Shown: positions 1-64,000 of the stretch, in pieces | How the letters are laid out: the number at the start of each line of letters is the position of its first letter | Numbering within the stretch: the first letter of the stretch is position 1 | Source: Microbacterium testaceum | GTDB taxonomy: Bacteria; Actinomycetota; Actinomycetes; Actinomycetales; Microbacteriaceae | DNA: 64,000 nucleotides | Assembly (NCBI RefSeq): GCF_029761935.1 | Contig: NZ_CP121699.1 | Location: 3,162,001 to 3,226,000, forward strand | Reading direction: 5' to 3' | Notes under the pieces: model-generated | The model's database searches: none | What the model saw: the letters and a program-made list of their open reading frames with translations, nothing else | Told to the model about the DNA's origin: nothing | Made by a program: the position numbers and the translations under genes

Positions 1-84
1 GCCACCCGAACATGCGGTGAGAGCAAAGGCCGAGCCCAGAACGAGGGCGAGACCAGCGACAACGGGCTTCTTGTTGGTGAGCAT
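1..84 (-). CDS. Lipoprotein, probably fasciclin-domain (5' end only)
   Basis: Only the first 28 codons are present; the gene runs off the left edge. The visible peptide is a lipoprotein signal: start MLTNKK, a hydrophobic stretch VVAGLALVLGSAFA, then lipobox LTAC followed by SGG, so it should be lipidated on Cys25 and anchored to the outer face of the membrane. A strong ribosome site (GGAGGAATGTC) precedes the ATG at 84. It is divergent from a SigK-type sigma factor. In actinobacteria this sigma factor commonly neighbours a fasciclin-repeat lipoprotein of the MPT70/MPT83 type, so that identity is inferred from context; no fasciclin sequence is visible. Confidence 0.7.
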   Translation of the reverse strand, partial: MLTNKKPVVAGLALVLGSAFALTACSGG

Positions 85-414
85 GACATTCCTCCGAAAT
101 CATCCGGATCGCGTCTGCGACCCGTCAGGGACACCCCGGTGCGAGGGGCGGTTCGCCGTGGAGCGGCTTACACAGGGTCTTCGGGACCCCCTCGGGATCG
201 GATTGCGAAATGTTGCGGATGAGACCCGTCGCCGGCATTCGAAGGTCTCTAAAACCCTGGTCACGCACGAATAAATATTCCTCAGAATGTTTTTCGACCA
301 AGGCCCCGAGACGCTGGGAAAGCCGCGGAGGCCCAAGATAACGGTTTACCCCGAGCTGTCTCGCCACGCGCACACGCGCGCGGGGGCGCGCGGGGCGTAG
401 GCAATGATGGGGTC
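85..414. other. Divergent intergenic region between lipoprotein and sigK
   Basis: This 330-base gap lies between two divergently transcribed genes and should hold promoters for both. I see no convincing coding sequence. An A/T-rich island around 268-292 stands out against the GC-rich surroundings. I could not assign a -35/-10 pair with confidence; a sigma-K autoregulated promoter would be expected here but is not demonstrated. Confidence 0.5.
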
Positions 415-1005
415 ATGGTGATCGACGGTTTCGACCTTCCCGACGACGGGACGGAGAACGCCGACCACGTGGGTGTCCTCTTGCAGCGCGTCGCCGCCGG
501 CGACCGCGCCGCTTTCGCCGAGTTGTACGACTCCCTGTCGGCCCGCGCCTTCGGTCTGATCCTCCGCGTGCTCGTGGACCGCTCGCAGAGCGAGGAAGTG
601 CTTCAGGAGGTCTTCCTCGAAATCTGGCAATCCGCTGGTCGCTTCACTCCGAACAGAGGACAGGGAAGATCGTGGGTTCTCACGATCGCGCACCGTCGAG
701 CGGTGGACCGCGTGCGGTCCTCGCAGTCGAGCGTCGATCGAGATGTGCGCGCGGGCTTCCGGGATATGGACGTCGCATACGACGCCGTTTCCGAGAAGGT
801 CGAACTGAAAATGGAAGGGCGGCGCGTCGTCGATGCACTGGCGGCGCTCCCCGACGCACAGAAAGAAGCGCTCACGCTCGCATATTTCGGCGGCTACAGC
901 CAAAGTGAGATCGCGAGCCTCGTCGGGGCACCGCTCGGTACGGTCAAGACACGAATGCGCGACGGATTGTCGCGCTTGAGGATGGAGATGGGGGTGGACA
1001 AGTGA
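415..1005 (+). CDS. sigK: ECF RNA polymerase sigma factor SigK
   Basis: A 196-residue group IV sigma-70 factor. Region 2 spans about residues 30-100 (FAELYDSLSARAFGLILRV, then EEVLQEVFLEIW). Region 4 spans about 135-190, with the helix-turn-helix YSQSEIASLVGAPLGTVKTR. The small two-domain layout without regions 1 and 3 is typical of ECF sigmas. Its stop overlaps the start of the anti-sigma gene by four bases (GTGA), so the two are translationally coupled. SigK in mycobacteria is held inactive by membrane-bound RskA and drives its own operon and secreted lipoproteins; the divergent lipoprotein gene here fits. Start chosen at the ATG at 415. Confidence 0.9.
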   Translation: MVIDGFDLPDDGTENADHVGVLLQRVAAGDRAAFAELYDSLSARAFGLILRVLVDRSQSEEVLQEVFLEIWQSAGRFTPNRGQGRSWVLTIAHRRAVDRVRSSQSSVDRDVRAGFRDMDVAYDAVSEKVELKMEGRRVVDALAALPDAQKEALTLAYFGGYSQSEIASLVGAPLGTVKTRMRDGLSRLRMEMGVDK

Positions 1006-1820
1006 ACGAGAGGGATTTCGCCGACCTCGCCGTCGGACACGCGCTCAACGCGCTGTCTGAGGCTGATGAGCGCGCGTACCAGGAGGCTCTCGCGGGCAAC
1101 CCGCACTGGGACCACCACGTACGCGGCGCTTTGGACGCCGTCGCCGCGATCAGCGCCACGGTCGAGCCGGTCGAGCCCCCGCCGTCCGTGCGGGCTTCGC
1201 TGTTCGCGCGCATCTCCAACCTCCCGCAGGAGTCAGCGGCATCCGCTCCCTCCGCCGGACCCGTCCACGATGTCGAAGACTTCGCTGCGGCCGGTCCCGC
1301 CGTCACCGAGCCCGAGCGCGAGGCCGTCACGGTCGGCACGTCTCCGGGATCCGGATGGGGTGCCCGTCGCTGGTTCGCGCTGGCCGCATCGTTCGCCGCC
1401 GTCCTCGTGCTCGGCTTCGGTGCCGTCACCGTCAGTCAGCTTTTCGCTCCGCCCGCCGCGGTCGTCGCCCTCCAGCAGATCGAAGACGCACCCGACGCGC
1501 AGTCGGCGTCGGCGACAATGCCCGACGGCACGGTCGCCACGGCCCACTGGTCGCCCTCGAGCGGAAAGAGCGTGCTTGTCGCCGACGGCATGCCGGCGCT
1601 GCCCGACGGCAAGACCTACGAGCTGTGGTTCGTTCGCGGTGAGAACCAGATCGCGATCCCGGCCGGGATCTTCGAGCCGGATGCCGATGGCAACGCCACG
1701 GCTCAGCTCTCAGGTGAGATGCACAGCGGTGACGTCATCGCCGTGACGGTCGAACCCGCGGGTGGTTCTCCCGACGGCACGCCGAGCTCGGCCCCCGTGC
1801 TCGCCGTCGCCACGGCCTGA
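1002..1820 (+). CDS. rskA: Anti-sigma-K factor RskA
   Basis: A 272-residue single-pass membrane protein that should sequester SigK. Residues 1-90 form the cytoplasmic anti-sigma domain (DFADLAVGHALNALSEADE, without the zinc ligands of ZAS proteins). A transmembrane helix lies near residue 125-150 (WFALAASFAAVLVLGFGAV). The extracytoplasmic RskA domain includes DGKTYELWFVRG near residue 205. It starts with GTG inside the sigK stop codon. By analogy with mycobacterial RskA, release of the sigma factor would need regulated membrane proteolysis. A proline- and glutamate-rich linker precedes the membrane helix. Confidence 0.9.
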   Translation: MNERDFADLAVGHALNALSEADERAYQEALAGNPHWDHHVRGALDAVAAISATVEPVEPPPSVRASLFARISNLPQESAASAPSAGPVHDVEDFAAAGPAVTEPEREAVTVGTSPGSGWGARRWFALAASFAAVLVLGFGAVTVSQLFAPPAAVVALQQIEDAPDAQSASATMPDGTVATAHWSPSSGKSVLVADGMPALPDGKTYELWFVRGENQIAIPAGIFEPDADGNATAQLSGEMHSGDVIAVTVEPAGGSPDGTPSSAPVLAVATA

Positions 1821-1917
1821 TCGCCTTCGCGCTGCCCCTTGCGGGGTTCCGGTGCCGCCGCCGCCCGCTAGGCTGCGTGCGGCCCGCCCCGCGAGGGGGA
1901 CGCTCTAGCCTGGATGC

Positions 1918-2556
1918 ATGAGCGATTCCCCCCGCGAATTCCACAAGCCGGTTCGGCGTCCCGCAGAGCTGTTCGACCGTCTGTTCGCGGCGGAGGACCC
2001 GGCCGAGGTGTCGCGGGTCGCGCACAGCACGGCGCAGGCGCTCTTGTCGCGAGTGCGAGCCGACCCGAGCATCGACGTGGTCGAGCGGCTGGTGGCGTTC
2101 ACCGACGATCACGGCATCGACGACATCGCCGAGCTGTGGTCGCGCTCGCCCGCTCGCTCTCTGCCCGGCGCGCTGTGGCGTCTCTATCTTCTGCAGCTGA
2201 TGATCCACGACGACGCCGCCACAGCCGCCCTGCTCTACGAGCGCGGTCGGGTGGAGATGGCGACGGTGGATGCCGTGGTGGCCGGGGCTCCGGCGCCGGC
2301 GGGCCCCGAAGAGCTGGTGCAGCTGATCGACACCATCCTGCGCGGGCTCTTCGAAGGGGACTTCGCCGTGGCCCTCGATCGCGCCGCGGCGTTCTGCCGC
2401 GTGCAGGCGGCGGGGTCCACGCACCTCGCCGACGACTACGAGAACACGGAGTCGGAGCGGGCATCGGCCCTCACCACGCGCGCTCTGCGGCTCGCCACGT
2501 ACGCGGAGGACCTGTCGGCATCCGCCGCTCTCTGGCGCCGTGACGCGCTGACCTGA
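1918..2556 (+). CDS. Conserved actinobacterial hypothetical protein
   Basis: A 212-residue soluble, largely alpha-helical and acidic protein with no signal peptide or membrane segment. Notable stretches are the N-terminal REFHKPVRRPAELFDRLFA, a central LPGALWRLYLLQLMIHDD, and a region near residue 140 (LVQLIDTILRGLFEGDFAV). I do not recognise a catalytic motif. Relatives in Microbacteriaceae are sometimes labelled as an RNA polymerase-related protein, but nothing in the sequence supports that name. It appears monocistronic. A hexamer TAGCCT (1906-1911) ends seven bases before the ATG, which suggests a leaderless transcript and supports this start. Confidence 0.75.
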   Translation: MSDSPREFHKPVRRPAELFDRLFAAEDPAEVSRVAHSTAQALLSRVRADPSIDVVERLVAFTDDHGIDDIAELWSRSPARSLPGALWRLYLLQLMIHDDAATAALLYERGRVEMATVDAVVAGAPAPAGPEELVQLIDTILRGLFEGDFAVALDRAAAFCRVQAAGSTHLADDYENTESERASALTTRALRLATYAEDLSASAALWRRDALT

Positions 2557-2744
2557 GCGGAAAAGATAAGTGCCGGACCGCAGAACGCCTCTCGGCGCAT
2601 GGCCGCTCATAGCGGCAGAAGATGGAGCCCGGGGTTACTGCGGCCCGGCTAGAAAAGTGTAACAAGCCCCGCCATCGGACATTCCCTCGAACAGCCCGGT
2701 TGACAAGACCCGGGCGTGTCGGTGGTGCGGCGTAGGCTCGGCTC

Positions 2745-3629
2745 ATGGCCTGGCGCTTCGCTCTCGTGATCGACCCTGCGGCATCCGATGACGAAGGCGC
2801 CGACTACCACGACACGCTGCACGAGATCGACCCACACGGACCCGCCCTCGGGGTGGGCGAGCTCAGCGCCCAGCGCGGAGACGGCGTGTTCGAGAGCCTC
2901 GGTGTCGTCGACGGCCGTCCGCAAGAGGTCGGGCCGCACCTCGCGCGCCTCGCGCACTCCGCGGCGCTCTGCGACCTTCCCGCGCCGAACCTCGCCCAGT
3001 GGCGCGTCGCGATCGAGCGCGTGGCGCGCGAGGCGGGGGAGGGCGAGAACGTCATGAAGCTGCTGCTCAGCCGCGGCGTCGAGCACGGCCCCGCGCCGAC
3101 GGCGTGGATCACGCTCGCCGACGCTCCCGACAACACGAGCGGGCGAACGAAGGGCGTCGCTGTCGCCACCCTTGATCGCGGCTACACCCTCGACGTCCCC
3201 GCGCGCGCTCCCTGGCTCCTGCTCGGGGCCAAGACGCTGTCGTACGCCGTCAACATGGCCGCCATCCGCGAGGCGAAACGTCGCGGGGCCGACGACGCCG
3301 TGTTCGTCACGAGCGACGGCTACCTGCTCGAGGCGCCCACGGCATCTGTCGTCCTGCGTGTCGGCGACCGCTTCGTCACGCCCGAGCCGCAGGCCGGCAT
3401 CCTGCACGGGACGACGCAGCTCAGTCTGTTCGCGTACCTCGAGGGTCGCGGCTTCACCACGGCGTACGAGACGGTGCCGGCGAAAGACCTCGCCACCGCG
3501 GATGCCGCCTGGCTGCTGTCGAGCGTGCGGCTCGCGGCCCCGATCCGATCCGTCGACGGGATCGAGGTGCCGGTGGACCGCGCCTTCACCGATGAATTGA
3601 ACGCCTACCTGCTCAGCCCCCGCGACTGA
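2745..3629 (+). CDS. pabC: Aminodeoxychorismate lyase (class IV aminotransferase)
   Basis: A 294-residue fold-type IV PLP enzyme. It is expected to convert 4-amino-4-deoxychorismate to p-aminobenzoate and pyruvate for folate synthesis. The PLP lysine is probably in LLGAKTLSYAVNM near residue 165. The family block DAVFVTSDGYLLEAPTASV lies near 185-205, followed by PQAGILHGTTQ. Family overlap with branched-chain aminotransferases and D-amino-acid aminotransferases leaves some doubt about the substrate. TAGGCT at 2733-2738 sits exactly for a leaderless start at 2745. The gene ends at a shared terminator facing pstB. Confidence 0.85.
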   Translation: MAWRFALVIDPAASDDEGADYHDTLHEIDPHGPALGVGELSAQRGDGVFESLGVVDGRPQEVGPHLARLAHSAALCDLPAPNLAQWRVAIERVAREAGEGENVMKLLLSRGVEHGPAPTAWITLADAPDNTSGRTKGVAVATLDRGYTLDVPARAPWLLLGAKTLSYAVNMAAIREAKRRGADDAVFVTSDGYLLEAPTASVVLRVGDRFVTPEPQAGILHGTTQLSLFAYLEGRGFTTAYETVPAKDLATADAAWLLSSVRLAAPIRSVDGIEVPVDRAFTDELNAYLLSPRD

Positions 3630-3649
3630 GCGGCCCGGGGAACGACGAG

Positions 3650-3669
3650 GGCCCCGCCGAAGCGGGGCC
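3650..3669. terminator. Bidirectional hairpin between pabC and pstB
   Basis: An 8-bp perfect GC stem (GGCCCCGC / GCGGGGCC) closes a CGAA tetraloop between two convergent genes that end at 3629 and 3685. There is no long T-run, as is common in high-GC actinobacteria. It could serve both strands. Confidence 0.75.
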
Positions 3670-3684
3670 TTCGCACGGGACTGC

Positions 3685-4464
<780 letters not shown>

Positions 4465-4484
4465 GAGTGAGTGCCTTTCTGGGC

Positions 4485-5573
4485 TCAGCGCGCCTTGGGC
4501 GCGAACACCGCCGCCACGATACGGGCGATCAGGTTGAAGATGACGACGAGGACGACGAGCAGGAAGGCCGCACCCCAGGCGTTCGCCTGAGACGCATCGA
4601 TGTCCTGACCGGGGAAGCTGTACGCGGTGTAGGCCATCACGGGGAGGGTCTGCATCGGGCCTTCGAACGGGTTGGCGTTGAAGTTGTCGGTGAAGCTCGC
4701 CGCGATGAAGATCGGCGCGGTCTCACCGACGACGCGGGCCACCGCCAGTACGACACCGGTGATGATTCCCGATGCGGCGGTGCGCAGCACGACCTTGATG
4801 ATCGTCGCCGAGCGCGGCACGCCCAGCGCGAGGGACGCCTCGCGCAAGTCGGCCGGGACGAGGCGCAGCATCTCTTCGGTGGAGCGGATGACGATCGGGA
4901 TCATCAGTACGCAGAGGGCGATGGATGCCGAGAACCCGCTGAACGCCTTCGGACCGACGACCAGGCTGAACAGCGAGAACGCGAACAGACCGGCGACGAT
5001 CGAGGGGATGCCGGTCATCACGTCGACGAGGAAGGTGATCGCGCGACGCAGTGGGTTGTTCGGCTGTGCGTACTCGACCAGGTAGACCGCGGCGAGGACC
5101 CCGATCGGCACCGAGATGAGGGCGGCGATACCCGTGATGATGAGGGTGCCCGTGATGGCCTGCCAGGCGCCCGCCGTCGCGACGACCTCGAGGGTGTCGG
5201 GGTTGAAGGCGGTGCCGCCCACCTGCGTGACGAAGTTCCAATTGACCACCGCGAGGCCCTTGGAGACCACGGTCCACAGGGTCGAGATGAGGGGTGCGAC
5301 CGCGAGGAGGAACGCGACGGTCACCAGGCCGCGGACGACGCGGTCCACCGCCTTGCGGCGATTCTCGACGATCGAGGACCCGACCCCGATGGCGATCAGG
5401 TACAGCACCGCCGAGAGGATCAGCCACGTCGCCAGGGTGAAGCCGCCCAGCAGGAGCTGGAGGACCGCGACCACGACGGCCACGCCGACCAGGAGCGCGG
5501 GCTCGATGAAGCGGGGCAGCTGGCCGCTGGTGAGGGCCAGGGGAGACGAGGACGAGGGGGCCGTGACGGTCAT
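4485..5573 (-). CDS. pstA: Phosphate ABC transporter permease PstA
   Basis: A 362-residue inner-membrane permease with about eight hydrophobic segments. The N-terminal portion ([19 protein letters not shown]) is longer than in E. coli PstA. The permease EAA-type loop is near residue 245-265 ([19 protein letters not shown]). PstA pairs with PstC to form the phosphate channel. Its ATG overlaps the pstC stop in an ATGA, indicating translational coupling. Confidence 0.95.
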
Positions 5574-6589
5574 GAGCGCTTGCCCTTCTTGCGACCCTTC
5601 GCACCGGGGCCCGTCGCCCCGATGATGTAGCGGGCGAGCATGTTCACCGCGAGAGAGACGACGAACAGCATGAGGCCGGTACCGATCAGCGCCGAGCGCT
5701 GGAGGTCGGTGGCGATGGGGAAGTTCAGCGCGATGTTGGCCGCGATGGTCTGCGAGTTGTATCCGTCGGTGAGCAGCAGCACCGAGTAGATCAGGCTGGG
5801 CGAGACGATCAGCGCGATGGCCATCGTCTCTCCGAGCGCACGGCCGAGGCCGAGGAGCGTGGCCGAGACCATGCCGCTGCGGGCGTAGGGGAAGACCGCG
5901 AGGCGGATCATCTCCCAGCGCGTGGCGCCCAGCGCGAGGGCGGCCTCTTCGTGCAGGCGCGGGGTCTGCAGGAAGATCTCGCGCGTGATCGAGGTGACGA
6001 TCGGGAGGATCATCACGGCGAGGACGACACCACCGGTGAACATCGTCGAACCCGTGGTCGAGACCGGGCCCTGGAAGAGCGGGATCCAGCCGAGGTACTG
6101 GTTGAGGAACTCACCGACCGGCACGAGCAGCGGGCGCATGACGATGATGCCCCACAGACCGAAGACGATCGAGGGGACCGCGGCCAGCAGGTCGACGATG
6201 TAGCCGAGGAAGCCGGCGATCCGACGCGGGGCGTAGTGCGAGATGAACAGCGCGATGCCGATGGCGACCGGCGTGCCGATGACCATGGCGATGAGCGCGG
6301 CCCAGATGCTGCCGAACAGCAGCGGGCCGACGTACTCCCAGAAGTTGGTCCAGCTGCCGTTCTGGTAGCCGGCGAGGTCGCCCTCGGTCCAGTTGCCGGT
6401 GATCGCGGGGATGCCGCGGATGATCAGGAAGATCGCCACCCCGGCGAGGATGATCATGATCGACACGGCGGCCGTGGTCGACAGCCCCAGGAAGACCGAA
6501 TCGCCGACGCGGCGCTTGCCGACGATCGACGTCCGAGGCGGGGGAGGGGAGGACGGGGCGGTCTCTGTGTCAGCGACGGTGTCAGTCAC
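5570..6589 (-). CDS. pstC: Phosphate ABC transporter permease PstC
   Basis: About 339 residues with six or more membrane helices; the permease loop HEEAALALGATRWEMIR is near residue 225. I place the start at the GTG at 6589, reading MTDTVADTETA. A GAGG element lies six bases upstream, and a short upstream reading frame ends across this codon. An in-frame GTG at 6610 would add seven residues and cannot be excluded. PstC forms the phosphate channel with PstA. A strong hairpin separates it from pstS, which would allow more PstS than permease to be made. Confidence 0.93.
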   Translation of the reverse strand: MTDTVADTETAPSSPPPPRTSIVGKRRVGDSVFLGLSTTAAVSIMIILAGVAIFLIIRGIPAITGNWTEGDLAGYQNGSWTNFWEYVGPLLFGSIWAALIAMVIGTPVAIGIALFISHYAPRRIAGFLGYIVDLLAAVPSIVFGLWGIIVMRPLLVPVGEFLNQYLGWIPLFQGPVSTTGSTMFTGGVVLAVMILPIVTSITREIFLQTPRLHEEAALALGATRWEMIRLAVFPYARSGMVSATLLGLGRALGETMAIALIVSPSLIYSVLLLTDGYNSQTIAANIALNFPIATDLQRSALIGTGLMLFVVSLAVNMLARYIIGATGPGAKGRKKGKRS

Positions 6590-6617
6590 GGGGGACCTCA
6601 CGCTCGGCACGGGTCAT
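6582..6617 (-). CDS. Eleven-codon upstream ORF coupled to pstC
   Basis: A strong ribosome site (GAGGAGAACC) precedes an ATG at 6617 that is out of frame with pstC and encodes only MTRAEREVPRD. Its TGA lies just past the proposed pstC GTG, so the two frames overlap by eight bases. It could be a coupling leader that delivers ribosomes to pstC. It could also be the remnant of an older pstC N-terminus after a frameshift, or a sequencing error. Conservation of the peptide is unknown. Confidence 0.4.
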   Translation of the reverse strand: MTRAEREVPRD

Positions 6618-6694
6618 GGTTCTCCTCGGTCGGGTGTTCTCTGAGGATGCTGGCTCAGCGGAGCGTTCGAGCTGGTCGACCGCTCCGATCAGCC

Positions 6695-6729
6695 CGGCCC
6701 GGTCCGCACATGAGGTGCGGGCCGGGCCG
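6695..6729 (-). other. Intercistronic stem-loop between pstS and pstC
   Basis: Two 15-base arms (6695-6709 and 6715-6729) pair with one G-U wobble around a five-base loop, in the 155-base gap after the pstS stop. No T-run follows. Such hairpins behind binding-protein genes usually stabilise the upstream mRNA or partly terminate transcription, which raises PstS relative to the permease. That role is inferred from position. Confidence 0.65.
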
Positions 6730-6744
6730 AGTCCGAAGAGATGT

Positions 6745-7872
6745 TTACTTGATCGACGCGAGGGTCTCGGCAGCAGCCGAGAGCACCGAGTCGGGCAGCG
6801 GCGCGGAGCCGGCGTTCTTGGCCGCGACCTGCTGGCCGAGCGTGCTGGTCACGAAGCCGAGGTACGACTTCACGAGCTCGGACTGCTTGGCGTCCTTGAA
6901 AGTGGTGCAGGTGACGGCGTACGACACGAGCGGGATCGGGTACGTCTCAGCGGTGAGCTTCGAGTAGTCGAACTTCTTCGACAGGTCGCCGGCGACACCG
7001 TTGCTGGCGTCGACCGCGGCGGCCGCGAAGGTCGCGGTGACGGCCTCGGGGCTGTACGCGATGGCGGTGCCGTCCTGGATGATCGACGCGGCGTTCAGGC
7101 TGCCGATGGCGGAGTGGTCGGCGTAGCCGATGGTTCCGGTGCCGGCCTTGACGGCCTCGACGACGCCCGAGCCACCCTTCTGCTTCGACACGTTGCCCTC
7201 GATGGGCCAGTCCTTGCCCGCGGGCGAGGTCCAGACCGACGACTGCGTCGCGGCGAGGTAGTTTGTGAAGTTCTGCGTGGTGCCCGAGCCGTCGGAACGC
7301 GCGACGGTGGTGATGGCGCCGGCGGCGAGGGCCGTGCCGTTGTCCTTGGTGATGGCCGGGTCGGACCAGTCGGTGATCTGCAGAGCGAAGATCTTCGCGA
7401 TCGTCTCGCCCGAGAGCTTCAGGCTCGTGACGCCGGGGATGTTGAAGATGATGGCCACGCCGTCGAGGTAGACGGGGATGTTGACGCCACCCTCGGTGCA
7501 GAGGGCCTTGGACTGGGCCGTCTGGTCCGCGTTCAGCGGCGAGTCGGACCCGGCGAAGTCGTACGCGCCGCTGAGGAAGTTGGTGACGCCACCGCCGGAG
7601 CCCTGCGACTTGTCGTAGTTGATGGTGACGCCCTTTGCCTGGGCGTTGTAGGCGCTGGTCCACGCGGCCTGCGCGTTGGCCTGGGCGCTCGAGCCACCCG
7701 CGGTGATCGTGCCCGAGAGGTTCGGGTCGATGGTGAACGCGACGTCGGACGAGGTAGACGAGGGGGTCGAGCCCGCGGCGTCGCCGGAGCCCGAGGGGCC
7801 GGCGCAGCCGGCGAGGGTCAGGGAGGCCACGGCGGCCACGGTGCCCAGCTGGGCGAGTCGGGAGATCTTCAC
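6745..7872 (-). CDS. pstS: Phosphate-binding lipoprotein PstS
   Basis: A 375-residue substrate-binding lipoprotein. The N-terminus has a basic start, a hydrophobic core and lipobox LAGC (Cys near residue 23), followed by a Ser/Gly/Thr-rich linker. Typical PstS phosphate-site segments are visible: TITAGGSSAQANAQAAW, YDKSQGSGGGVTNFLSG and FAGSDSPLN near 55-115, and ARSDGSGTTQNFTNYL near 205. Start chosen at GTG 7872, eight bases after AAGGA; an in-frame ATG six codons upstream would spoil the ribosome-site spacing. It is the first gene of the pst operon, behind a PHO-box-like repeat. Confidence 0.96.
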   Translation of the reverse strand: MKISRLAQLGTVAAVASLTLAGCAGPSGSGDAAGSTPSSTSSDVAFTIDPNLSGTITAGGSSAQANAQAAWTSAYNAQAKGVTINYDKSQGSGGGVTNFLSGAYDFAGSDSPLNADQTAQSKALCTEGGVNIPVYLDGVAIIFNIPGVTSLKLSGETIAKIFALQITDWSDPAITKDNGTALAAGAITTVARSDGSGTTQNFTNYLAATQSSVWTSPAGKDWPIEGNVSKQKGGSGVVEAVKAGTGTIGYADHSAIGSLNAASIIQDGTAIAYSPEAVTATFAAAAVDASNGVAGDLSKKFDYSKLTAETYPIPLVSYAVTCTTFKDAKQSELVKSYLGFVTSTLGQQVAAKNAGSAPLPDSVLSAAAETLASIK

Positions 7873-7963
7873 GGTGTGAATCCTTCGCATGTCGGGAACA
7901 GGAACCCGGTGCAGGGTTCGTCGTGAACGGTAAACAGCGACTGCTAACAGACTGCGTTGCACG

Positions 7964-7981
7964 GGTGAACGGAAGGTGAAC
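7964..7981 (-). promoter_or_regulatory. PHO-box-like direct repeat upstream of pstS
   Basis: On the minus strand the site reads GTTCACC, four bases, GTTCACC, with repeat starts 11 bp apart. This matches the direct-repeat units bound by PhoP/RegX3-type phosphate regulators in actinobacteria. It lies about 90 bases upstream of pstS and about 50 bases upstream of the divergent synthetase gene, so it could affect either. The repeat direction points towards pstS. Binding is inferred from sequence only. Confidence 0.75.
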
Positions 7982-8031
7982 CGGGGCGGCCGTTCCGGGG
8001 TGTTTCCCCGGGGGTTGTACTGTTCATCCCC

Positions 8032-11000
8032 GTGACGACCTCCGCTTCCGAAGCTCAGGCCCCGCTCGACCGGACGGGGGCCGCGGCTCCCGCGCGCACC
8101 CTGATCGACATCCTCACTGGCGTCGCGTCTCGGCATCCGGAGGCCTCCGCGATCGACGACGGATCGGGAGCCCTCAGCTACCGCGAACTGCTCGCGCGGG
8201 TGTGGCGGACGGCGGCGGCCCTGCACGAGGCGGGGGTGCGTCGGGGCGACCGCGTGGGCGTCCGCATGCCGTCCGGGTCGAAGGAGCTGTACGTCTCGAT
8301 CCTCGCGGTCATGGCGGCGGGCGCCGCTTACGTGCCGGTGGATGCCGATGACCCCGACGAGCGCGCGCGCCTGGTGTTCGGCGAAGCCGGGGTGCGCGGC
8401 ATCGTCGCGGGGGAGGGGGAATTCGTCGCGGCCGAGGGCGATCTCGTCCGTCTCTACGACGGAGCGGCACCGCACCCGAGCACGAGTGCCGTCCCCATCG
8501 TCGCCCCGCCCACGATCGACGACGACGCGTGGATCATCTTCACCTCGGGATCCACGGGCGTCCCGAAGGGGGTGGCGGTGTCTCACCGTTCCGCGGCGGC
8601 GTTTGTCGAGGCGGAGGGGCGGATTTTCCTGCAGGGCGAGCCGCTCGGCCCCGGCGACCGCGTGCTGGCCGGACTGTCGGTCGCGTTCGACGCCTCGTGC
8701 GAGGAGATGTGGCTCGCCTGGGGACACGGGGCGTGCCTCGTGCCGGCTCCTCGTTCTCTCGTGCGCTCGGGGGAGGACCTGGCCCCGTGGTTGCTGCGGC
8801 AGGGGATCACGGTCGTCTCGACCGTTCCGACCCTCGCCGCGATGTGGCCGGCCGACTCGATCGAGAACGTGCGCCTGCTGATCTTCGGCGGAGAGGCGTG
8901 TCCGCCCGAGCTCGCCGCTCGCCTCGTGGCCGAGGGGCGCGAGGTGTGGAACACCTACGGTCCGACCGAGGCCACCGTCGTGGCGTGCGCGGCTCCGCTC
9001 GACGGCTCTCTGCCCGTGCGCATCGGCCTGCCCCTCGACGGGTGGGCCCTCGCCGTGGTGGATGCCGAGGGACTCCCCGTCGCCGAGGGCGCGGTGGGCG
9101 AGCTGATCATCGGCGGTGTCGGCCTCGCCCGGTATCTCGATCCCGCGAAGGACGCCGAGAAGTACGCACCGATGCCGACCCTCGGGTGGGAGCGGGCGTA
9201 TCGCTCGGGAGACCTCGTGCGCTTCGAGCGCGAGGGGCTGGTGTTCCAGGGGCGCGCGGACGATCAGGTCAAGGTGGGCGGCCGCCGGATCGAGCTCGGC
9301 GAGGTCGAGTCGGCCCTGCAGGATCTTCCGGACGTGAGCGCGGCGACCGTGGCGGTGCGGACCACCGAAGCGGGGGTGCCGGTCCTCGTCGGCTATCTCG
9401 TGATGGAGGTCGGAGCCGAGCTCGATCGCGGGGCTGCCCGTGCGGCTCTCGCGGAACGACTCCCGGCCGCGACCATCCCCCTCCTCGGCGTGGTGGACTC
9501 GCTCCCGGTCCGCACCTCGGGCAAGGTCGACCGCGCGGCCCTCCCGTGGCCCCTGCCGGGGGTGGAAGCCCCCGCCGCGACGGACTTCTCGGTCGACGAG
9601 GCCTGGCTGGCCGAGCAGTGGCAGGCCGTTCTGGGCATTCCCGTCACCGAGCGCAAGGCCGACTTCTTCGATCTCGGTGGGGGGTCGCTCGCCGCCGCGC
9701 AGCTCGTCTCGCGCATCCGGGCACGGGTGCCGGAGTTCTCGGTCGCCGACATCTACGACGTACCGCGCCTCGGGGCCATGGCCAAGGCGCTGGGGCCGCA
9801 GCTCTCCGACGAGACGCCCGCCGCCTTCCACCGCGCCGAACCGACGCCGCGCACCACCCAATGGGCGCAGACCCTCCTCGGCGCTCCGCTGTTCATCCTC
9901 TCGGGTGTGCGGTGGCTGCTGTACCTGCTCACGGCCTCGGCGCTCCTTCGGCTCGTCCCCGGATTCGACGTGCTGCCGTCGGTGCCCTGGCCGGCTCTCG
10001 TCGTCGGTCTCCTCGTCTTCGCGACGCCGTTCGGGCGCATGGCCATCGCCGTGGCATCCGCTCGACTTCTTCTCTCCGGCGTGCGCCCCGGCGACTATCC
10101 GCGGGGCGGGTGGGTGCACATCCGGCTCTGGCTCGCCGAGCAGATCGCCGATCAAGTGGATGCCGTGGGTCTGGCCGGAGCCCCCTGGGTGTCGTACTAC
10201 GCCCGGGCGCTGGGCGCGCGGATCGGTCGGAACGTCGACCTGCACGCGTTGCCTCCCGTCACGGGGATGCTCGTCGTCGGCGACGGGGCCTCGATCGAGC
10301 CCGAGGTCGACCTGACCGGGTACTGGATCGACGGCGACCTCGTCCGCATCGGCGACCTGCGCATCGGCGCCGAGGCCACGGTCGGCGCTCGCTCGACGCT
10401 CGCACCCGGCACCCGCATCGGTCGTCGTGCCGAGATCGCGCCGGGCTCGGCCGTCTTCGGACGCGTCAAGGCGGACCAGTCGTGGGCGGGATCGCCCGCC
10501 GTCCGCGTGGGCGGGACGGCGAAGGGGTGGCCGACGCAGCGGCCGCCGGCGCCCACCCGCTGGCTGTGGGCCTACGCGGCGTCGGCGGTGGTGCTCGCTC
10601 TTCTCCCGCTCGCCTCCTTCACCGTGGGTGGTCTCGTCGTGGCGCAGGGGATCCGCGGGGCGGGCGATCTCGGCCACGCGGCCGCGGGCGCCTTCGCCTG
10701 GCTCGTCCCGGGTGTCGCCGTCGCGGGCCTGGTGTTCGCGGCATCCGTGGTGCTTCTCGTGCGCGTGATGTCGATCGGCCTCACCGAGGGCACCCACCCG
10801 GTGCGCAGCCGCGTGGCGTGGCAGGCGTGGACGATCGAAAGACTCCTGGATGCCGCCCGCACGGTGCTCTTCCCCCTCTACTCCTCGCTGTTCACGCCCG
10901 TGTGGCTGCGCATGCTGGGTGCGCGCGTCGGACACGACGTCGAGGCCTCGACGGTTCTTCTCATCCCGTCGATGACGCGCATCGAAGACGGGGCGTTCCT

Positions 11001-11970
11001 CGCCGACGACACGATGGTCGCGTCGTACGAACTGCGCGCGGGGTGGATGCGCATCGGGCCCGTACGGATCGGCAAGCGCGCCTTCCTCGGCAACTCCGGA
11101 ATGGCCGCGCCCGGCCACCGCGTTCCTCGGGACGGGCTGGTCGCCGTGCTGTCCGCGGCTCCGATGAAGGCCAAGGCGGGATCGTCGTGGTTGGGCTCGC
11201 CCGCGGTGCGTCTTCGCCGGCTCTCGGCCGAGGGCGACGAGTCGCGCACCTATCGACCGACCGCGAGCCTGCGTCTCGCGCGGACGCTGTGGGAGCTGTG
11301 CCGCTTCGTGCCGGTCGTCGTCACCTGCGCGATTGGCCTCGGCGTGATCTTCGCTCTCGCCGCGCTCTGGGACGCGCTCGGTCCGGTGTGGACGCTGCTG
11401 TTGTCGGGCGTCGTGCTGCTCGCGGCGGGGGCTGTCGCCGCGGGGTTCTCGACCGCGGCGAAGTGGGCCATCGTCGGCGTGATCCGCGCGGGCGAGCAGC
11501 CGCTGTGGTCGAGCTTCGTCTGGCGCACCGAAGTGTCGGACACCTTCACCGAGATGGTCGCGGCCCCGTGGTTCGCGCGCGCGGCGGCGGGAACCCCGGC
11601 GCTCGCCGTCTGGCTGCGCAGCCTCGGCGCGAAGATCGGTCGCGGCGTGTGGTGCGACAGCTATTGGCTGCCCGAACCCGACCTGGTCACGTTGGGCGAC
11701 GCGTCAACCGTCAACCGCGGATGCGTCGTTCAGACGCACCTGTTCCATGATCGAATCATGAGTATGGATACCGTCGAGCTGGAGCCGGGGTCGACCCTCG
11801 GTCCGCACAGCGTCGTCCTCCCCGCCTCCACCCTCGGCGCGCACGCGACCGTGGGGCCCGCCTCGCTCGTCATGCGCGGTGAGACCGTCCCGGTCGGTTC
11901 GCGGTGGAGCGGCAACCCCATCGGTCCGTGGCGCGCGGTGAAGGTGCGCGCGTACCAGTCGACGACGTGA
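8032..11970 (+). CDS. Pls/PosA-family single-module peptide synthetase
   Basis: A 1312-residue membrane-bound NRPS of the poly-epsilon-lysine synthetase type. Residues about 20-510 are an adenylation domain: A3 FTSGSTGVPKG near 170, A4 FDASCEEMW near 220, A5 NTYGPTEATV near 307, A7 YRSGDLVRF near 390, A8 DDQVKVGGRRIELGEVE near 414, A10 SGKVDR near 498. A carrier domain follows with DLGGGSL near 547 (Ser near 552). The rest lacks a classical condensation or thioesterase domain. It alternates three pairs of membrane helices (about 614-678, 843-913, 1087-1157) with three left-handed beta-helix (hexapeptide) domains (about 725-827, 959-1062, 1197-1300), as in Pls. The product is probably an isopeptide-linked homopolymer of an amino acid. 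My reading of the specificity residues is D-A-E-S-I-G-T-V-V-K; the acidic E at the third position suggests a basic amino acid. GTG start; TACTGT at 8018-8023 may give a very short leader. Confidence 0.88.
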   Translation: MTTSASEAQAPLDRTGAAAPARTLIDILTGVASRHPEASAIDDGSGALSYRELLARVWRTAAALHEAGVRRGDRVGVRMPSGSKELYVSILAVMAAGAAYVPVDADDPDERARLVFGEAGVRGIVAGEGEFVAAEGDLVRLYDGAAPHPSTSAVPIVAPPTIDDDAWIIFTSGSTGVPKGVAVSHRSAAAFVEAEGRIFLQGEPLGPGDRVLAGLSVAFDASCEEMWLAWGHGACLVPAPRSLVRSGEDLAPWLLRQGITVVSTVPTLAAMWPADSIENVRLLIFGGEACPPELAARLVAEGREVWNTYGPTEATVVACAAPLDGSLPVRIGLPLDGWALAVVDAEGLPVAEGAVGELIIGGVGLARYLDPAKDAEKYAPMPTLGWERAYRSGDLVRFEREGLVFQGRADDQVKVGGRRIELGEVESALQDLPDVSAATVAVRTTEAGVPVLVGYLVMEVGAELDRGAARAALAERLPAATIPLLGVVDSLPVRTSGKVDRAALPWPLPGVEAPAATDFSVDEAWLAEQWQAVLGIPVTERKADFFDLGGGSLAAAQLVSRIRARVPEFSVADIYDVPRLGAMAKALGPQLSDETPAAFHRAEPTPRTTQWAQTLLGAPLFILSGVRWLLYLLTASALLRLVPGFDVLPSVPWPALVVGLLVFATPFGRMAIAVASARLLLSGVRPGDYPRGGWVHIRLWLAEQIADQVDAVGLAGAPWVSYYARALGARIGRNVDLHALPPVTGMLVVGDGASIEPEVDLTGYWIDGDLVRIGDLRIGAEATVGARSTLAPGTRIGRRAEIAPGSAVFGRVKADQSWAGSPAVRVGGTAKGWPTQRPPAPTRWLWAYAASAVVLALLPLASFTVGGLVVAQGIRGAGDLGHAAAGAFAWLVPGVAVAGLVFAASVVLLVRVMSIGLTEGTHPVRSRVAWQAWTIERLLDAARTVLFPLYSSLFTPVWLRMLGARVGHDVEASTVLLIPSMTRIEDGAFLADDTMVASYELRAGWMRIGPVRIGKRAFLGNSGMAAPGHRVPRDGLVAVLSAAPMKAKAGSSWLGSPAVRLRRLSAEGDESRTYRPTASLRLARTLWELCRFVPVVVTCAIGLGVIFALAALWDALGPVWTLLLSGVVLLAAGAVAAGFSTAAKWAIVGVIRAGEQPLWSSFVWRTEVSDTFTEMVAAPWFARAAAGTPALAVWLRSLGAKIGRGVWCDSYWLPEPDLVTLGDASTVNRGCVVQTHLFHDRIMSMDTVELEPGSTLGPHSVVLPASTLGAHATVGPASLVMRGETVPVGSRWSGNPIGPWRAVKVRAYQSTT

Positions 11971-13265
11971 GCGTGGCCGACCCCTACGCCCCGCAGAGCG
12001 GCGACCTCTCGTACGACGTCGAGTCGTACGACCTCGCGATCGGCTATCGCGTCCGCACGAACCGCCTCGACGGCGTCGCCACGATCGTCGCGGTCGCGCG
12101 GGAGGCCGTGCCGTCGTTCGCCCTCGATCTCGTCGGCCTTCGAACGTCGCGCGTGCGCGTCGACGGTGCGATCGCGCGATTCTCGGCGGGGCCGCGGGTC
12201 CTGCGGGTGACACCCCCGCGGGCTCTCGCCGCCGGGGACCGCTTCGAGGTCGAGGTGACCTACGCGGGTGCGCCCGCTCCCCGCCGGTCGCGGTGGGGAA
12301 CCGTGGGCTGGGAGGAGCTGTCCGACGGCGCTCTCGTCGCGGGGCAGCCCATCGGCGCCCCGACATGGTTCCCGTGCAACGACCGCCCCGACAACAGGGC
12401 GCGCATGCGCCTCGAGATCACGGTCGACGACGGCTACGTCGCCGCCGCCACCGGCGTCGCGGGCCCCACTACGCGGCGGGGCGGCCGGACGACGACGACG
12501 TTCGTCTCCGACGTCCCCACGGCGACGTACCTGGCGGCCGTGCACGTCGGTCGGTACCGCACGCGTCAGCTCGAGGGCACCGGTGACGCCCTGGTGCCCG
12601 CCGTCACGGTCACCGCCCCTCCCGCCCTGACCGCCGCGGTCGATCGCGCCTTCGCGACGGTGCCCGACATGCTGCGGGCCTTCGACCGCTTCTTCGGGCC
12701 GTACCCCCAAGAAGCGTGCACCCTCGTGGTGACCGCCGACGAGCTCGAGATCCCCCTCGAGGCGCAGGGGCTCGCCGTGTTCGGGATGAACCACCTCGTT
12801 CCCGCCGCGCAGCGTCTGGTGGCGCACGAGCTGGCCCATCAGTGGTTCGGCAACAGCGTCGGCATCGCCCGGTGGAGCGACATCTGGCTCAACGAGGGCT
12901 TCGCCTGCTACGCGGAGTGGCTGTGGTCGGAGACCTCGGGCGGGGCCTCCGTCGAGTCGTGCGTCGCGGACTATTACGCGCGACTCGCCGCGAAGCCGCG
13001 CGACCTCCTGCTGGTCGATCCCGGACCCGATGACATGTTCGACGACCGGGTCTACAAGCGCGGGGCCCTGACGCTGCACGCGCTGCGTCGCACCCTCGGC
13101 GACGAGGCGTTCTTCGATCTCCTGCGGTCGTGGACGGCGGACCACCGCCATGCCCTCGTCACCACGGATGATTTCCGCGCCGCGGTCGAGCGCGCCGGGG
13201 GACCGGATGCCGCGGCGGTGCTGTCGCGGTGGATCGACGACGTGGCAGTGCCCGCGCGACCCTGA
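11967..13265 (+). CDS. M1-family zinc metallopeptidase
   Basis: A 432-residue M1-family (gluzincin) aminopeptidase-like protein. An N-terminal beta domain carries the block GAPTWFPCNDRPDNRARM near residue 130. The zinc site is HELAHQWFGNS near residue 290, followed by WLNEGFACYAEWLW with the third ligand Glu. A substrate-recognition loop resembles LEAQGLAVFGM. There is no signal peptide, so it should be cytoplasmic. At 432 residues it lacks the long C-terminal helical domain of PepN-type enzymes. The GTG start lies inside the stop codon of the peptide synthetase (GTGA), so the two proteins are probably made together. A role in trimming or recycling the polymer is possible but unproven. Confidence 0.9.
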   Translation: MSVADPYAPQSGDLSYDVESYDLAIGYRVRTNRLDGVATIVAVAREAVPSFALDLVGLRTSRVRVDGAIARFSAGPRVLRVTPPRALAAGDRFEVEVTYAGAPAPRRSRWGTVGWEELSDGALVAGQPIGAPTWFPCNDRPDNRARMRLEITVDDGYVAAATGVAGPTTRRGGRTTTTFVSDVPTATYLAAVHVGRYRTRQLEGTGDALVPAVTVTAPPALTAAVDRAFATVPDMLRAFDRFFGPYPQEACTLVVTADELEIPLEAQGLAVFGMNHLVPAAQRLVAHELAHQWFGNSVGIARWSDIWLNEGFACYAEWLWSETSGGASVESCVADYYARLAAKPRDLLLVDPGPDDMFDDRVYKRGALTLHALRRTLGDEAFFDLLRSWTADHRHALVTTDDFRAAVERAGGPDAAAVLSRWIDDVAVPARP

Positions 13266-13624
13266 CGGCCGGCTCGCGCGACGAGCTCTGCTCCAGCGGG
13301 TCGCGATCCCGGCTTCTTGGACCACCGCCCGGCGCTCGCATGCGTCTGAAGGGTCGGACAATCCGGGGGTACGAGCGCGCCGCGACGACGGTGCGTGAAC
13401 CTTCTGGTGGGGATGAGCACGTCGATCCCTCCCCCCTGCGCCCGAATCGCGATGCGCTCGCGCGCGGCCATGATCCTGGTGCGCTCACGCGGTTTCGCGA
13501 TCCCGGCGCCGCGCACGCAGGCGCCGGCGTGCGGTCGGGCGCGCCCGGATGCGGACGCACCTGCCGGGGATCACGGAAACCATCGGACGGCGTCGCGCTC
13601 TGACCTTCGAGACCCCGCCGCCCG
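13266..13624. other. Gap without a recognisable gene
   Basis: These 359 bases lie between the metallopeptidase and a convergent HNH gene. A 77-codon frame on the plus strand (13395-13628) has no ribosome site and arginine/proline-rich low-complexity content, so I do not call it. I see no clear terminator hairpin, tRNA or repeat. GC content is as high as the neighbours. Confidence 0.5.
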
Positions 13625-14968
13625 TTAGAAGGGTGGGGGTGTGCCGTCGTCGTCGGGGTCGGGCGGGGGTGGGTCGTCGGGGAGGAAGCGGACGGCGGGG
13701 GAGTAGGGGAGGGGTTCGTCGGTGTAGGTGCGGCCGGTGGGGCTGGTCCAGTGGAGGATTCCGCCGGGGAGTTGTTTCACGCTCCAGCGGGTGAACTGCT
13801 TCTGGGTGTGGTGGCGTTGGCAGAGGTGGGCGAGGTTTGCGACGTGGGTGGGGCCGCCGAGGGCGTGGTCGCGGGTGTGGTCGACTTCGCAGCGGATGGC
13901 GGGGACGGTGCACCCGGGCCAACGGCAGCGGCGGTCGCGGGCGCGGAGGTAGCGGTCGATGGCGGTGGTGCGGTGGTAGGTGTCGGTGTGGAGGACGGCA
14001 CCGGTGACGGGGTGGGTGATGACGCGGTCCCAGGGTAGGGTGGTGGCTTCGGCGAGGCTGCGGGCGGTGGCGGCGTCGAGGGGGCCGTGCCCGATGAGGT
14101 CGGCGGGGTCGTGATGCTCGGCGGTGGGGTCGAGGATCGTGAGGGCCGGGACGACGACCTGGACGCGGGCGCGGATGGTTCCGAGGGTGCCGGGGCCGTC
14201 GTCGGTGCGGGTGGGGTCGGCTTCGGGGGCTGCGGTGAGGAGCAGGTCGGTGAGGATGTCGGCGCGGAGCTGCGCGGTGGTGCGTTCGTCGCTGGCTGCC
14301 TGGGGGTCGTCGAGGCGGGCGTCGATGAGGGCTCTGGCTTGGAGGGTGAGGCGGTCGTGGATTCCGATGGCGAGGACGGTGGGGAGGGTGGCGACGAGGT
14401 CCGACATTCCGTCGGGGCCGGTCACGATTCTCACGCATCGGGTGTCGCGGCCGCGGTGGTGGCGCTCGGTGAGGGTGGTGGGGTACAGGCGTTCGGCGAG
14501 GGCGGCGAGGCGTGAGCGGAGGCGCCCGGGGCTGAGGCCTTCTGCGGTGCTCACCGCGAGGGCGTCGAACTGTTCCCGCACCTCGACGGGGAGGGGTGAG
14601 CCGACATCGAGGATGGTGTTCACGTGGGTGCGGGTCAGGGCACCGGCCTCCCACGCCGACAACGTGTCGGGGTAGTCGTCGACGAGGGTCATCGCCCGGG
14701 TGATCTGGGTCTGCACGGTGCGGTCGGAGAGGTTCTCGGCCGCGGCGATCTCGGATGCCACCTCGCGCAGGGCGAGCTCGGCGGCGCGGGAGGACGCGCA
14801 CTGTCCCGCCATGACGTCGAGGGCGAGGTGGCCGGCCTCGGCGAGGGCGCGGGTGCGGGCAGCGTCGGCTGCAGCGAGAGCCGTCCTGGCGCGGTGGACC
14901 TCGTCGACGAGCACCGACAGAACGCGGGGTCCGTCGGTGGGGTTCGTCGCGGAGGAGCCATCGTGCAT
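13625..14968 (-). CDS. DUF222/HNH endonuclease-signature protein
   Basis: A 447-residue member of the actinobacterial DUF222 plus HNH family (13E12-like). The N-terminal two thirds are helical and contain LSDRTVQTQITRAMTLVDD near residue 80. The C-terminal HNH domain near 340-400 carries CRWPGCTVPAIRCEVDH, HALGGPTHVANLAHLC and RHHTQKQ, with Cys and His residues that fit an HNH zinc-binding nuclease. The tail is proline- and aspartate-rich. These genes are multicopy in many Microbacteriaceae and their role is unknown; a selfish or DNA-exchange function is speculative. TAGCAT (14980-14975) ends exactly seven bases before the ATG, supporting a leaderless start. Confidence 0.88.
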   Translation of the reverse strand: MHDGSSATNPTDGPRVLSVLVDEVHRARTALAAADAARTRALAEAGHLALDVMAGQCASSRAAELALREVASEIAAAENLSDRTVQTQITRAMTLVDDYPDTLSAWEAGALTRTHVNTILDVGSPLPVEVREQFDALAVSTAEGLSPGRLRSRLAALAERLYPTTLTERHHRGRDTRCVRIVTGPDGMSDLVATLPTVLAIGIHDRLTLQARALIDARLDDPQAASDERTTAQLRADILTDLLLTAAPEADPTRTDDGPGTLGTIRARVQVVVPALTILDPTAEHHDPADLIGHGPLDAATARSLAEATTLPWDRVITHPVTGAVLHTDTYHRTTAIDRYLRARDRRCRWPGCTVPAIRCEVDHTRDHALGGPTHVANLAHLCQRHHTQKQFTRWSVKQLPGGILHWTSPTGRTYTDEPLPYSPAVRFLPDDPPPPDPDDDGTPPPF

Positions 14969-15075
14969 GTGTGCATGCTAGCGGGGACCTCCGACATTGC
15001 GACGGGAGGAAAACCCCAGGTGGGGATAACTTATCGCGGAGCAGTCCTGTGGAGGAACGGCGTCGAGAGGGACGG

Positions 15076-15717
15076 TCAGGCGTCTGCAGCGACGGTCTCC
15101 GCGGGCGCAGGCGTCGCCACAGCGAGCACGACGCCGTCAGGACCGTCGAGGTCCCATCCTCGCCATCCGCGAGCGCCTGCGACGAGCTCGTCGTCGCTTC
15201 TCGACCACGCCTGACCACGCGGAACCGGCCGCACCCGAGCCAGCCATGTCGTACCGTCGAGCGCCACCTCCACCTGCTGCGGGTCCACGACGATGCCCCG
15301 TCCGTCCGCTTTGAGGACGGCTTCCACCCGCGCCCACGCCCGGGCCTGCGCGCGGTCCGGTCCCCCCGCAGGGGACGCCCGGGTGATTCTCTCGGCAACC
15401 CCGGTGGGCCAGAGATACGCCTCCGCCGGAAGCACCCGCTCCAGACCCCCCGCATCGGCGGGCACCGCGTCCAGCCCGACGCGCTCGTAACCCCGCGCCG
15501 CCACCGCGACGGCCCACCCCTCGACGTACGACACCGAGACCGCGGCATCCGCCCCCTCCACGCGGATGCGGCCGTGGTCCCCGCCGCACGCGGGGCAGCG
15601 TGAGCGGAACCGAGCGCCCGGCAGGAGCTCGGCCAGCAGAGCCCGCGACACGTCTCGGCGCGCGGAGCCCGCGGGGACCTCGCGCCAGACGAGACGGATG
15701 CCGCTGGGAAGCGTCAC
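15076..15717 (-). CDS. 4'-phosphopantetheinyl transferase
   Basis: A 213-residue protein with the Sfp-type transferase pattern: an RCPACGGDHGRI block near residue 40, VSVSYVEGWAVAVAA near 60, the metal-binding VGLDAV near 80, and ARAWARVEAVLKADGRG near 125. In the last block the usual KEA is VEA, but the Glu is kept. The enzyme moves phosphopantetheine from CoA to a serine of a carrier domain, so the synthetase at 8032 is the obvious client in this window. Its GTG overlaps the stop of the upstream NUDIX gene (GTGA), making it the last gene of ppk-mutT1-PPTase. Confidence 0.85.
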   Translation of the reverse strand: MTLPSGIRLVWREVPAGSARRDVSRALLAELLPGARFRSRCPACGGDHGRIRVEGADAAVSVSYVEGWAVAVAARGYERVGLDAVPADAGGLERVLPAEAYLWPTGVAERITRASPAGGPDRAQARAWARVEAVLKADGRGIVVDPQQVEVALDGTTWLARVRPVPRGQAWSRSDDELVAGARGWRGWDLDGPDGVVLAVATPAPAETVAADA

Positions 15718-16664
15718 ACCTTTGGTTCGTGCGTCTCGATGGCCACGATGCCGGCGCCGGGGTGCTCGACGGGGATATGCACGACCGAGAACGCCGCGGG
15801 CTCCAGCGCCGAAGCGCTCCCGAGGTACGAGCCGCCCATGGTTCCGGTCGCGAGCGCGAGCTCGTGCAGGATGTCGGGCAGGACGGGTCGGTGGCTCGAC
15901 ACGACGACCGGCTTGCGCGCGCGCACCCGTTCGCCGATGAGCGACCGGGCGTCGGCGTGGCCCTCTTCCCACGCGTCCTGGCTGACAGCCTCGGTCAGGT
16001 GGATGCGCTGGCCGAGGGCTTGGGCGAGGGGAGCGGCGGTGCGGACACAGCGCTCGGCGGGGCTCGAGTAGACCCGACGCACACCGAAGGCGAGGAGGGG
16101 ACCGACGATCGCCTCGGCCTGGCGGCGCCCGCGCGGGGTCAGGGGGCGGGCGCTGTCGGAGCCCTCCCACTCCTCGCGGGCCCGCGCCTTGCCGTGGCGC
16201 AACACGACGATCGGGAAGGTGGGCAGGGCCCCCTCTTCGACGATCCGCGTGAACTCGTCGAGGATCTCGATGTCGACGGGGTAGCTGAGGTTCTTTCGGG
16301 CCTTCTTCAGGCTCACCCACTCGATCGCCGCGACCTCTTTGTTCGGCACGAACGTCGAGCTGCGCACGGCGGCATCGGTCGCCTCGGCCGCCCAGTAGTG
16401 CACGATCTTGGTGCGTGAGCTCGGCATCCGGTATCGAGAGACCCCGACGGGCACCCCGAGCGAGACGCGGATGCCGGTCTCTTCACGGATCTCGCGCACG
16501 GCGGTCTCGGCGAGCGTCTCGCCGGGGTCGACCTTGCCCTTCGGGAGGGTCAGATCCCGGTACTTCGTGCGGTGGATGAGCAGGATGCGGAGCTTCCCCT
16601 CGACCTGCCGCCACACCACACCGCCGGCCGCGTAGACGGCGGTCTCGATCTCGGTCCTCGTCAC
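15714..16664 (-). CDS. mutT1: NUDIX hydrolase fused to histidine phosphatase (MutT1-like)
   Basis: A 316-residue two-domain protein. The N-terminal NUDIX domain (about residues 10-140) has the box [20 protein letters not shown] with glutamates in place. The C-terminal histidine-phosphatase domain starts at VVLRHGKA near residue 165 and has [11 protein letters not shown] near 210 and [11 protein letters not shown] near 265. This layout matches mycobacterial MutT1, which removes 8-oxo-dGTP and cleaves diadenosine polyphosphates. It starts with GTG inside the ppk stop (GTGA) and is followed by an overlapping transferase gene. Polyphosphate and nucleotide-pool roles fit this operon. Confidence 0.9.
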
Positions 16665-18829
16665 CGCGCCGTCCGGGCCCGACGCTTGCGCTGGACGAGA
16701 GCCATCGTGTGCTCCTGCAGGTCGATGAGGGGCGCCCCGGCATCGTCGACGCTGTGCCGCGTCCACTCGCCCTCGGAGCCCAGGTGCCACGAGCTCGTGC
16801 CGTCGTCCATCGCCAGGGTGAACAGGGTCGTCAGCTCTTGCACCTGCACGGGGTCGACCACGCGAACAAGGGCCTCGACGCGGCGGTCGAGGTTGCGGTG
16901 CATCATGTCGGCGCTGCCGATGAACACCTGCGGGTCGCCGTCGTTCTCGAACGTGAAGATGCGGGAGTGCTCGAGGTAGCGGCCGAGGATGGAGCGCACC
17001 GTGATGTTCTCGCTCATCCCGGGGACGCCGGGTTTGATCGAGCAGATGCCGCGCACCCACACTTCGACGGGCACGCCCGCCTGGCTCGCGCGGTACAGGG
17101 CATCGATGATCTCTTCGTCGACCATCGAGTTGACCTTGATCCGCACCCCCGAGGGCTTGCCCTCGAGAGCGTTGCGGCGCTCCTTGTCGATGTGGCGCAG
17201 GAGCCCTCGGCGCAGGTGCAGGGGTGCGACGAGCAGACGCTTGAACTTCTTCTCGATCGCGTACCCGCTCAACTCGTTGAACAGACGCGTGAGGTCGCGA
17301 CCGACCTGGTCGTCGACGGTGAACAGGCCGAAGTCCTCGTAGATACGGCTCGTCTTGGGGTTGTAGTTGCCCGTGCCGACGTGGCTGTAGTGGCGCAGGC
17401 GCCCCTCTTCTTCGCGGATGACGAGGGCGAGCTTGCAGTGGGTCTTGAGGCCGACGAGGCCGTAGACGACGTGGACGCCCGCCTTCTCGAGCTTGCGCGC
17501 CCAGACGATGTTGTTGGCCTCGTCGAAGCGGGCCTTCACCTCGACGAGCGCGAGCACCTGCTTGCCGGCCTCGGCCGCGTCGATGAGCGCCTGCACGATG
17601 GGGCTGTCGCCCGACGTCCGGTACAGCGTCTGCTTGATCGCGAGCACGTGCGGGTCGCGGGCGGCCTGCTCGAGGAAGGCCTGCACGCTCGTCGCGAACG
17701 ACTCGTAGGGGTGGTGCACGAGCACGTCGCCCTTGCGGATCGCGCCGAACAGGTCGGCGCGGCCGTTCTGCTCGGGCGGCTGGAAGGCCAGAGCCGTCTT
17801 GGGTACGTGCGGCGGGTAGCGCAGATCGGGCCGGTCGATGCGCGAGAGGTCGAACAGGCCGCGCAGATCGAGGGCGCCGGGAAGGCGGTAGACCTCCTGC
17901 TCGGTGATGTCGAGCTCGCTCAGCAGCAGCGAGCGGGTCACGTCGTCCATGTCCTCGGTGATCTCGAGGCGGATGGGCGGGCCGAAGCGGCGACGCAGGA
18001 GCTCGGCCTCGAGCGCCTGGATGAGGTTCTCGGTCTCGTCCTCTTCGATCGTCATGTCCTCGTTGCGCGTCAAGCGGAACGCGTGGTGATCGAGGACCTC
18101 CATCCCGGGGAACAGGTCGCCGAGGTGGTTCGAGATGAGCTCCTCGAGCGGCAGGTAGCGCACGCCGGGCCCGTCTCCGCCGATCTCGACGAAGCGGGGG
18201 AGCATGGGGGGCACCTTGAGACGCGCGAACTCCTGGCGGCCCGTGCGGGCGTTGCGGATGCGGATCGCGAGGTTCAGCGACAGGCCCGAGATGTACGGGA
18301 ACGGGTGCGCGGGGTCGACGGCCAGCGGCATGAGCACCGGGAAGACGTTGCGCTGGAAGTACTCGGTGAGCCGCTCGGCGGTGGGCTCGTCGAGCGAGTC
18401 CCACGTGACGACCTCGATACCGGCGTCGGCGAGAGCGGGGCGCACCTTCTCGGTCCAGGCGGCGGCGTGGCGGAGCTGCAGGCGGTGCGCCTCGGCCGAG
18501 ATGTCGGCGAGCACGTCGAGCGGGGCGCGACCGACGTTGGTCGGGACGGCCAGGCCCGTGACGATGCGGCGCTTGAGGCCGGCGACGCGCACCATGAAGA
18601 ACTCGTCGAGGTTGCTGGCGAAGATCGCGAGGAAGTTCGCGCGCTCGAGCACGGGGACCGTGGGGTCTTCGGCCAGTTCGAGCACGCGCTGATTGAACGA
18701 CAGCCAGCTGATCTCGCGGTCGAGGTAGCGGTGGTCGGGAAGCTGGTCGTCCTCGGCCTCTACGGCCTCGTCGAAGTCGTCGTCGTCGGCGTCGCCGAGA
18801 CCGGCATCCAGCGAGTCGTGTTCCATCAT
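16661..18829 (-). CDS. ppk: Polyphosphate kinase 1
   Basis: About 722 residues; reversible transfer of the ATP gamma-phosphate to polyphosphate. Recognised segments are [19 protein letters not shown] near residue 30, [13 protein letters not shown] near 70, the catalytic-core block [14 protein letters not shown], the His-containing [12 protein letters not shown] (autophosphorylated histidine) and [13 protein letters not shown]. An aspartate/glutamate-rich tract sits at the N-terminus. The start is ambiguous between adjacent ATGs at 18829 and 18826 and an in-frame GTG at 18835; no strong ribosome site is present. A PHO-box-like repeat lies 22 bases upstream. Confidence 0.95.
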
Positions 18830-18850
18830 CCCCACATCATTGCAGGGGTC

Positions 18851-18868
18851 GGTGACACGGGAGTGAAC
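18851..18868 (-). promoter_or_regulatory. PHO-box-like direct repeat upstream of ppk
   Basis: On the minus strand this reads GTTCACT, four bases, TGTCACC, with an 11-bp repeat period as upstream of pstS. It sits between glnR and ppk, about 22 bases before the ppk start, so the transcript would be very short-leadered or leaderless. Phosphate control of ppk by PhoP is known in Streptomyces; here it is inferred. Confidence 0.6.
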
Positions 18869-18885
18869 ACGCGGTGCGTGTGGCT

Positions 18886-19578
18886 TTATGCGGAGGGGGA
18901 TGCCGCGGCGGGGGCGTCGTCTTCGTAGACGTTGAACCGGTACCCGACGTTGCGCACCGTGCCGATGAGCTGCTCGAGATCGCCGAGCTTCGCGCGCAGG
19001 CGTCGCACGTGCACGTCGACCGTGCGCGTGCCGCCGAAGTAGTCGTAGCCCCAGACCTCGCTCAGCAGCTGCTCGCGCGTGAAGACGCGCGAGGGGTGCG
19101 TGGCGAAGAAGTGCAGGAGCTGGAACTCCTTGTAGGTGAGGTCGAGGGGCTTGCCGTGCACCTTCGCCGAGTAGGACGACTCGTCGATCGTGATGCCCGA
19201 GGTCTGAATGCGCGTGGAGACCTGATCGGCGGCGCGACGGCCCATCGCGAGTCGGATGCGCGCGTCGATCTCGGCGGGACCGGCGCCGACCAGGACGACG
19301 TCGTCGATGCCCCAGTCGGTGGAGACCGCGGTGAGTCCGCCCTCGGTGACGATCAGCACGAGCGGCGCCTCGACGCCGGTGGTCGTCAGGATCTTGCTGA
19401 GCGACTTCGCGCCGACCAGGTCGAAGCGCGCGTCGACGAAGATGACGTCGGCGCTGGGGGCGTTCACCAGCTGCGCGGCCTCGGCGGGGATCTGTCGGAC
19501 GCGGTGGCTCAGCAGTTCGAGCGCAGGCAGGGCCGCGCCGCCGCCCGGGGCGGAGCTGAGTACCAGAAGCTGTGCCAA
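18886..19578 (-). CDS. glnR: GlnR-type OmpR-family regulator
   Basis: A 230-residue response-regulator-like protein. The receiver domain is atypical: it has [10 protein letters not shown] near residue 46 but no conventional acidic pocket, and [19 protein letters not shown] near 90-110 resembles the GlnR receiver. The winged helix near 135-220 carries [19 protein letters not shown] and the recognition region [19 protein letters not shown]. GlnR controls nitrogen assimilation genes and dimerises without phosphorylation. Start is TTG at 19578, five bases after GGGAGG. It lies just upstream of ppk in the same direction but is probably a separate unit. Confidence 0.82.
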
Positions 19579-19692
19579 GAGGACCTCCCGTGCGGCGTGC
19601 CGCGCACCCGATCATCTTAGGGTGACCGGCGCAGCCCCTCGACACCGGCGCTGCGCGTGCGCATCAGGGGGGTCGTGGGTGATGATGGGGGC

Positions 19693-19983
19693 ATGTCCAC
19701 GCCCGACCTCGCGCCGCGCCGCACCTTCGGCGGCGTCGTCGCCGTGTGGGTGCTCGCCGCGGTGGCGGGTGTGCTCATCGGTTTGTTCGCCCCCGAGCCC
19801 TGGCGCGCGCAGTGGATCACCGTGGCCCTGGGCGGCTGCATCATCGTGGCCTTCGCCGTGCAGCTCTGGTACGGGCGCTCGCAGGCCTTCATCCAGCGCA
19901 TGGCGCTCAGCAGCGTCGGCGCGGTGGTGGTGCTCGGCATCATCACGGCGGGGTTCGGTCTCGCCGCGCTGGTGTCCGGCTAG
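19693..19983 (+). CDS. Small three-helix membrane protein
   Basis: A 96-residue protein with three hydrophobic segments (VVAVWVLAAVAGVLIGLFA, VALGGCIIVAFAVQLWY, and AVVVLGIITAGFGLAALVS). A basic patch (GRSQAFIQRM) separates the second and third. I know no function. The ATG at 19693 follows GATGGGGGC. Its TAG stop forms the first three bases of the -10 hexamer for the next tiny gene. Confidence 0.75.
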   Translation: MSTPDLAPRRTFGGVVAVWVLAAVAGVLIGLFAPEPWRAQWITVALGGCIIVAFAVQLWYGRSQAFIQRMALSSVGAVVVLGIITAGFGLAALVSG

Positions 19984-19992
19984 GATCGAGCC

Positions 19993-20106
19993 ATGGACCT
20001 TTTCGCGCTCGAAGCGTTCTTCGTGGGACTTCTCGGCCTCGCCTCGCTGGCGATCGCCTTCGTGTCCGGGACGGTCATCTGGAACCTCTACCGCGGCCAG
20101 CGCTGA
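19993..20106 (+). CDS. 37-residue single-pass membrane peptide
   Basis: Reads MDLFALEAFF, then a hydrophobic GLLGLASLAIAF, ending in VIWNLYRGQR. This is a small membrane protein with a short N-terminus and a basic tail. TAGGAT (19981-19986) ends exactly seven bases before the ATG, so leaderless expression is likely. It sits between the three-helix protein and nitrobindin in the same direction. The reading frame is clean and the codon use is like the neighbours; the function is unknown. Confidence 0.6.
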   Translation: MDLFALEAFFVGLLGLASLAIAFVSGTVIWNLYRGQR

Positions 20107-20113
20107 GCGCGTC

Positions 20114-20713
20114 GTGATCGAGATCCCGACCGATCTTCCGGCTGACCTCGTTCCGCTCTCGTGGTTGGTCGGCGTCTGGGAGGGTACCGGCGTCATCGAC
20201 TACGAGGTCGACGGTCGATCCTTCTCGGGTGAGTTCGCCCACCGGGTGAGCTTCAGCCACGATGGCGGTGCGTTCCTGAACTACTCCGCCGACGCGTGGC
20301 TCCTCGAGGGAGAAGAGCGGCGACCGCTCGTCTCCGAGATCGGCTACTGGCGCCTCGCGCGGCCGGTCGGAGACGCCGATGCCGGTCCCGGACTGCTCCC
20401 GGCGACTGCGGCCCCGGTGACCCGCACGGCCGATGACGTCGAAGCGCTTCGCAACACCGACGGCGGCTTCGACATCGAGGTGAGCCTGGCGCACGCCGAC
20501 GGCATCCTCGAGCTCTACGTCGGGCAGGTGAAGGGCCCGCGCATCGACCTGGCGACGGATGCCGTCGTCCGCACGGCCGGAGCGAAGACCTACACCGCGG
20601 CCACCCGCCTCTACGGTCTCGTCGACAACCACCTGCTGTGGGCCTGGGACATCGCCGCCCTCGGTCGCGAGCTCGGCTCGCACGCCTCGGCTCGACTGGC
20701 TCGGGCGGAGTGA
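20114..20713 (+). CDS. Nitrobindin-family heme protein (peroxynitrite isomerase)
   Basis: A 199-residue beta-barrel protein of the FABP/nitrobindin family. The signature GVWEGTG is near residue 19, followed by FAHRVSFSHDGGAFLNY. A histidine in SHASARLARAE at the C-terminus is the expected heme axial ligand. An insertion of about 20 residues (ARPVGDADAGPGLLPATAA) lengthens one loop. Nitrobindins bind ferric heme and convert peroxynitrite to nitrate. Start chosen at GTG 20114, which preserves the conserved N-terminus; the ribosome site is weak. Confidence 0.85.
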   Translation: MIEIPTDLPADLVPLSWLVGVWEGTGVIDYEVDGRSFSGEFAHRVSFSHDGGAFLNYSADAWLLEGEERRPLVSEIGYWRLARPVGDADAGPGLLPATAAPVTRTADDVEALRNTDGGFDIEVSLAHADGILELYVGQVKGPRIDLATDAVVRTAGAKTYTAATRLYGLVDNHLLWAWDIAALGRELGSHASARLARAE

Positions 20714-20715
20714 GC

Positions 20716-21804
20716 ATGACCTCGTTCTCGGACGTCCCCGGTGCGGTCGTCGACGACCGGGGCCTCCGCCACGTCGGTGCTCCCGTCGCGGAGCAGCGCC
20801 GCTTGGCATCCGGATCCGCCCTCGCCCCGCTCGGTGACCGCCGAGTCATCACGGTCTCGGGCGAGGATCGACGCAGCTGGCTCGATTCCCTGTCGTCGCA
20901 GGCGCTCACGCACCTGGCGCCCGGGGTCTCGACCGAGTTCCTCATCCTCGACCCGCAGGGCCGTGTCGAACACGCCGCCTCGGTCGTCGACGACGGCGAG
21001 ACCACGTGGCTCGTCGTCGACGCCTCCGACGCCGAGGCCCTCGCGACCTGGCTCACGCGCATGCGGTTCCGTCTGCGCGTCGTGGTGACCGATCGTTCGG
21101 ACGAGTTGTTCGTCCTCGGTGGCACGCGCGAGGCCGTCAGCGCCCTCACGACCGTCGCACCCGTCTGGGTCGATCCGTGGCCCGACGTCTCTCCCGGCGG
21201 CTGGGCGTACGCCCGTGTCGACCCGCACCCGGGTGCCGACCGCGACTGGGCCGAAGCGATCGTGGATGCCGCGGAGTTCGAGCGCGTGATCGCGTCCGCC
21301 GCGGCGGGGCGGACGGCTCTGGCCGGTCTCGACGCCGTCGAGGCGCTGCGCGTGGCCGCGTGGCGTCCCCGGGTGTCCGTCGACGCCGACGAGCGGCTCC
21401 TCCCGCACGAGATGGACTGGCTCCGCACGGCGGTGCACCTGTCGAAGGGCTGCTACCGCGGCCAGGAGACGGTCGCCAAGGTGCACAACCTCGGTCACCC
21501 GCCGCGTCGCGTCGTGGCGTTGCAGCTCGACGGCAGCGACAACGTCCTCCCCTCTCGCGGAGACGTCGTCCGCGCGGGCGACACCGTGATCGGGGCCATC
21601 ACCTCGGTCGCCGTGCACCACGAGGAGGGCCCCATCGCCCTCGCCCTCGTCAAGCGCACCGCCCCCGAGGGTGAGCCTCTCGTCGTCGACACCGCTGACG
21701 GCCCGCTCGCCGCCGCAGCCGAGACGGTCGTGCCGGCCGACGCCGGGGCCACCGCCTCGGTTCCCCGCTTGCCGCGCCTCGGGCGCCGCCGCGCCGCGGA
21801 ATGA
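20716..21804 (+). CDS. ygfZ: Folate-binding protein YgfZ
   Basis: A 362-residue GcvT-like protein. The diagnostic motif KGCYRGQE is near residue 245 (LSKGCYRGQETVAK). YgfZ supports iron-sulfur cluster maintenance, using tetrahydrofolate, and the Cys of the motif is essential in E. coli. The GcvT-like N-terminus includes ITVSGEDRRSWLDSLSSQAL. Start chosen at ATG 20716 with GGAG upstream. Its stop overlaps the start of the FUSC-type gene in an ATGA. Confidence 0.92.
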   Translation: MTSFSDVPGAVVDDRGLRHVGAPVAEQRRLASGSALAPLGDRRVITVSGEDRRSWLDSLSSQALTHLAPGVSTEFLILDPQGRVEHAASVVDDGETTWLVVDASDAEALATWLTRMRFRLRVVVTDRSDELFVLGGTREAVSALTTVAPVWVDPWPDVSPGGWAYARVDPHPGADRDWAEAIVDAAEFERVIASAAAGRTALAGLDAVEALRVAAWRPRVSVDADERLLPHEMDWLRTAVHLSKGCYRGQETVAKVHNLGHPPRRVVALQLDGSDNVLPSRGDVVRAGDTVIGAITSVAVHHEEGPIALALVKRTAPEGEPLVVDTADGPLAAAAETVVPADAGATASVPRLPRLGRRRAAE

Positions 21805-22910
21805 GCACCGACGACTCCTCGACGACCGTCGGGGTCGTCGTCGCCCGTTCGCGCTGGCGCACGACGCTGGGTCGTCGCTTCGTCCGCGTCCGCGAGTCGC
21901 TCCCCGCGATCGCCCAGATCGTCGTCGCCGCCACGGCCGCCTTCGCGTTCGCCCACGTCGTCCTCGGGCATCCGGTGCCGCTGCTGGCGGCGACCGTGAC
22001 GGTGTCGAGCCTGGGCCTCGTCCGCGACGCACGTCCGTGGCGGGTGGCCGAGACGGTCATGGGCATGCTGGTCGGCATCCTGATCGCCGAGGTCGTGCTG
22101 ATCGTGGCGGGCGCGGGATGGTGGCAGATCGCCCTCGCGATGACGGTCACGCTCGTGGTCGCACGCTTCCTCTCGCCGCAGCCGGGGTTCGCGCTCGCCG
22201 CGGTGGTGCAGTCGCTCATCGCCCTCGTCCTGGTCTCGGGCGTCCCGTTCCTCCGCCTGGTCGACGGCGCGGTCGGGGGTGTCGCGGCGCTGATCGTGAC
22301 CGCGCTCATCCCGCGAACTCTGCGTCGCACCGAGTTGCGCGATGCCGACGAGCTATTCGACGCTATGGACGCGGCCATGGACACGATCGTTCGGGCCCTG
22401 CGCAAGGGCGACCGGGCCCGGGCGGAGCGCGGTCTCGAGCGTGCCCGTTCGCTGCAGACCTACGTCGACGCGTGGAGCGGGTCGCTCGAATCCGGTCGCG
22501 AGGTCGCCCGCATCTCGCCGTTCCTGCGCCGCCAGCGAACCGAACTCGACCGCCACGAGCGGGTGCGCGGGGCGCTGGATCTCACGACGCGGAATCTGCG
22601 CGTCGTCGCTCGGCGTGCGGCGTACCTCTGCGCCGACGGCGAGAGCCGGCCCGTTCCCGCCGACCTTCTGGCCGAGCTGGCCCGAGGGGCGGGGCTCGTG
22701 CGCGACGGCCTCGACGACATCTCACTCGAGCCCGTCGCCCGCGAGGCGATCGGGGCGGTCGCTCGGCGGCTCGACCCGGCGGTCCTCCTCCCGGACGGGC
22801 GCGTCGGTGAGCTCAACCTCATCGCGGCCCTGCGTCCGCTCGCCGTCGATCTGCTCGTCGCTGCCGGGATGCCCTCGGCCGACGCGCGCGAACTCCTGCC
22901 GCGCGTCTGA
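21801..22910 (+). CDS. FUSC/aromatic-acid-exporter-like membrane protein
   Basis: A 369-residue protein with an N-terminal membrane half of about five or six helices (residues 40-165) and a soluble, arginine-rich, coiled-coil-like C-terminal half. The pattern IVVAATAAFAFAHVVLG and LVRDARPWRVAETVMGMLVG matches the FUSC/ArAE membrane domain. These proteins are thought to export aromatic or other organic acids, but substrate cannot be deduced. It is translationally coupled to ygfZ and ends three bases from the convergent methyltransferase gene. Confidence 0.8.
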   Translation: MSTDDSSTTVGVVVARSRWRTTLGRRFVRVRESLPAIAQIVVAATAAFAFAHVVLGHPVPLLAATVTVSSLGLVRDARPWRVAETVMGMLVGILIAEVVLIVAGAGWWQIALAMTVTLVVARFLSPQPGFALAAVVQSLIALVLVSGVPFLRLVDGAVGGVAALIVTALIPRTLRRTELRDADELFDAMDAAMDTIVRALRKGDRARAERGLERARSLQTYVDAWSGSLESGREVARISPFLRRQRTELDRHERVRGALDLTTRNLRVVARRAAYLCADGESRPVPADLLAELARGAGLVRDGLDDISLEPVAREAIGAVARRLDPAVLLPDGRVGELNLIAALRPLAVDLLVAAGMPSADARELLPRV

Positions 22911-22913
22911 GGG

Positions 22914-23702
22914 TCAGCGCGGAGCGACGGCCTCCCACGCCACGCCCACCTCGCCGAGTCTCCACCGCTCGCGGCGCAGCAGGGGCCACCCCGCGTCCGC
23001 CAGGGCCCGCATCGCCGTGCGCCAGCGGTGGACCGGCCCGAACGGGGCGACCACCGCAGCGCGGGTCCACTCCCGATCGAGGGATGCCACGAACTCGTGC
23101 ACGCGCTCGCCCTCGACGTTGCGGTGGATCAGGGCCTTCGGCAGGCGTTCGGCGGCGATCGCGGGGGAGTCGAGCTCGGCGAGACGCAGCGAGATGGTGA
23201 GGCTGCGGGGAACGGCATCCGCCCCCACCTCGGCCCAGGTCGCGATGCGACCGATCTCATCGCAGGTGCCCTCGACCAGGATGCCGTCCGGCTGCAGCCG
23301 CGCGCACATGCGGCCCCAGGCGTCGTCGACGTCGCCCTCGTCGTATTGCCGCAGGACGTTCATGGCGCGGATGACCGCGGGGCGACGGCTCCCGGGCAGC
23401 GGCACCTCGAACCCGCCGCGCGCGAAGGACACGCCCTCGACGCCGGCGGCCTGCTCGCGTGCTCGGGCGACGCGGTCGGGGTCGATCTCGAGACCGAGGA
23501 CCTCGGCATCCGGTCGCTGACTGCGCAGACGGGCGAGAAGCTCGAGGGGTGTCACGGCACTCGCGCCGAAGCCGAGATCGACCACGAGGGGGTCGTCGGT
23601 GCGGCGGAGGACGGGGTGACGGGCGATCCAGCGATCGATCCGGCGGAGGCGATTGACCCCGGTCGTGCCGCGCGTGGGCCGGCCGACGGGGGAGGGGGTC
23701 AC
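22914..23702 (-). CDS. Class I SAM-dependent methyltransferase-like protein
   Basis: A 262-residue protein with a Rossmann methyltransferase motif I (VVDLGFGASAVTPLEL near residue 40), a motif with an acidic residue for ribose binding (VLGLEIDPDRV near 68), and later VIRAMNVLRQYDEGDVDDAW. The substrate is not recognisable. The GTG at 23702 has CAAAAT ending seven bases before it, a possible leaderless -10. It is divergent from gpmA, with 62 bases between starts. Confidence 0.75.
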   Translation of the reverse strand: MTPSPVGRPTRGTTGVNRLRRIDRWIARHPVLRRTDDPLVVDLGFGASAVTPLELLARLRSQRPDAEVLGLEIDPDRVARAREQAAGVEGVSFARGGFEVPLPGSRRPAVIRAMNVLRQYDEGDVDDAWGRMCARLQPDGILVEGTCDEIGRIATWAEVGADAVPRSLTISLRLAELDSPAIAAERLPKALIHRNVEGERVHEFVASLDREWTRAAVVAPFGPVHRWRTAMRALADAGWPLLRRERWRLGEVGVAWEAVAPR

Positions 23703-23764
23703 CCGAACATTTTGCCAGGCCTCGCGGCCCCGGTCAGCGGCGCTCGTCTCGGTAGCATGGAGTC

Positions 23765-24511
23765 ATGCCTCACACGCTGATCCTCCTCCGCCACGGGCAG
23801 AGCGAGTGGAACAAGACCAACCAGTTCACCGGCTGGGTCGACGTGCGACTCACCGATCAGGGCAAGGCCGAGGCGAAGCGCGGCGGCGAACTGCTCGCCG
23901 AGTCCGGCGTCCTGCCCGACGTGCTGCACACTTCGGTGCTGAGCCGCGCGATCCAGACGGCCAACCTCGCCCTCGACGCCGCCGACCGCCTCTGGATCCC
24001 GGTCAAGCGGTCGTGGCGCCTCAACGAGCGTCACTACGGCGCCCTGCAGGGCAAGGACAAGGCGCAGACCCTCGAGGAGTTCGGCAACGAGCAGTTCATG
24101 CTCTGGCGTCGCTCGTTCGACGTTCCGCCGCCGGCGCTGCCCGCCGACGACCAGTACAGCCAGGTGGGCGACCCCCGCTACGACGGCATCGACGGCGAGG
24201 TGCCCGACACCGAGTCCTTGAAGATCGTCATCGACCGCATGCTGCCCTACTGGCACAGCGACATCGTCCCCGACCTGCAGGCGGGCAAAACCGTGCTCGT
24301 CACCGCGCACGGCAACTCGCTGCGCGGGCTGGTCAAGCACCTCGAGGGCATCAGCGACGCCGATATCGCCGAGCTGAACATCCCCACCGGCATCCCGTTG
24401 GTGTACCGCCTCGACGACGACATGAAGCCGCTCGGCCCGGGCGAGTACCTCGACCCCGAGGCCGCGGCCGCCGGTGCCGCCGCCGTCGCCGCTCAGGGCA
24501 ACAAGCACTGA
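23765..24511 (+). CDS. gpmA: 2,3-bisphosphoglycerate-dependent phosphoglycerate mutase
   Basis: A 248-residue dPGM that interconverts 3- and 2-phosphoglycerate in glycolysis. The phosphohistidine motif LRHGQSEWN starts near residue 8; [13 protein letters not shown] follows, and the second catalytic His is in [11 protein letters not shown] near 180. The alanine-rich C-terminus is slightly extended. TAGCAT at 23753-23758 places transcription start on the ATG, so it should be leaderless. Its position next to the SenX3-RegX3 genes matches mycobacterial gpm1. Confidence 0.97.
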
Positions 24512-24517
24512 CGCCGG

Positions 24518-24565
24518 AACAGAAGAGGGGGTGGATGCCGATCGGCATCCACCCCCTCTTCTGTT
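24518..24565. terminator. Perfect 48-base palindrome between gpmA and phoU
   Basis: Two 24-base arms with no unpaired loop form a perfect inverted repeat between convergent gpmA (ends 24511) and phoU (ends 24575). It should terminate both strands. The centre carries GGATGCC and GGCATCC facing each other, a motif pair found in two other terminators here. A short TTGTTCT follows on the plus strand. Confidence 0.9.
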
Positions 24566-24574
24566 GTTCTGGGC

Positions 24575-25258
24575 TCAGATGACCGGGCTCGGTTCGTGAG
24601 CGGACTCGTCGTCGGCGCCGGCCCAGTCGCCCGTCGCGAGGTAGACGACCTTCTTCGCGACCGAGACGGCGTGGTCGGCGAAGCGCTCGTGGTACCGGCT
24701 GGCGAGGGTGGCGTCGACCGTGGCGGTGGCCTCGCCCTTCCAGGAGTCGCCGAGCACCTTCTCGAAGACGCTGACGTGCAGCTCGTCGATGTCGTCGTCG
24801 GCGTCGCGGATGGCCTCGGCGATGCGGAGGTCCTGCGTGCGCAGCAGCTCGGCGAGCTTGCGCGCCACCTCGACGTCGAGCTCGCCCATGCGGGTGAAGG
24901 TGCTCTTCAGGCCCTTGGGGATGGCCCGCTCGGGGAAGCGCGAACGCGCCAGCTGGGCGATGTGCTCGGCCATGTCGCCCATGCGCTCGAGCGAGGCGCT
25001 CACGCGGAGGGCGGTGACGACGATGCGCAGATCGCGGGCGACGGGCTGCTGGCGGGCGAGGATCTCGATCGCGAGCTCGTCGAGCTCGAAGGCCTTCTCG
25101 TCGATGACGGCGTCGGCTTCGATGACCTCTTCGGCGAGGGAGACGTCGCTCGTGCCGAAGGCTCGCGTGGCGCGGTCGATCGCGACGGTCACGAGGTCGG
25201 CGATTTCGACCAGTCGGCTCTGAACGTCCTCGAGGGACTGGTGGAATACTTCGCGCAT
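24575..25258 (-). CDS. phoU: Phosphate signalling protein PhoU
   Basis: A 227-residue helical protein of two three-helix repeats with the metal-binding E/DxxxD-type patterns, for example RMGDMAEHIAQLARSRFP near residue 88 and YHERFADHAVSVAKKVVY near 190. PhoU links the Pst importer to the phosphate-sensing kinase and represses the regulon when phosphate is plentiful. Start chosen at ATG 25258 with AGGAAGG upstream; the in-frame extension lacks a ribosome site. It is divergent from senX3, with a PHO-like repeat between them. Confidence 0.95.
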   Translation of the reverse strand: MREVFHQSLEDVQSRLVEIADLVTVAIDRATRAFGTSDVSLAEEVIEADAVIDEKAFELDELAIEILARQQPVARDLRIVVTALRVSASLERMGDMAEHIAQLARSRFPERAIPKGLKSTFTRMGELDVEVARKLAELLRTQDLRIAEAIRDADDDIDELHVSVFEKVLGDSWKGEATATVDATLASRYHERFADHAVSVAKKVVYLATGDWAGADDESAHEPSPVI

Positions 25259-25356
25259 GGCGGGTACCTTCCTCGTCGGCGGCACGGCACATAGGTGTCC
25301 CGCAACCCTCGGGGATTCTTCCCAGCGAAGGTTAACGAGTGGTGCTGTGACAGTGA

Positions 25357-25403
25357 ATAGTAGCCTCTGCCGCGGCGTGCACGGGGGTGAACGGCCGGTG
25401 ACG
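25357..25403 (-). promoter_or_regulatory. phoU promoter with PHO-box-like repeat
   Basis: On the minus strand a repeat CGTCACC, four bases, GTTCACC (25403-25386, period 11 bp) lies 23 bases upstream of a good -10 hexamer TACTAT (25362-25357). The expected -35 position falls at about 25380-25385, right against the repeat, an arrangement used by activators such as PhoP that replace -35 contacts. The same interval lies just upstream of senX3 on the other strand. Confidence 0.65.
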
Positions 25404-25430
25404 CCCGAGAGGCGGCTCTACGCTGGGGGC

Positions 25431-26645
25431 ATGGAACAACCGCAGCTCGTGCTGCTCGCGCTCCTCGCAGGACTCCTGGTCGGGGCCGCGGTGGTCGGCC
25501 TCGTGGTCGCAGCCCTCCGCGCCCGCGACCGTTCCCTCGCACAGACCTCCTCGGAGGTCCCCGAGGGTGTGGAGGCCATGCTGGGGGCGATGGACGACCC
25601 CGCATTCGTCTGCGACACCTCATCGACCGTGCTGGCGCTCTCGCCGGCCGCCGAGGTGTTCGGCGTCCACGCCGGAGAGGTGATCGCCAGCGAGGAGCTC
25701 AAGCGCGTGTCCCGGGTGGCGCGCGACACCGGCTCGGGCATCGCCGAGAACCTGCGCCTGCGCCGCGGCGCCGCTCCCGCCGAACCGCGCCTCGTGGCCG
25801 TGCGGGCCACGCCCATCTCGGCCCGCCTCACCCTGCTCGTCCTGCGCGACATCACCGAGCACGAGCGCGTGGAAGAGATGCGCCGAGACTTCGTGGCCAA
25901 CACGAGTCACGAACTGAAGACCCCCGTCGGCGCGGTGAGCCTTCTCGCCGAGGCGATCGAGTCCGCCGCCGACGACCCCGCCCAGGTGCGGCACTTCTCG
26001 TCGCGCCTGCAGGCGGAGGTCACCCGACTGGCTGCGCTCGTCAACCGCATCCTCAGCCTCTCGCGCCTGCAGGCCTCCGACGAGCTGCGCGACGTGCGCG
26101 ACGTCTCGATCGACGAGGTCGTCACGGCCGCGGTCGAGGGGTACGCGATCCAGGCGGATGCCGCCCAGGTCACGGTGGTCCGCGGGGGGACGAAGGGCCT
26201 GTGGGTGCGCGGGGAGCCGCAGATCCTCACCGAGGCCGTCGGCAACCTGGTGGCCAACGCCATCGCTTACTCGCCCGAGGGATCGAAGGTCGGAGTGGGC
26301 ATCAAGCTCGACGACACGGTCGTCGAGATCGCCGTCACCGACCGCGGGATCGGCATCCCCGAGAGCGACCAGCACCGCGTCTTCGAGCGCTTCTACCGCG
26401 CCGACCAGGCGCGCTCGCGCCGGACCGGCGGAACGGGACTCGGCCTGTCGATCGTGAAGCACGCCGTCCAGCGCCACGGGGGAGAGGTGCGGCTGTGGTC
26501 GCGGCCCGACCGCGGCTCGACCTTCACCATCCGCCTTCCGATGTCGGAAGCTCCCGACCTCGAGAGCGTCCGTCCCAAACCCCGTCGCAAGGGCCGCAAG
26601 GGCTCCGCGACGACCCCCGTACCCGCGAAGGGAGACACCGCATGA
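25431..26645 (+). CDS. senX3: Sensor histidine kinase SenX3
   Basis: A 404-residue kinase. Two closely spaced hydrophobic segments at the N-terminus (LVLLALLAGLLVGAAVVGLV) form a membrane anchor, followed by a PAS-like domain (AMLGAMDDPAFVCDTS). The phosphorylated histidine is in FVANTSHELKTPVGAV near residue 165. ATP-binding boxes are NLVANAIAYSPEG, DRGIGIPESD, and GGTGLGLSIV. A basic, proline-rich tail follows. TACGCT at 25419-25424 ends seven bases before the ATG, so the transcript is probably leaderless. The stop overlaps regX3 (ATGA). SenX3 senses phosphate status via Pst and PhoU. Confidence 0.95.
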   Translation: MEQPQLVLLALLAGLLVGAAVVGLVVAALRARDRSLAQTSSEVPEGVEAMLGAMDDPAFVCDTSSTVLALSPAAEVFGVHAGEVIASEELKRVSRVARDTGSGIAENLRLRRGAAPAEPRLVAVRATPISARLTLLVLRDITEHERVEEMRRDFVANTSHELKTPVGAVSLLAEAIESAADDPAQVRHFSSRLQAEVTRLAALVNRILSLSRLQASDELRDVRDVSIDEVVTAAVEGYAIQADAAQVTVVRGGTKGLWVRGEPQILTEAVGNLVANAIAYSPEGSKVGVGIKLDDTVVEIAVTDRGIGIPESDQHRVFERFYRADQARSRRTGGTGLGLSIVKHAVQRHGGEVRLWSRPDRGSTFTIRLPMSEAPDLESVRPKPRRKGRKGSATTPVPAKGDTA

Positions 26646-27325
26646 CCCGCGTTCTGATCGTCGAGGACGAACCCGATCTGGCCGACCCGCTGGCCTACCT
26701 ACTGCGCCGGGAGGGGTACGAGGTCGAGATCGCCGAGGACGGCGCCCTCGCACTGGTCGCCTTCCGCGAGCGCGGAGCCGACATCCTCCTGCTGGATCTC
26801 ATGCTCCCCGGGATGCCGGGGACCGAGGTGTGCCGTCAGGTGCGTCTGACCTCTCAGGTGCCGATCATCATGCTCACGGCGAAGGATTCCGAGGTCGATA
26901 TCGTCGTCGGCCTCGAACTCGGCGCCGACGACTACGTCACCAAGCCGTACTCGACCCGCGAACTCCTCGCGCGGATGCGGGCCGTGCTGCGCCGCCGCAC
27001 GCCCGAGGAGGCCGACCTCGACGACCGCGTCCTGTCGGGCGGGCGGGTCGTGCTGGACATCGATCGCCACACGGTCGCCGTGGACGGCGGCGAGATCAAC
27101 ATCCCCCTCAAGGAGTTCGAGCTGCTCGAGGTGCTCATGCGCAACGCCGGCCGCGTGCTCACGCGCGGTCAGCTCATCGACCGCGTGTGGGGGACCGACT
27201 ACTTCGGCGACACCAAGACCCTCGACGTGCACATCAAGCGCATCCGCTCGCGCATCGAGCAGAACCCGAGCGAGCCGAGCATGCTCGTGACCGTGCGCGG
27301 TCTGGGGTACCGCTTCGAAGCCTGA
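26642..27325 (+). CDS. regX3: Response regulator RegX3
   Basis: A 227-residue OmpR/PhoB-type regulator. The receiver domain (residues 1-120) has the acidic pair in VEDEPDLAD, the phosphoacceptor Asp in LLLDLMLPGMPG near 52, and the conserved Lys in YVTKPYS near 102. The winged helix has EINIPLKEFELLEVLMRNAG and DRVWGTDYFGDTKTLDVHIK. RegX3 should bind the PHO-like repeats upstream of pstS, phoU and ppk. Coupled to senX3 by a four-base overlap; followed by a strong hairpin. Confidence 0.95.
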   Translation: MTRVLIVEDEPDLADPLAYLLRREGYEVEIAEDGALALVAFRERGADILLLDLMLPGMPGTEVCRQVRLTSQVPIIMLTAKDSEVDIVVGLELGADDYVTKPYSTRELLARMRAVLRRRTPEEADLDDRVLSGGRVVLDIDRHTVAVDGGEINIPLKEFELLEVLMRNAGRVLTRGQLIDRVWGTDYFGDTKTLDVHIKRIRSRIEQNPSEPSMLVTVRGLGYRFEA

Positions 27326-27335
27326 CCCCCGCGGG

Positions 27336-27378
27336 AACGACGAAGGCGCCGACGGAGACCGTCGGCGCCTTCGTCGTT
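27336..27378. terminator. Bidirectional terminator after regX3
   Basis: Arms of 20 bases (27336-27355 and 27359-27378) pair perfectly around a three-base loop (AGA), between convergent genes ending at 27325 and 27382. The right flank continues CGTTC. Confidence 0.9.
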
Positions 27379-27381
27379 CGT

Positions 27382-27942
27382 TCAGGACGCGGGAGTCGCG
27401 CTCGGAGTCGGGGTCGGCGTGGCCGAGGGCGTCGCCGGGATCGAGAACGTGGCCTCGGGGCTCGGTGCCAGGGGAGCAAGGTACTCGAGTGCACCATCGA
27501 GCACGGGGACCTGGATGAGTGCGCCCTGCCCGTCGCCGGACTGGAAGTAGACGGGCACGGTCGAGCCGGGCACGGCGTCGATGTCGTCGAGGCGCAGCGG
27601 CTCGACGTCGTCGGCCAGGTCGCCGAGGCTGAGGGTCCGGTTGGCGGGAACGTTCACCGAGGAGCGGACCGCGGTCGAACCCTCGCCGACCTCGAGGCGC
27701 AGCGTGAGCGGCTCGGTGGTGTCGTTGACGATGGCCGCGACGAAGTTGCCGGTCGTGCCGTCGTCGTTGGCGACGATCAGCGCGTTGCGCACGTGCAGCG
27801 GGCCGGAGTCGGCCGGCACGTTCACGCCGTCCGAAGCGGAGTAATCGATGGTGGTCGCCTGCGGGGCGAGGATGTTGCATCCAGTCGTGCCGAGCACGAC
27901 AGCGGCACCCACGGCGATGGACGCGATCAGGCGCGTTTTCAC
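27382..27942 (-). CDS. Conserved lipoprotein divergent from carD
   Basis: A 186-residue secreted lipoprotein: [18 protein letters not shown] then TTGC, so Cys near residue 24 is the lipidation site (an imperfect lipobox, with T at -3). The body resembles a beta-sandwich ([20 protein letters not shown], then [11 protein letters not shown]). The C-terminus is a Thr/Pro/Ser-rich low-complexity tail. I do not recognise a function; similar Microbacteriaceae proteins sit opposite carD. GTG start four bases after GGAGG. Confidence 0.8.
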
Positions 27943-28070
27943 GGATCCTCCAAGATCGACAGACGGCATCCAGATCATCCTACGGGGTCCGCGGTGTCGA
28001 GCCGCCCCCACGCGCGCGAGGAGCGGAAGGTCGCGGGGTGGGCGGAACCTTAGCGCATGCGGGCCTGTGG

Positions 28071-28076
28071 TATCCT
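28071..28076 (+). promoter_or_regulatory. carD promoter -10 element
   Basis: TATCCT preceded by TGTGG forms an extended -10-like element 27 bases upstream of the carD ATG; TTAGCG at 28050-28055 is a possible weak -35. The predicted 5' leader is about 20 bases and includes the ribosome site GAAAGGA. Confidence 0.55.
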
Positions 28077-28102
28077 GGATGTTGCCGAAAGGACATAACT
28101 CC

Positions 28103-28585
28103 ATGCTTTTTGAGGTTGGCGAGACCGTCGTTTACCCGCACCATGGCGCGGCCACGATCATCGAGGTCAAGGAACGCGTTATCAAGGGTGAGACGAAGAA
28201 ATACCTGAAGCTCAACGTCACGCAGGGAGACCTCGTCATCGAGGTCCCGGCTGACAACGTCGACCTCGTCGGCGTTCGCGACGTGATCGGCAAAGAGGGT
28301 CTCGACCGCGTCTTCGAGGTGCTGCGCGCACCCTTCACCGAGGAGCCGACCAACTGGTCGCGTCGCTACAAGGCGAACCTCGAGAAGCTCGCGTCGGGCG
28401 ACGTGATCAAGGTGAGCGAGGTCGTCCGCGACCTGTGGCGCCGCGATCAGGACCGCGGTCTGTCCGCCGGCGAGAAGCGCATGCTGGCCAAGGCCCGTCA
28501 GATCCTCGTGTCCGAGCTCGCTCTGGCCGAGAAGACCGACGAAGACCGTGCGAGCGTCGTGCTCGACGAGGTCCTCGCGTCCTGA
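28103..28585 (+). CDS. carD: RNA polymerase-binding transcription factor CarD
   Basis: A 160-residue global regulator that binds the RNA polymerase beta subunit and stabilises open complexes, including at rRNA promoters. The N-terminal RNAP-interaction domain starts [17 protein letters not shown], and the DNA-binding helical domain includes [21 protein letters not shown] conserved Trp (NWSRRYK) contacts the upstream edge of the -10. Start set at ATG 28103 by GAAAGGACATAACTCC. The order carD-ispD-ispF-cysS-rlmB follows that of mycobacteria. Confidence 0.97.
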
Positions 28586-28700
28586 CGCCCCGGCGCCGGG
28601 ACCCCCGCGCTGACGCCCCGCCCCCGTCGTCGAGAACCGATAACGAGGCCGGGGCTTTCGGCGTTCCGCGGCGCCTGTCGGGTCGCGCTAGCGTGAACGG

Positions 28701-29903
28701 GTGACTCTCACCCCCGTTCCCCGTCTCGCGGTCATCGTCGTCGCCGCCGGCTCCGGCACCCGTCTGAAGGGGGGAGCGCCGAAGGCGTTCGTCGGCATCG
28801 ACGACCGGTCGATCTTGCACCACGCCCTGCGCGGTGTGTTCGCGGCGACGACCGCGCAGGTGGTCGTCGTGGTGCCCACGGGGTACGAGGGCGAGGCGTT
28901 GACCGATGCGCGGGATGCCGCGGGCGATCGCGCCGATCTCGTCACCGTCGTGGTGGGCGGCGCCACTCGTCAGGAATCGGTCCTCGCGGGCCTCGACGCG
29001 CTGTGGGCCGACGTCGAGATCGTCCTGGTCCACGACGCGGCGCGCGCGCTGACGCCCGCCGCCGTCTTCGACCGTGTGGTCGCGGCGATCGACGCCGGAG
29101 CCGCGGCGGTCATTCCGACGCTCCCCGTGGTGGACACCATCAAGCGGGTCGATGAGGACGGACGCGTGGTCGGACCCGTCGACCGCTCGGAGCTCGCCGC
29201 CGCTCAGACCCCTCAGGGCTTCCTGCGGACCGTGCTCCGATCGGCGCTCGCGTCGGTCGATGTCGACCACACCGACGACGCGGCGGCCGTCGCCGCAGCG
29301 GGGCATTCCGTGGTCACCGTCGAGGGGGACGCCGTGGCGTTCAAGATCACGACCGGACCCGACCTCGACCGTGCTCGAGCTCTTCTGCAGGCGATTCCCG
29401 CTGCATCCCTCGTCCAGGCGCCGGTGCACACGGCGCCGCGCGTGGGGATCGGCACCGACGTGCACGGTTTCGGCGGCGAGGGGACGCTCTGGCTCGCGGG
29501 CCTCGAATGGCCGGGGGAGCAGGCGCTCTCGGGCCACTCCGACGGTGACGCCGTCGCCCACGCGATCGTCGACGCGCTCTTGGCGGCCGCGGGTCTCGGT
29601 GACATCGGCACGCACTTCGGCACGGACCGGCCCGAATTCGCCGGGGCGCACGCCGCCGCCTTCCTCGCGCACACCGTCGGACTGCTCGGAGCCGCAGGGT
29701 GGCGCATCGGCAATGTGTCGGTGCAGGTGCAGGCGAACCGCCCGCGCTTCGCGTCGCGTCGCGTCGAGGCCGAGCAGGTGCTGTCGGCCGCCCTCGGCGG
29801 TGCGGCGGTATCGGTGAGCGCCACCACGACGGACGGTCTCGGTTTCACGGGACGCACCGAGGGTGTGGCCGCCTTCGCGTCGGCATTGCTCCTGCCGGCC
29901 TAG
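28701..29903 (+). CDS. ispDF: Bifunctional IspD/IspF enzyme of the MEP pathway
   Basis: A 400-residue fusion. Residues 1-230 are IspD, which makes CDP-methylerythritol: nucleotide motif [18 protein letters not shown], then [10 protein letters not shown]. Residues 240-400 are IspF, which cyclises to MEcPP: metal ligands in GIGTDVHGF and [16 protein letters not shown], plus [13 protein letters not shown]. In mycobacteria these are separate adjacent genes; here they share one frame. TAGCGT (28689-28694) ends seven bases before GTG 28701, implying a leaderless message. The stop shares CTAG with the convergent acetyltransferase. Confidence 0.96.
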
Positions 29904-30361
29904 AGCTCGCGCGACATGAAGGTGGAGAGCGGGTCGGGCGCGTAGGGCGCGAACGCCGGGCATTCGACGAAACCCTCGCTGGCGTAGAGGCGTCGCGCGG
30001 GCACGAAGTTGTCGGTGCTCCCGGTCTCGAGCCACAGACTTCGGATGCCGCGCTCCCGCGCATCGTCCATGATGTGCCTGAGGATGGCGCGACCGATCCC
30101 CTGGCCGAGGAAGCCCTCCACGACCCGCATCGACTTCAGCTCGGCCCGGCCCCCGTCCAGGTCCTTGCACGCGCCGATACCGGCGAGTTCGTCGTCCACC
30201 CACGCGGACCACACCGTGACGCCGTCGGCGGCGAGACGGTCCACGTCGAGCGCGTGCACGCTCTCGACGGGTGTGTTCTCGAGCATGCCGGCGAGGTGCG
30301 CGGCGACGAGAGCGCGCGTGGCGTCTCCGGACAGGTCATCGGGGCGGATCATGAGGGGCAC
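29900..30361 (-). CDS. GNAT-family N-acetyltransferase
   Basis: A 153-residue acetyl-CoA-dependent transferase. Motif A, which binds CoA pyrophosphate, is [19 protein letters not shown] near residue 75-95; motif B includes [15 protein letters not shown] near 125. The acceptor substrate is unknown. On the minus strand TAGGGT (30373-30368) ends seven bases before GTG 30361, so I use that start rather than ATG 30352. Its TAG stop overlaps that of ispDF in a shared CTAG. Confidence 0.85.
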
Positions 30362-30429
30362 TCCCGCACCCTAACGACCCCGTGTTTCACGCTCGGGTCG
30401 CGCGGGAAGGCGGCCGGTAGGCTGGGGCG

Positions 30430-31830
30430 GTGACTGTTCGGCTCTACGACACGAAGGCGCAGGCTCTGCGCGACTTCGTCCCCCTCGACCCCTCGAACGT
30501 CACGGTGTACGTCTGCGGGCCGACCGTGCAGTCGGGTCCCCACATCGGTCACGTCCGCGCGGCTCTCGCGTTCGACCTGTTGCGCCGCTGGCTCGCCCAC
30601 CGCTACGGTCGCGTCACCTTCGTGCGCAATGTCACCGACATCGACGACAAGGTCCTCGCCAACGCGCGGGACACCGAGCCGTGGTGGGCCCTCGCCTATC
30701 GCATGGAGCTCGAGTTCTCGCGGGCCTACGAGGCCGTCGGCATCCTTCCCCCGACGTACGAGCCCCGCGCGACCGCTTCGGTGACGCAGATGCAGGAGCT
30801 CATCTCGGAGCTCATCGAGCGCGGTCACGCCTACGCCGCTGCCGGAGACGTGTACTTCGACGTCCGATCGTGGCCCGCCTACGGCGAGCTCACGCGGCAG
30901 AGCCTGGATGCCATGGAGCCGGCCGCCGACGCCGACCCCCGGGGCAAGAGGGACGCGCGCGACTTCGCCCTGTGGAAGGGCGCGAAGCCCGGGGAGCCCG
31001 TTTCGGCGACCTGGGCCTCGCCGTGGGGTGCGGGGCGCCCGGGCTGGCACATCGAGTGCTCGGCGATGTCGCGTCGATACCTGGGGCCGGAGTTCGACAT
31101 CCACGGTGGCGGCCTCGACCTGCGCTTCCCTCACCACGAGAACGAGATCGCCCAGTCGACCGCCGCCGGGGACCCGTTCGCCCGGTACTGGGTGCACAAC
31201 GGGCTCGTCACCGTCGACGGGCAGAAGATGTCGAAGTCGCTGGGCAACTTCACCCTCGCCTCCGACGTGCTCGACGCCCACGAACCGCTCGTGGTGCGCT
31301 ATGCCCTCGCTGCGGCCCACTACCGCTCGAATCTCGACCTCACCGAAGCCTCCTGGGCCGAGGCCGAGGCGGCTCTCGGTCGCATCCGGACCTTCCTCGA
31401 CCGAGCCGGTCGCCTCGTGAAGCCGGGATGGTCCGAGGCGAAGGAGGGGCTCCCGACGGAGTTCGTCGAAGCGATGGACGACGACCTCTCGGTGCCACGG
31501 GCGCTGGCGGCGATCCACACGAGCATCCGCTCGGGAAATGCGCTGCTCGACGCCGGCAAGTACGATGAAGCGAAGCAGGACGTCTCGGACGTCTCGCAGA
31601 TGACGCTCGTCCTGGGTCTCAACCCTCACTCTTCTCAGTGGGGTGGCACCGGCGGGGGAGCGGAGACCGCCGCTCTGGACGCCCTCGTCCAGACGATGAT
31701 CACGCAGCGTGCGCAGGCACGCGCGGACAAGGATTGGGCGGCCGCGGATCGCATTCGAGACGCGATCGCCGCCGCAGGAATCACGCTGGAGGACACTCCG
31801 GCCGGAACGCATTGGAGTATCGATGGCTAA
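30430..31830 (+). CDS. cysS: Cysteinyl-tRNA synthetase
   Basis: A 466-residue class I synthetase that charges tRNA-Cys. [17 protein letters not shown] near residue 30 contains the HIGH-type motif and the first zinc cysteine; WHIECSAMS and [13 protein letters not shown] carry the other zinc ligands; the KMSKS loop is [10 protein letters not shown] near 265. GTG start seven bases after TAGGCT (30418-30423), therefore probably leaderless. Its last eight bases overlap rlmB. Confidence 0.97.
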
Positions 31831-32821
31831 GCCTGGACGCCCGGGAGCACGCAACCCCGGCAAGAAGAAGGGACCCCTGAAGGGGACCGGCGGCCACGTC
31901 CGCAAGGGACTCGAGGGGCGCGGACCCACCCCCAAGGCCGAGGACCGCGCCTGGCACCCCGCGGGCAAGCGCAAGGCCGCCCAGGAGCGCTACGCCGCCG
32001 CCGGCGGCAAGGCGAAGCCGGGCGTGCGCGCCGTCGGCAGCAACCCGAACCGCAAGAGCCCCAAGGCGGCCGACGATACCGAGACGGTCACCGGCCGCAA
32101 CTCGGTGCTCGAAGCGCTCCGCGCGAAGATCCCCGCCACGGCGATGTACGTCGCCCAGCGCATCGAGATGGACGACCGCGTCAAAGAGATGCTGTCGATG
32201 GCGACCAACCGCGGCATCCCCGTGCTCGAGGTCACCCGCCCCGAGCTGGACCGCATGGCCGGCTTCGACGGCGTGCACCAGGGCGTCGCCCTCAAGGTGC
32301 CCCCGTACGCGTACGCCCACCCGCAGGACCTGCTCGAGCAGATCATCGACAAGGGCCAGGTGCCCCTGCTCGTCGCGCTCGACGGCGTCACCGACCCCCG
32401 CAACCTCGGCGCGATCATCCGCTCGACGGGCGCGTTCGGCGGTCAGGGGCTGATCATCCCGCAGCGTCGGTCGGCGAGCGTCAACTCCGCCGCGTGGAAG
32501 ACCAGCGCCGGGGCCGCCGCCCGCATCCCCGTCGCCCTGGCGGCCAACCTGACGGCCACGCTGAAGGAGTTCAAGAAGCAGGGCGTCTTCGTGCTCGGCC
32601 TCGACGGCGACGGCGACGTCTCGCTGCCCGACCTCGAGCTCGCGGATCGTCCCGTCGTGATCGTCGTCGGCTCGGAGGGCAAGGGCCTGTCGCGCCTGGT
32701 CACCGAGACCTGCGACCAGGTCGTGTCGATCCCGATCTCGGCCGTGACCGAGTCGCTCAACGCCGGCATCGCGGCATCCGTCGCCCTCTACCAGGTGTCG
32801 ACGCTCCGCGCGGCTCGGTGA
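31823..32821 (+). CDS. rlmB: 23S rRNA 2'-O-methyltransferase RlmB-like (SpoU family)
   Basis: A 332-residue SPOUT methyltransferase. The first 90 residues are a lysine/glycine-rich basic extension ([20 protein letters not shown]). A SpoU substrate-binding domain ([14 protein letters not shown]) follows near 90. The trefoil-knot catalytic domain near 180-325 has [30 protein letters not shown] and [20 protein letters not shown]. The expected reaction is 2'-O-methylation of G2251 in 23S rRNA. Start ATG 31823, inside the cysS tail, with GGAG five bases upstream. Confidence 0.93.
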
Positions 32822-32942
32822 CCTCCACGATCCGGCTCTGAAAGCCCGACGAACACGCCGGGTCGCATTGCCCGGGCGCCCCGATCACGGCACGCTGGAT
32901 GAGGACGTGGTTCCGTCCAGCAGACTGACGAAAGGAACGCCC

Positions 32943-33584
32943 ATGCCCCGCATCGCCGTCATCGGAGGCACCGGCTACGCCGGCAGCCACATCGTGACCG
33001 AAGCCGTGCGCCGCGGCCACACCGTGGTCTCGGTCGCCCGGTCGGTTCCGGCCGAGCGCATCGAGGGAGCGACCTACGTCGAGGGCACCGTGCTCGACGT
33101 CCCCGGGCTCGTCGCCGAGCTCGAGGGGGTCGACGTGGTCGTGTCGGCCGTGGCCCCGCGCGGTGACATGGAGGGCAAGCTGCGCCCCGCGATCGCCGAG
33201 CTCGTGGCCGCGCTCCCCGACGGCGTCCGCATCGGCGTCGTGGGCGGCGCGGGTGGATCGCTGGTCGCCGAGGGCGGCCCGCGCCTGGTCGACACCGCCG
33301 AGTTCACCGAGGAGTTCAAGCCCGAGGCCCTCGAGGCGTACGGCATCCTCGAAGACCTCCAGGCCGACGACACCGGTCGCGATTGGTTCTACATCCACCC
33401 CGCCGGAGGCTTCGGCGCGTGGGCACCGGGAGAGCGCACCGGGTCATACCGCGACGGCGGCGACGTGCTCGTCGTCGACGACGAAGGCAACTCGTTCATC
33501 GGCGGTGCCGACTTCGCGATCGCGGTGCTCGACGAGATCGAGAACCCGAAGCACTCGCGCGAGCGCTTCACCGTGGGGTACTGA
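32943..33584 (+). CDS. NAD(P)-binding reductase (atypical SDR)
   Basis: A 213-residue Rossmann protein: nucleotide motif IAVIGGTGYAGSHIV at the N-terminus, then DVVVSAVAPRG near residue 65 and IGVVGGAGGSLV near 95. It resembles the NmrA-like/YwnB group of NAD(P)H-binding proteins, which have unknown substrates. AAAGGA lies eight bases before ATG 32943. It is followed by a strong hairpin. Confidence 0.85.
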   Translation: MPRIAVIGGTGYAGSHIVTEAVRRGHTVVSVARSVPAERIEGATYVEGTVLDVPGLVAELEGVDVVVSAVAPRGDMEGKLRPAIAELVAALPDGVRIGVVGGAGGSLVAEGGPRLVDTAEFTEEFKPEALEAYGILEDLQADDTGRDWFYIHPAGGFGAWAPGERTGSYRDGGDVLVVDDEGNSFIGGADFAIAVLDEIENPKHSRERFTVGY

Positions 33585-33598
33585 GCCCGCGAGACACC

Positions 33599-33640
33599 GA
33601 GGCCGTGGCATCCGGGATCGAATCCGGATGCCACGGCCTC
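33599..33640. terminator. Terminator with paired GGCATCC/GGATGCC arms
   Basis: Perfect 17-base arms (33599-33615 and 33624-33640) around an eight-base loop, between convergent genes ending at 33584 and 33679. The stem contains the recurrent GGCATCC/GGATGCC pair. Confidence 0.88.
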
Positions 33641-33678
33641 CGTCGTTCCGGGCGCGCGGTGCCCGGCCCGAGGGGCGA

Positions 33679-35001
33679 TCAGACCAGGTCGCGCCAGTCC
33701 ACCGCGTCGGTGTCGGTCGTGGGGACCTCGCCGGTCTCGGGAGCGTCGGCGTCGGAGACCGTCGGCAGGGACATCGTGTCGGTGGGCGGGCCCATCACGG
33801 TGGCCTCGTCGCGACGGTGACGCAGGACGTCGTCGATGTACGAACTCACGACCTCGGCCAGGGGCACCGAACGACCGCGCGCCTGCGACATGTACCAGCG
33901 GTGTTCGAGCACCTGGTGGAACACTTCGGCGGGCTCGAGCTTGGCGCGCAGGTCCCACGGGATCGCCATGACGATCGGCTCGAACACGCGGGTGAGCCAC
34001 TCGTGCGCGACCATCTCCTCGTCGGCACCGAGGCGCGACACCCGGGCACGGAATTCGTCCAGATCGTTGAGCAGACGACGGGCCTGGTTCTCTTCGACAT
34101 CGAGGCCGGTCAGGCGGAGCAGACGGCGCTGGTGGTGTCCGGCATCCACCACCTTGGGCTGGATCGACACCTTCGTGCCGTCGCTGGCCGTGCGGATCGA
34201 CATCTCGCCGATGTCGAAGCCGAGGGCGTTCAACCGATGCACGCGCTCGGTGATGCGCCATGACTCGTCGACGGCGAAGGACTCCTTGTCGGTGAGAGCC
34301 CCCCACAGCGAGTGATACGACGAGACGAGACCGTCGGCGATGGCCACGGCATCCACTCCGCCCTCGAGGCGGCCCCCGGCCTCGAGATCCATGATCTCGC
34401 CGGCGATGTTGATGCGGGCGATGTCGAGATCGTGCGCACGCTGACCCGGCGTCAGGCGGTTGCCGTGCAGCTCACCCGTCTCGGCGTCGACCAGGTACGC
34501 GGCGAACTCGCCGGCGTCCCGGCGGAAGAGGGTGTTCGACAGTGAGACGTCGCCCCAGTAGAAGCCCACGTTGTGCAGGCGCACCAGCAGCACGGCGAGG
34601 GCATCGACGAGGCGCGTCGCGGTGTGCGGACGGAGCACCTGCGTGAACAGGGCGCGGTAGGGGAGCGAGAAGCGCAGGTGCGCCGTGACGAGCGCGGCGG
34701 GGAGGGGGCGACCCGAGGCGTCGGTGCGACCGGCGATCACGGCGACGCGGTCGACGCAGGGGGCGTCGAGACGGTCGAGGTTGCCGAGCATGTCGTACTC
34801 GCGCCGCGCCATCTCTTCGGTCGTCTCTTTGATGGCGACGACCCGACCCGACAGGTTGGCGAAGCGCACGAGGTGCCGCGAGATGCCCTTCGGGAGCGCC
34901 ACGATGTGGCTGCTGGGCCAGTCGGCGAGACCGGTCGACCAGGGCAGCTGCAGGAGGCCCGGGTCGACGGTGCTCGCCGTGATGCTGAGGGATTCGGACA
35001 C
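33679..35001 (-). CDS. DUF4032 protein with kinase-like fold
   Basis: A 440-residue cytoplasmic protein. The first half resembles small-molecule or LPS-type kinases: RHLVRFANLSGRVVAIKET near residue 45 with a candidate catalytic Lys, then LHNVGFYWGDVSLSNTLFRR near 165, where WGD occupies the place of the catalytic-loop Asp, and YLVDAETGE near 190 in the metal-binding position. The second half is the actinobacterial DUF4032 C-terminal domain. Substrate unknown. GTG start with GGAGG five bases upstream. A Thr/Asp/Pro-rich acidic tail ends the protein. Confidence 0.8.
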   Translation of the reverse strand: MSESLSITASTVDPGLLQLPWSTGLADWPSSHIVALPKGISRHLVRFANLSGRVVAIKETTEEMARREYDMLGNLDRLDAPCVDRVAVIAGRTDASGRPLPAALVTAHLRFSLPYRALFTQVLRPHTATRLVDALAVLLVRLHNVGFYWGDVSLSNTLFRRDAGEFAAYLVDAETGELHGNRLTPGQRAHDLDIARINIAGEIMDLEAGGRLEGGVDAVAIADGLVSSYHSLWGALTDKESFAVDESWRITERVHRLNALGFDIGEMSIRTASDGTKVSIQPKVVDAGHHQRRLLRLTGLDVEENQARRLLNDLDEFRARVSRLGADEEMVAHEWLTRVFEPIVMAIPWDLRAKLEPAEVFHQVLEHRWYMSQARGRSVPLAEVVSSYIDDVLRHRRDEATVMGPPTDTMSLPTVSDADAPETGEVPTTDTDAVDWRDLV

Positions 35002-35024
35002 GGGTACCTCCGGGGAAACGGTGC

Positions 35025-35065
35025 GGCGCGCCCCCGACCCGACGGATCGGGATCGAGGACGCGCC
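35025..35065 (-). terminator. Imperfect terminator after the sugar ABC ATPase
   Basis: On the minus strand, 3' of the ATPase gene, GGCGCG...CGATCCCGA pairs with TCGGGTCG...CGCGCC, leaving small internal mismatches and a four-base loop. No T-run. Confidence 0.5.
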
Positions 35066-35080
35066 GCGTCGATGCGTGGG

Positions 35081-36184
<1,104 letters not shown>

Positions 36185-36397
36185 GTTTTCTTCTCCTTCA
36201 CCGGCAGGTACGTGCCGGACGATCCGTAGTGAATGGAATGAACGGGGGCGACCCCGTGCGCCCGACGCTGGGCGTATTCGTCAGTATCGCACGTGTCTGG
36301 TCATTTCTCAGCCAGCCTGGCTACCATCGATGCTCGGTCGCCCCACCCGCGCGGCCCCCCTGATTTCATGCGGCATCGTCCGTGCCCGGAAGGTTTC

Positions 36398-37378
36398 ATG
36401 TCCAACGACCAGTCACCGAATGTGCCAGCAGAACGCGACCGCCGTGAGGCGGTGCGCGAGAAGGCGCAGCAGGTCAAGGCGAAGCAGACGCGATGGCGCA
36501 TCGTGCGCCGCTCGCTGCTGGGTGTGGGCGCCGTCGCCGTGATCGCGGTCGCCGCGGTGGGAGTCTCGCTCGCGCTGAACTCCCGCGAGGCCCGCTCGCA
36601 GGCTCTCCCCGACGCGGCGACCGACGACGGCTTCGTGATCACCAACGCCTCGCAGGTGGCTGACCCCCTCGCCGACCAGACCGTCGACGGCAGCGCCGCC
36701 ACGACGTCGGCTCAGGCCACCCCGCCCGGAGACGCGCCGGCGCCCACCGCCGAGGCGACGCCGGAGCCCACGGGCACGGCCGCTCCCGTCGACATCCGCG
36801 TGTACGTCGACTACATGTCGGCCGAGGCCCGCGAGTTCCAGTCCGCGAACGCCAGCCAGCTGTCGAAGTGGGTCGGAGACAAGGCCGCGACCCTCACCTA
36901 TTACCCCGTGGCGATGTTGACGTCCAAGTCTAACGGCACGAAGTACAGCCTGCGTGCGGCCGGTGCTGCCGCCTGCGTCGCGACCCACTCGTCCGACCGG
37001 TTCTTCGCGTTCAATCACGAGCTGCTCACCAACCAGCCCGCGGTCGACTCCGACGGCTACAGCGACCAGCAGCTCGCCGACATGGCGCAGGGCGCGGGCG
37101 TGAGCGACATCGGAACCGTGCGCGACTGCATCGAAGACGAGACGTACACGGCCTGGGCGAAGGCGGCGACCGATCGTGCCATCAAGGGGCTGCCCGGCAC
37201 GAAGGGGCAGGCGCTGACGGCGACCCCGACCGTGCTCGTCAACGGCACGGAGTACGTCGGGAACATGGACGACGCGAAAGAGTTCGCCCAGTTCGTGCTC
37301 ACCGTCGACAGCAACGCGTATTACTCGACCGCCACCCCAACGCCGTCGAGCACGCCCTCGACGACGCCCGCGGGCTGA
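36398..37378 (+). CDS. Membrane-anchored DsbA-fold protein lacking CxxC
   Basis: A 326-residue protein: a charged N-terminus, one membrane helix near residue 45-68 (LLGVGAVAVIAVAAVGVSLAL), a Thr/Pro/Ala-rich linker, then a thioredoxin/DsbA-like domain facing outside. The usual start of the domain (beta strand then CPxC) reads VYVDYMSAEAREFQ, so both active-site cysteines are missing, while the cis-proline loop TATPTVLVNG is kept. Two other Cys remain (AAACVA and VRDCIED). It probably acts as a binding or scaffold protein rather than an oxidoreductase. GGAAGG lies five bases before ATG 36398. Confidence 0.82.
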   Translation: MSNDQSPNVPAERDRREAVREKAQQVKAKQTRWRIVRRSLLGVGAVAVIAVAAVGVSLALNSREARSQALPDAATDDGFVITNASQVADPLADQTVDGSAATTSAQATPPGDAPAPTAEATPEPTGTAAPVDIRVYVDYMSAEAREFQSANASQLSKWVGDKAATLTYYPVAMLTSKSNGTKYSLRAAGAAACVATHSSDRFFAFNHELLTNQPAVDSDGYSDQQLADMAQGAGVSDIGTVRDCIEDETYTAWAKAATDRAIKGLPGTKGQALTATPTVLVNGTEYVGNMDDAKEFAQFVLTVDSNAYYSTATPTPSSTPSTTPAG

Positions 37379-37420
37379 GTCGGTCCCTCGGAGAGGCCCG
37401 TGGTGTGCAATTCTGGTCAT

Positions 37421-37798
37421 ATGAACGAGGAGCTTGAGGACTCCCCGCCGCGGCGGTCCCTGGCGCAGCTGAAGGTCTGGGTGCAGGAGTTCCGTGAGCA
37501 GGGGCACCTGTTCGCCGGCCAGCTGAAGGTCGTCGAGCAAGAGGACGCCGACAGTCAGGACACCGGTCTCGTGGTGATGAACCTGATGAACGCGCGCGCG
37601 TCGATCTATATGCAGCCCAAGGGCTACGACGAGCCGCTGTGGGAGGCGACGTTGACGTCGCGTCCCGACGATCTCACCCTCACGCCCCACGAGATGGCGA
37701 GCCTGGCCGCCGAACTCGTTGTCGCGGGCAACCTCTGCGCGTTCCTGCAGTGGAAGTCCCTCGAGTGGGACCGCGAGAGCGGAACCCACACCGTCTGA
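37421..37798 (+). CDS. Small conserved protein, paralogue A
   Basis: A 125-residue acidic soluble protein, closely related to the product of 38398-38808. Shared features in order: an N-terminal EDSPPRRS, VWV.EF, the run DTGLV, GYD.PLWE, a HE.ASLAAELVVA.NLC stretch and FLQWKSLEWDRESG. I do not recognise a family function. It lies just upstream of tRNA-Thr. A poor -10 (AATTCT) is at the leaderless distance from the ATG. Confidence 0.75.
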   Translation: MNEELEDSPPRRSLAQLKVWVQEFREQGHLFAGQLKVVEQEDADSQDTGLVVMNLMNARASIYMQPKGYDEPLWEATLTSRPDDLTLTPHEMASLAAELVVAGNLCAFLQWKSLEWDRESGTHTV

Positions 37799-37858
37799 TG
37801 CGTCGGAGCGGCCCGCCCGCCGCTCTAGACTCGTCCATCGAGACGCTCCCCGTCTCAC

Positions 37859-37931
37859 GCCGGCTTGGCGCAATTGGTAGCGCACCGTACTTGTAATACG
37901 GGGGTTGCAGGTTCAAGTCCTGTAGCCGGCA
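37859..37931 (+). tRNA. tRNA-Thr (anticodon TGT)
   Basis: A complete 73-base cloverleaf: acceptor GCCGGCT/AGCCGGC, D-arm GCGC/GCGC with AATTGGTA, anticodon stem CCGTA/TACGG with loop CTTGTAA (anticodon TGT), variable loop GGGTT, T-arm GCAGG/CCTGT with TTCAAGT, discriminator A. The 3' CCA is not encoded exactly (CCCCA follows). It reads ACA and wobble codons. Confidence 0.97.
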
Positions 37932-37958
37932 CCCCATTCATTCCCTGCGCGGGATCGC

Positions 37959-38264
37959 TCAGATGACGTCGAAGGGCGTGTCGTCGTCGTCGTAGTTGAT
38001 CGACGGCGGCGCCCAGGCGGCCTGCTGCGCATCCGCCGTGTCCTCCTGCAGATGAACCGTCACGACGGAGATGGTGACCGAGGTGGCGGGGGTGACGAGA
38101 ATGCTCAGCTTGCTGCCGTCGTCGGTGGTCACCGTCAGGAAGCCTCCACCGGCGTGGACGGCGGCGAGGACCTGACGGCGCAGGTCGTCCGCGTGCTCAA
38201 GGGGCGCGAGCGCGTGCGAGACGCCGTCGACGGCGATCCGCAATCGTTCGATGCTCTGTCCCAT
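37959..38264 (-). CDS. Small hypothetical protein
   Basis: A 101-residue soluble protein starting MGQSIERLRIAVDGVSHAL. It has a beta-rich middle (GGFLTVTTDDGSKLSILVTP) and an acidic tail YDDDDTPFDVI. No known motif. It lies on the opposite strand between tRNA-Thr and paralogue B. TACCGT ends eight bases before the ATG, compatible with a nearly leaderless message. I favour ATG 38264 over upstream GTGs. Confidence 0.6.
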   Translation of the reverse strand: MGQSIERLRIAVDGVSHALAPLEHADDLRRQVLAAVHAGGGFLTVTTDDGSKLSILVTPATSVTISVVTVHLQEDTADAQQAAWAPPSINYDDDDTPFDVI

Positions 38265-38397
38265 GACACGCACGGTAGGCGTGTTCCATCGATGCCGGAC
38301 GGGGGTTGCCGGAACGGGGGAGCGCGAGGCACACTGCGGGACGTCAACCCCCGAGGGAGTTTCACCGGAACGCGCCTCGGAAACGTAAGCTCGCCCC

Positions 38398-38808
38398 GTG
38401 ACCGTCGCCGACATCGAAGACTCCCCGCCGCGGCGCTCCCGCGAGCAACTCCAGGTCTGGGTGGACGAGTTCGAAGAGAACGAGCACTGCATCGCGGGCA
38501 GCATCTCGGTGGCGCCCCAGGAGGACGACGGAGGAGATGACACCGGACTGGTGATCGTGCGCCTCCTGTACGCATCGTCCTCGGTCTACATGAAGCCGCG
38601 CGGATACGACGACCCCCTGTGGGAGATGACGATCTCCCCGCAGCCTCGGGAACTCGGGTTGTCCGTGCACGAGATCGCCAGTCTCGCCGCCGAACTCGTC
38701 GTGGCGAGCAACCTCTGCACGTTCCTCCAGTGGAAGTCGCTCGAGTGGGACCGCGAGAGCGGCCAGCGAGGATCCTCCGCGGGCGCGGCGCCCTCGAACC
38801 CCCGCTGA
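38398..38808 (+). CDS. Small conserved protein, paralogue B
   Basis: A 136-residue acidic protein sharing the whole layout of the 37421 gene, including EDSPPRRS, GYD.PLWE and FLQWKSLEWDRESG, plus an extra Ser/Gly/Ala-rich C-terminus. The two are about 1 kb apart with a tRNA and an opposite-strand gene between them. TAAGCT (38386-38391) ends seven bases before GTG 38398. Unknown function; possibly regulatory because of its size and charge. Confidence 0.75.
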   Translation: MTVADIEDSPPRRSREQLQVWVDEFEENEHCIAGSISVAPQEDDGGDDTGLVIVRLLYASSSVYMKPRGYDDPLWEMTISPQPRELGLSVHEIASLAAELVVASNLCTFLQWKSLEWDRESGQRGSSAGAAPSNPR

Positions 38809-38821
38809 CGTCCTCGCGGAC

Positions 38822-39295
38822 TCAGCTTTCGTGCGCGGCGGTCCACTCGCGGAACGGCGAGGTCGAATCGTCGACCGGGATCTGCTCCGAGGGCAGGGCG
38901 CGTTCCTCCACCGGTTTGGCGTACTCGTCGTAGAAGGTGGCCAGGCTCATGAGTCTGTTGCCGTCTTCGTAGTGCTCGCCCTCTTCTTCCCGCGTCACGG
39001 CGTACACGAGACGATCGGGTTGCGCGTAGTACACGGCGCCGAGGCACATGGGGCACGGGTAGGCGGTGACGAACATGTCGAAGCCCGTCAGGTCGGAGAT
39101 GCCCTTCTCCGCGGCGGCGCGGATGGCGCGGATCTCGGCGTGCGCCGTCGGATCGCCCTCCTGCGAGACGTGGTTGACCGCCTCGACGATGATCTCGCCG
39201 TCTTTCACGATGAGGCAGGCGAAGGGCTTTCCCCCGTTCCGGACGTTCTCCCTGGCTCGGGAGATGGTCAGGGCGGAGAGCTCGGCGTCGTTCAT
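38822..39295 (-). CDS. Nucleoside/cytosine-type deaminase
   Basis: A 157-residue zinc deaminase. HAEIRAIRAA near residue 51 gives the zinc His and proton-shuttle Glu; PCPMCLGAVYYA near 80 gives the two zinc Cys. The C-terminal extension (EDGNRLMSLATFYDEY) resembles guanine deaminase and related nucleoside deaminases. Substrate (guanine, cytosine or another base) cannot be fixed by eye. It ends 13 bases from the convergent paralogue B. Confidence 0.85.
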   Translation of the reverse strand: MNDAELSALTISRARENVRNGGKPFACLIVKDGEIIVEAVNHVSQEGDPTAHAEIRAIRAAAEKGISDLTGFDMFVTAYPCPMCLGAVYYAQPDRLVYAVTREEEGEHYEDGNRLMSLATFYDEYAKPVEERALPSEQIPVDDSTSPFREWTAAHES

Positions 39296-39365
39296 GGCCT
39301 CACCGTAGGCGTTCAGCCCGACGCGGATCGGCCCTTGCCCTCCCCACGGTCGGCGTGCCAGGCGT

Positions 39366-39647
39366 TCACGACAGAGCCCGCGCCAGAGCGACGAGGAACA
39401 CCGCCGCCGCGACGATCATGGCCAGGCCCGCCAGCAGAGCCCCGGCGATGGCGAGGGCGCGAAGGGGTCCCCTGCGGCGGCTTCCGTCCAGGGCGAACAG
39501 GAGGGTGCAGACCGAGACCACCAGGACGAGAAGATCGCCGATCAACCCGGGCGGTGCCCAGACCGAGGTCGCCATCGCGACGACCCCCGCGCCCAGCGCG
39601 GCGAGGTGCCACGCGTGGTTGCGTGCGGGACGGGAATCCTCGGGCAC
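39366..39647 (-). CDS. Small membrane protein downstream of amylosucrase
   Basis: A 93-residue protein with three hydrophobic stretches (LAALGAGVVAMATSVW, LIGDLLVLVVSVCTLLFAL, LAIAGALLAGLAMIVAAAVF). GTG start three bases after the amylosucrase stop, so probably co-transcribed. Function unknown. Confidence 0.65.
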   Translation of the reverse strand: MPEDSRPARNHAWHLAALGAGVVAMATSVWAPPGLIGDLLVLVVSVCTLLFALDGSRRRGPLRALAIAGALLAGLAMIVAAAVFLVALARALS

Positions 39648-39650
39648 GAC

Positions 39651-41537
39651 TCAGCGCATCCGCACGCGCAGCCACCGCACACCGTGGGGCGCGAGGGTGA
39701 TTCCGGCACCCAGCCACACGGGGTGCGACGACACCAGGTCGAGCGCCTCCGGGACCAGTCCTGACAGGGTTAGGGCGTCGACCTCGACCGACGAATCGGC
39801 GACGTTCGCCAGCACCAGGACCGAGAATTCGCGTCCCGGGCGGAGGAAGGAGACGACGGATGCCACGTTCGCACCGAACGCGATCAGTTCGTTGCCCGCG
39901 AATTCCGGCGTCGACCGGCGGACCTCGGTGAGGCGCGAGAGCCGAGAGAAGACGCGACCGGCCGGGGTGCCGGCATCCGTTCGATTTTCATAGTTCTGCG
40001 CGGGACGGAAGGGGCGGTTGACCCACCGACTGTCGTCGGCCTCGTCCGCTCGTTCGGTGTAGGTGTAGTCGTTCAGTTGGGCGACCTCGTCACCGAGGTA
40101 GAGCAGGGGGATGCCACCGGTCGAGAGCGCGAGGGCGTGGGCGAGCACGACCCGGTCTTCGCCCCCGGCGTCTCCCGCTTCGACCCCGGCCAGCGAGGCG
40201 GTGGTTCCCGTGACGCGGGCGTCTCCCGTGCGCGGGTTCTCTTGGAACGGCACGCCGCGCGCGAACGAACCCTCGGCCCGGCCGACGTAGAAGTCGTTGA
40301 GGAATCGGCGGTGCGGGGACGCGTCGATGCCCAGCTCGGCGGCATCCTCGTCGGCGAAGGTCCACCCGATATCGTCGTGGCTGCGCACGTAGTTGACCCA
40401 CGCGGTGCCGGGCGGGAGGGCGTGGCGGCGCTCGAGCGCCTGCTGCAGCAGGCGGCCGTCGCGGGTAGCGAGAGCCTCCCAGGTGAGGGCCATCTGCAGA
40501 GGGTTGTACGAGATCTGGCACTCGTCCGGCGAGATGTAAGAGATCACCTCGTCGGGGTGCACGATGGCCTCCGACTTGAACAGCAGGCCCGGGGCCGCCA
40601 TGCGCAGGACCGCGTTGAAAGCCTGCAGCAGCAGGTGCGCCTCGGGGAGGGACTCGCAGGTGGTGCCGAGCTGTTTCCAGATGAAGGCCACGGCATCCAT
40701 GCGGAGGATCTCGACGCCCTGGTTGGCGAGGAAGAGCATCTCGCCCGCCATCGCCTCGAAGACGGCGGGGTTGGCGTAGTTGAGATCCCACTGGAAGTGG
40801 TAGAACGTCGCCCAGATCCAGCGGCCGTCGTCGAGCTGGACGAACGAACCCGGGTGGTCGTCGGGGAAGATCTCCCTCGTGGTCCGCTCGTAGGCGTCGG
40901 GCATCTCGCGGTCGGGGAAGATCAGGTAGAAGTCCTCGTACCCCGCCTCGCCCGCGAGGGCCTTCTGCGCCCACTCGTGCTCGTTGCTCGTGTGGTTGAA
41001 GATGAAGTCGACCACGAGCGAGATCCCCGCCCGGCGCAACTCGGTCGCGAGGGCGGCCAGCTCGTCCATCGTTCCCAGCGCGGGGTTCACGCGCCGATAG
41101 CTGGACACCGCGTAGCCCCCGTCGCTGTTGCCCTCGGGGCTTTCGAACAGCGGCATGAGGTGCAGGTAGGTGAGACCCAGTTCGCGGAAGTACGGGATCG
41201 ATTCCCGGATGCCGTGGAGTCCGCCCGCGTACCGGTCGACGTAGCAGACGCCACCGAGCATGCCCTCGCTCTCGAACCAGCCGGGTGCGCTCTCGCGTTC
41301 GCGGTCGAGGGCCTTCAGCGTCCGCGGACGCGCCAGCCACGACGTGCGTGCGAGATCGACGACGGATGCCAGACGCTCGAGGCCGTCGGGACGCTCGCCG
41401 TACAGCCGCGTGAACAGATCGTGCAGGCGCGGAAGGTGCTGCTCGGCATGTGCGAGGAACTCGCGGTCGGTGTCGGCCGCGCGGAGGTCGTCGATCAGAC
41501 GCGAGACGTCGTCGGAGCCGGGGTGGAGCTGGGTCAC
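39651..41537 (-). CDS. Amylosucrase-like GH13 enzyme
   Basis: A 628-residue GH13_4-type protein. It has an N-terminal helical domain (residues 1-90) and the (beta/alpha)8 barrel starting GVCYVDRYAGGLHGIRES. Catalytic residues: nucleophile Asp in ILRMDAVAF near 280, acid/base Glu in LFKSEAIV near 322, and transition-state Asp in RSHDDIGWTF near 387. Amylosucrase makes amylose-like glucan from sucrose, releasing fructose; sucrose hydrolase is an alternative. GTG start. A small membrane protein follows three bases downstream. Confidence 0.9.
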   Translation of the reverse strand: MTQLHPGSDDVSRLIDDLRAADTDREFLAHAEQHLPRLHDLFTRLYGERPDGLERLASVVDLARTSWLARPRTLKALDRERESAPGWFESEGMLGGVCYVDRYAGGLHGIRESIPYFRELGLTYLHLMPLFESPEGNSDGGYAVSSYRRVNPALGTMDELAALATELRRAGISLVVDFIFNHTSNEHEWAQKALAGEAGYEDFYLIFPDREMPDAYERTTREIFPDDHPGSFVQLDDGRWIWATFYHFQWDLNYANPAVFEAMAGEMLFLANQGVEILRMDAVAFIWKQLGTTCESLPEAHLLLQAFNAVLRMAAPGLLFKSEAIVHPDEVISYISPDECQISYNPLQMALTWEALATRDGRLLQQALERRHALPPGTAWVNYVRSHDDIGWTFADEDAAELGIDASPHRRFLNDFYVGRAEGSFARGVPFQENPRTGDARVTGTTASLAGVEAGDAGGEDRVVLAHALALSTGGIPLLYLGDEVAQLNDYTYTERADEADDSRWVNRPFRPAQNYENRTDAGTPAGRVFSRLSRLTEVRRSTPEFAGNELIAFGANVASVVSFLRPGREFSVLVLANVADSSVEVDALTLSGLVPEALDLVSSHPVWLGAGITLAPHGVRWLRVRMR

Positions 41538-41675
41538 GGATCACAGCCTGACGCATCCGGAGGTCAGCGGTCGACAGCGACGTGCCGCCGCGGGCTCGGG
41601 GGCGAGGGCGGGGTGGCCCGACCCCGCGTCGTACGATCGACGGTGGCCCCCGTGCGGGGGCGCGAGGGGAGAGCC

Positions 41676-42617
41676 GTGGCGGAGCGGGGAACGGTCGGCG
41701 TGGCCGTCGGGGGAGCGGTGCTCATCGGCGCCCTCACCGCGCTGCAGGCGCGTATCAACGGCACCCTCGGGGCGGAGATCGGCGACGGCTTCGTCGCGGC
41801 CGCGGTGTCGTTCAGCTCCGGACTCGTGATCCTCATCGTCCTGTCCGCCCTGATTCCCGGGGGCCGACGCGGGTTCGGTCGCCTGGTCGCCGGCATCCGG
41901 ACCCGAACCATCCCGCCCTGGATGCTGCTCGGGGGTCTGGTCGGGGCGTTCACCGTCGCGAGCCAGGGGCTGACGGTCGCGACCATCGGCGTGGCACTCT
42001 TCACGGTCGGTTTCGTCGCGGGTCAGACCACCGGGGGAATGGTGCTCGACCGCATCGGCTACGGGCCCGCCGGGGTCGTACCGGTGACGGTTCGCCGTCT
42101 GGTCGGCGCTCTGCTCGCCATCGCCGGAGTCGTCGTGTGCCTGTCGGGCGACGCGCTCGGCGGGGTTCCGCTGTGGATGCTCGTCGTCCCCGCGATCGCG
42201 GGAGCAGGAGTGGCTTGGCAGCAGGGCACCAACGGTCGCCTGCGCGTGCGCGTCGAGAGCCCGCTCACCGCGACGCTGGTGAACTTCATCGGCGGGACGG
42301 TGGTCCTCGTGATTGCCGCAGGTGTGCACGTCGGCCTCGTGGGGGCTCCGCGCACGATCCCGACCGAGCCGTGGCTCTATCTGGGCGGGGCGGTGGGCGT
42401 GATCTACATCTTCTTGTCGTCCGTCGTCGTGCGCCGCACGGGGGTGCTGCTGCTCGGCCTCGGGTCGGTGGTCGGTCTTCTCACGACCTCCGTGCTGCTC
42501 GACGCGCTCTGGCCGGCCCCGGCCGCCCCCTCCACTCCGGTGGCCCTGCTCGCCGCAGCCGTGGCCATCGCCGGGGTGGCCGTCGCCGCCGTGCCGTGGA
42601 GGCGCCGCCGCCGCTGA
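41676..42617 (+). CDS. YdcZ-type DMT family transporter
   Basis: A 313-residue membrane protein with about ten hydrophobic helices arranged as two YdcZ (DUF606) halves: ALTALQARINGTLGAEIG near residue 20 and AWQQGTNGRLRVRVESPL near 185 are the repeated family motifs. Substrate unknown. Start chosen at GTG 41676 after GGGGAGAGCC. An in-frame GTG at 41643, six bases after TACGAT, would add 11 residues and might be the leaderless start. Confidence 0.82.
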   Translation: MAERGTVGVAVGGAVLIGALTALQARINGTLGAEIGDGFVAAAVSFSSGLVILIVLSALIPGGRRGFGRLVAGIRTRTIPPWMLLGGLVGAFTVASQGLTVATIGVALFTVGFVAGQTTGGMVLDRIGYGPAGVVPVTVRRLVGALLAIAGVVVCLSGDALGGVPLWMLVVPAIAGAGVAWQQGTNGRLRVRVESPLTATLVNFIGGTVVLVIAAGVHVGLVGAPRTIPTEPWLYLGGAVGVIYIFLSSVVVRRTGVLLLGLGSVVGLLTTSVLLDALWPAPAAPSTPVALLAAAVAIAGVAVAAVPWRRRRR

Positions 42618-42628
42618 CCGCGAAACGA

Positions 42629-42665
42629 CGACGCCGCCGAGGACGGCTGTCCCACGGCGGCGTCG
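42629..42665. terminator. Hairpin between DMT transporter and nitroreductase
   Basis: Eleven-base perfect arms (CGACGCCGCCG / CGGCGGCGTCG) around a 15-base loop between convergent genes ending at 42617 and 42678. Confidence 0.6.
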
Positions 42666-42677
42666 ATCGGAGGAAGG

Positions 42678-43247
42678 TCAGAGACGCGTCTCGTCGACCG
42701 TGCGCTTCTTCGAGCCTCCGGGCATGCGCGACAGGTGCTTCGCGGCATCCACGGTCTTTCGTCGAGTGGCGCGGGTGCGCGGGGGCTTCCCGCCGACGTA
42801 CAGCCAGCCGAGCAGGACCTCGCCCTTCGCGAGCCCGTGCGCCTTCGCGAGCACCTTGCTGCGGGTGTTGTCGTCGGTGCGCCAGAACACGCCGAAGCCC
42901 GCCTCATCGAGCACGAGGCTGAGCATGTGGGCGACCCCGGATGCCACGGCCTCCTGCTCCCACGCGGGGATCTTCTTCGAGCTGAGGTCGGCGACGACCG
43001 CGATGATCAGCGGAGCGCGGCGGGGCTTCGACGAGTACCCCTTCTTGCCGTCGGCCTTGTTCAGAGCTCGCGCGAGCACGTCGCGATCGGCGCCGCGGAT
43101 CTCGATGAGCCGCCACGGGCGCAGGCTCTTGTGATCGGCGACGCGACCGGCCGCGGCGACGAACGTCTCGAGCTCGGGGCCGGTGGGGGCGAGGTCGGTG
43201 ACCTTCGACCACGACCGGCGGTCGCGCATCGCCTCGAGCGCGCTCAT
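42678..43247 (-). CDS. Nitroreductase-family protein
   Basis: A 189-residue FMN-dependent nitroreductase-like protein: MRDRRSWSKVTDLAPTG at the N-terminus gives the flavin-binding Arg-Arg-Ser, SLRPWRLIEIRGA near residue 45, AVASGVAHMLSLVLDEAGFGVFW near 105, and LLGWLYVGGKPP near 150. The substrate is unknown. The ATG overlaps the msrB stop (ATGA), so the pair is co-translated, and a role in oxidative or electrophile stress fits. The tail is Lys/Arg-rich. Confidence 0.88.
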   Translation of the reverse strand: MSALEAMRDRRSWSKVTDLAPTGPELETFVAAAGRVADHKSLRPWRLIEIRGADRDVLARALNKADGKKGYSSKPRRAPLIIAVVADLSSKKIPAWEQEAVASGVAHMLSLVLDEAGFGVFWRTDDNTRSKVLAKAHGLAKGEVLLGWLYVGGKPPRTRATRRKTVDAAKHLSRMPGGSKKRTVDETRL

Positions 43248-43663
43248 GCCTCGTCGACGGGGGAGTCGGCGGGGGTGAAGTTCAGCGACAGCGAGTTCAT
43301 GCAGTATCGGTCGCCGGTGGGCGTGCCGAATCCGTCGGGGAAGACGTGACCAAGGTGCGACCCGCAGTTCGCGCAGCGGACCTCGGTGCGCTGCATACCG
43401 TGGCTGTTGTCCTCGAGCAGCTCGACGGCCTCGGGACGGACCGACTCGTAGAAGCTCGGCCACCCGCAGTGCGAGTCGAACTTGGTGCCGCTCTGAAACA
43501 GCTCGTTCCCGCATGCGGCGCAGGTGTAGAAGCCGGCACGGCTCTCATCGAGCAGCTCACCGGTCCAGGCGCGCTCGGTTCCCGCCTGACGGAGCACCGC
43601 GTACTGCTCGGGGCTGAGCTCGGCGCGCCACTGGTCGTCGGACTTGTCGACGGCGTAGGTCAT
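43244..43663 (-). CDS. msrB: Peptide-methionine (R)-S-oxide reductase MsrB
   Basis: A 139-residue enzyme that repairs methionine-R-sulfoxide. Zinc ligands are CAACGNELF and RCANCGSHLGHVF; the active-site Cys is in DRYCMNSLSLNF near residue 120; substrate motif KFDSHCGWPSFY carries a second Cys. AAGGAGAG lies six bases before ATG 43663, which I prefer to the GTG six bases upstream. Confidence 0.96.
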   Translation of the reverse strand: MTYAVDKSDDQWRAELSPEQYAVLRQAGTERAWTGELLDESRAGFYTCAACGNELFQSGTKFDSHCGWPSFYESVRPEAVELLEDNSHGMQRTEVRCANCGSHLGHVFPDGFGTPTGDRYCMNSLSLNFTPADSPVDEA

Positions 43664-43735
43664 GTTCACTCTCCTTCTTCGCTTCCATTCTCTCGTGCCC
43701 GAAGACGGTCAGGTCGTGACGGCATAATCTCCCGG

Positions 43736-44725
43736 GTGACTCAGGATGCCGTGACCGCCGTCGTCGACCGCTACCGGCGGTTCGCGCGAGACGAAGCCCC
43801 CGGCCGTTCGGCGGTGTACGAGGCGTGGGCCCGCCGCGTCACGGACGACGCCGCGGTGGCCGCGGCGCTCGCGCGCATCCCCGAGGCACGGCGGCAGCCT
43901 CCCCTCGTATTCGCGGTCATGCGCCTGCTCGGAGCGCCGCTCGACGACGTCGACGCGTGGGGCTCGTTTGTCCTCGACCACGCCGACGCGATCGTCGCCG
44001 AGTGCGGGCGCCGGAGCGTTCAAACCAACGAGCCTCTGCGCTGCGCCGCCCTGCTGCCGGCGCTTTCGCTGATCGAGGGGCCGATCGCCCTGCTCGAGGT
44101 GGGAGCGAGCGCGGGGCTGTGCCTCTTTCCGGACCGGTACTCGTACCGGTATCGCCGCGGCGGCGAGCTCGTCACGCTCGATCCCGCCGACGGGCCGAGC
44201 TCCGTCGTGCTCGACAGCGACCTCGAGGGACACCCCGACCTGCGCGTGCCCGAGATCGTCTGGCGGGCCGGGATCGACCTGAGCCCCCTCGACGCTCGAA
44301 GCGAGCAGGACCGCTCGTGGCTCACGGGTCTCGTGTGGCCGGGCGAACGGGGGCGCCTCGAGCGCATCGAGCGAGCCCTCGACATCGCCGCGGCCGCTCC
44401 GCCCGTCCTCGTCGCCGGTGATGGGGCCGGCGCGCTTCCCGCGCTCGCCGCGGCCGCTCCGGCCGGGGCAACGCTCGTCGTGACGACCCCCGGAGTGCTC
44501 GCGCACGTCCCCCGCGTCCATCGCGCCGCGGTGATCGACGCCGCGCGGACGGCGGGCAGGTGGATCACCCTCGACGCGCCCGGGCTGCACGACGGGTGGA
44601 CGAGACGCCCGGAGCCCGCGCGCGGCGGGTTCGTCCTCGCCCTCGACGGCGAGGTCCTCGCGGAGGTCGATCCGCTCGGGGCGTGGGTGGCGTGGCATCC
44701 GGAATCGCGGGCGGCGGCGCAGTAG
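43736..44725 (+). CDS. DUF2332 family protein
   Basis: A 329-residue soluble protein with the DUF2332 features: TNEPLRCAALLPALSLI near residue 100, LLEVGASAGLCLFPDRYSY near 120, and VWPGERGRLERIERALDIA near 200. The glycine-rich stretch resembles a SAM-binding motif I, but methyltransferase activity is unproven. Start at GTG 43736; TAATCT (43725-43730) lies just upstream, so the transcript is likely leaderless. Its TAG stop doubles as the start of the next gene's -10. Confidence 0.8.
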   Translation: MTQDAVTAVVDRYRRFARDEAPGRSAVYEAWARRVTDDAAVAAALARIPEARRQPPLVFAVMRLLGAPLDDVDAWGSFVLDHADAIVAECGRRSVQTNEPLRCAALLPALSLIEGPIALLEVGASAGLCLFPDRYSYRYRRGGELVTLDPADGPSSVVLDSDLEGHPDLRVPEIVWRAGIDLSPLDARSEQDRSWLTGLVWPGERGRLERIERALDIAAAAPPVLVAGDGAGALPALAAAAPAGATLVVTTPGVLAHVPRVHRAAVIDAARTAGRWITLDAPGLHDGWTRRPEPARGGFVLALDGEVLAEVDPLGAWVAWHPESRAAAQ

Positions 44726-44734
44726 CGTGACGGC

Positions 44735-44989
44735 GTGACCCTGTCGGACCGTGACCTCGCCTTCCTCGCTTTCGAGGGGGAGTGGCGCCGCCATGCGGGT
44801 GCGAAAGAAGAAGCCATCCGCGCGGAATTCGCCTTGACGCCCGCCCGGTACTACCAACTGCTCGGCCGGCTGATCGACACCCCCGAGGCCCTTAAGCACG
44901 ACCCCATGCTCGTGCGTCGACTGCGCCGTCGGCGCGATGATGCGGCTGCCCAGCACCGCGCGCGCCTGGGTCGGACGGCGGAACGCTGA
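44735..44989 (+). CDS. DUF3263 family protein
   Basis: An 84-residue basic protein with the DUF3263 block LAFEGEWRRHAGAKEEAIR and LTPARYYQLLGRLIDTPEAL, which resembles a helix-turn-helix, and a C-terminal Arg-rich RRLRRRRDD. It may bind DNA; this is not shown. TAGCGT (44723-44728) overlaps the previous stop codon and ends seven bases before GTG 44735. Confidence 0.85.
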   Translation: MTLSDRDLAFLAFEGEWRRHAGAKEEAIRAEFALTPARYYQLLGRLIDTPEALKHDPMLVRRLRRRRDDAAAQHRARLGRTAER

Positions 44990-45024
44990 CGGGTTCGCTC
45001 GGACGCGACCGATAGCATCGTCCA

Positions 45025-45627
45025 ATGGCCAGATCGACCTTCCCTCGGGATCGCTTCGACGACCTCCCGGCCGACTCCGGTCGCGTCGGCGCCCACCGGG
45101 CCGAGAACCCGCGCCTGCGCGGGTGGATCGTCTTCCTGTGGGCGGCCATCGCCACCCTGGTGCTGATCATCGCCGGCATCTTCGCGACGCTCGTGGTCTC
45201 GGGCCGTATCTCGCTGGGCCCCGCCGACGCTCCCACCCCGATCGCCTCGGCGGAGCCGACGACCCCGGCCGTGGTCGACACGTCGTATTCGGTGGTGGTG
45301 CTCAACGGCACGCCCGACAGCGGTCTCGCCGCCTCCGTCCGCGACCAGATCGTGGCGGCGGGGTGGAGCGGCGACACCGTCGAGACCGGCACCTCCGACA
45401 GCACCGACTTCGCTGACACGACCATCTACTACCGTCTCGCCAGCGATGAGGCGGCGGCCGAGGGGCTGGCGCAGACGATCGGTGGCGCGCAGGTCGCGCA
45501 GAGCGACTTCCTGCAGCCCACCGATGACCCGAACACCCCCGACGACGAGAGCAACGTCAAGCGTCTGATCGTCGTGATCGGCCTCGACCGGGCATCCGGT
45601 CAGCCGTCCGCCTCGCCCTCATCCTGA
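45025..45627 (+). CDS. LytR_C-domain membrane protein
   Basis: A 200-residue protein with one membrane helix near residue 34-58 (WIVFLWAAIATLVLIIAGIFA), a Pro/Thr-rich linker, then an extracellular LytR C-terminal domain (YSVVVLNGTPDSGLAASVRD near 88). Stand-alone LytR_C proteins are common in actinobacteria and may take part in wall assembly. TAGCAT (45013-45018) ends seven bases before the ATG. The tail is Ser/Pro-rich. Confidence 0.85.
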   Translation: MARSTFPRDRFDDLPADSGRVGAHRAENPRLRGWIVFLWAAIATLVLIIAGIFATLVVSGRISLGPADAPTPIASAEPTTPAVVDTSYSVVVLNGTPDSGLAASVRDQIVAAGWSGDTVETGTSDSTDFADTTIYYRLASDEAAAEGLAQTIGGAQVAQSDFLQPTDDPNTPDDESNVKRLIVVIGLDRASGQPSASPSS

Positions 45628-45758
45628 CCGCTCGCGGGCCGCGTGTTTCCGCGGAGTAACAACTTGGATGCACGCGCGTCAACAATGCTCCCGAACCCCG
45701 ATTCGGTGGCACCCCCCGTGCTTACGATGACCTCGTCGTTCAGCAACAGGAGATTCGC

Positions 45759-45959
45759 ATGACGCAGGGCACTGTCAAATGGTTCAACGCCGAGAAGGGC
45801 TTCGGCTTCATCACGGTCGATGACGGGCAGGACGTTTTCGTTCACTACTCGAGCATCGAGATGTCGGGCTTCCGCGTCCTCGAGGAGGGGCAGGCCGTCG
45901 AATTCACCGTCGGCACCGGTCAGAAGGGCCCCCAGGCGGAGTCCGTGCGACTGGCCTGA
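45759..45959 (+). CDS. cspA: Cold-shock protein
   Basis: A 66-residue single CSD protein. RNP1 is KGFGFI and RNP2 is VFVHYS, both intact; it ends in EVRLA-type PQAESVRLA. It binds single-stranded nucleic acid and acts as an RNA chaperone. AGGAGA is eight bases before ATG 45759. TACGAT near 45723 may be its -10. It ends at a strong hairpin. Confidence 0.96.
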
Positions 45960-45969
45960 GCTCTGATCA

Positions 45970-46008
45970 GAACGCCGCGGCATCCGAGTTCCGGATGCCG
46001 CGGCGTTC
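45970..46008 (+). terminator. Terminator after cspA with GGCATCC/GGATGCC arms
   Basis: Perfect 17-base arms (45970-45986 and 45992-46008) around a five-base loop, just after the cspA stop. The third terminator in the window whose stem includes the GGCATCC/GGATGCC pair. Confidence 0.88.
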
Positions 46009-46031
46009 GGTGTTTCCGGGACGGTGCGCGG

Positions 46032-46058
46032 CTTGCACTCCCCAGGGGCGAGTGCCAG
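46032..46058 (+). promoter_or_regulatory. First CIRCE-like operator of groEL
   Basis: CTTGCACTC, nine bases, GAGTGCCAG: an inverted repeat with CIRCE spacing, slightly degenerate. It overlaps a possible -35 (TTGCAC, 46033-46038). HrcA is the expected repressor. Confidence 0.8.
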
Positions 46059-46063
46059 AATGA

Positions 46064-47749
<1,686 letters not shown>

Positions 47750-47766
47750 TCCACGCTGACGCCTGA

Positions 47767-47796
47767 GAACGCCCCCTCCTCCGGGAGGGGGCGTTC
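47767..47796 (+). terminator. Terminator after groEL
   Basis: Thirteen-base perfect arms (47767-47779, 47784-47796) with a TCCG loop, followed by TTCGTTT. Confidence 0.92.
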
Positions 47797-47890
47797 TTCG
47801 TTTCGGGGCAGGGGGGGTGACGCCGGAGGGAGGGTGAGGTTTGTCACATCTTTGACGCGGGTCATGGACTCGGGGACTACCATCACCCGA

Positions 47891-47968
47891 GTGACAGACC
47901 TCTTCTCCTCTCGTGAAGCCGAGGCGGCTATCGCTCGGATCGAGCCATTGCGCATCACGGTGCCGTGA
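47891..47968 (+). CDS. Possible 25-residue ORF before a small hypothetical gene
   Basis: GTG 47891 encodes MTDLFSSREAEAAIARIEPLRITVP. TACCAT (47878-47883) sits eight bases upstream of the start, giving it a plausible leaderless promoter. It ends 15 bases before the next ATG. It may be a leader peptide, a real microprotein or a truncated gene start. Confidence 0.35.
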   Translation: MTDLFSSREAEAAIARIEPLRITVP

Positions 47969-47983
47969 CGCAGGAGGTCGGTC

Positions 47984-48292
47984 ATGTCTTCCCCCGATGA
48001 CTTCCTTGTCAGCGACGCGATCGTGCGCTACATCGGCGAAGACCGCTCACCCTTCCCTCTCGATGAGATGTCCGCGGTCAGGAAAGCGCATCCGAACGAG
48101 GGGCTCGAGCTCACCTCGATGATCGTTCAGACCCTCGTACGATCGGAGGCGATCACACCGGAAGAGGTGGCGCCTTTCGATGACGGGTTGAGGGAACGGC
48201 TTCACGAAAAGCTCAGGGCGCTCTTCCCGGGCCTGTCCGAGCAGGCAGTGCGCGCCATCGCGTGGAGGTGGGGGTTCCTCAACCTCAGGTGA
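47984..48292 (+). CDS. Small hypothetical protein after groEL
   Basis: A 102-residue soluble protein, MSSPDDFLVSDAIVRYIGED at the start and AWRWGFLNLR at the end, alpha-helical in character. AGGAGG lies seven bases before ATG 47984. No known domain. Codon choice is a little less GC-rich at third positions than in flanking genes (ATG, AGG, GAT, GTT), hinting at an accessory gene. Confidence 0.65.
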   Translation: MSSPDDFLVSDAIVRYIGEDRSPFPLDEMSAVRKAHPNEGLELTSMIVQTLVRSEAITPEEVAPFDDGLRERLHEKLRALFPGLSEQAVRAIAWRWGFLNLR

Positions 48293-48294
48293 GG

Positions 48295-48408
48295 GTGGAA
48301 AAACCACCCGCTGACGCGCAAGAGATCGCCCAAGCCGTCATCGACGGCCACGGGATGGAGCGCCGGTTCCGGGAGTCCGAGCGAGCAGAAGGGCGCGAGC
48401 AACCGTGA
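48295..48408 (+). CDS. Possible 37-residue ORF
   Basis: GTG 48295 lies two bases after the previous stop and reads MEKPPADAQEIAQAVIDGHG, then a charged Arg/Glu tail. There is no clear ribosome site beyond GGTGAGG. It may be a coupled microprotein or chance. Confidence 0.35.
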   Translation: MEKPPADAQEIAQAVIDGHGMERRFRESERAEGREQP

Positions 48409-48442
48409 TCACGATCCGGCCTCCGGGGCGAACCCCGCTTGA

Positions 48443-50242
48443 TCAGGCGTCGTTCGCGGGTCGGTAGTTCTCGGGGAGGCGTTCGAGGGGCTGCGTCTCG
48501 ATGAGCGCGTGCTCCTGGGCGTCGCGACGATCAGCGAGGGGAAGGGAGACACGGAAGGTCGCTCCACCCCCGGGGGTGTCGCGCACATCGACCGTGCCGT
48601 GCAGGAGGTCGACGATGGATGCCACGATCGACAGGCCCAGACCCGAGCCGCCGGTCTCTCGGGTGCGCGAGGTGTCGGCGCGCCAGAAGCGCTGGAAGAT
48701 CTGCTCGCGGATCTGCTCGGGCACTCCCTCGCCGTGGTCGATGATCTCGATCCAGCCCATGTCGCTCTCGGCGTCGACGCCGACGCGCAGACCGATGGGG
48801 GAGTCCTCGGCGGTGAAGCGGCGGGCATTGCCGAGCAGGTTGGCGACGACCTGACGCACCTTGTTCTCGTCGCCCATGACGATGGGGGCGAGACGCGGTA
48901 CGGGCCGGACCACACCGAGGGGGGCCGTGCCCTGCGCGGGCTCGCCTTCGGACGAGGGGGATGCCGTGGGCTCTGCGCCGTCCTTCGACCGACGCCGCAA
49001 CCGGGACAGGGTCGCGCCCGCGATCGCCATCGCCGACGTGGTGGGGGCGGTGCGGCGTCGACCTGTGCCGCTCGCGGGTCGTCCACCAGAGTCCAGCAGC
49101 GGGTCGAGGGTGATCGTGGGGAGCACCAACTCGTCGCGCGAGGTGGTGTCGTCGACGGTCACCTCGCGCTGAGGGGAGGTCACGCGCAGGTCGAGGGCGG
49201 CATCGCGGGCGATCGGGCGCAGATCGAGGGCGATGATCGTGACGTCACGACGCTCGTCGAGGCGGGCGAGGGCCAGAAGATCCTCGACCAGGGCGCCCAT
49301 CCGGATCGCCTCCTTCTCGATGCGCTCCATCGACTGCGCGACGTCCTCGTCGGAACGGATCGCACCCATGCGGTACAGCTCCGCGTAGCCGCGCATGGTC
49401 ACGAGGGGAGTGCGGAGTTCGTGGCTGGCGTCGCCGATGAATCGACGCATCTGTCGCACGGTGGCATCCCGTTGCCCGAGGGCTCCGTCGATCCGAGCGA
49501 GCATCGCGTTGATGGCCGTCTTGAGCCGACCCACCTCGGTGTCGGGGACGATGTCGGTCAAGCGCTGGCTGAAGTCTCCCGCCGCGATGTCCATGGCCGT
49601 CGTCTCGACCTGCCGCAGGTTGCGGAAGGCGAGGGTGACGAGCCAGCGCGTGAGCAGAGCCGTCGCGATGAGGATGAGCAGGGCCACGAAGGCGTAGATG
49701 CCGAGGTAAGCCGCGACAATCCGATCCGTCGGGGCGAGCGGCTGGATCACCATCTGGGTGTAGACGCCGGGATTCCCCGGCACCTGCAGCACCCCGACGC
49801 GGGCGAGGAAGTGCTGCCCCGACTCGGGCGACTCGAGGTCGATGCGTCGATCGATCTGGCTGTAGGTCTGCTCGACCGTGAAGGTCGACGGGATGTCGGG
49901 GAGGGCGGTCGTCGACGTGCCGTTGTAGAACGCCTCGCGCTGGCCGTCGGGACCGTAGACGACCACCATCGACCCGATCTGCGGTGCGTTGTCGACCTGC
50001 GAGAAGACGACGCGGCCGTCGACGGGCGCGGTGGTGAAGATGCTGTTCGCGATGCTTCCGGCGGCCTGCTGAGCGAGCTGCTCGTCGAGGTTGTTCACCA
50101 GGGTGGTGCGCAGGAACACCATGGTTCCGATGCCCGCGGTGAACAACCCGATGGCGAGGAGCGCGACGGTGACGCCGGTGACCTTGGTACGCAGGCTCAG
50201 CCCGCGCCACCAGCGCGTGAGCGAATCGTCGGTATGCGACAG
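48443..50242 (-). CDS. HAMP-type sensor histidine kinase (PhoR/TrcS-like)
   Basis: About 599 residues. A membrane helix near residue 22-45 (VTGVTVALLAIGLFTAGIG), an extracellular sensor, a second helix near 195 (AFVALLILIATALLTRWLV), HAMP, then the dimerisation His in FIGDASHELRTPLVTMRGY near 270. ATP boxes are NLLGNARRFTAE, DHGEGVPEQI and GGSGLGLSIV. A Pro/Ser/Thr-rich insertion of roughly 60 residues sits between DHp and ATPase parts. No ATG, GTG or TTG precedes helix 1 in frame. I propose CTG 50242 (reads MSHTDDSLTRWW) with AGAAGG seven bases upstream; a TTG at 50146 would cut through the first helix. Confidence 0.85.
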   Translation of the reverse strand: MSHTDDSLTRWWRGLSLRTKVTGVTVALLAIGLFTAGIGTMVFLRTTLVNNLDEQLAQQAAGSIANSIFTTAPVDGRVVFSQVDNAPQIGSMVVVYGPDGQREAFYNGTSTTALPDIPSTFTVEQTYSQIDRRIDLESPESGQHFLARVGVLQVPGNPGVYTQMVIQPLAPTDRIVAAYLGIYAFVALLILIATALLTRWLVTLAFRNLRQVETTAMDIAAGDFSQRLTDIVPDTEVGRLKTAINAMLARIDGALGQRDATVRQMRRFIGDASHELRTPLVTMRGYAELYRMGAIRSDEDVAQSMERIEKEAIRMGALVEDLLALARLDERRDVTIIALDLRPIARDAALDLRVTSPQREVTVDDTTSRDELVLPTITLDPLLDSGGRPASGTGRRRTAPTTSAMAIAGATLSRLRRRSKDGAEPTASPSSEGEPAQGTAPLGVVRPVPRLAPIVMGDENKVRQVVANLLGNARRFTAEDSPIGLRVGVDAESDMGWIEIIDHGEGVPEQIREQIFQRFWRADTSRTRETGGSGLGLSIVASIVDLLHGTVDVRDTPGGGATFRVSLPLADRRDAQEHALIETQPLERLPENYRPANDA

Positions 50243-50256
50243 GAGGACGCCTTCTC

Positions 50257-50949
50257 TCAGGCGGTCTTGCCCGACTTCAGCATGTAGCCGAAGCCGCGCT
50301 TGGTCTGGATGAGCGGCTCGGAGGAGTGCGGGTCGATCTTGCGCCGCAGGTACGAGATGTAGCTCTCGACGATGCCCGCGTCGCCGTTGAAGTCGTACTC
50401 CCAGACGTGGTCGAGGATCTGCGCCTTCGACAGCACGCGGTTCGGGTTGAGCATGAGGTAGCGCAGAAGCTTGAATTCGGTGGGGCTGAGGTCGATCGAG
50501 ACGTCGCCGACACTGACGTCGTGCGTGTCCTGATCCATCGTCAGCTCGCCCGTGCGGATGATCGACTCCTCGTCGGCCTGCATGGTGCGACGCAGGATCG
50601 CCTGGATGCGGGCGACGATCTCGTCGAGGCTGAACGGCTTGGTGACGTAGTCGTCGCCGCCGGCGTTCAGGCCCTCGATCTTGTCTTCGGTCTCGTCCTT
50701 GGCGGTGAGGAACAGGATCGGAGCGGTGTAGCCGGCGCCGCGCAGACGCTTGGTGACGCTGAACCCGTTCATGTCGGGGAGCATCACGTCGAGCACGATG
50801 AGGTCGGGTTCCTCTTCGAGCACGGCCGAGATCGTCTGCGCGCCGTTGGCCACGGCTCGCACCTGGAACCCGGCGAAACGCAGGCTCGTGATGAGCAGGT
50901 CGCGGATGTTCGGTTCGTCGTCCACGACGAGGATGCGAGGAGCTGTCAT
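50257..50949 (-). CDS. OmpR-family response regulator (PhoP/TrcR-like)
   Basis: A 230-residue regulator: acidic pair in VVDDEPNIRD, phosphoacceptor Asp in IVLDVMLPDMNGFS near residue 53, Lys in YVTKPFSLDE near 103. The winged helix has SLSPTEF-type DLSPTEFKLLRYLMLNPN and VWEYDFNGDAGIVESYISYL. Closest by eye to mycobacterial PhoP and TrcR. Its kinase gene begins 14 bases downstream. Target genes unknown; not the phosphate regulator, which is RegX3. Confidence 0.9.
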   Translation of the reverse strand: MTAPRILVVDDEPNIRDLLITSLRFAGFQVRAVANGAQTISAVLEEEPDLIVLDVMLPDMNGFSVTKRLRGAGYTAPILFLTAKDETEDKIEGLNAGGDDYVTKPFSLDEIVARIQAILRRTMQADEESIIRTGELTMDQDTHDVSVGDVSIDLSPTEFKLLRYLMLNPNRVLSKAQILDHVWEYDFNGDAGIVESYISYLRRKIDPHSSEPLIQTKRGFGYMLKSGKTA

Positions 50950-51018
50950 GCCCTCATTATCGTGATCTGACCCAGCAATGTGCTGGATATGGAACGGAAA
51001 GCCGCGTGCTGGTATGCG

Positions 51019-52668
51019 TCAGGCGGCTTCTGCGTCGATTCCGTCGGCATCCAGAATCGTGTAGGCGTACCCCTGCTCGGCCAGGAATCGCTGGCGATTC
51101 TGGGCGAAATCCTGGTCCACGGTGTCGCGGGCGATGAGGGTGTAGAAGCTCGCGGTGTGGTTCGACTGCTTCGGACGGAGCAGGCGACCGAGCCGCTGGG
51201 CCTCTTCTTGGCGCGAGCCGAACGACCCCGACACCTGGATGGCGACCGACGCCTCGGGAAGGTCGACCGAGAAGTTGGCGACCTTGGACACCACCAGCAA
51301 CGGGATCGATCCGTCGCGGAACCCCTGGAAGAGCTCTTCGCGCTCGGGGATCGGCGTGGCGCCCGTGATCTGCGGGGCGTTCAACGCTTCCGCCAACTCG
51401 TCGATCTGATCGAGGTACTGTCCGATCACGAGGACCCTCTCGCCCGGATGCCGTTCGACGAGCCGGCGCGCGACCTCGATCTTGGCGGGGGCGGTGGCGG
51501 CGAGACGGTACCGGTCCTCGTCGGCGGCGGCGGCGTATTCGAGCCGCTCGTCGGCGGGGAGGTCGATGCGCACCTCGTAGCAGGCCGCGGGGGAGATGAA
51601 GCCCTGAGCCTCGATCTCCTTCCAGGGGGCGTCGAAGCGCTTCGGACCGATGAGGCTGAAGACATCGCCCTCGCGACCGTCCTCGCGCACGAGGGTCGCC
51701 GTGAGGCCGAGGCGGCGGCGGGCCTGCAAGTCGGCCGTGAGCTTGAACACGGGAGCCGGGAGCAGGTGCACCTCGTCGTACAGCACGAGGCCCCAGTCGA
51801 GGGCATCGAGGAGGGCGAGGTGGGCGTACTGGCCTTTCCGCTTGGCGGTGAGGATCTGGTAGGTCGCGATGGTGACCGGCTTGATCTCCTTGACCTGGCC
51901 GGAGTACTCGCCGATCTCCTCGGGGGTCAGACTCGTGCGGCGCAACAACTCGTCGCGCCACTGACGGGCACTGACGGTGTTGGTGACGAGGATCAGGGTG
52001 GTGGTCCGGGTGTCCGCCATGGCTCCCGCACCCACCAGCGTCTTGCCCGCCCCGCAAGGGAGCACCACGACACCGGAGCCGCCCTCCGAGAAGGATTCGA
52101 CCGCCTGACGCTGGTAGGGGCGCAGGCTCCACCCGTCTTCGGCCAGATCGATCGGGTGCGGGGTGCCGGGGGTGTACCCGGCAAGGTCTTCGGCGGGCCA
52201 GCCGATCTTCAGCAGCTCCTGCTTGATGTGGCCGCGTGCCCAGGCGTCGACCAGGAAGCTGTCGTCGCTCGGGCGACCGATCAGCAGCGGGGCGATGCGC
52301 TTGTTGCGCGAGACCTCGCTGAGGACGGCCGCATCGGAGGAGCGCAGGACGAGCTCCCCGTCGTCGTTGCGCTCGATGACGAGACGCCCGTAACGGTTGA
52401 CGGATTCTCGAATGTCGGTGCTGACCGAGGCGGGCACGGGGAAGCGCGACCACCGGTCGAGCGTGTCGAGCATGGACTCGGCGTCGTGACCGGCCGCTCG
52501 AGCGTTCCAGAGGCCCAGGCGGGTGATGCGGTACGTGTGGATGTGCTCGGGTGCGCGCTCGAGCTCGGCGAAGACCGCGAGCTCGTGCCGCGCCGTCTCC
52601 GCCTGGGGGTGCGCGACCTCGAGGAGTACGGTGCGGTCGCTCTGCACGATGAGGGGGCCGTCAGCCAT
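51019..52668 (-). CDS. XPB/Ssl2-type DNA helicase
   Basis: A 549-residue superfamily 2 helicase. The N-terminal domain is followed by RPYQRQAVESFSEGGSG (Q-like motif), Walker A VVLPCGAGKTLVGAGAM near residue 215, DEVHLLP (motif II), LGLTATLVREDG (motif III), and QEEAQRLGRLLRPKQSN (motif VI). This is the bacterial XPB family, with 3'-5' unwinding activity, linked to DNA repair or transcription. ATG 52668, with TAGACT a short way upstream and no ribosome site, suggests leaderless expression. Follows the helicase-associated gene. Confidence 0.93.
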   Translation of the reverse strand: MADGPLIVQSDRTVLLEVAHPQAETARHELAVFAELERAPEHIHTYRITRLGLWNARAAGHDAESMLDTLDRWSRFPVPASVSTDIRESVNRYGRLVIERNDDGELVLRSSDAAVLSEVSRNKRIAPLLIGRPSDDSFLVDAWARGHIKQELLKIGWPAEDLAGYTPGTPHPIDLAEDGWSLRPYQRQAVESFSEGGSGVVVLPCGAGKTLVGAGAMADTRTTTLILVTNTVSARQWRDELLRRTSLTPEEIGEYSGQVKEIKPVTIATYQILTAKRKGQYAHLALLDALDWGLVLYDEVHLLPAPVFKLTADLQARRRLGLTATLVREDGREGDVFSLIGPKRFDAPWKEIEAQGFISPAACYEVRIDLPADERLEYAAAADEDRYRLAATAPAKIEVARRLVERHPGERVLVIGQYLDQIDELAEALNAPQITGATPIPEREELFQGFRDGSIPLLVVSKVANFSVDLPEASVAIQVSGSFGSRQEEAQRLGRLLRPKQSNHTASFYTLIARDTVDQDFAQNRQRFLAEQGYAYTILDADGIDAEAA

Positions 52669-52715
52669 AGCGTTCGAGTCTACCGGGGTCGGGGAGGGCG
52701 GGGCGTGCACGGCCG

Positions 52716-54437
52716 TCACTCGACGGGCGCGACCCCGTCGATGTGCGACAGGGGCAGGGTGCGCTCGACGTCGGCGCCGCGATCGCGACCGCGCAGTCGG
52801 CCTCCGCCGAGACCCGTCGCTTCGAGCCGGAAGACGCGCGCCGAACCGTCGGGCAGGCGCACCGTGACGTCGATGACCGAGCGAGCGCGCACCGCCTGGT
52901 CGAGCTCGCGCTCGAGCCACGCGGCATCCGAGTCCTCCCCTCCCGTCCTCAGTCGCCCGATGAGGTCGGCGTAGGTGTCGGCGGGGGCGGTTTCGGGTGA
53001 GGCGGGGGCCGCCAGCTTCGCGCGTTCGAGTGCGCGGGGACGTCCGTCGGCGTCGACGGCGACCGCCGGGTAGTGCGCGTCGGTCAGCGCCCAGAACACG
53101 ACGTCGGCCGAGACATGGGAGACCAGCTCGTCGTCCGTGCGCGTGAGGGCGATCGACCGGAGCGACTGATCGACCTCCATCGACCGCAGGAGCGTCTCAT
53201 CGTCGGTCATGACACGGGTGAGATGCGAGGCGGCATCCGTGGTCACACGCACGCGTCCGTGTTCGGCGGCGGTGCGCTCGATGACGTACGCCAGAGGCTG
53301 GGGCAGACCGGTGAGCGAGATCCCGGTGAGGAACTCGCGCAGCGAGTCGGCGGTCTCTCCCGCCGTGATCGCCGCGCCGATGGTGGCGGCGCTGAAGCGA
53401 TAGCTCGAGGCCTGGGCGCGCGATTCCCGGGCGGCCATCGACCGCAGCCGCACGTCCAGGTGAGGGGCCAGCGGCCCGGGCGCGATCGCCGTGAGGTCGT
53501 TCTGCAGGTACACGCGATCGACCTCGGGAGGCAGGAGCTCGCGCAGCGCCGAGGTGTCGACGTCGCCGCCCTCCGCCAGGGGGCGTGCCCACGGCGTCGC
53601 GTGACCGGCGGCGTCGAGAAGACCCCACCGCACGAGTCGTTTGATCCAGAGGGCCGCGCGGTCGGGTCCCTCGGGGTCGAAGGGCGTCGCCTGGGCCCAC
53701 TGCTCGGTGGGGATCCAGCCGCCGTCGGACGAGCGGTAGGCCCGCGGAAGGGCGTCGCGCAAAGCCTCGGCGGTGCGCTGCCAGCGCTCGAGGGTCGGCA
53801 GCCGCAGCCATTCGCGCCCGGCCGGAGACACGAGCCACGCGCGGTCGTTCGTGCCGAGCAGGCCCACGTCGGCGGCGAGCCCCACGAGGAGGTCCGCTTC
53901 GGTCGCGGTCGTGACGGCACCGGCATCGACGAGGCGACGTCTCTCGGTGGCTCCGAGCGATCCGGAGCCGATGCGCCCGAGCGGGGCATCGAGGGTCTGC
54001 ATGAGGATGTCGGCGACGGATGCCGCGTTGGTGAACACCGCCTCGGAGGCGGCCCCCGTGCTCTCGGGCGTCGACGTCGCGCGGCGCGGGGCAACGGCAT
54101 CCGGCATCCCCGAGGGCAGGATCTCGCGCGCCGTCTCGAACACGGACGGGAAGGGGAGTCCGTCCTCTCCGACGAGGGCATGGGATGCCAACTGCTCGCG
54201 GACTCCGGCGGGTGCGGGGTGCTCCGCATCGAGCAGAGCCGCGGCTTCATCGCGGTTGAGAGCCGGCAGGCCGCGGGCGACCGAGGCCGGGTCGAGAAGC
54301 GCCTCGGCGGCGTCGAACATGTCGCGCCAGGTGCTCGAGGGGGAGATGCTGCGTTCGGCGAAGAGGCGGGCGAGGTCGGCGTCGCTGCGCGCGCTCAACG
54401 AGACCGCCAGTGCGCGTTGTGCGGAGGTCTCGGGCAC
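52716..54437 (-). CDS. Helicase-associated domain protein
   Basis: A 573-residue soluble protein. Family features include an N-terminal helical region (ALAVSLSARSDADLARLFAER) and a C-terminal helicase-associated (Helicase_C_3/XPB-type) domain containing VYLQNDLTAIAPGPLAPHL and FRLEATGLGGGRLRGRDRGA. No ATPase motifs. It is encoded 47 bases upstream of the XPB helicase, and the pair is conserved in actinobacteria, so it is probably a helicase partner. GTG start. Confidence 0.85.
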   Translation of the reverse strand: MPETSAQRALAVSLSARSDADLARLFAERSISPSSTWRDMFDAAEALLDPASVARGLPALNRDEAAALLDAEHPAPAGVREQLASHALVGEDGLPFPSVFETAREILPSGMPDAVAPRRATSTPESTGAASEAVFTNAASVADILMQTLDAPLGRIGSGSLGATERRRLVDAGAVTTATEADLLVGLAADVGLLGTNDRAWLVSPAGREWLRLPTLERWQRTAEALRDALPRAYRSSDGGWIPTEQWAQATPFDPEGPDRAALWIKRLVRWGLLDAAGHATPWARPLAEGGDVDTSALRELLPPEVDRVYLQNDLTAIAPGPLAPHLDVRLRSMAARESRAQASSYRFSAATIGAAITAGETADSLREFLTGISLTGLPQPLAYVIERTAAEHGRVRVTTDAASHLTRVMTDDETLLRSMEVDQSLRSIALTRTDDELVSHVSADVVFWALTDAHYPAVAVDADGRPRALERAKLAAPASPETAPADTYADLIGRLRTGGEDSDAAWLERELDQAVRARSVIDVTVRLPDGSARVFRLEATGLGGGRLRGRDRGADVERTLPLSHIDGVAPVE

Positions 54438-54441
54438 GTCG

Positions 54442-54720
54442 TCAGGCCTTGTTGGCCCGGGCCCTTCGGACGAAGCTCATGATTAGCACGGCCAGCAGGC
54501 ACGCGAAGGCCACCGGCGGGGCGATGTAGACGAGCAGGCCGATGACGGGCCACACACCCGAACCCATGTCGGCTCCGGAACTCGAGCCGATGATGATGGC
54601 GAAGAAGCACACGATCGACAGCGCGAGCAGGCCCAGCGACATGAACGCGAGAATGCGGTCGATGCGGCGGACGGGGACGTCGTCGCCCGGTGTGCTGCCA
54701 CCGGAGGTGCGGGTGCTCAT
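54442..54720 (-). CDS. Small two-helix membrane protein
   Basis: A 92-residue protein: Ser/Thr-rich start, then two hydrophobic helices (ILAFMSLGLLALSIVCFFAI; PVIGLLVYIAPPVAFACLL) and a basic tail RRARANKA. TAGGCT ends eight bases before ATG 54720, consistent with a near-leaderless transcript that would run into the helicase-associated gene four bases later. Function unknown. Confidence 0.7.
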   Translation of the reverse strand: MSTRTSGGSTPGDDVPVRRIDRILAFMSLGLLALSIVCFFAIIIGSSSGADMGSGVWPVIGLLVYIAPPVAFACLLAVLIMSFVRRARANKA

Positions 54721-54826
54721 CGGGCTCAGCCTACTGCCTGGCGGAGGTGCCGTAGGCTGGAAGACCGGGATCCGATCGGCTCCCGTGTTCCGCCGCGCTT
54801 GCGCGCACTCATCCAGCGAGGTGTCC

Positions 54827-55210
54827 ATGCCCACCGGCAAGGTCAGGTTCTACGACGACGAGAAGGGCTTCGGCTTCATCGTCACCGATGACGGCCAGGA
54901 CGTGTTCCTGCACGCTACCGCCCTGCCCGCCGGAGCCCCCGGACCCAAGGCCGGGACGCGCCTCGAGTTCGGCGTGGCCGACGGCAAGCGGGGCCTCCAG
55001 GCCCTCTCGGTGCGCGTTCTCGACGCCCCCGTGAGCCTGTCGAAGCGCTCGCGCAAGCCCGCGGATGACATGGCGATCATCGTCGAGGACCTCGTCAAGC
55101 TGCTCGACGGCATCGGCGGCGACCTGCGACGCGGTCGCTACCCCAACGGCCCGCACGCCCAGAAGATCGCCGCGGTCCTGCGCAAGGTCGCCGATGACTT
55201 CGAAGCCTGA
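54827..55210 (+). CDS. Cold-shock-domain protein with helical C-terminal extension
   Basis: A 127-residue protein. Residues 1-65 are a cold-shock domain: KGFGFI (RNP1) and VFLHAT (RNP2, with Ala replacing the usual aromatic). An additional basic helical part follows (VSLSKRSRKPADDMAIIVED, then KLLDGIGGDLRRGRYPNG). GAGG precedes ATG 54827. Its last 17 bases overlap the DUF3027 gene. It is likely an RNA chaperone with an actinobacteria-specific extension. Confidence 0.9.
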   Translation: MPTGKVRFYDDEKGFGFIVTDDGQDVFLHATALPAGAPGPKAGTRLEFGVADGKRGLQALSVRVLDAPVSLSKRSRKPADDMAIIVEDLVKLLDGIGGDLRRGRYPNGPHAQKIAAVLRKVADDFEA

Positions 55211-55790
55211 GCAGCCCGTCGATGAGCGTCTGATCGGCGCCCACGACCTGGCCCTCGCCGCCCTTCACGAGATCACCCCCGCCAGCACCGTCGGACCCGC
55301 GGCCGGGTACACCGCCGAGGACGACGGGGCGGTTTCGCTGCGGTTCCACACGCGCCTCGCCGGGTACCCGGGATGGTTCTGGACGGTCAGCGTCGCCGTC
55401 GTCGACGACTCTGAACCGACCGTGCTCGAGGTCGAACTGCTGCCCGGTGACGGCGCGCTGCTCGCTCCCGACTGGGTGCCGTGGGCGACGCGACTCGCGG
55501 AGTACCAGGCGGCACAGGCGGCGGCCGCCGTCGACGATGATTCCGACGACGACGACGAGGATGCGGACGACGACGACTCGGATGACGAGGACGACTCCGA
55601 CGACGAGGAGCCGAAGGCGCGCTTCCACGCGGGAGACCTCGACGGCGTCGACATCGACGAGCTGGACGCGACGCACACGGACGATCCGGCCGACGACGAC
55701 GAGGCGGAGGACGACGAATCCGACGACGACGAGTCCGACGACGACGACGAGGATTCCGACGACGACGACGAGCGCGAACGCAGTTACTGA
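55194..55790 (+). CDS. DUF3027 protein with long acidic tail
   Basis: A 198-residue protein. Residues 1-105 are the DUF3027 core (AGYPGWFWTVSVAVVDD, then LLPGDGALLAPDWVPWATRL). The rest is almost all Asp, Glu and Ser, interrupted by a short segment KARFHAGDLDGVDIDELDA, and encoded by GAC/GAT/GAG repeats. Such tails often mimic nucleic acid or bind basic proteins; that is inference. It overlaps the cold-shock gene and ends before a terminator. Confidence 0.85.
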   Translation: MTSKPEQPVDERLIGAHDLALAALHEITPASTVGPAAGYTAEDDGAVSLRFHTRLAGYPGWFWTVSVAVVDDSEPTVLEVELLPGDGALLAPDWVPWATRLAEYQAAQAAAAVDDDSDDDDEDADDDDSDDEDDSDDEEPKARFHAGDLDGVDIDELDATHTDDPADDDEAEDDESDDDESDDDDEDSDDDDERERSY

Positions 55791-55801
55791 ACGTCTTTTA
55801 C

Positions 55802-55839
55802 GATGAAGGCCGCCCCGCTGATGCGGGGCGGCCTTCATC
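55802..55839. terminator. Bidirectional terminator between DUF3027 and serC
   Basis: Perfect 17-base arms around a TGAT loop, between convergent genes ending at 55790 and 55850. Confidence 0.92.
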
Positions 55840-55849
55840 GATCCGGGGC

Positions 55850-56971
55850 TCAGGCCCGCGGCAGGTGCTCGATCGTGTAGTCGATCGCACCGATGAGGCG
55901 ACGCACGTCGTCGGGCTCGATCGACACGAAGGTCGCCACGCGCAGCTGGTTGCGTCCGAGCTTGCGATACGGCTCGGTGTCGACGATCCCGTTCGCGCGG
56001 AGGCTCTTCGCGATCGCCGCCGCGTCGATGCTGTCGTCGAAGTCGACGGTGACGACCACGGGGGAGCGGTCGGCGGGGTCGCTCACGAAGGGGGCGGCCA
56101 CCTCGCTCGCGTCGGCCCACTCGTACAGGGCCGTCGACGACTCCGCCGTCCGGGCGCCCGCCCACGACAGGCCGCCCTTGTCGAGGATCCACCCGAGCTG
56201 CTCGTCGAGCAGGAGGAGCGTCGCGAGGGCGGGGGTGTTGAGCGTCTGCTGCAGTCGCGAGTTGTCGAGCGCGTTCTTCAGGCTGAGGAACTCGGGGATG
56301 TAGCGGTCGGAGGCCGCGATCCGCTCGATCCGCTCGATCGCGGCGGGCGACATGGCCGCGTACCAGAGGCCGCCGTCGGAACCGAGGTTCTTCTGGGGCG
56401 CGAAGTAGTAGACGTCAGCCTGCGTGAGATCGAAGTCGATGCCGCCGGCGGCGCTGGTGGCGTCGATGACGGTGAGTGCGCCGGCGTCGGCGTTCACACG
56501 CTGGACGGGAGCGGACACCCCCGTCGAGGTCTCGTTGTGCGGCCAGGCGTAGACGTCGACGCCGTCGACGGCCTCGGCGATCGAGCGGGTGCCGGGTGCG
56601 GCCTTGCGGACGTCGGGTGCCTGCAACCAGGGAGCCGTGGCGGCCGCGGCGAACTTGCCGCCGAACTCGCCGAAGACGAGGTTCTGGCTGCGCTTCTCGA
56701 TCAGGCCGAAGGCGGCGGCATCCCAGAAGGCTGTCGATCCGCCGTTGCCGAGGATGATCTCGTAGCCCTCGGGCAGGCGGAACAGCTGCGACAGACGCTC
56801 GCGCGTGCTGGCGACGAGGTTCTTCACGGGCGCCTGGCGGTGCGAGGTTCCGAGGATCGAGGCTCCGCGGGTGACGAGGGCCTCGAGCTGCGCGCCGCGC
56901 ACCTTCGAAGGGCCGCACCCGAAGCGACCGTCGGCGGGCAGGAGATCGGTGGGCAGTTCCACGTGCGACAT
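55850..56971 (-). CDS. serC: Phosphoserine aminotransferase
   Basis: A 373-residue class V PLP enzyme that forms 3-phosphoserine in serine synthesis. The PLP lysine is in YYFAPQKNLGSDGG near residue 190; GCGPSKVRGAQ near the N-terminus and SHRQAPVKNLV near 42 bind substrate. TAGAAT ends eight bases upstream of ATG 56971. It is divergent from the metal regulator gene. Confidence 0.95.
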   Translation of the reverse strand: MSHVELPTDLLPADGRFGCGPSKVRGAQLEALVTRGASILGTSHRQAPVKNLVASTRERLSQLFRLPEGYEIILGNGGSTAFWDAAAFGLIEKRSQNLVFGEFGGKFAAAATAPWLQAPDVRKAAPGTRSIAEAVDGVDVYAWPHNETSTGVSAPVQRVNADAGALTVIDATSAAGGIDFDLTQADVYYFAPQKNLGSDGGLWYAAMSPAAIERIERIAASDRYIPEFLSLKNALDNSRLQQTLNTPALATLLLLDEQLGWILDKGGLSWAGARTAESSTALYEWADASEVAAPFVSDPADRSPVVVTVDFDDSIDAAAIAKSLRANGIVDTEPYRKLGRNQLRVATFVSIEPDDVRRLIGAIDYTIEHLPRA

Positions 56972-57070
56972 GGGACCGATTCTAGGGTCACCCCCGGATG
57001 GGCCCCGTCCTCATGTCGGAGGGGGTCGGTAGGCTGGGATGACTTGCCGCGCGACATCGAGGACACCTGA

Positions 57071-57769
57071 ATGACCGATCTGATCGACACCACCGAGATG
57101 TACCTGCGCACGATCCTCGAGCTCGAAGAAGAGAAGATCGTGCCGCTGCGCGCGCGGATCTCCGAGCGCCTGGGGCACTCGGGTCCGACCGTCTCCCAGA
57201 CCGTGGGACGAATGGAGCGCGATGGTCTCGTCGTGGTCTCCGAAGATCGTCGCCTCGAGCTGACCGACGACGGTCGGCAGAAGGCCGTCGACGTGATGCG
57301 CAAGCACCGGCTCGCCGAGCGCCTGCTGAGCGACGTCATCGGTCTCGACTGGGCGTACGTGCACGATGAGGCCTGCCGCTGGGAGCACGTTATGAGCGAG
57401 CAGGTGGAGCGTCGCCTCGTCGAACTGCTCGGCCACCCCACCGAGTCGCCGTACGGCAATCCGATCCCCGGTCTCGACCAGCTCGGCGACGCCAACAGCG
57501 TCACCTTCGACGACGGCGTGGTCGGCCTCGTCCGCAAGCTCACCGATGCGGGCGGCCCCGTCTCGGGCACGGTCCGCCGCCTCGCCGAGCCCGCGCAGGT
57601 CGACCCCGAACTGCTGCAGCAGCTCAAGGCCGCGGGAGTGCTCCCCGGTGCTCACGGCGACTACCGCTTCAACGAGGGCTACGTGCTCGTGCAGATGGAC
57701 GGCGTCGATGAGGGACTCGAGCTGCCCGTCGAGGTCGCCTCGCACATCTTCCTCGTCGCCGAGGACTGA
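57071..57769 (+). CDS. DtxR/IdeR-type metal-dependent regulator
   Basis: A 232-residue repressor. Winged helix (SERLGHSGPTVSQTVGRMER) near residue 30-50; metal-binding and dimerisation domain with HRLAERLLSDVIGLDW near 80 and HDEACRWEHVMS near 100, giving the Met, Cys, Glu and His ligands of IdeR; an SH3-like C-terminal domain follows. Ligand set fits iron rather than manganese control. TAGGCT at about 57028 implies a 35-base leader. Divergent from serC. Confidence 0.9.
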   Translation: MTDLIDTTEMYLRTILELEEEKIVPLRARISERLGHSGPTVSQTVGRMERDGLVVVSEDRRLELTDDGRQKAVDVMRKHRLAERLLSDVIGLDWAYVHDEACRWEHVMSEQVERRLVELLGHPTESPYGNPIPGLDQLGDANSVTFDDGVVGLVRKLTDAGGPVSGTVRRLAEPAQVDPELLQQLKAAGVLPGAHGDYRFNEGYVLVQMDGVDEGLELPVEVASHIFLVAED

Positions 57770-57815
57770 GCGCGGCCGCGTTCGACGGTGCCGGGCCGAG
57801 CATCGCCTGGGAGCG

Positions 57816-57842
57816 GTTACTGAAGCGTGACATGTTCGTTAT
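57816..57842 (+). promoter_or_regulatory. Three-copy MtrA-like repeat upstream of the M23 gene
   Basis: GTTAC, six bases, GTGAC, six bases, GTTAT: three GTNAC-type half-sites with an exact 11-bp period. MtrA of actinobacteria is reported to bind paired GTNAC-like repeats near wall-hydrolase genes. The array ends eight bases before a -10 hexamer (TAGCCT, 57850-57855) and covers the -35 position. Confidence 0.6.
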
Positions 57843-58008
57843 CTTCGGGTAGCCTCAGAAAGTCCACAGGCGAGAAGCCCGCCGTCGGACCCCTCGCGGT
57901 TTGCCTCATCGGCTCGTCGTCCGCGCAGGGCCCAGCCCGCACATCGTGCCCCACATTCGAGTGCTGACGAGCCAGCGTCCCCGAAGACGCAGAGGCGCCG
58001 GAGGAACT

Positions 58009-58929
58009 TTGGCTGAACACAACGAGCCCGCAGCGGACCTACCCGAAGGTGCCGCGACGGGACCCACCCGCAAGGGCGCGCGCGCCGCGGTGACCCGCCC
58101 GACCGGTCGCGCCCTGCAGATCACGGCCCCCGCGACCGCACCCGTCGCACGCACCGCTCCCGCTCGTAGCGCCTCGTCGCCGCGTCGCGTCGGCAAGCCG
58201 TTGCGCAGCGCCGTCATCCTGTCGATGGTCGCCGGGCTCGTCGCCACGGTCGCCATCCCCGCGTACGCGGCGACCATGCCGGCCGCCGAGACCATGACGC
58301 TCCAGCAGATGTCGGCCGCCGACAACCAGTCGCTCGTCGTGGCCTCGGACGCCACCGCCGAGACCCTCGACCGCAGCAGCTACTCCGCCACGACCGCCGA
58401 CGAGATCCAGAAGAAGAAGGATCAAGAAGCCGCCGCGGCTGCCGCCGCGGAGCGCGCGCGTCAGCTGGCCGCCAACGCCACGAAGGCGTCGACGTCGGTG
58501 AGCTCGATCGACCTCAACATGACCGCACCCGGATCGGGTGAGGTGCGCTGGCCGCTGACGAGCTACACGCTCGGCCGTGGCCTGTGGGACTCCGGTTACC
58601 ACCAGGGAGTCGACCTCCTCGCCCCCGGCGGACAGCCCATCTTCGCGGCGGCCGGCGGAGTCGTCAGCGTCTCGCAGGAGAGCTACGGCGGCTACGGTGT
58701 CGCGATCGTGATCGAACACGTGATCAACGGTCAGAAGGTCTCGACCACGTACGGTCACATGACGTACGGCAGCCGTCAGGTGCAGGCCGGACAGACCGTC
58801 GCCCCGGGTCAGCTCATCGGCCTGGTCGGCTCGACGGGCAGCTCGACCGCCAACCACCTCCACTTCGAGGTGCACATCAACGGCTCGGTCGTCGATCCTT
58901 ACGCCTGGCTGCAGCAGAACGCCGGCTGA
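58009..58929 (+). CDS. Secreted or membrane-anchored M23 peptidase
   Basis: A 306-residue protein with a proline/arginine/threonine-rich N-terminus, a hydrophobic segment near residue 65-85 (SAVILSMVAGLVATVAIPAYA) that may be a signal or anchor, an Ala/Lys-rich helical linker, and a C-terminal LytM domain. Zinc residues are in GYHQGVDLLAP and HLHFEVH. It should cleave peptide cross-links in peptidoglycan. TTG 58009 follows GGAGGAAC. The 5' leader is about 147 bases. A terminator follows. Confidence 0.9.
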   Translation: MAEHNEPAADLPEGAATGPTRKGARAAVTRPTGRALQITAPATAPVARTAPARSASSPRRVGKPLRSAVILSMVAGLVATVAIPAYAATMPAAETMTLQQMSAADNQSLVVASDATAETLDRSSYSATTADEIQKKKDQEAAAAAAAERARQLAANATKASTSVSSIDLNMTAPGSGEVRWPLTSYTLGRGLWDSGYHQGVDLLAPGGQPIFAAAGGVVSVSQESYGGYGVAIVIEHVINGQKVSTTYGHMTYGSRQVQAGQTVAPGQLIGLVGSTGSSTANHLHFEVHINGSVVDPYAWLQQNAG

Positions 58930-58942
58930 TATTCCACACGAG

Positions 58943-58979
58943 GCGGCGTGCCGGAGGACATCGTTCTCCGACACGCCGC
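58943..58979 (+). terminator. Terminator after the M23 gene
   Basis: Fourteen-base arms with one mismatch and a nine-base loop, followed by TTCTTGTTT. Confidence 0.85.
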
Positions 58980-59059
58980 TTCTTGTTTCCCTCCGCGGCC
59001 GACCCCGGGCGTGTCGCAGTGGGTTAGCCTGTCAGCGACGTCGGAAGAACCGAAGGGAC

Positions 59060-59179
59060 ATGCCGATGAACACCAGTCCGCGCATCCGCACCATGGATGC
59101 GCTCGGGCTGCTCGTTCTTCGGCATCGTGTGTTCGGATGCCGCGGTTTCACCGTGACCTCCCAGGCGCTGTCTGCCTAG
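59060..59179 (+). CDS. 39-residue ORF in a tiny transcription unit
   Basis: ATG 59060, after GAAGGGA, encodes MPMNTSPRIRTMDALGLLVL and then RHRVFGCRGFTVTSQALSA. TAGCCT (59025-59030) is a likely -10, giving a transcript of about 155 bases that stops at the terminator overlapping the last codons. It could be a real microprotein, a regulatory leader, or a small RNA. No known family. Confidence 0.5.
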   Translation: MPMNTSPRIRTMDALGLLVLRHRVFGCRGFTVTSQALSA

Positions 59180-59188
59180 ACAGCGCCT
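59163..59188 (+). terminator. Strong T-tailed terminator overlapping the small ORF end
   Basis: Eleven-base perfect arms (AGGCGCTGTCT / AGACAGCGCCT) with a GCCT loop, followed by TTTTC. Its T-run is among the strongest in the window. It lies 80 bases before the HNH gene and could also act as an attenuator. Confidence 0.9.
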
Positions 59189-59267
59189 TTTTCATACCCT
59201 TTCGCACCTTCCGTCGTCGCGAGTCGAACATCCGAGAAGCCGTCTCGGCCATTCGAGAGGACGAGAA

Positions 59268-59765
59268 ATGCGCACACTGGTGCTGAACGCGGGCTACGAG
59301 CCCCTCGCGGTCGTGTCGTTCAAGCGAGCCCTCGTGCTCGTGATGAACGACAAGGCCACCGTCGTCGAGAGCATCGACGAAGACCCGGTCTGGGCCGCCC
59401 ACGGAACCTATGATCGCCCGGCGGTGATCATCCTGACCCGTTACGTGCGGGTTCCGGGGGCCCGCCAGGTGCCGGTCACCCGTCGAGGGGTCCTGCGCCG
59501 CGACGCCCACCGTTGCGGATACTGCGGCAAGGCCGCGTCGACGATCGATCACGTGCTGCCCCGTTCGCGCGGCGGCAAGGACACGTGGGAGAACCTCGTG
59601 GCGTGCTGCCTGCTGTGCAACAACGTCAAGGGCGATCGCACTCCTCAGGAGATGCGGTGGGAGCTGCGGCTCGTCCCGGCGCCTCCGAGGGGATCGTCGT
59701 GGACGGTGCGCGGTGTGGACAAGAGCGACCCGCGGTGGGAGCCGTACCTGGCGTTGGCCGCGTGA
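59268..59765 (+). CDS. HNH endonuclease-fold protein
   Basis: A 165-residue protein. An N-terminal ALVLVMNDKATVVE segment, then the HNH motif HRCGYCGKAASTIDHVLPRS with NLVACCLLCNNVKGDRTP, giving two CxxC zinc pairs. This short actinobacterial HNH type is often core, unlike phage HNHs; its target is unknown. AGAGGACGAGAA precedes ATG 59268. Confidence 0.88.
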   Translation: MRTLVLNAGYEPLAVVSFKRALVLVMNDKATVVESIDEDPVWAAHGTYDRPAVIILTRYVRVPGARQVPVTRRGVLRRDAHRCGYCGKAASTIDHVLPRSRGGKDTWENLVACCLLCNNVKGDRTPQEMRWELRLVPAPPRGSSWTVRGVDKSDPRWEPYLALAA

Positions 59766-59832
59766 GACCGGCATCCGGGATCCTTCTGCGCACGTGTGGT
59801 GGGTGAGGCGTTCCGGGTGATGGGATGGGGGC

Positions 59833-60390
59833 ATGACTCGTGCTCTTCTCGTCATCGACATGCAGCGGGGTTTCGACGACCTCTCGTTCTGGGGTCCGAC
59901 CGCGAATCCGGATTGCGAGGCGCATGTCGCGGCGCTGATCGATGCGTGGCGTCGTGACGACGAGCCGATCGTCGTGGTACGCCATGAGTCGGCGTCCGTC
60001 GGTTCCCCCCTTCACCCGGATGCCGAGGGCAACGGGCTCGTCGACGCGGTCGCCGCTGCTCCCGCCGCTCTCGTCGTCTCGAAGAGCGTCAACTCGGCGT
60101 TCTACGGAGATCCCGATCTGAATGTGTGGTTGCACGAGCGCGGCATCCGGGAACTGGTGATCTGCGGCATCCAGACGAACATGTGCGTCGAGACGACGGC
60201 GCGGATGGCGGGCAACCTCGGCTACGACGTGACGGTCGTCCTGGATGCCACGCGCACCTTCGACCTGACCGGGGAGGTCGCGGGGCTCGGTACCGTCACC
60301 CGCACGGCGGCGGAGCTCATGGCGAACACCGCCATCGTGCTGCAGCAGGGGGGATTCGCGCGGATCGCGGCGACGGCCGATCTGGTCTGA
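59833..60390 (+). CDS. Isochorismatase-like cysteine hydrolase
   Basis: A 185-residue hydrolase. The catalytic Asp is in LLVIDMQRGFDD, the Lys in VVSKSVNSAFYG near residue 82, and the Cys in GIQTNMCVETTARMAGNLGY near 118. Substrates in this family include isochorismate, nicotinamide and other amides. ATG 59833 after GATGGGGGC. Runs on its own ahead of the SOS cassette. Confidence 0.9.
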   Translation: MTRALLVIDMQRGFDDLSFWGPTANPDCEAHVAALIDAWRRDDEPIVVVRHESASVGSPLHPDAEGNGLVDAVAAAPAALVVSKSVNSAFYGDPDLNVWLHERGIRELVICGIQTNMCVETTARMAGNLGYDVTVVLDATRTFDLTGEVAGLGTVTRTAAELMANTAIVLQQGGFARIAATADLV

Positions 60391-60508
60391 GCGGGGCTGT
60401 CACCGGCGGGACGCGGGGGAGCCGGTGTGCTGATCCGGTCGCGCGATCGGGGCTGTCCGCCCAATGTCGGAGGTCGATCGTATCTTCGACCCACAGGGAT
60501 TGAGGTCA

Positions 60509-60524
60509 TCGAACAGATGTTCTA
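60509..60524 (+). promoter_or_regulatory. LexA (SOS) box of the imuA operon
   Basis: TCGAAC, AGAT, GTTCTA: matches the actinobacterial SOS box TCGAAC-N4-GTTCGA with one mismatch. Its end overlaps the -10 TAACCT (60523-60528), so LexA would block polymerase directly. Confidence 0.88.
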
Positions 60525-60534
60525 ACCTGTGGGA

Positions 60535-61263
60535 GTGAGGGCGATCGTGAGAGACCAGGTACAGGACGTACCCGACATCCATGCGCTGCGCGATCGCCTC
60601 GAGCGCATGCAGGGGCGGCGCATGGACGCACCGGTCCTGCCGACGCATCCGGCTTTCTCTTCGCTGCTGCCCGGTGGGGGATTGCGGTCGGGGTCGGCAT
60701 ACGCGCTGGCCCGCTCGGCGTCTCTTCTGCTGGCGCTCATGGCGCGACCCTCGCAGGACGGCGCGTGGTGCGGGGTGATCGGCATGCCCGAGCTCGGAGT
60801 CGAGGCCGCCGAGAAGTACGGTCTCGACCTCGATCGACTCGTGTTCATCCCCGACCCGGGTCCCCGATGGCTCGCCGTGACGGCGACGATCTCCGAAGTG
60901 CTACCCGTGGTGGCGGTGCGCCCTCCCTCGGGGTCGACGGCCGCCCGCGGAGGTGCCGAGACCACGAGACTGGCCGCGCGGCTCCGCGATCGCGGTTCGG
61001 TCCTGCTCGTGCAGGGAGCCTGGCCCCAGGCCGAGGCGGTGATCGATGTCGCCGATCCGCGGTGGTCAGGGCTCGGCCACGGACACGGGTACCTCGCCGG
61101 GCGTGAGCTGACCGTGTCCGTGACCAGCCGACGCTCGCCGAACGCCCGACGCGCGCGCATGCTGCTGCCCGCCGCAGACGGGACGATCGAGCTGCTGGGT
61201 GCTCCGGCGGAGCGACTGGTTCCGCGCGAGCGCGATGCCTTCCCGGTGCGGGCGGTGGGATGA
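60535..61263 (+). CDS. imuA: ImuA-like mutasome protein
   Basis: A 242-residue RecA-fold-like protein lacking a clear Walker A. LPGGGLRSGSAYALARSAS near residue 45 aligns with the nucleotide-binding strand region, but the P-loop Lys is missing. With ImuB and DnaE2 it supports SOS mutagenesis. Start at GTG 60535: TAACCT ends seven bases upstream, supporting leaderless expression. An in-frame GTG at 60529 is less likely. Overlaps imuB by four bases (ATGA). Confidence 0.88.
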   Translation: MRAIVRDQVQDVPDIHALRDRLERMQGRRMDAPVLPTHPAFSSLLPGGGLRSGSAYALARSASLLLALMARPSQDGAWCGVIGMPELGVEAAEKYGLDLDRLVFIPDPGPRWLAVTATISEVLPVVAVRPPSGSTAARGGAETTRLAARLRDRGSVLLVQGAWPQAEAVIDVADPRWSGLGHGHGYLAGRELTVSVTSRRSPNARRARMLLPAADGTIELLGAPAERLVPRERDAFPVRAVG

Positions 61264-62807
61264 TGCAGGCCCCCACGCGCAGCCTCGTGCTGTGGTTCCC
61301 CGACTGGCCCATCACGGCGTTCTCGAACGAGGCGGTGAGCCCTCCCCGGCCGGATGCCGCGGTGGCGGTGTTCTCCCACAATGTCGTCGTCGCCTGCTCG
61401 TGGGCCGCCCGGGCGCAGGGCGTGCGCCGCGGACAGAAGCGCCGTGATGCGCAGGCGCTGTGCCCGGGACTGCAGGTGGTGCCGGCCGATCCCGTGCGAG
61501 ATGCACGAGCATTCGCCCCGGTCGTCGCCCGGATCGAGGAGCGCGCTCCCGGCGTTCAGGTCGTCCGGCCCGGTCTCTGTGCCCTCCGCGCACGAGGACC
61601 GGCGCGCTATTACGGCGGTGAGGTCGAGGCTGCGCGCATGCTGATCCGGCAGCTCGACGACGACGGGTTCGGGGGCGTGCGCGCGAGTGTCGCCGACGGG
61701 GTGTTCACCGCGGAGCAGGCGGCTCGGACGGCACCTGATGACGACCCCGTCCGCATCGTCGAGCCCGGTGGGGCCGGGGCCTTCCTCGCGCCCCTGTCGA
61801 TCGCGACTCTCGACGACGCCGAGTTCGGCAGCCTGCTGTCTCGACTGGGAGTGCACACCCTGGGCGAACTGGCGGGACTCCAGGTCGAGCGGGTGCGGGA
61901 ACGGTTCGGCGAGAGGGGGGTTCGCCTGCACGCCCTCGCCGGGGGACTCGATTCGCAGCCGGTCCAGCCACGGACGCCCCCTCCCGAGTTGCACCGCGAC
62001 GTCGCCTTCGAACCGCCTCTCGAGCTCGCCGACCAGGTCGCCTTCGGCATGCGTGTCGCCGCCGAGGAGTTCATCGCCCAGCTCGGCGTGCACGATCTGG
62101 TGTGCACCGAGCTGCGCGTCGTGCTCTCGGGTGAACGAGGAGAACGCAGTGAGCGCGTGTGGCTGCACCCCGGTTCGTTCGACGCCGCCGGGGTGGTCGA
62201 CCGCGTGCGCTGGCAGCTCGCCGAAGACGCGCAGGGCATCTTCGGTAGCGGGGTCGCGGGGGTGCACATCGAGCCGGAGGCCGTCGACGCCGCAGCGCAC
62301 CACGCCAAGGGGCTGTTCGGGGCCGGACCCGACGAGCGGGTGCATCACGCTCTCTCTCGCGTCCAGGCGATGCTCGGCCACCGCGGCGTGGTCACCCCCA
62401 CGATCGGTGGCGGACGCTGGCTCGCCGAGCGTCAGGTGCTCGTGCCGTGGGGTGATCGGGCGATCACCGAGAAGGTGCGGACGCGGCCGTGGCCGGGCAG
62501 CCTCCCCGACCCTCTGCCCGCCACCGTCTATCCGGAGCCGCGTCTGGTGGGGGTCACCGACATCGCCGGTGCGCCGGTCACGGTGGGCGAACGCGACGTG
62601 CTGAGCGCTCCGCCGGCCGTCCTCGAGACCGCCGGGCAGCGACGCCGCATCAGCGAGTGGGCGGGTCCGTGGCCGATCAGCGAGCGGGGGTGGGATGCCC
62701 TGCGGGCGCGCAAGGCTCACCGGTTCCAGGTGGTCGACACCGATGGCGGTGCCTGGTTGCTGGTGGTCGAAGAGGGCGAGTGGAGAGCAGAGGGACGCTA
62801 TGACTGA
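61260..62807 (+). CDS. imuB: ImuB, Y-family polymerase-like protein
   Basis: A 515-residue polymerase-like protein. The N-terminal palm-like region begins SLVLWFPDWPITAF, where catalytic polymerases have acidic DxD residues; here they are absent. An HhH-like region (LGVHTLGELAGLQVERVRERF) and little-finger/C-terminal domain follow. ImuB is believed to recruit DnaE2 and ImuA through the beta clamp. Coupled to imuA, followed by a 15-codon overlapping frame and dnaE2. Confidence 0.92.
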   Translation: MMQAPTRSLVLWFPDWPITAFSNEAVSPPRPDAAVAVFSHNVVVACSWAARAQGVRRGQKRRDAQALCPGLQVVPADPVRDARAFAPVVARIEERAPGVQVVRPGLCALRARGPARYYGGEVEAARMLIRQLDDDGFGGVRASVADGVFTAEQAARTAPDDDPVRIVEPGGAGAFLAPLSIATLDDAEFGSLLSRLGVHTLGELAGLQVERVRERFGERGVRLHALAGGLDSQPVQPRTPPPELHRDVAFEPPLELADQVAFGMRVAAEEFIAQLGVHDLVCTELRVVLSGERGERSERVWLHPGSFDAAGVVDRVRWQLAEDAQGIFGSGVAGVHIEPEAVDAAAHHAKGLFGAGPDERVHHALSRVQAMLGHRGVVTPTIGGGRWLAERQVLVPWGDRAITEKVRTRPWPGSLPDPLPATVYPEPRLVGVTDIAGAPVTVGERDVLSAPPAVLETAGQRRRISEWAGPWPISERGWDALRARKAHRFQVVDTDGGAWLLVVEEGEWRAEGRYD

Positions 62808-62847
62808 GGCTCCGCGCACCCCCGGTCCGCAGAAGGGGTCGCGCTGA
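62800..62847 (+). CDS. Fifteen-codon frame linking imuB and dnaE2
   Basis: ATG 62800 overlaps the imuB stop and encodes MTEAPRTPGPQKGSR; its TGA shares the A of the dnaE2 ATG (TGATG). This could carry ribosomes from imuB to dnaE2. It may be a coupling device with no functional peptide. Confidence 0.4.
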   Translation: MTEAPRTPGPQKGSR

Positions 62848-64000
62848 TGGGGTGGACCAACCCTCCCGTGAAGTGGTCCGAGCTCGAGCGCGTGCTCAGC
62901 GACGCCCGCAGACCCACCGGCGCACCGCCGAACGGCGACGGCGGTGACAGCCCCGCCTGGTCGCACAAACGCGGAGCCTACGTACCGCCCTCGATCGAGC
63001 GGCCCACCGATACGGTGCCCTACGCCGAGCTCCACGCGCACTCGTCGTACTCGTTCCTCGACGGCGCGTCCTCACCCGAAGAACTCGTCGAAGAGGCCGA
63101 GCGCTTGGGGCTGCACGCTCTCGCCCTCACCGACCACGACGGCTTCTACGGCATCGTGCGATTCGCCGAGGCGGCCGAACAGCGGGCCGTGAACACCGTC
63201 TTCGGCGCGGAGTTGTCGCTCGGGCTCCCCGGCCCCCAGAACGGGGAGGCGGACCCGACCGGCTCGCACCTGCTCGTCCTGGCCCGCCAGGAGGAGGGTT
63301 ATCACCGCCTCGCCGCCGCCATCACCCACGCCCAGCTGACCGGTGCAGAGAAGGGCCGGCCGGTCTACGACCTCGAAGACCTCGCGGAACGAGCCGGGGG
63401 ACCGGGCGACCCGCAGTGGGCGGTACTCACCGGATGCCGCAAGGGGGCGGTACGCCAGGCGCTCGCCTTCGAGGGTCCGGCCGGAGCCGCGCGTGAACTC
63501 GACACCCTCGTCGACCTGTTCGGCACCGAGGCGGTCTATGTCGAGCTGATGGATCACGGCGATCCGCTCGACTCGCGCCGCAACGACGTCCTGGCCGCGC
63601 TCGCCGCCGAGCGAGGGTTGCCGATCCTCGCCACCAACAACGTGCACTACGCCGCTCCGCAGAAGGAGCTGTTGGCCGCCGCCGTCGCCGCGGTGCGGGC
63701 GAACCGGGGCCTCGACGAGCTCGACGGCTGGCTCCCCTCCCATGCCGGGGCGCATCTGCGTTCGGGGGTCGAGATGGCGGCGCGGTTCCGGCGCTACCCG
63801 GGAGCGGTGGCGCGCACGGTCGAGCTCGCCGATGAGATCGCTTTTCCGTTGCGTCGGGCCAAGCCCGCCCTGCCGAAGCAGAAGGTACCCGAGGGGCACA
63901 CGCCCATGTCGTGGCTGCGGCACCTGGTCTGGGCGGCCGTACCGCGCAAGTACCCGAATCTGTCCGACGACGACCGGCGACGCATCGAACGCGAGCTCGA
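62847..64000 (+). CDS. dnaE2: Error-prone DNA polymerase DnaE2 (5' part)
   Basis: The first 384 residues of DnaE2 are present; the gene continues past the window. The PHP domain begins at VPYAELHAHSSYSFLDGASS near residue 54, with LALTDHDGFYG near 90 and ATNNVHYAAP near 265. DnaE2 carries out error-prone synthesis during the SOS response. Start at ATG 62847, overlapping the preceding frame in TGATG. Confidence 0.93.
   Translation, partial: MGWTNPPVKWSELERVLSDARRPTGAPPNGDGGDSPAWSHKRGAYVPPSIERPTDTVPYAELHAHSSYSFLDGASSPEELVEEAERLGLHALALTDHDGFYGIVRFAEAAEQRAVNTVFGAELSLGLPGPQNGEADPTGSHLLVLARQEEGYHRLAAAITHAQLTGAEKGRPVYDLEDLAERAGGPGDPQWAVLTGCRKGAVRQALAFEGPAGAARELDTLVDLFGTEAVYVELMDHGDPLDSRRNDVLAALAAERGLPILATNNVHYAAPQKELLAAAVAAVRANRGLDELDGWLPSHAGAHLRSGVEMAARFRRYPGAVARTVELADEIAFPLRRAKPALPKQKVPEGHTPMSWLRHLVWAAVPRKYPNLSDDDRRRIEREL

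Follow-up and report, generated by a model that had tools for sequence, protein, structure and literature searches.

The window analysed here, a 64,000-nt stretch of the Microbacterium testaceum genome, contains a large synthetase gene that overlaps with a downstream metallopeptidase gene. Which polymer would this pair make and process, and do the neighbouring genes reveal anything about its role? The two genes are:

8032..11970, plus strand: Pls, putative epsilon-poly-L-lysine synthetase; A domain at about residues 32-504, carrier domain 525-587 (S552), predicted membrane helix pairs and the beta-helix units C1-C3 596-1312
11967..13265, plus strand: M1 zinc metallopeptidase, PldII-like (PF01433); its start overlaps the Pls stop by GTGA

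The pls reading frame starts with GTG and encodes 1312 amino acids. Pfam identified AMP-binding (residues 32-367), PP-binding (525-587), and a single hexapeptide stretch (Hexapep, 777-808), and the NCBIfam model TIGR02353, “Pls/PosA family”, matched residues 612-1297 with 709 bits (cut-off 423). An AlphaFold2 model of residues 596-1312 (mean pLDDT 90.7, 51-row alignment) contains three beta-helix stretches of short strands and three helix pairs, with helix pairs ahead of each stretch, and hexapeptide acyltransferases are the majority among the 50 Foldseek matches listed for it. The layout is an A domain, then a carrier domain, then a terminal part in which helix pairs separate three beta-helix units; TIGR02353, the model, and the hydrophobic stretches agree with the six membrane helices and three acyltransferase-like domains of a Pls terminal domain. 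Neither a second module nor a condensation or thioesterase domain is among the families found with Pfam and NCBIfam, i.e. the protein has a single A domain and a single carrier domain. The original prediction of a Pls/PosA layout lacking a second module and a thioesterase was borne out, and the single-module type supports the homopolymer that it proposed as the product.

By alignment, the specificity residues are D220, A221, E224, S263, I284, G286, T308, V316, V317, and K498, i.e. DAESIGTVVK, the same ten that had been read before. The suggested comparison with Pls and PosA enzymes showed that this code is identical to that of 7wew (616 bits), the A domain of a characterised epsilon-poly-L-lysine synthase with a solved structure, which supports a basic amino acid as the substrate, as had been claimed. 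The code is present in 120 of 121 aligned sequences, and the remaining one differs at one position; the 80 named loci came from an A-domain search, so that the uniformity there results in part from selection. As a fairer test, loci were drawn class-wide with the terminal-domain family; the 120 used come from a list of 129 matches, from which three duplicates or the window itself and six at the weak end were left out. Five full-length relatives in this sample have another code, DFE.... Homologues were also checked for loss of the carrier Ser, but S552 is kept in 121/121 aligned sequences and the code is not degenerate. As a general caveat, ten-residue codes can mislead.

The Pls/PosA family spans several diamino acids (PMC10522769), a breadth that would be compatible with a homopolymer of another basic amino acid, i.e. 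ornithine, diaminobutyrate, or beta-lysine, as for PosA and the PDAP/PDAB/beta-lysine synthetases. We regard this as highly improbable. PosA, the delta-poly-L-ornithine synthetase of Acinetobacter baumannii, has the family and the terminal domain in common with the window Pls, but its operon consists of a single gene and its code is DMEHNGTVSK, with Met at position 2; the window protein has Ala at this position, which is tied to lysine (PMC10522769). The code of the epsilon-poly-beta-lysine synthetase, DGESISVVNK (PMC10522769), differs as well, as do the DFE... codes mentioned above. The product is most likely epsilon-poly-L-lysine, rather than the undescribed polymer that was proposed at first. 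A new product was rejected, as the known synthase has an identical code. A coryneform Pls makes epsilon-poly-L-lysine when expressed in Streptomyces coelicolor (PMC8117764). Corynebacterium variabile itself made no detectable epsilon-PL in culture although its Pls works in S. coelicolor (PMC8117764), and the window operon may therefore be silent.

The pls/peptidase overlap ACGACGTGAGC was confirmed to comprise the TGA stop and the GTG start at 11967-11970. The peptidase has 432 amino acids and matches PF01433 with 98.5 bits, and the HEXXH-E and the Tyr of the M1 active site are kept in 110/110 aligned sequences. Its best PDB relative is the M1 zinc metalloprotease 6a8z; 6a8z/6iff, presumably from Deinococcus, matches over the whole length with 198 bits, and we know of no link between it and a polymer synthetase. 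Over 435 aligned columns it is 43% identical to the M1 protein coupled with pls in the S. albulus-like Streptomyces L073, which supports the earlier view that this is a polymer-degrading kind of peptidase; the additional idea that it releases a primer found no support and was dropped. In the class-wide draw, an M1 gene adjoins 94 of the 99 loci with DAESIGTVVK, versus none of the 21 others, although at seven of these the best match is a neighbouring NRPS A domain and the M1 distance was taken from that frame. In two of the 21 (L273 and L274), the stretch contains an M1 match at another position, and no M1 gene lies on the same strand in the other 19. The pls-peptidase pair is not due to chance; it is kept across the class.

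PldII of S. albulus has been proposed to act as a self-protection enzyme on exported polymer, and its activity reportedly resides on the outer side of the membrane, at the surface of the cell (PMC9223678; PMC9205021). The similarity to the L073 protein would fit such a function of the window peptidase. However, simple rules detected neither a signal peptide nor a membrane helix at its N terminus, nor an export leader in any of 40 genus relatives. The first rule, a hydrophobicity cut-off, flagged only one of 69 named peptidases and overlooked most of the twin-arginine-like leaders; the second, which asks for RR and then a hydrophobic stretch without charges, was devised after such leaders had been seen, and neither of the two is a trained predictor. 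With the second rule, twin-arginine-like leaders were found in eight of the 69 named peptidases, all eight from Streptomyces, and in 0/95 of the class-wide sample. Self-protection on exported polymer thus appears unlikely here. Because it carries no leader, the window peptidase is predicted to be an intracellular enzyme, and the enzymes here and in most relatives appear leaderless, unlike those of the S. albulus group.

Downstream of the pair, on the opposite strand, are:

13625..14968, minus strand: DUF222 gene with a weak HNH match, between the peptidase and PPTase genes here
15076..15717, minus strand: diverged Sfp/PptT-like 4'-phosphopantetheinyl transferase (PPTase), proposed to activate the Pls carrier; 4-nt overlap between its start and the stop of a NUDIX gene

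The PPTase gene is placed tail-to-tail with the peptidase gene. Its product scores 22.4 bits with PF01648, under the curated cut-off of 25, and only five of 25 family members match this model at 1e-3. The model of the protein has the PPTase fold: of 34 PDB matches with E<=0.001, 31 are titled PPTases and three “Transferase” (Mycobacterium), and the fold is shared with mycobacterial PptAb/PptT and Sfp at identities of 15-22%. The conserved Asp and the W...EAxxK block are present, and the blocks CxxCG..HG and W...EAxxKADGRG are conserved in the family; the window protein has GLDAV, i.e. a non-acidic residue two after the Asp, and many relatives have GIDAE. The genome has only one other PF01648 match at E<=10, at 1566924 (E 6.7e-12), which we read as AcpS from its length.

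Sfp-type enzymes are often promiscuous, and the PPTase could be a general enzyme that modifies various carrier proteins and is a neighbour of pls only by coincidence; weaker PPTase-like matches occur in 16 of the 41 Pls-negative genomes of the genus. Against this, an orthologue with at least 90 bits is present in 58/58 genus genomes with Pls and in 0/41 without (raw counts, kinship ignored; the line was set after a gap between 90.3 and 66.8 bits had been seen). The co-occurrence holds for all 33 Pls-positive genomes outside the PPTase alignment, and in one of the 58 (G058) the gene lies away from pls. The tail-to-tail placement recurs in other families, at 22/95 class loci (four from this genus) and 6/72 named loci. 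A general enzyme is therefore rather unlikely, and an activator of the Pls carrier is the preferred reading.

What was unexpected is that the pair resides within a phosphate-uptake/polyphosphate cluster, beside what is likely a dedicated activating enzyme. The cluster comprises:

3685..4464, minus strand: pstB
4485..5573, minus strand: pstA
5570..6610, minus strand: pstC
6745..7890, minus strand: pstS, phosphate-binding protein, divergent from pls (TIGR00975 182.9 bits, below the cut-off of 205); start ATG 7890 or a GTG just downstream
7964..7981, minus strand: perfect PHO-type tandem repeat GTTCACC-N4-GTTCACC, oriented to pstS, 50 bp upstream of the pls start
15714..16664, minus strand: NUDIX + histidine phosphatase protein, which we take to be MutT1-like; GTGA overlaps with ppk1 upstream and with the PPTase gene downstream
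16661..18850 (start approximate), minus strand: ppk1, polyphosphate kinase

Thus ppk1, the NUDIX gene, and the PPTase gene form a chain joined by 4-nt overlaps, with the PPTase last, and pls diverges from pstSCAB across a perfect box, named PHO-type after the PHO box consensus. No sigma-70-type promoter was found with a consensus scan, which is weak for high-GC actinobacteria.

The position of pls beside pst and ppk1 could have arisen by chance in the local gene order of a single clade and be functionally uninformative, and we give this even odds. The box faces pstS, and the placement is absent at 17 of 40 genus loci, only one of which has a PHO-type box upstream of pls, a weak one (<=3 mismatches). 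At nine of 23 pst-linked loci, where pstS lies farther off, there is no box within 300 bp of pls. We do not claim that pls belongs to the Pho regulon of this organism, given the orientation and the single weak box at unlinked loci. In contrast, boxes on the pls strand (<=3 mismatches) were found at 17/80 and 21/93 loci in two samples from other genera, with about one or fewer expected in each (kinship ignored). The opposite strand showed a mild enrichment (5/80 and 6/93, about one expected). Among 400 permuted heptamers, the four best reached 19 to 28 of 173, resembling shifted readings of the same repeat, and a 12-base period also gave 19. The enrichment upstream of pls concerns some other actinobacterial families; two families had 0/20 (f24) and 1/33 (f11). 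In addition, the PPTase gene follows pls and the M1 gene at both pst-linked and unlinked genus loci, and here it is within the ppk1 chain.

Taken together, we assign a probability of roughly 87% to the reading as a pls-pldII operon, encoding a lysine polymer synthetase and a polymer-cutting M1 peptidase, together with a PPTase that activates the carrier. The A domain would adenylate L-lysine and attach it to the phosphopantetheine arm of its only carrier domain, and the membrane-embedded C1-C3 would link lysines repeatedly via the epsilon-amino group, yielding epsilon-poly-L-lysine. The translationally coupled M1 peptidase would cut this polymer, and the PPTase at 15076-15717 would activate the Pls carrier domain. 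The layout of the domains, the code, the catalytic residues, the conservation of gene order, and the co-occurrence were computed here; lysine activation, epsilon linkage, polymer cleavage, and the PPTase target would follow from characterised relatives.

The interpretation is not new: the window operon is a further epsilon-polylysine operon of the coryneform type already reported, and Microbacterium is among the genera listed with coryneform Pls homologues (PMC8117764). The C. variabile operon, likened here by description, also includes a peptidase gene, and the main text of that paper does not contain the words phosphate or phosphopantetheinyl (PMC8117764). A pls/pldII operon with a 4-nt overlap has been published for S. 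albulus (PMC4361855); it has in common with the window the A-T-C1-C2-C3 layout, the code (7wew), and the overlapped degrading-enzyme gene. Pls of the S. albulus-like L073 is 52% identical in the best tblastn segment, and no PHO-type box was found within 300 bp upstream of its pls. Unlike the S. albulus system, the window has a leaderless peptidase as well as PPTase and pst/ppk1 neighbours. The literature searches made found no report of the PPTase-pls co-occurrence in the genus, of the ppk1-NUDIX-PPTase chain plus the pls/pstSCAB divergence across a PHO-type box, of PHO-type boxes enriched upstream of pls in other actinobacterial families, or of the leaderless peptidase here and in most relatives.

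Epsilon-polylysine is used as a food preservative. Its biosynthetic regulation and natural role have been called less well understood (PMC8117764). A bold and speculative reading, which we consider doubtful, is that outside the S. albulus group, in many actinobacteria, epsilon-polylysine may serve less as an antibiotic for export than as a polycation that is under phosphate control and partly intracellular. PhoP would switch on its synthesis when phosphate is scarce, the PPTase from the ppk1 operon would activate the synthetase, a cytosolic peptidase would recover lysine from the polymer, and the cationic chains may pair with polyphosphate. The importance of the locus lies in its context: the PHO-type boxes, the PPTase in the ppk1 chain, and a peptidase without a leader suggest concrete approaches (low phosphate, PPTase co-expression, and looking for the polymer inside cells) by which such operons might be woken or understood.

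Judged by its sequence, the gene pair is a real, well-anchored pls-pldII operon, a kind that is already known. The features discussed here are as follows.

8032-11970, plus strand: Pls, epsilon-poly-L-lysine synthetase, 1312 aa (ORF and domain searches)
11967-13265, plus strand: M1 peptidase, 432 aa (ORF and family searches)
left of Pls, minus strand: pstS, pstC, pstA and pstB (family searches)
right of M1, minus strand: PPTase, NUDIX-histidine phosphatase gene and ppk1 (family searches)
15076-15717, opposite strand to Pls and downstream of it: PPTase (phosphopantetheinyl transferase), 213 aa (ACPS, 22.4 bits)

The originally predicted layout, an A domain and a carrier domain followed by three hexapeptide domains, was recovered. 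Family searches placed an AMP-binding, a PP-binding and a Pls/PosA terminal domain (709 bits); Pfam alone does not reveal all three hexapeptide domains, which are predicted by an AlphaFold2 model of residues 596-1312 (51 sequences, mean pLDDT 90.7). The 50 Foldseek matches listed for this model are mostly hexapeptide acyltransferases, e.g. serine acetyltransferase, and their TM-scores are low because each target covers a single one of the three units.

The substrate code was aligned for 121 proteins, i.e. the window protein, 40 from the genus and 80 from named actinobacterial loci. The genus sample comprised 40 loci fetched out of 57 besides the window. DAESIGTVVK, the code previously read as that for a basic amino acid, was found in 120 of the 121; the remaining protein, Pls of Kocuria polaris (L114), has DAESIGTVIK, and an M1 match was not found downstream of it. 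The carrier serine is present in all 121, i.e. its loss in homologues was not seen. Among the named loci, the highest Pls identity is 69% (Planctomonas). Among solved structures, 7wew, titled “epsilon-poly-L-lysine synthase”, is the best match to the A domain and has the identical code, so that the claim of an undescribed product could not be upheld. According to PMC10522769, the lysine enzyme has Ala at position 2 of the code, and the ornithine enzyme PosA has DMEHNGTVSK, in contrast to DAESIGTVVK in the window. Jiang et al. showed that a coryneform Pls produces epsilon-PL and listed Microbacterium among the genera with Pls homologues (PMC8117764).

The M1 frame begins at 11967 and Pls ends at 11970, in agreement with the predicted overlap of the Pls stop. 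This four-base overlap is common to the window and S. albulus pls-pldII, for which it has already been published (PMC4361855). It is the usual arrangement: 37 of 40 genus loci, 45 of 69 named loci and 60 of 95 loci from the class-wide sample offer a start at -4 relative to the Pls end. The best match along the length of the window M1 protein is 6a8z; the protein is also 43% identical to the peptidase coupled to pls in Streptomyces sp. MspMP-M5 (L073), where the A domain shows 92% identity to 7wew. HEXXH, the zinc Glu and the Tyr are kept in 110 of 110 aligned M1 peptidases.

An M1 match lies 3′ of Pls in all 40 genus loci and in 69 of the 80 named loci (in one of the 69, L095, the Pls frame is interrupted); four of the eleven named loci without a match sit at contig ends. 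In the class-wide draw, M1 is the neighbour in 94 of the 99 loci carrying the lysine code and in none of the 21 others. Among the five misses, L180 has M1 2.1 kb away and the other four have none. Of the 21 loci without the lysine code, five encode Pls-like proteins of full length whose codes are of the DFE type, seven are represented by the A domain of an adjoining NRPS, and nine by a protein without an A-domain core motif in frame. These nine are TIGR02353 proteins (L155, L173, L176, L177, L181, L232, L266, L268, L269); the NRPS A domain, with the code DIWQSTADDK, adjoins a TIGR02353-type terminal domain in L156, L178, L179, L183, L194, L217 and L263. Both types possibly represent streptothricin-like beta-lysine systems. 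Jiang et al. had already observed that the peptidase accompanies Pls and not the other synthetases (PMC8117764).

S. albulus PldII is described as outside the membrane in PMC9223678 and PMC9205021, whereas the window M1 protein shows no leader. Leaders were called by hydrophobicity and by eye for the window protein, and by an RR/hydrophobic-stretch rule for the others. Eight named Streptomyces peptidases have a twin-arginine-like leader (L073, L074, L076, L077, L078, L080, L081, L090); none was seen in the window protein, in all 40 relatives from the genus, in the remaining 61 named peptidases or in the 95 of the class sample. A FastTree tree of 121 sequences, with three DFE-type proteins as its root and read for part of its topology, places seven of the eight together on an early branch; L090 stands beside it with Kitasatospora-type sequences, and the window falls into the large remaining group. 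Since most peptidases show no leader, a cytosolic location is predicted for the peptidase of most of these bacteria.

The PPTase is barely seen by Pfam. Its alignment of 25 members has CxxCG..HG, an invariant Asp and W...EAxxKADGRG, and 31 of the 34 PDB matches (E<=0.001) to its predicted structure (pLDDT 86) are titled PPTases, the remaining three, from Mycobacterium, being titled “Transferase”. An orthologue (at least 90 bits) is present in all 58 genus genomes with Pls, 33 of which lie outside the source set of the alignment, and in none of the 41 without Pls, 16 of which have weaker PPTase-like matches. It lies within 6 kb of pls in 56 of the 58; the exceptions are G063, at contig ends, and G058, on another contig. 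The profile search of the window's genome found one further PF01648 match only. The M1 and PPTase gene ends overlap in many relatives; in the window, they are separated by a DUF222 gene (13625-14968; any match in three of 40 genus loci; in the named locus L069, a 71% match is similarly placed). The tail-to-tail order recurs in other families: it was found in 22 of 95 class loci, four of which belong to this genus, and in 6 of 72 named loci, with Arthrobacter, Humibacillus, Pseudarthrobacter and Brachybacterium among them; one of these 28 is on the other strand.

GTGA overlaps join ppk1, the NUDIX-histidine phosphatase gene and the PPTase gene, which is thus probably on the polyphosphate kinase transcript. 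The NUDIX-PPTase overlap is four bases in 11 of the 20 genus loci with both genes co-stranded. The pst location is occupied by pls in 23 of 40 genus loci, 21 of them with ppk1 and NUDIX in reach; pls is elsewhere in the other 17, none of which has ppk1 in the stretch. Two Arthrobacter loci have pls near ppk1/NUDIX (L106, 8-10 kb) or near pst genes (L100, 5.6-7 kb). The window cluster includes a GlnR-type regulator (18886-19578) upstream of ppk1, and nitrogen and phosphate control may meet there. Elsewhere, the window contains an msiK RNA motif (36187-36244, minus strand, 64.9 bits) and a pair of a SigK-type ECF sigma factor and an anti-sigma factor (415-1820).

Between pstS and pls, GTTCACCTTCCGTTCACC forms a perfect tandem repeat of the PHO-box type, oriented towards pstS. 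Among the 23 pst-linked loci, a perfect box within 300 bp of pls was found in all 14 that have pstS at a distance of 0.2-0.3 kb, but in none of the nine that have it at 0.8-1.2 kb. The genus box therefore belongs to pstS, and it may or may not affect pls. For other genera, up to 200 bp upstream of pls were scanned on the pls strand. With up to three mismatches, boxes were found in 17 of 80 named loci (expected: 0.61 from shuffles, 1.09 from other windows) and in 21 of the 93 loci of the class sample that lie outside the genus (expected: 0.65 and 1.08); with up to two, in 7 and 13, respectively (at most 0.1 expected). Pooled, 38 of 173 loci have a box; the average over 400 permuted heptamers is 2.5. 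The signal is lineage-bound: families f30 (12/14), f2 (3/3) and f9 (1/1) and other genera of the window's family (4/5) are rich in boxes, and f24 (0/20), f11 (1/33) and nine other families (0/17) are poor.

In the open-access papers searched, we found no report tying polylysine to a PPTase, PhoP or phosphate limitation, polyphosphate or a PHO box, nor one describing the degrading enzyme as leaderless or cytoplasmic. According to one review, S. albulus is cultured under P limitation to maximise epsilon-PL formation (PMC9695796), which fits a phosphate link. For specialists, the interest would lie in the PPTase as a partner, in the phosphate surroundings and in the lack of a leader on the peptidase, all three deduced from sequence alone.
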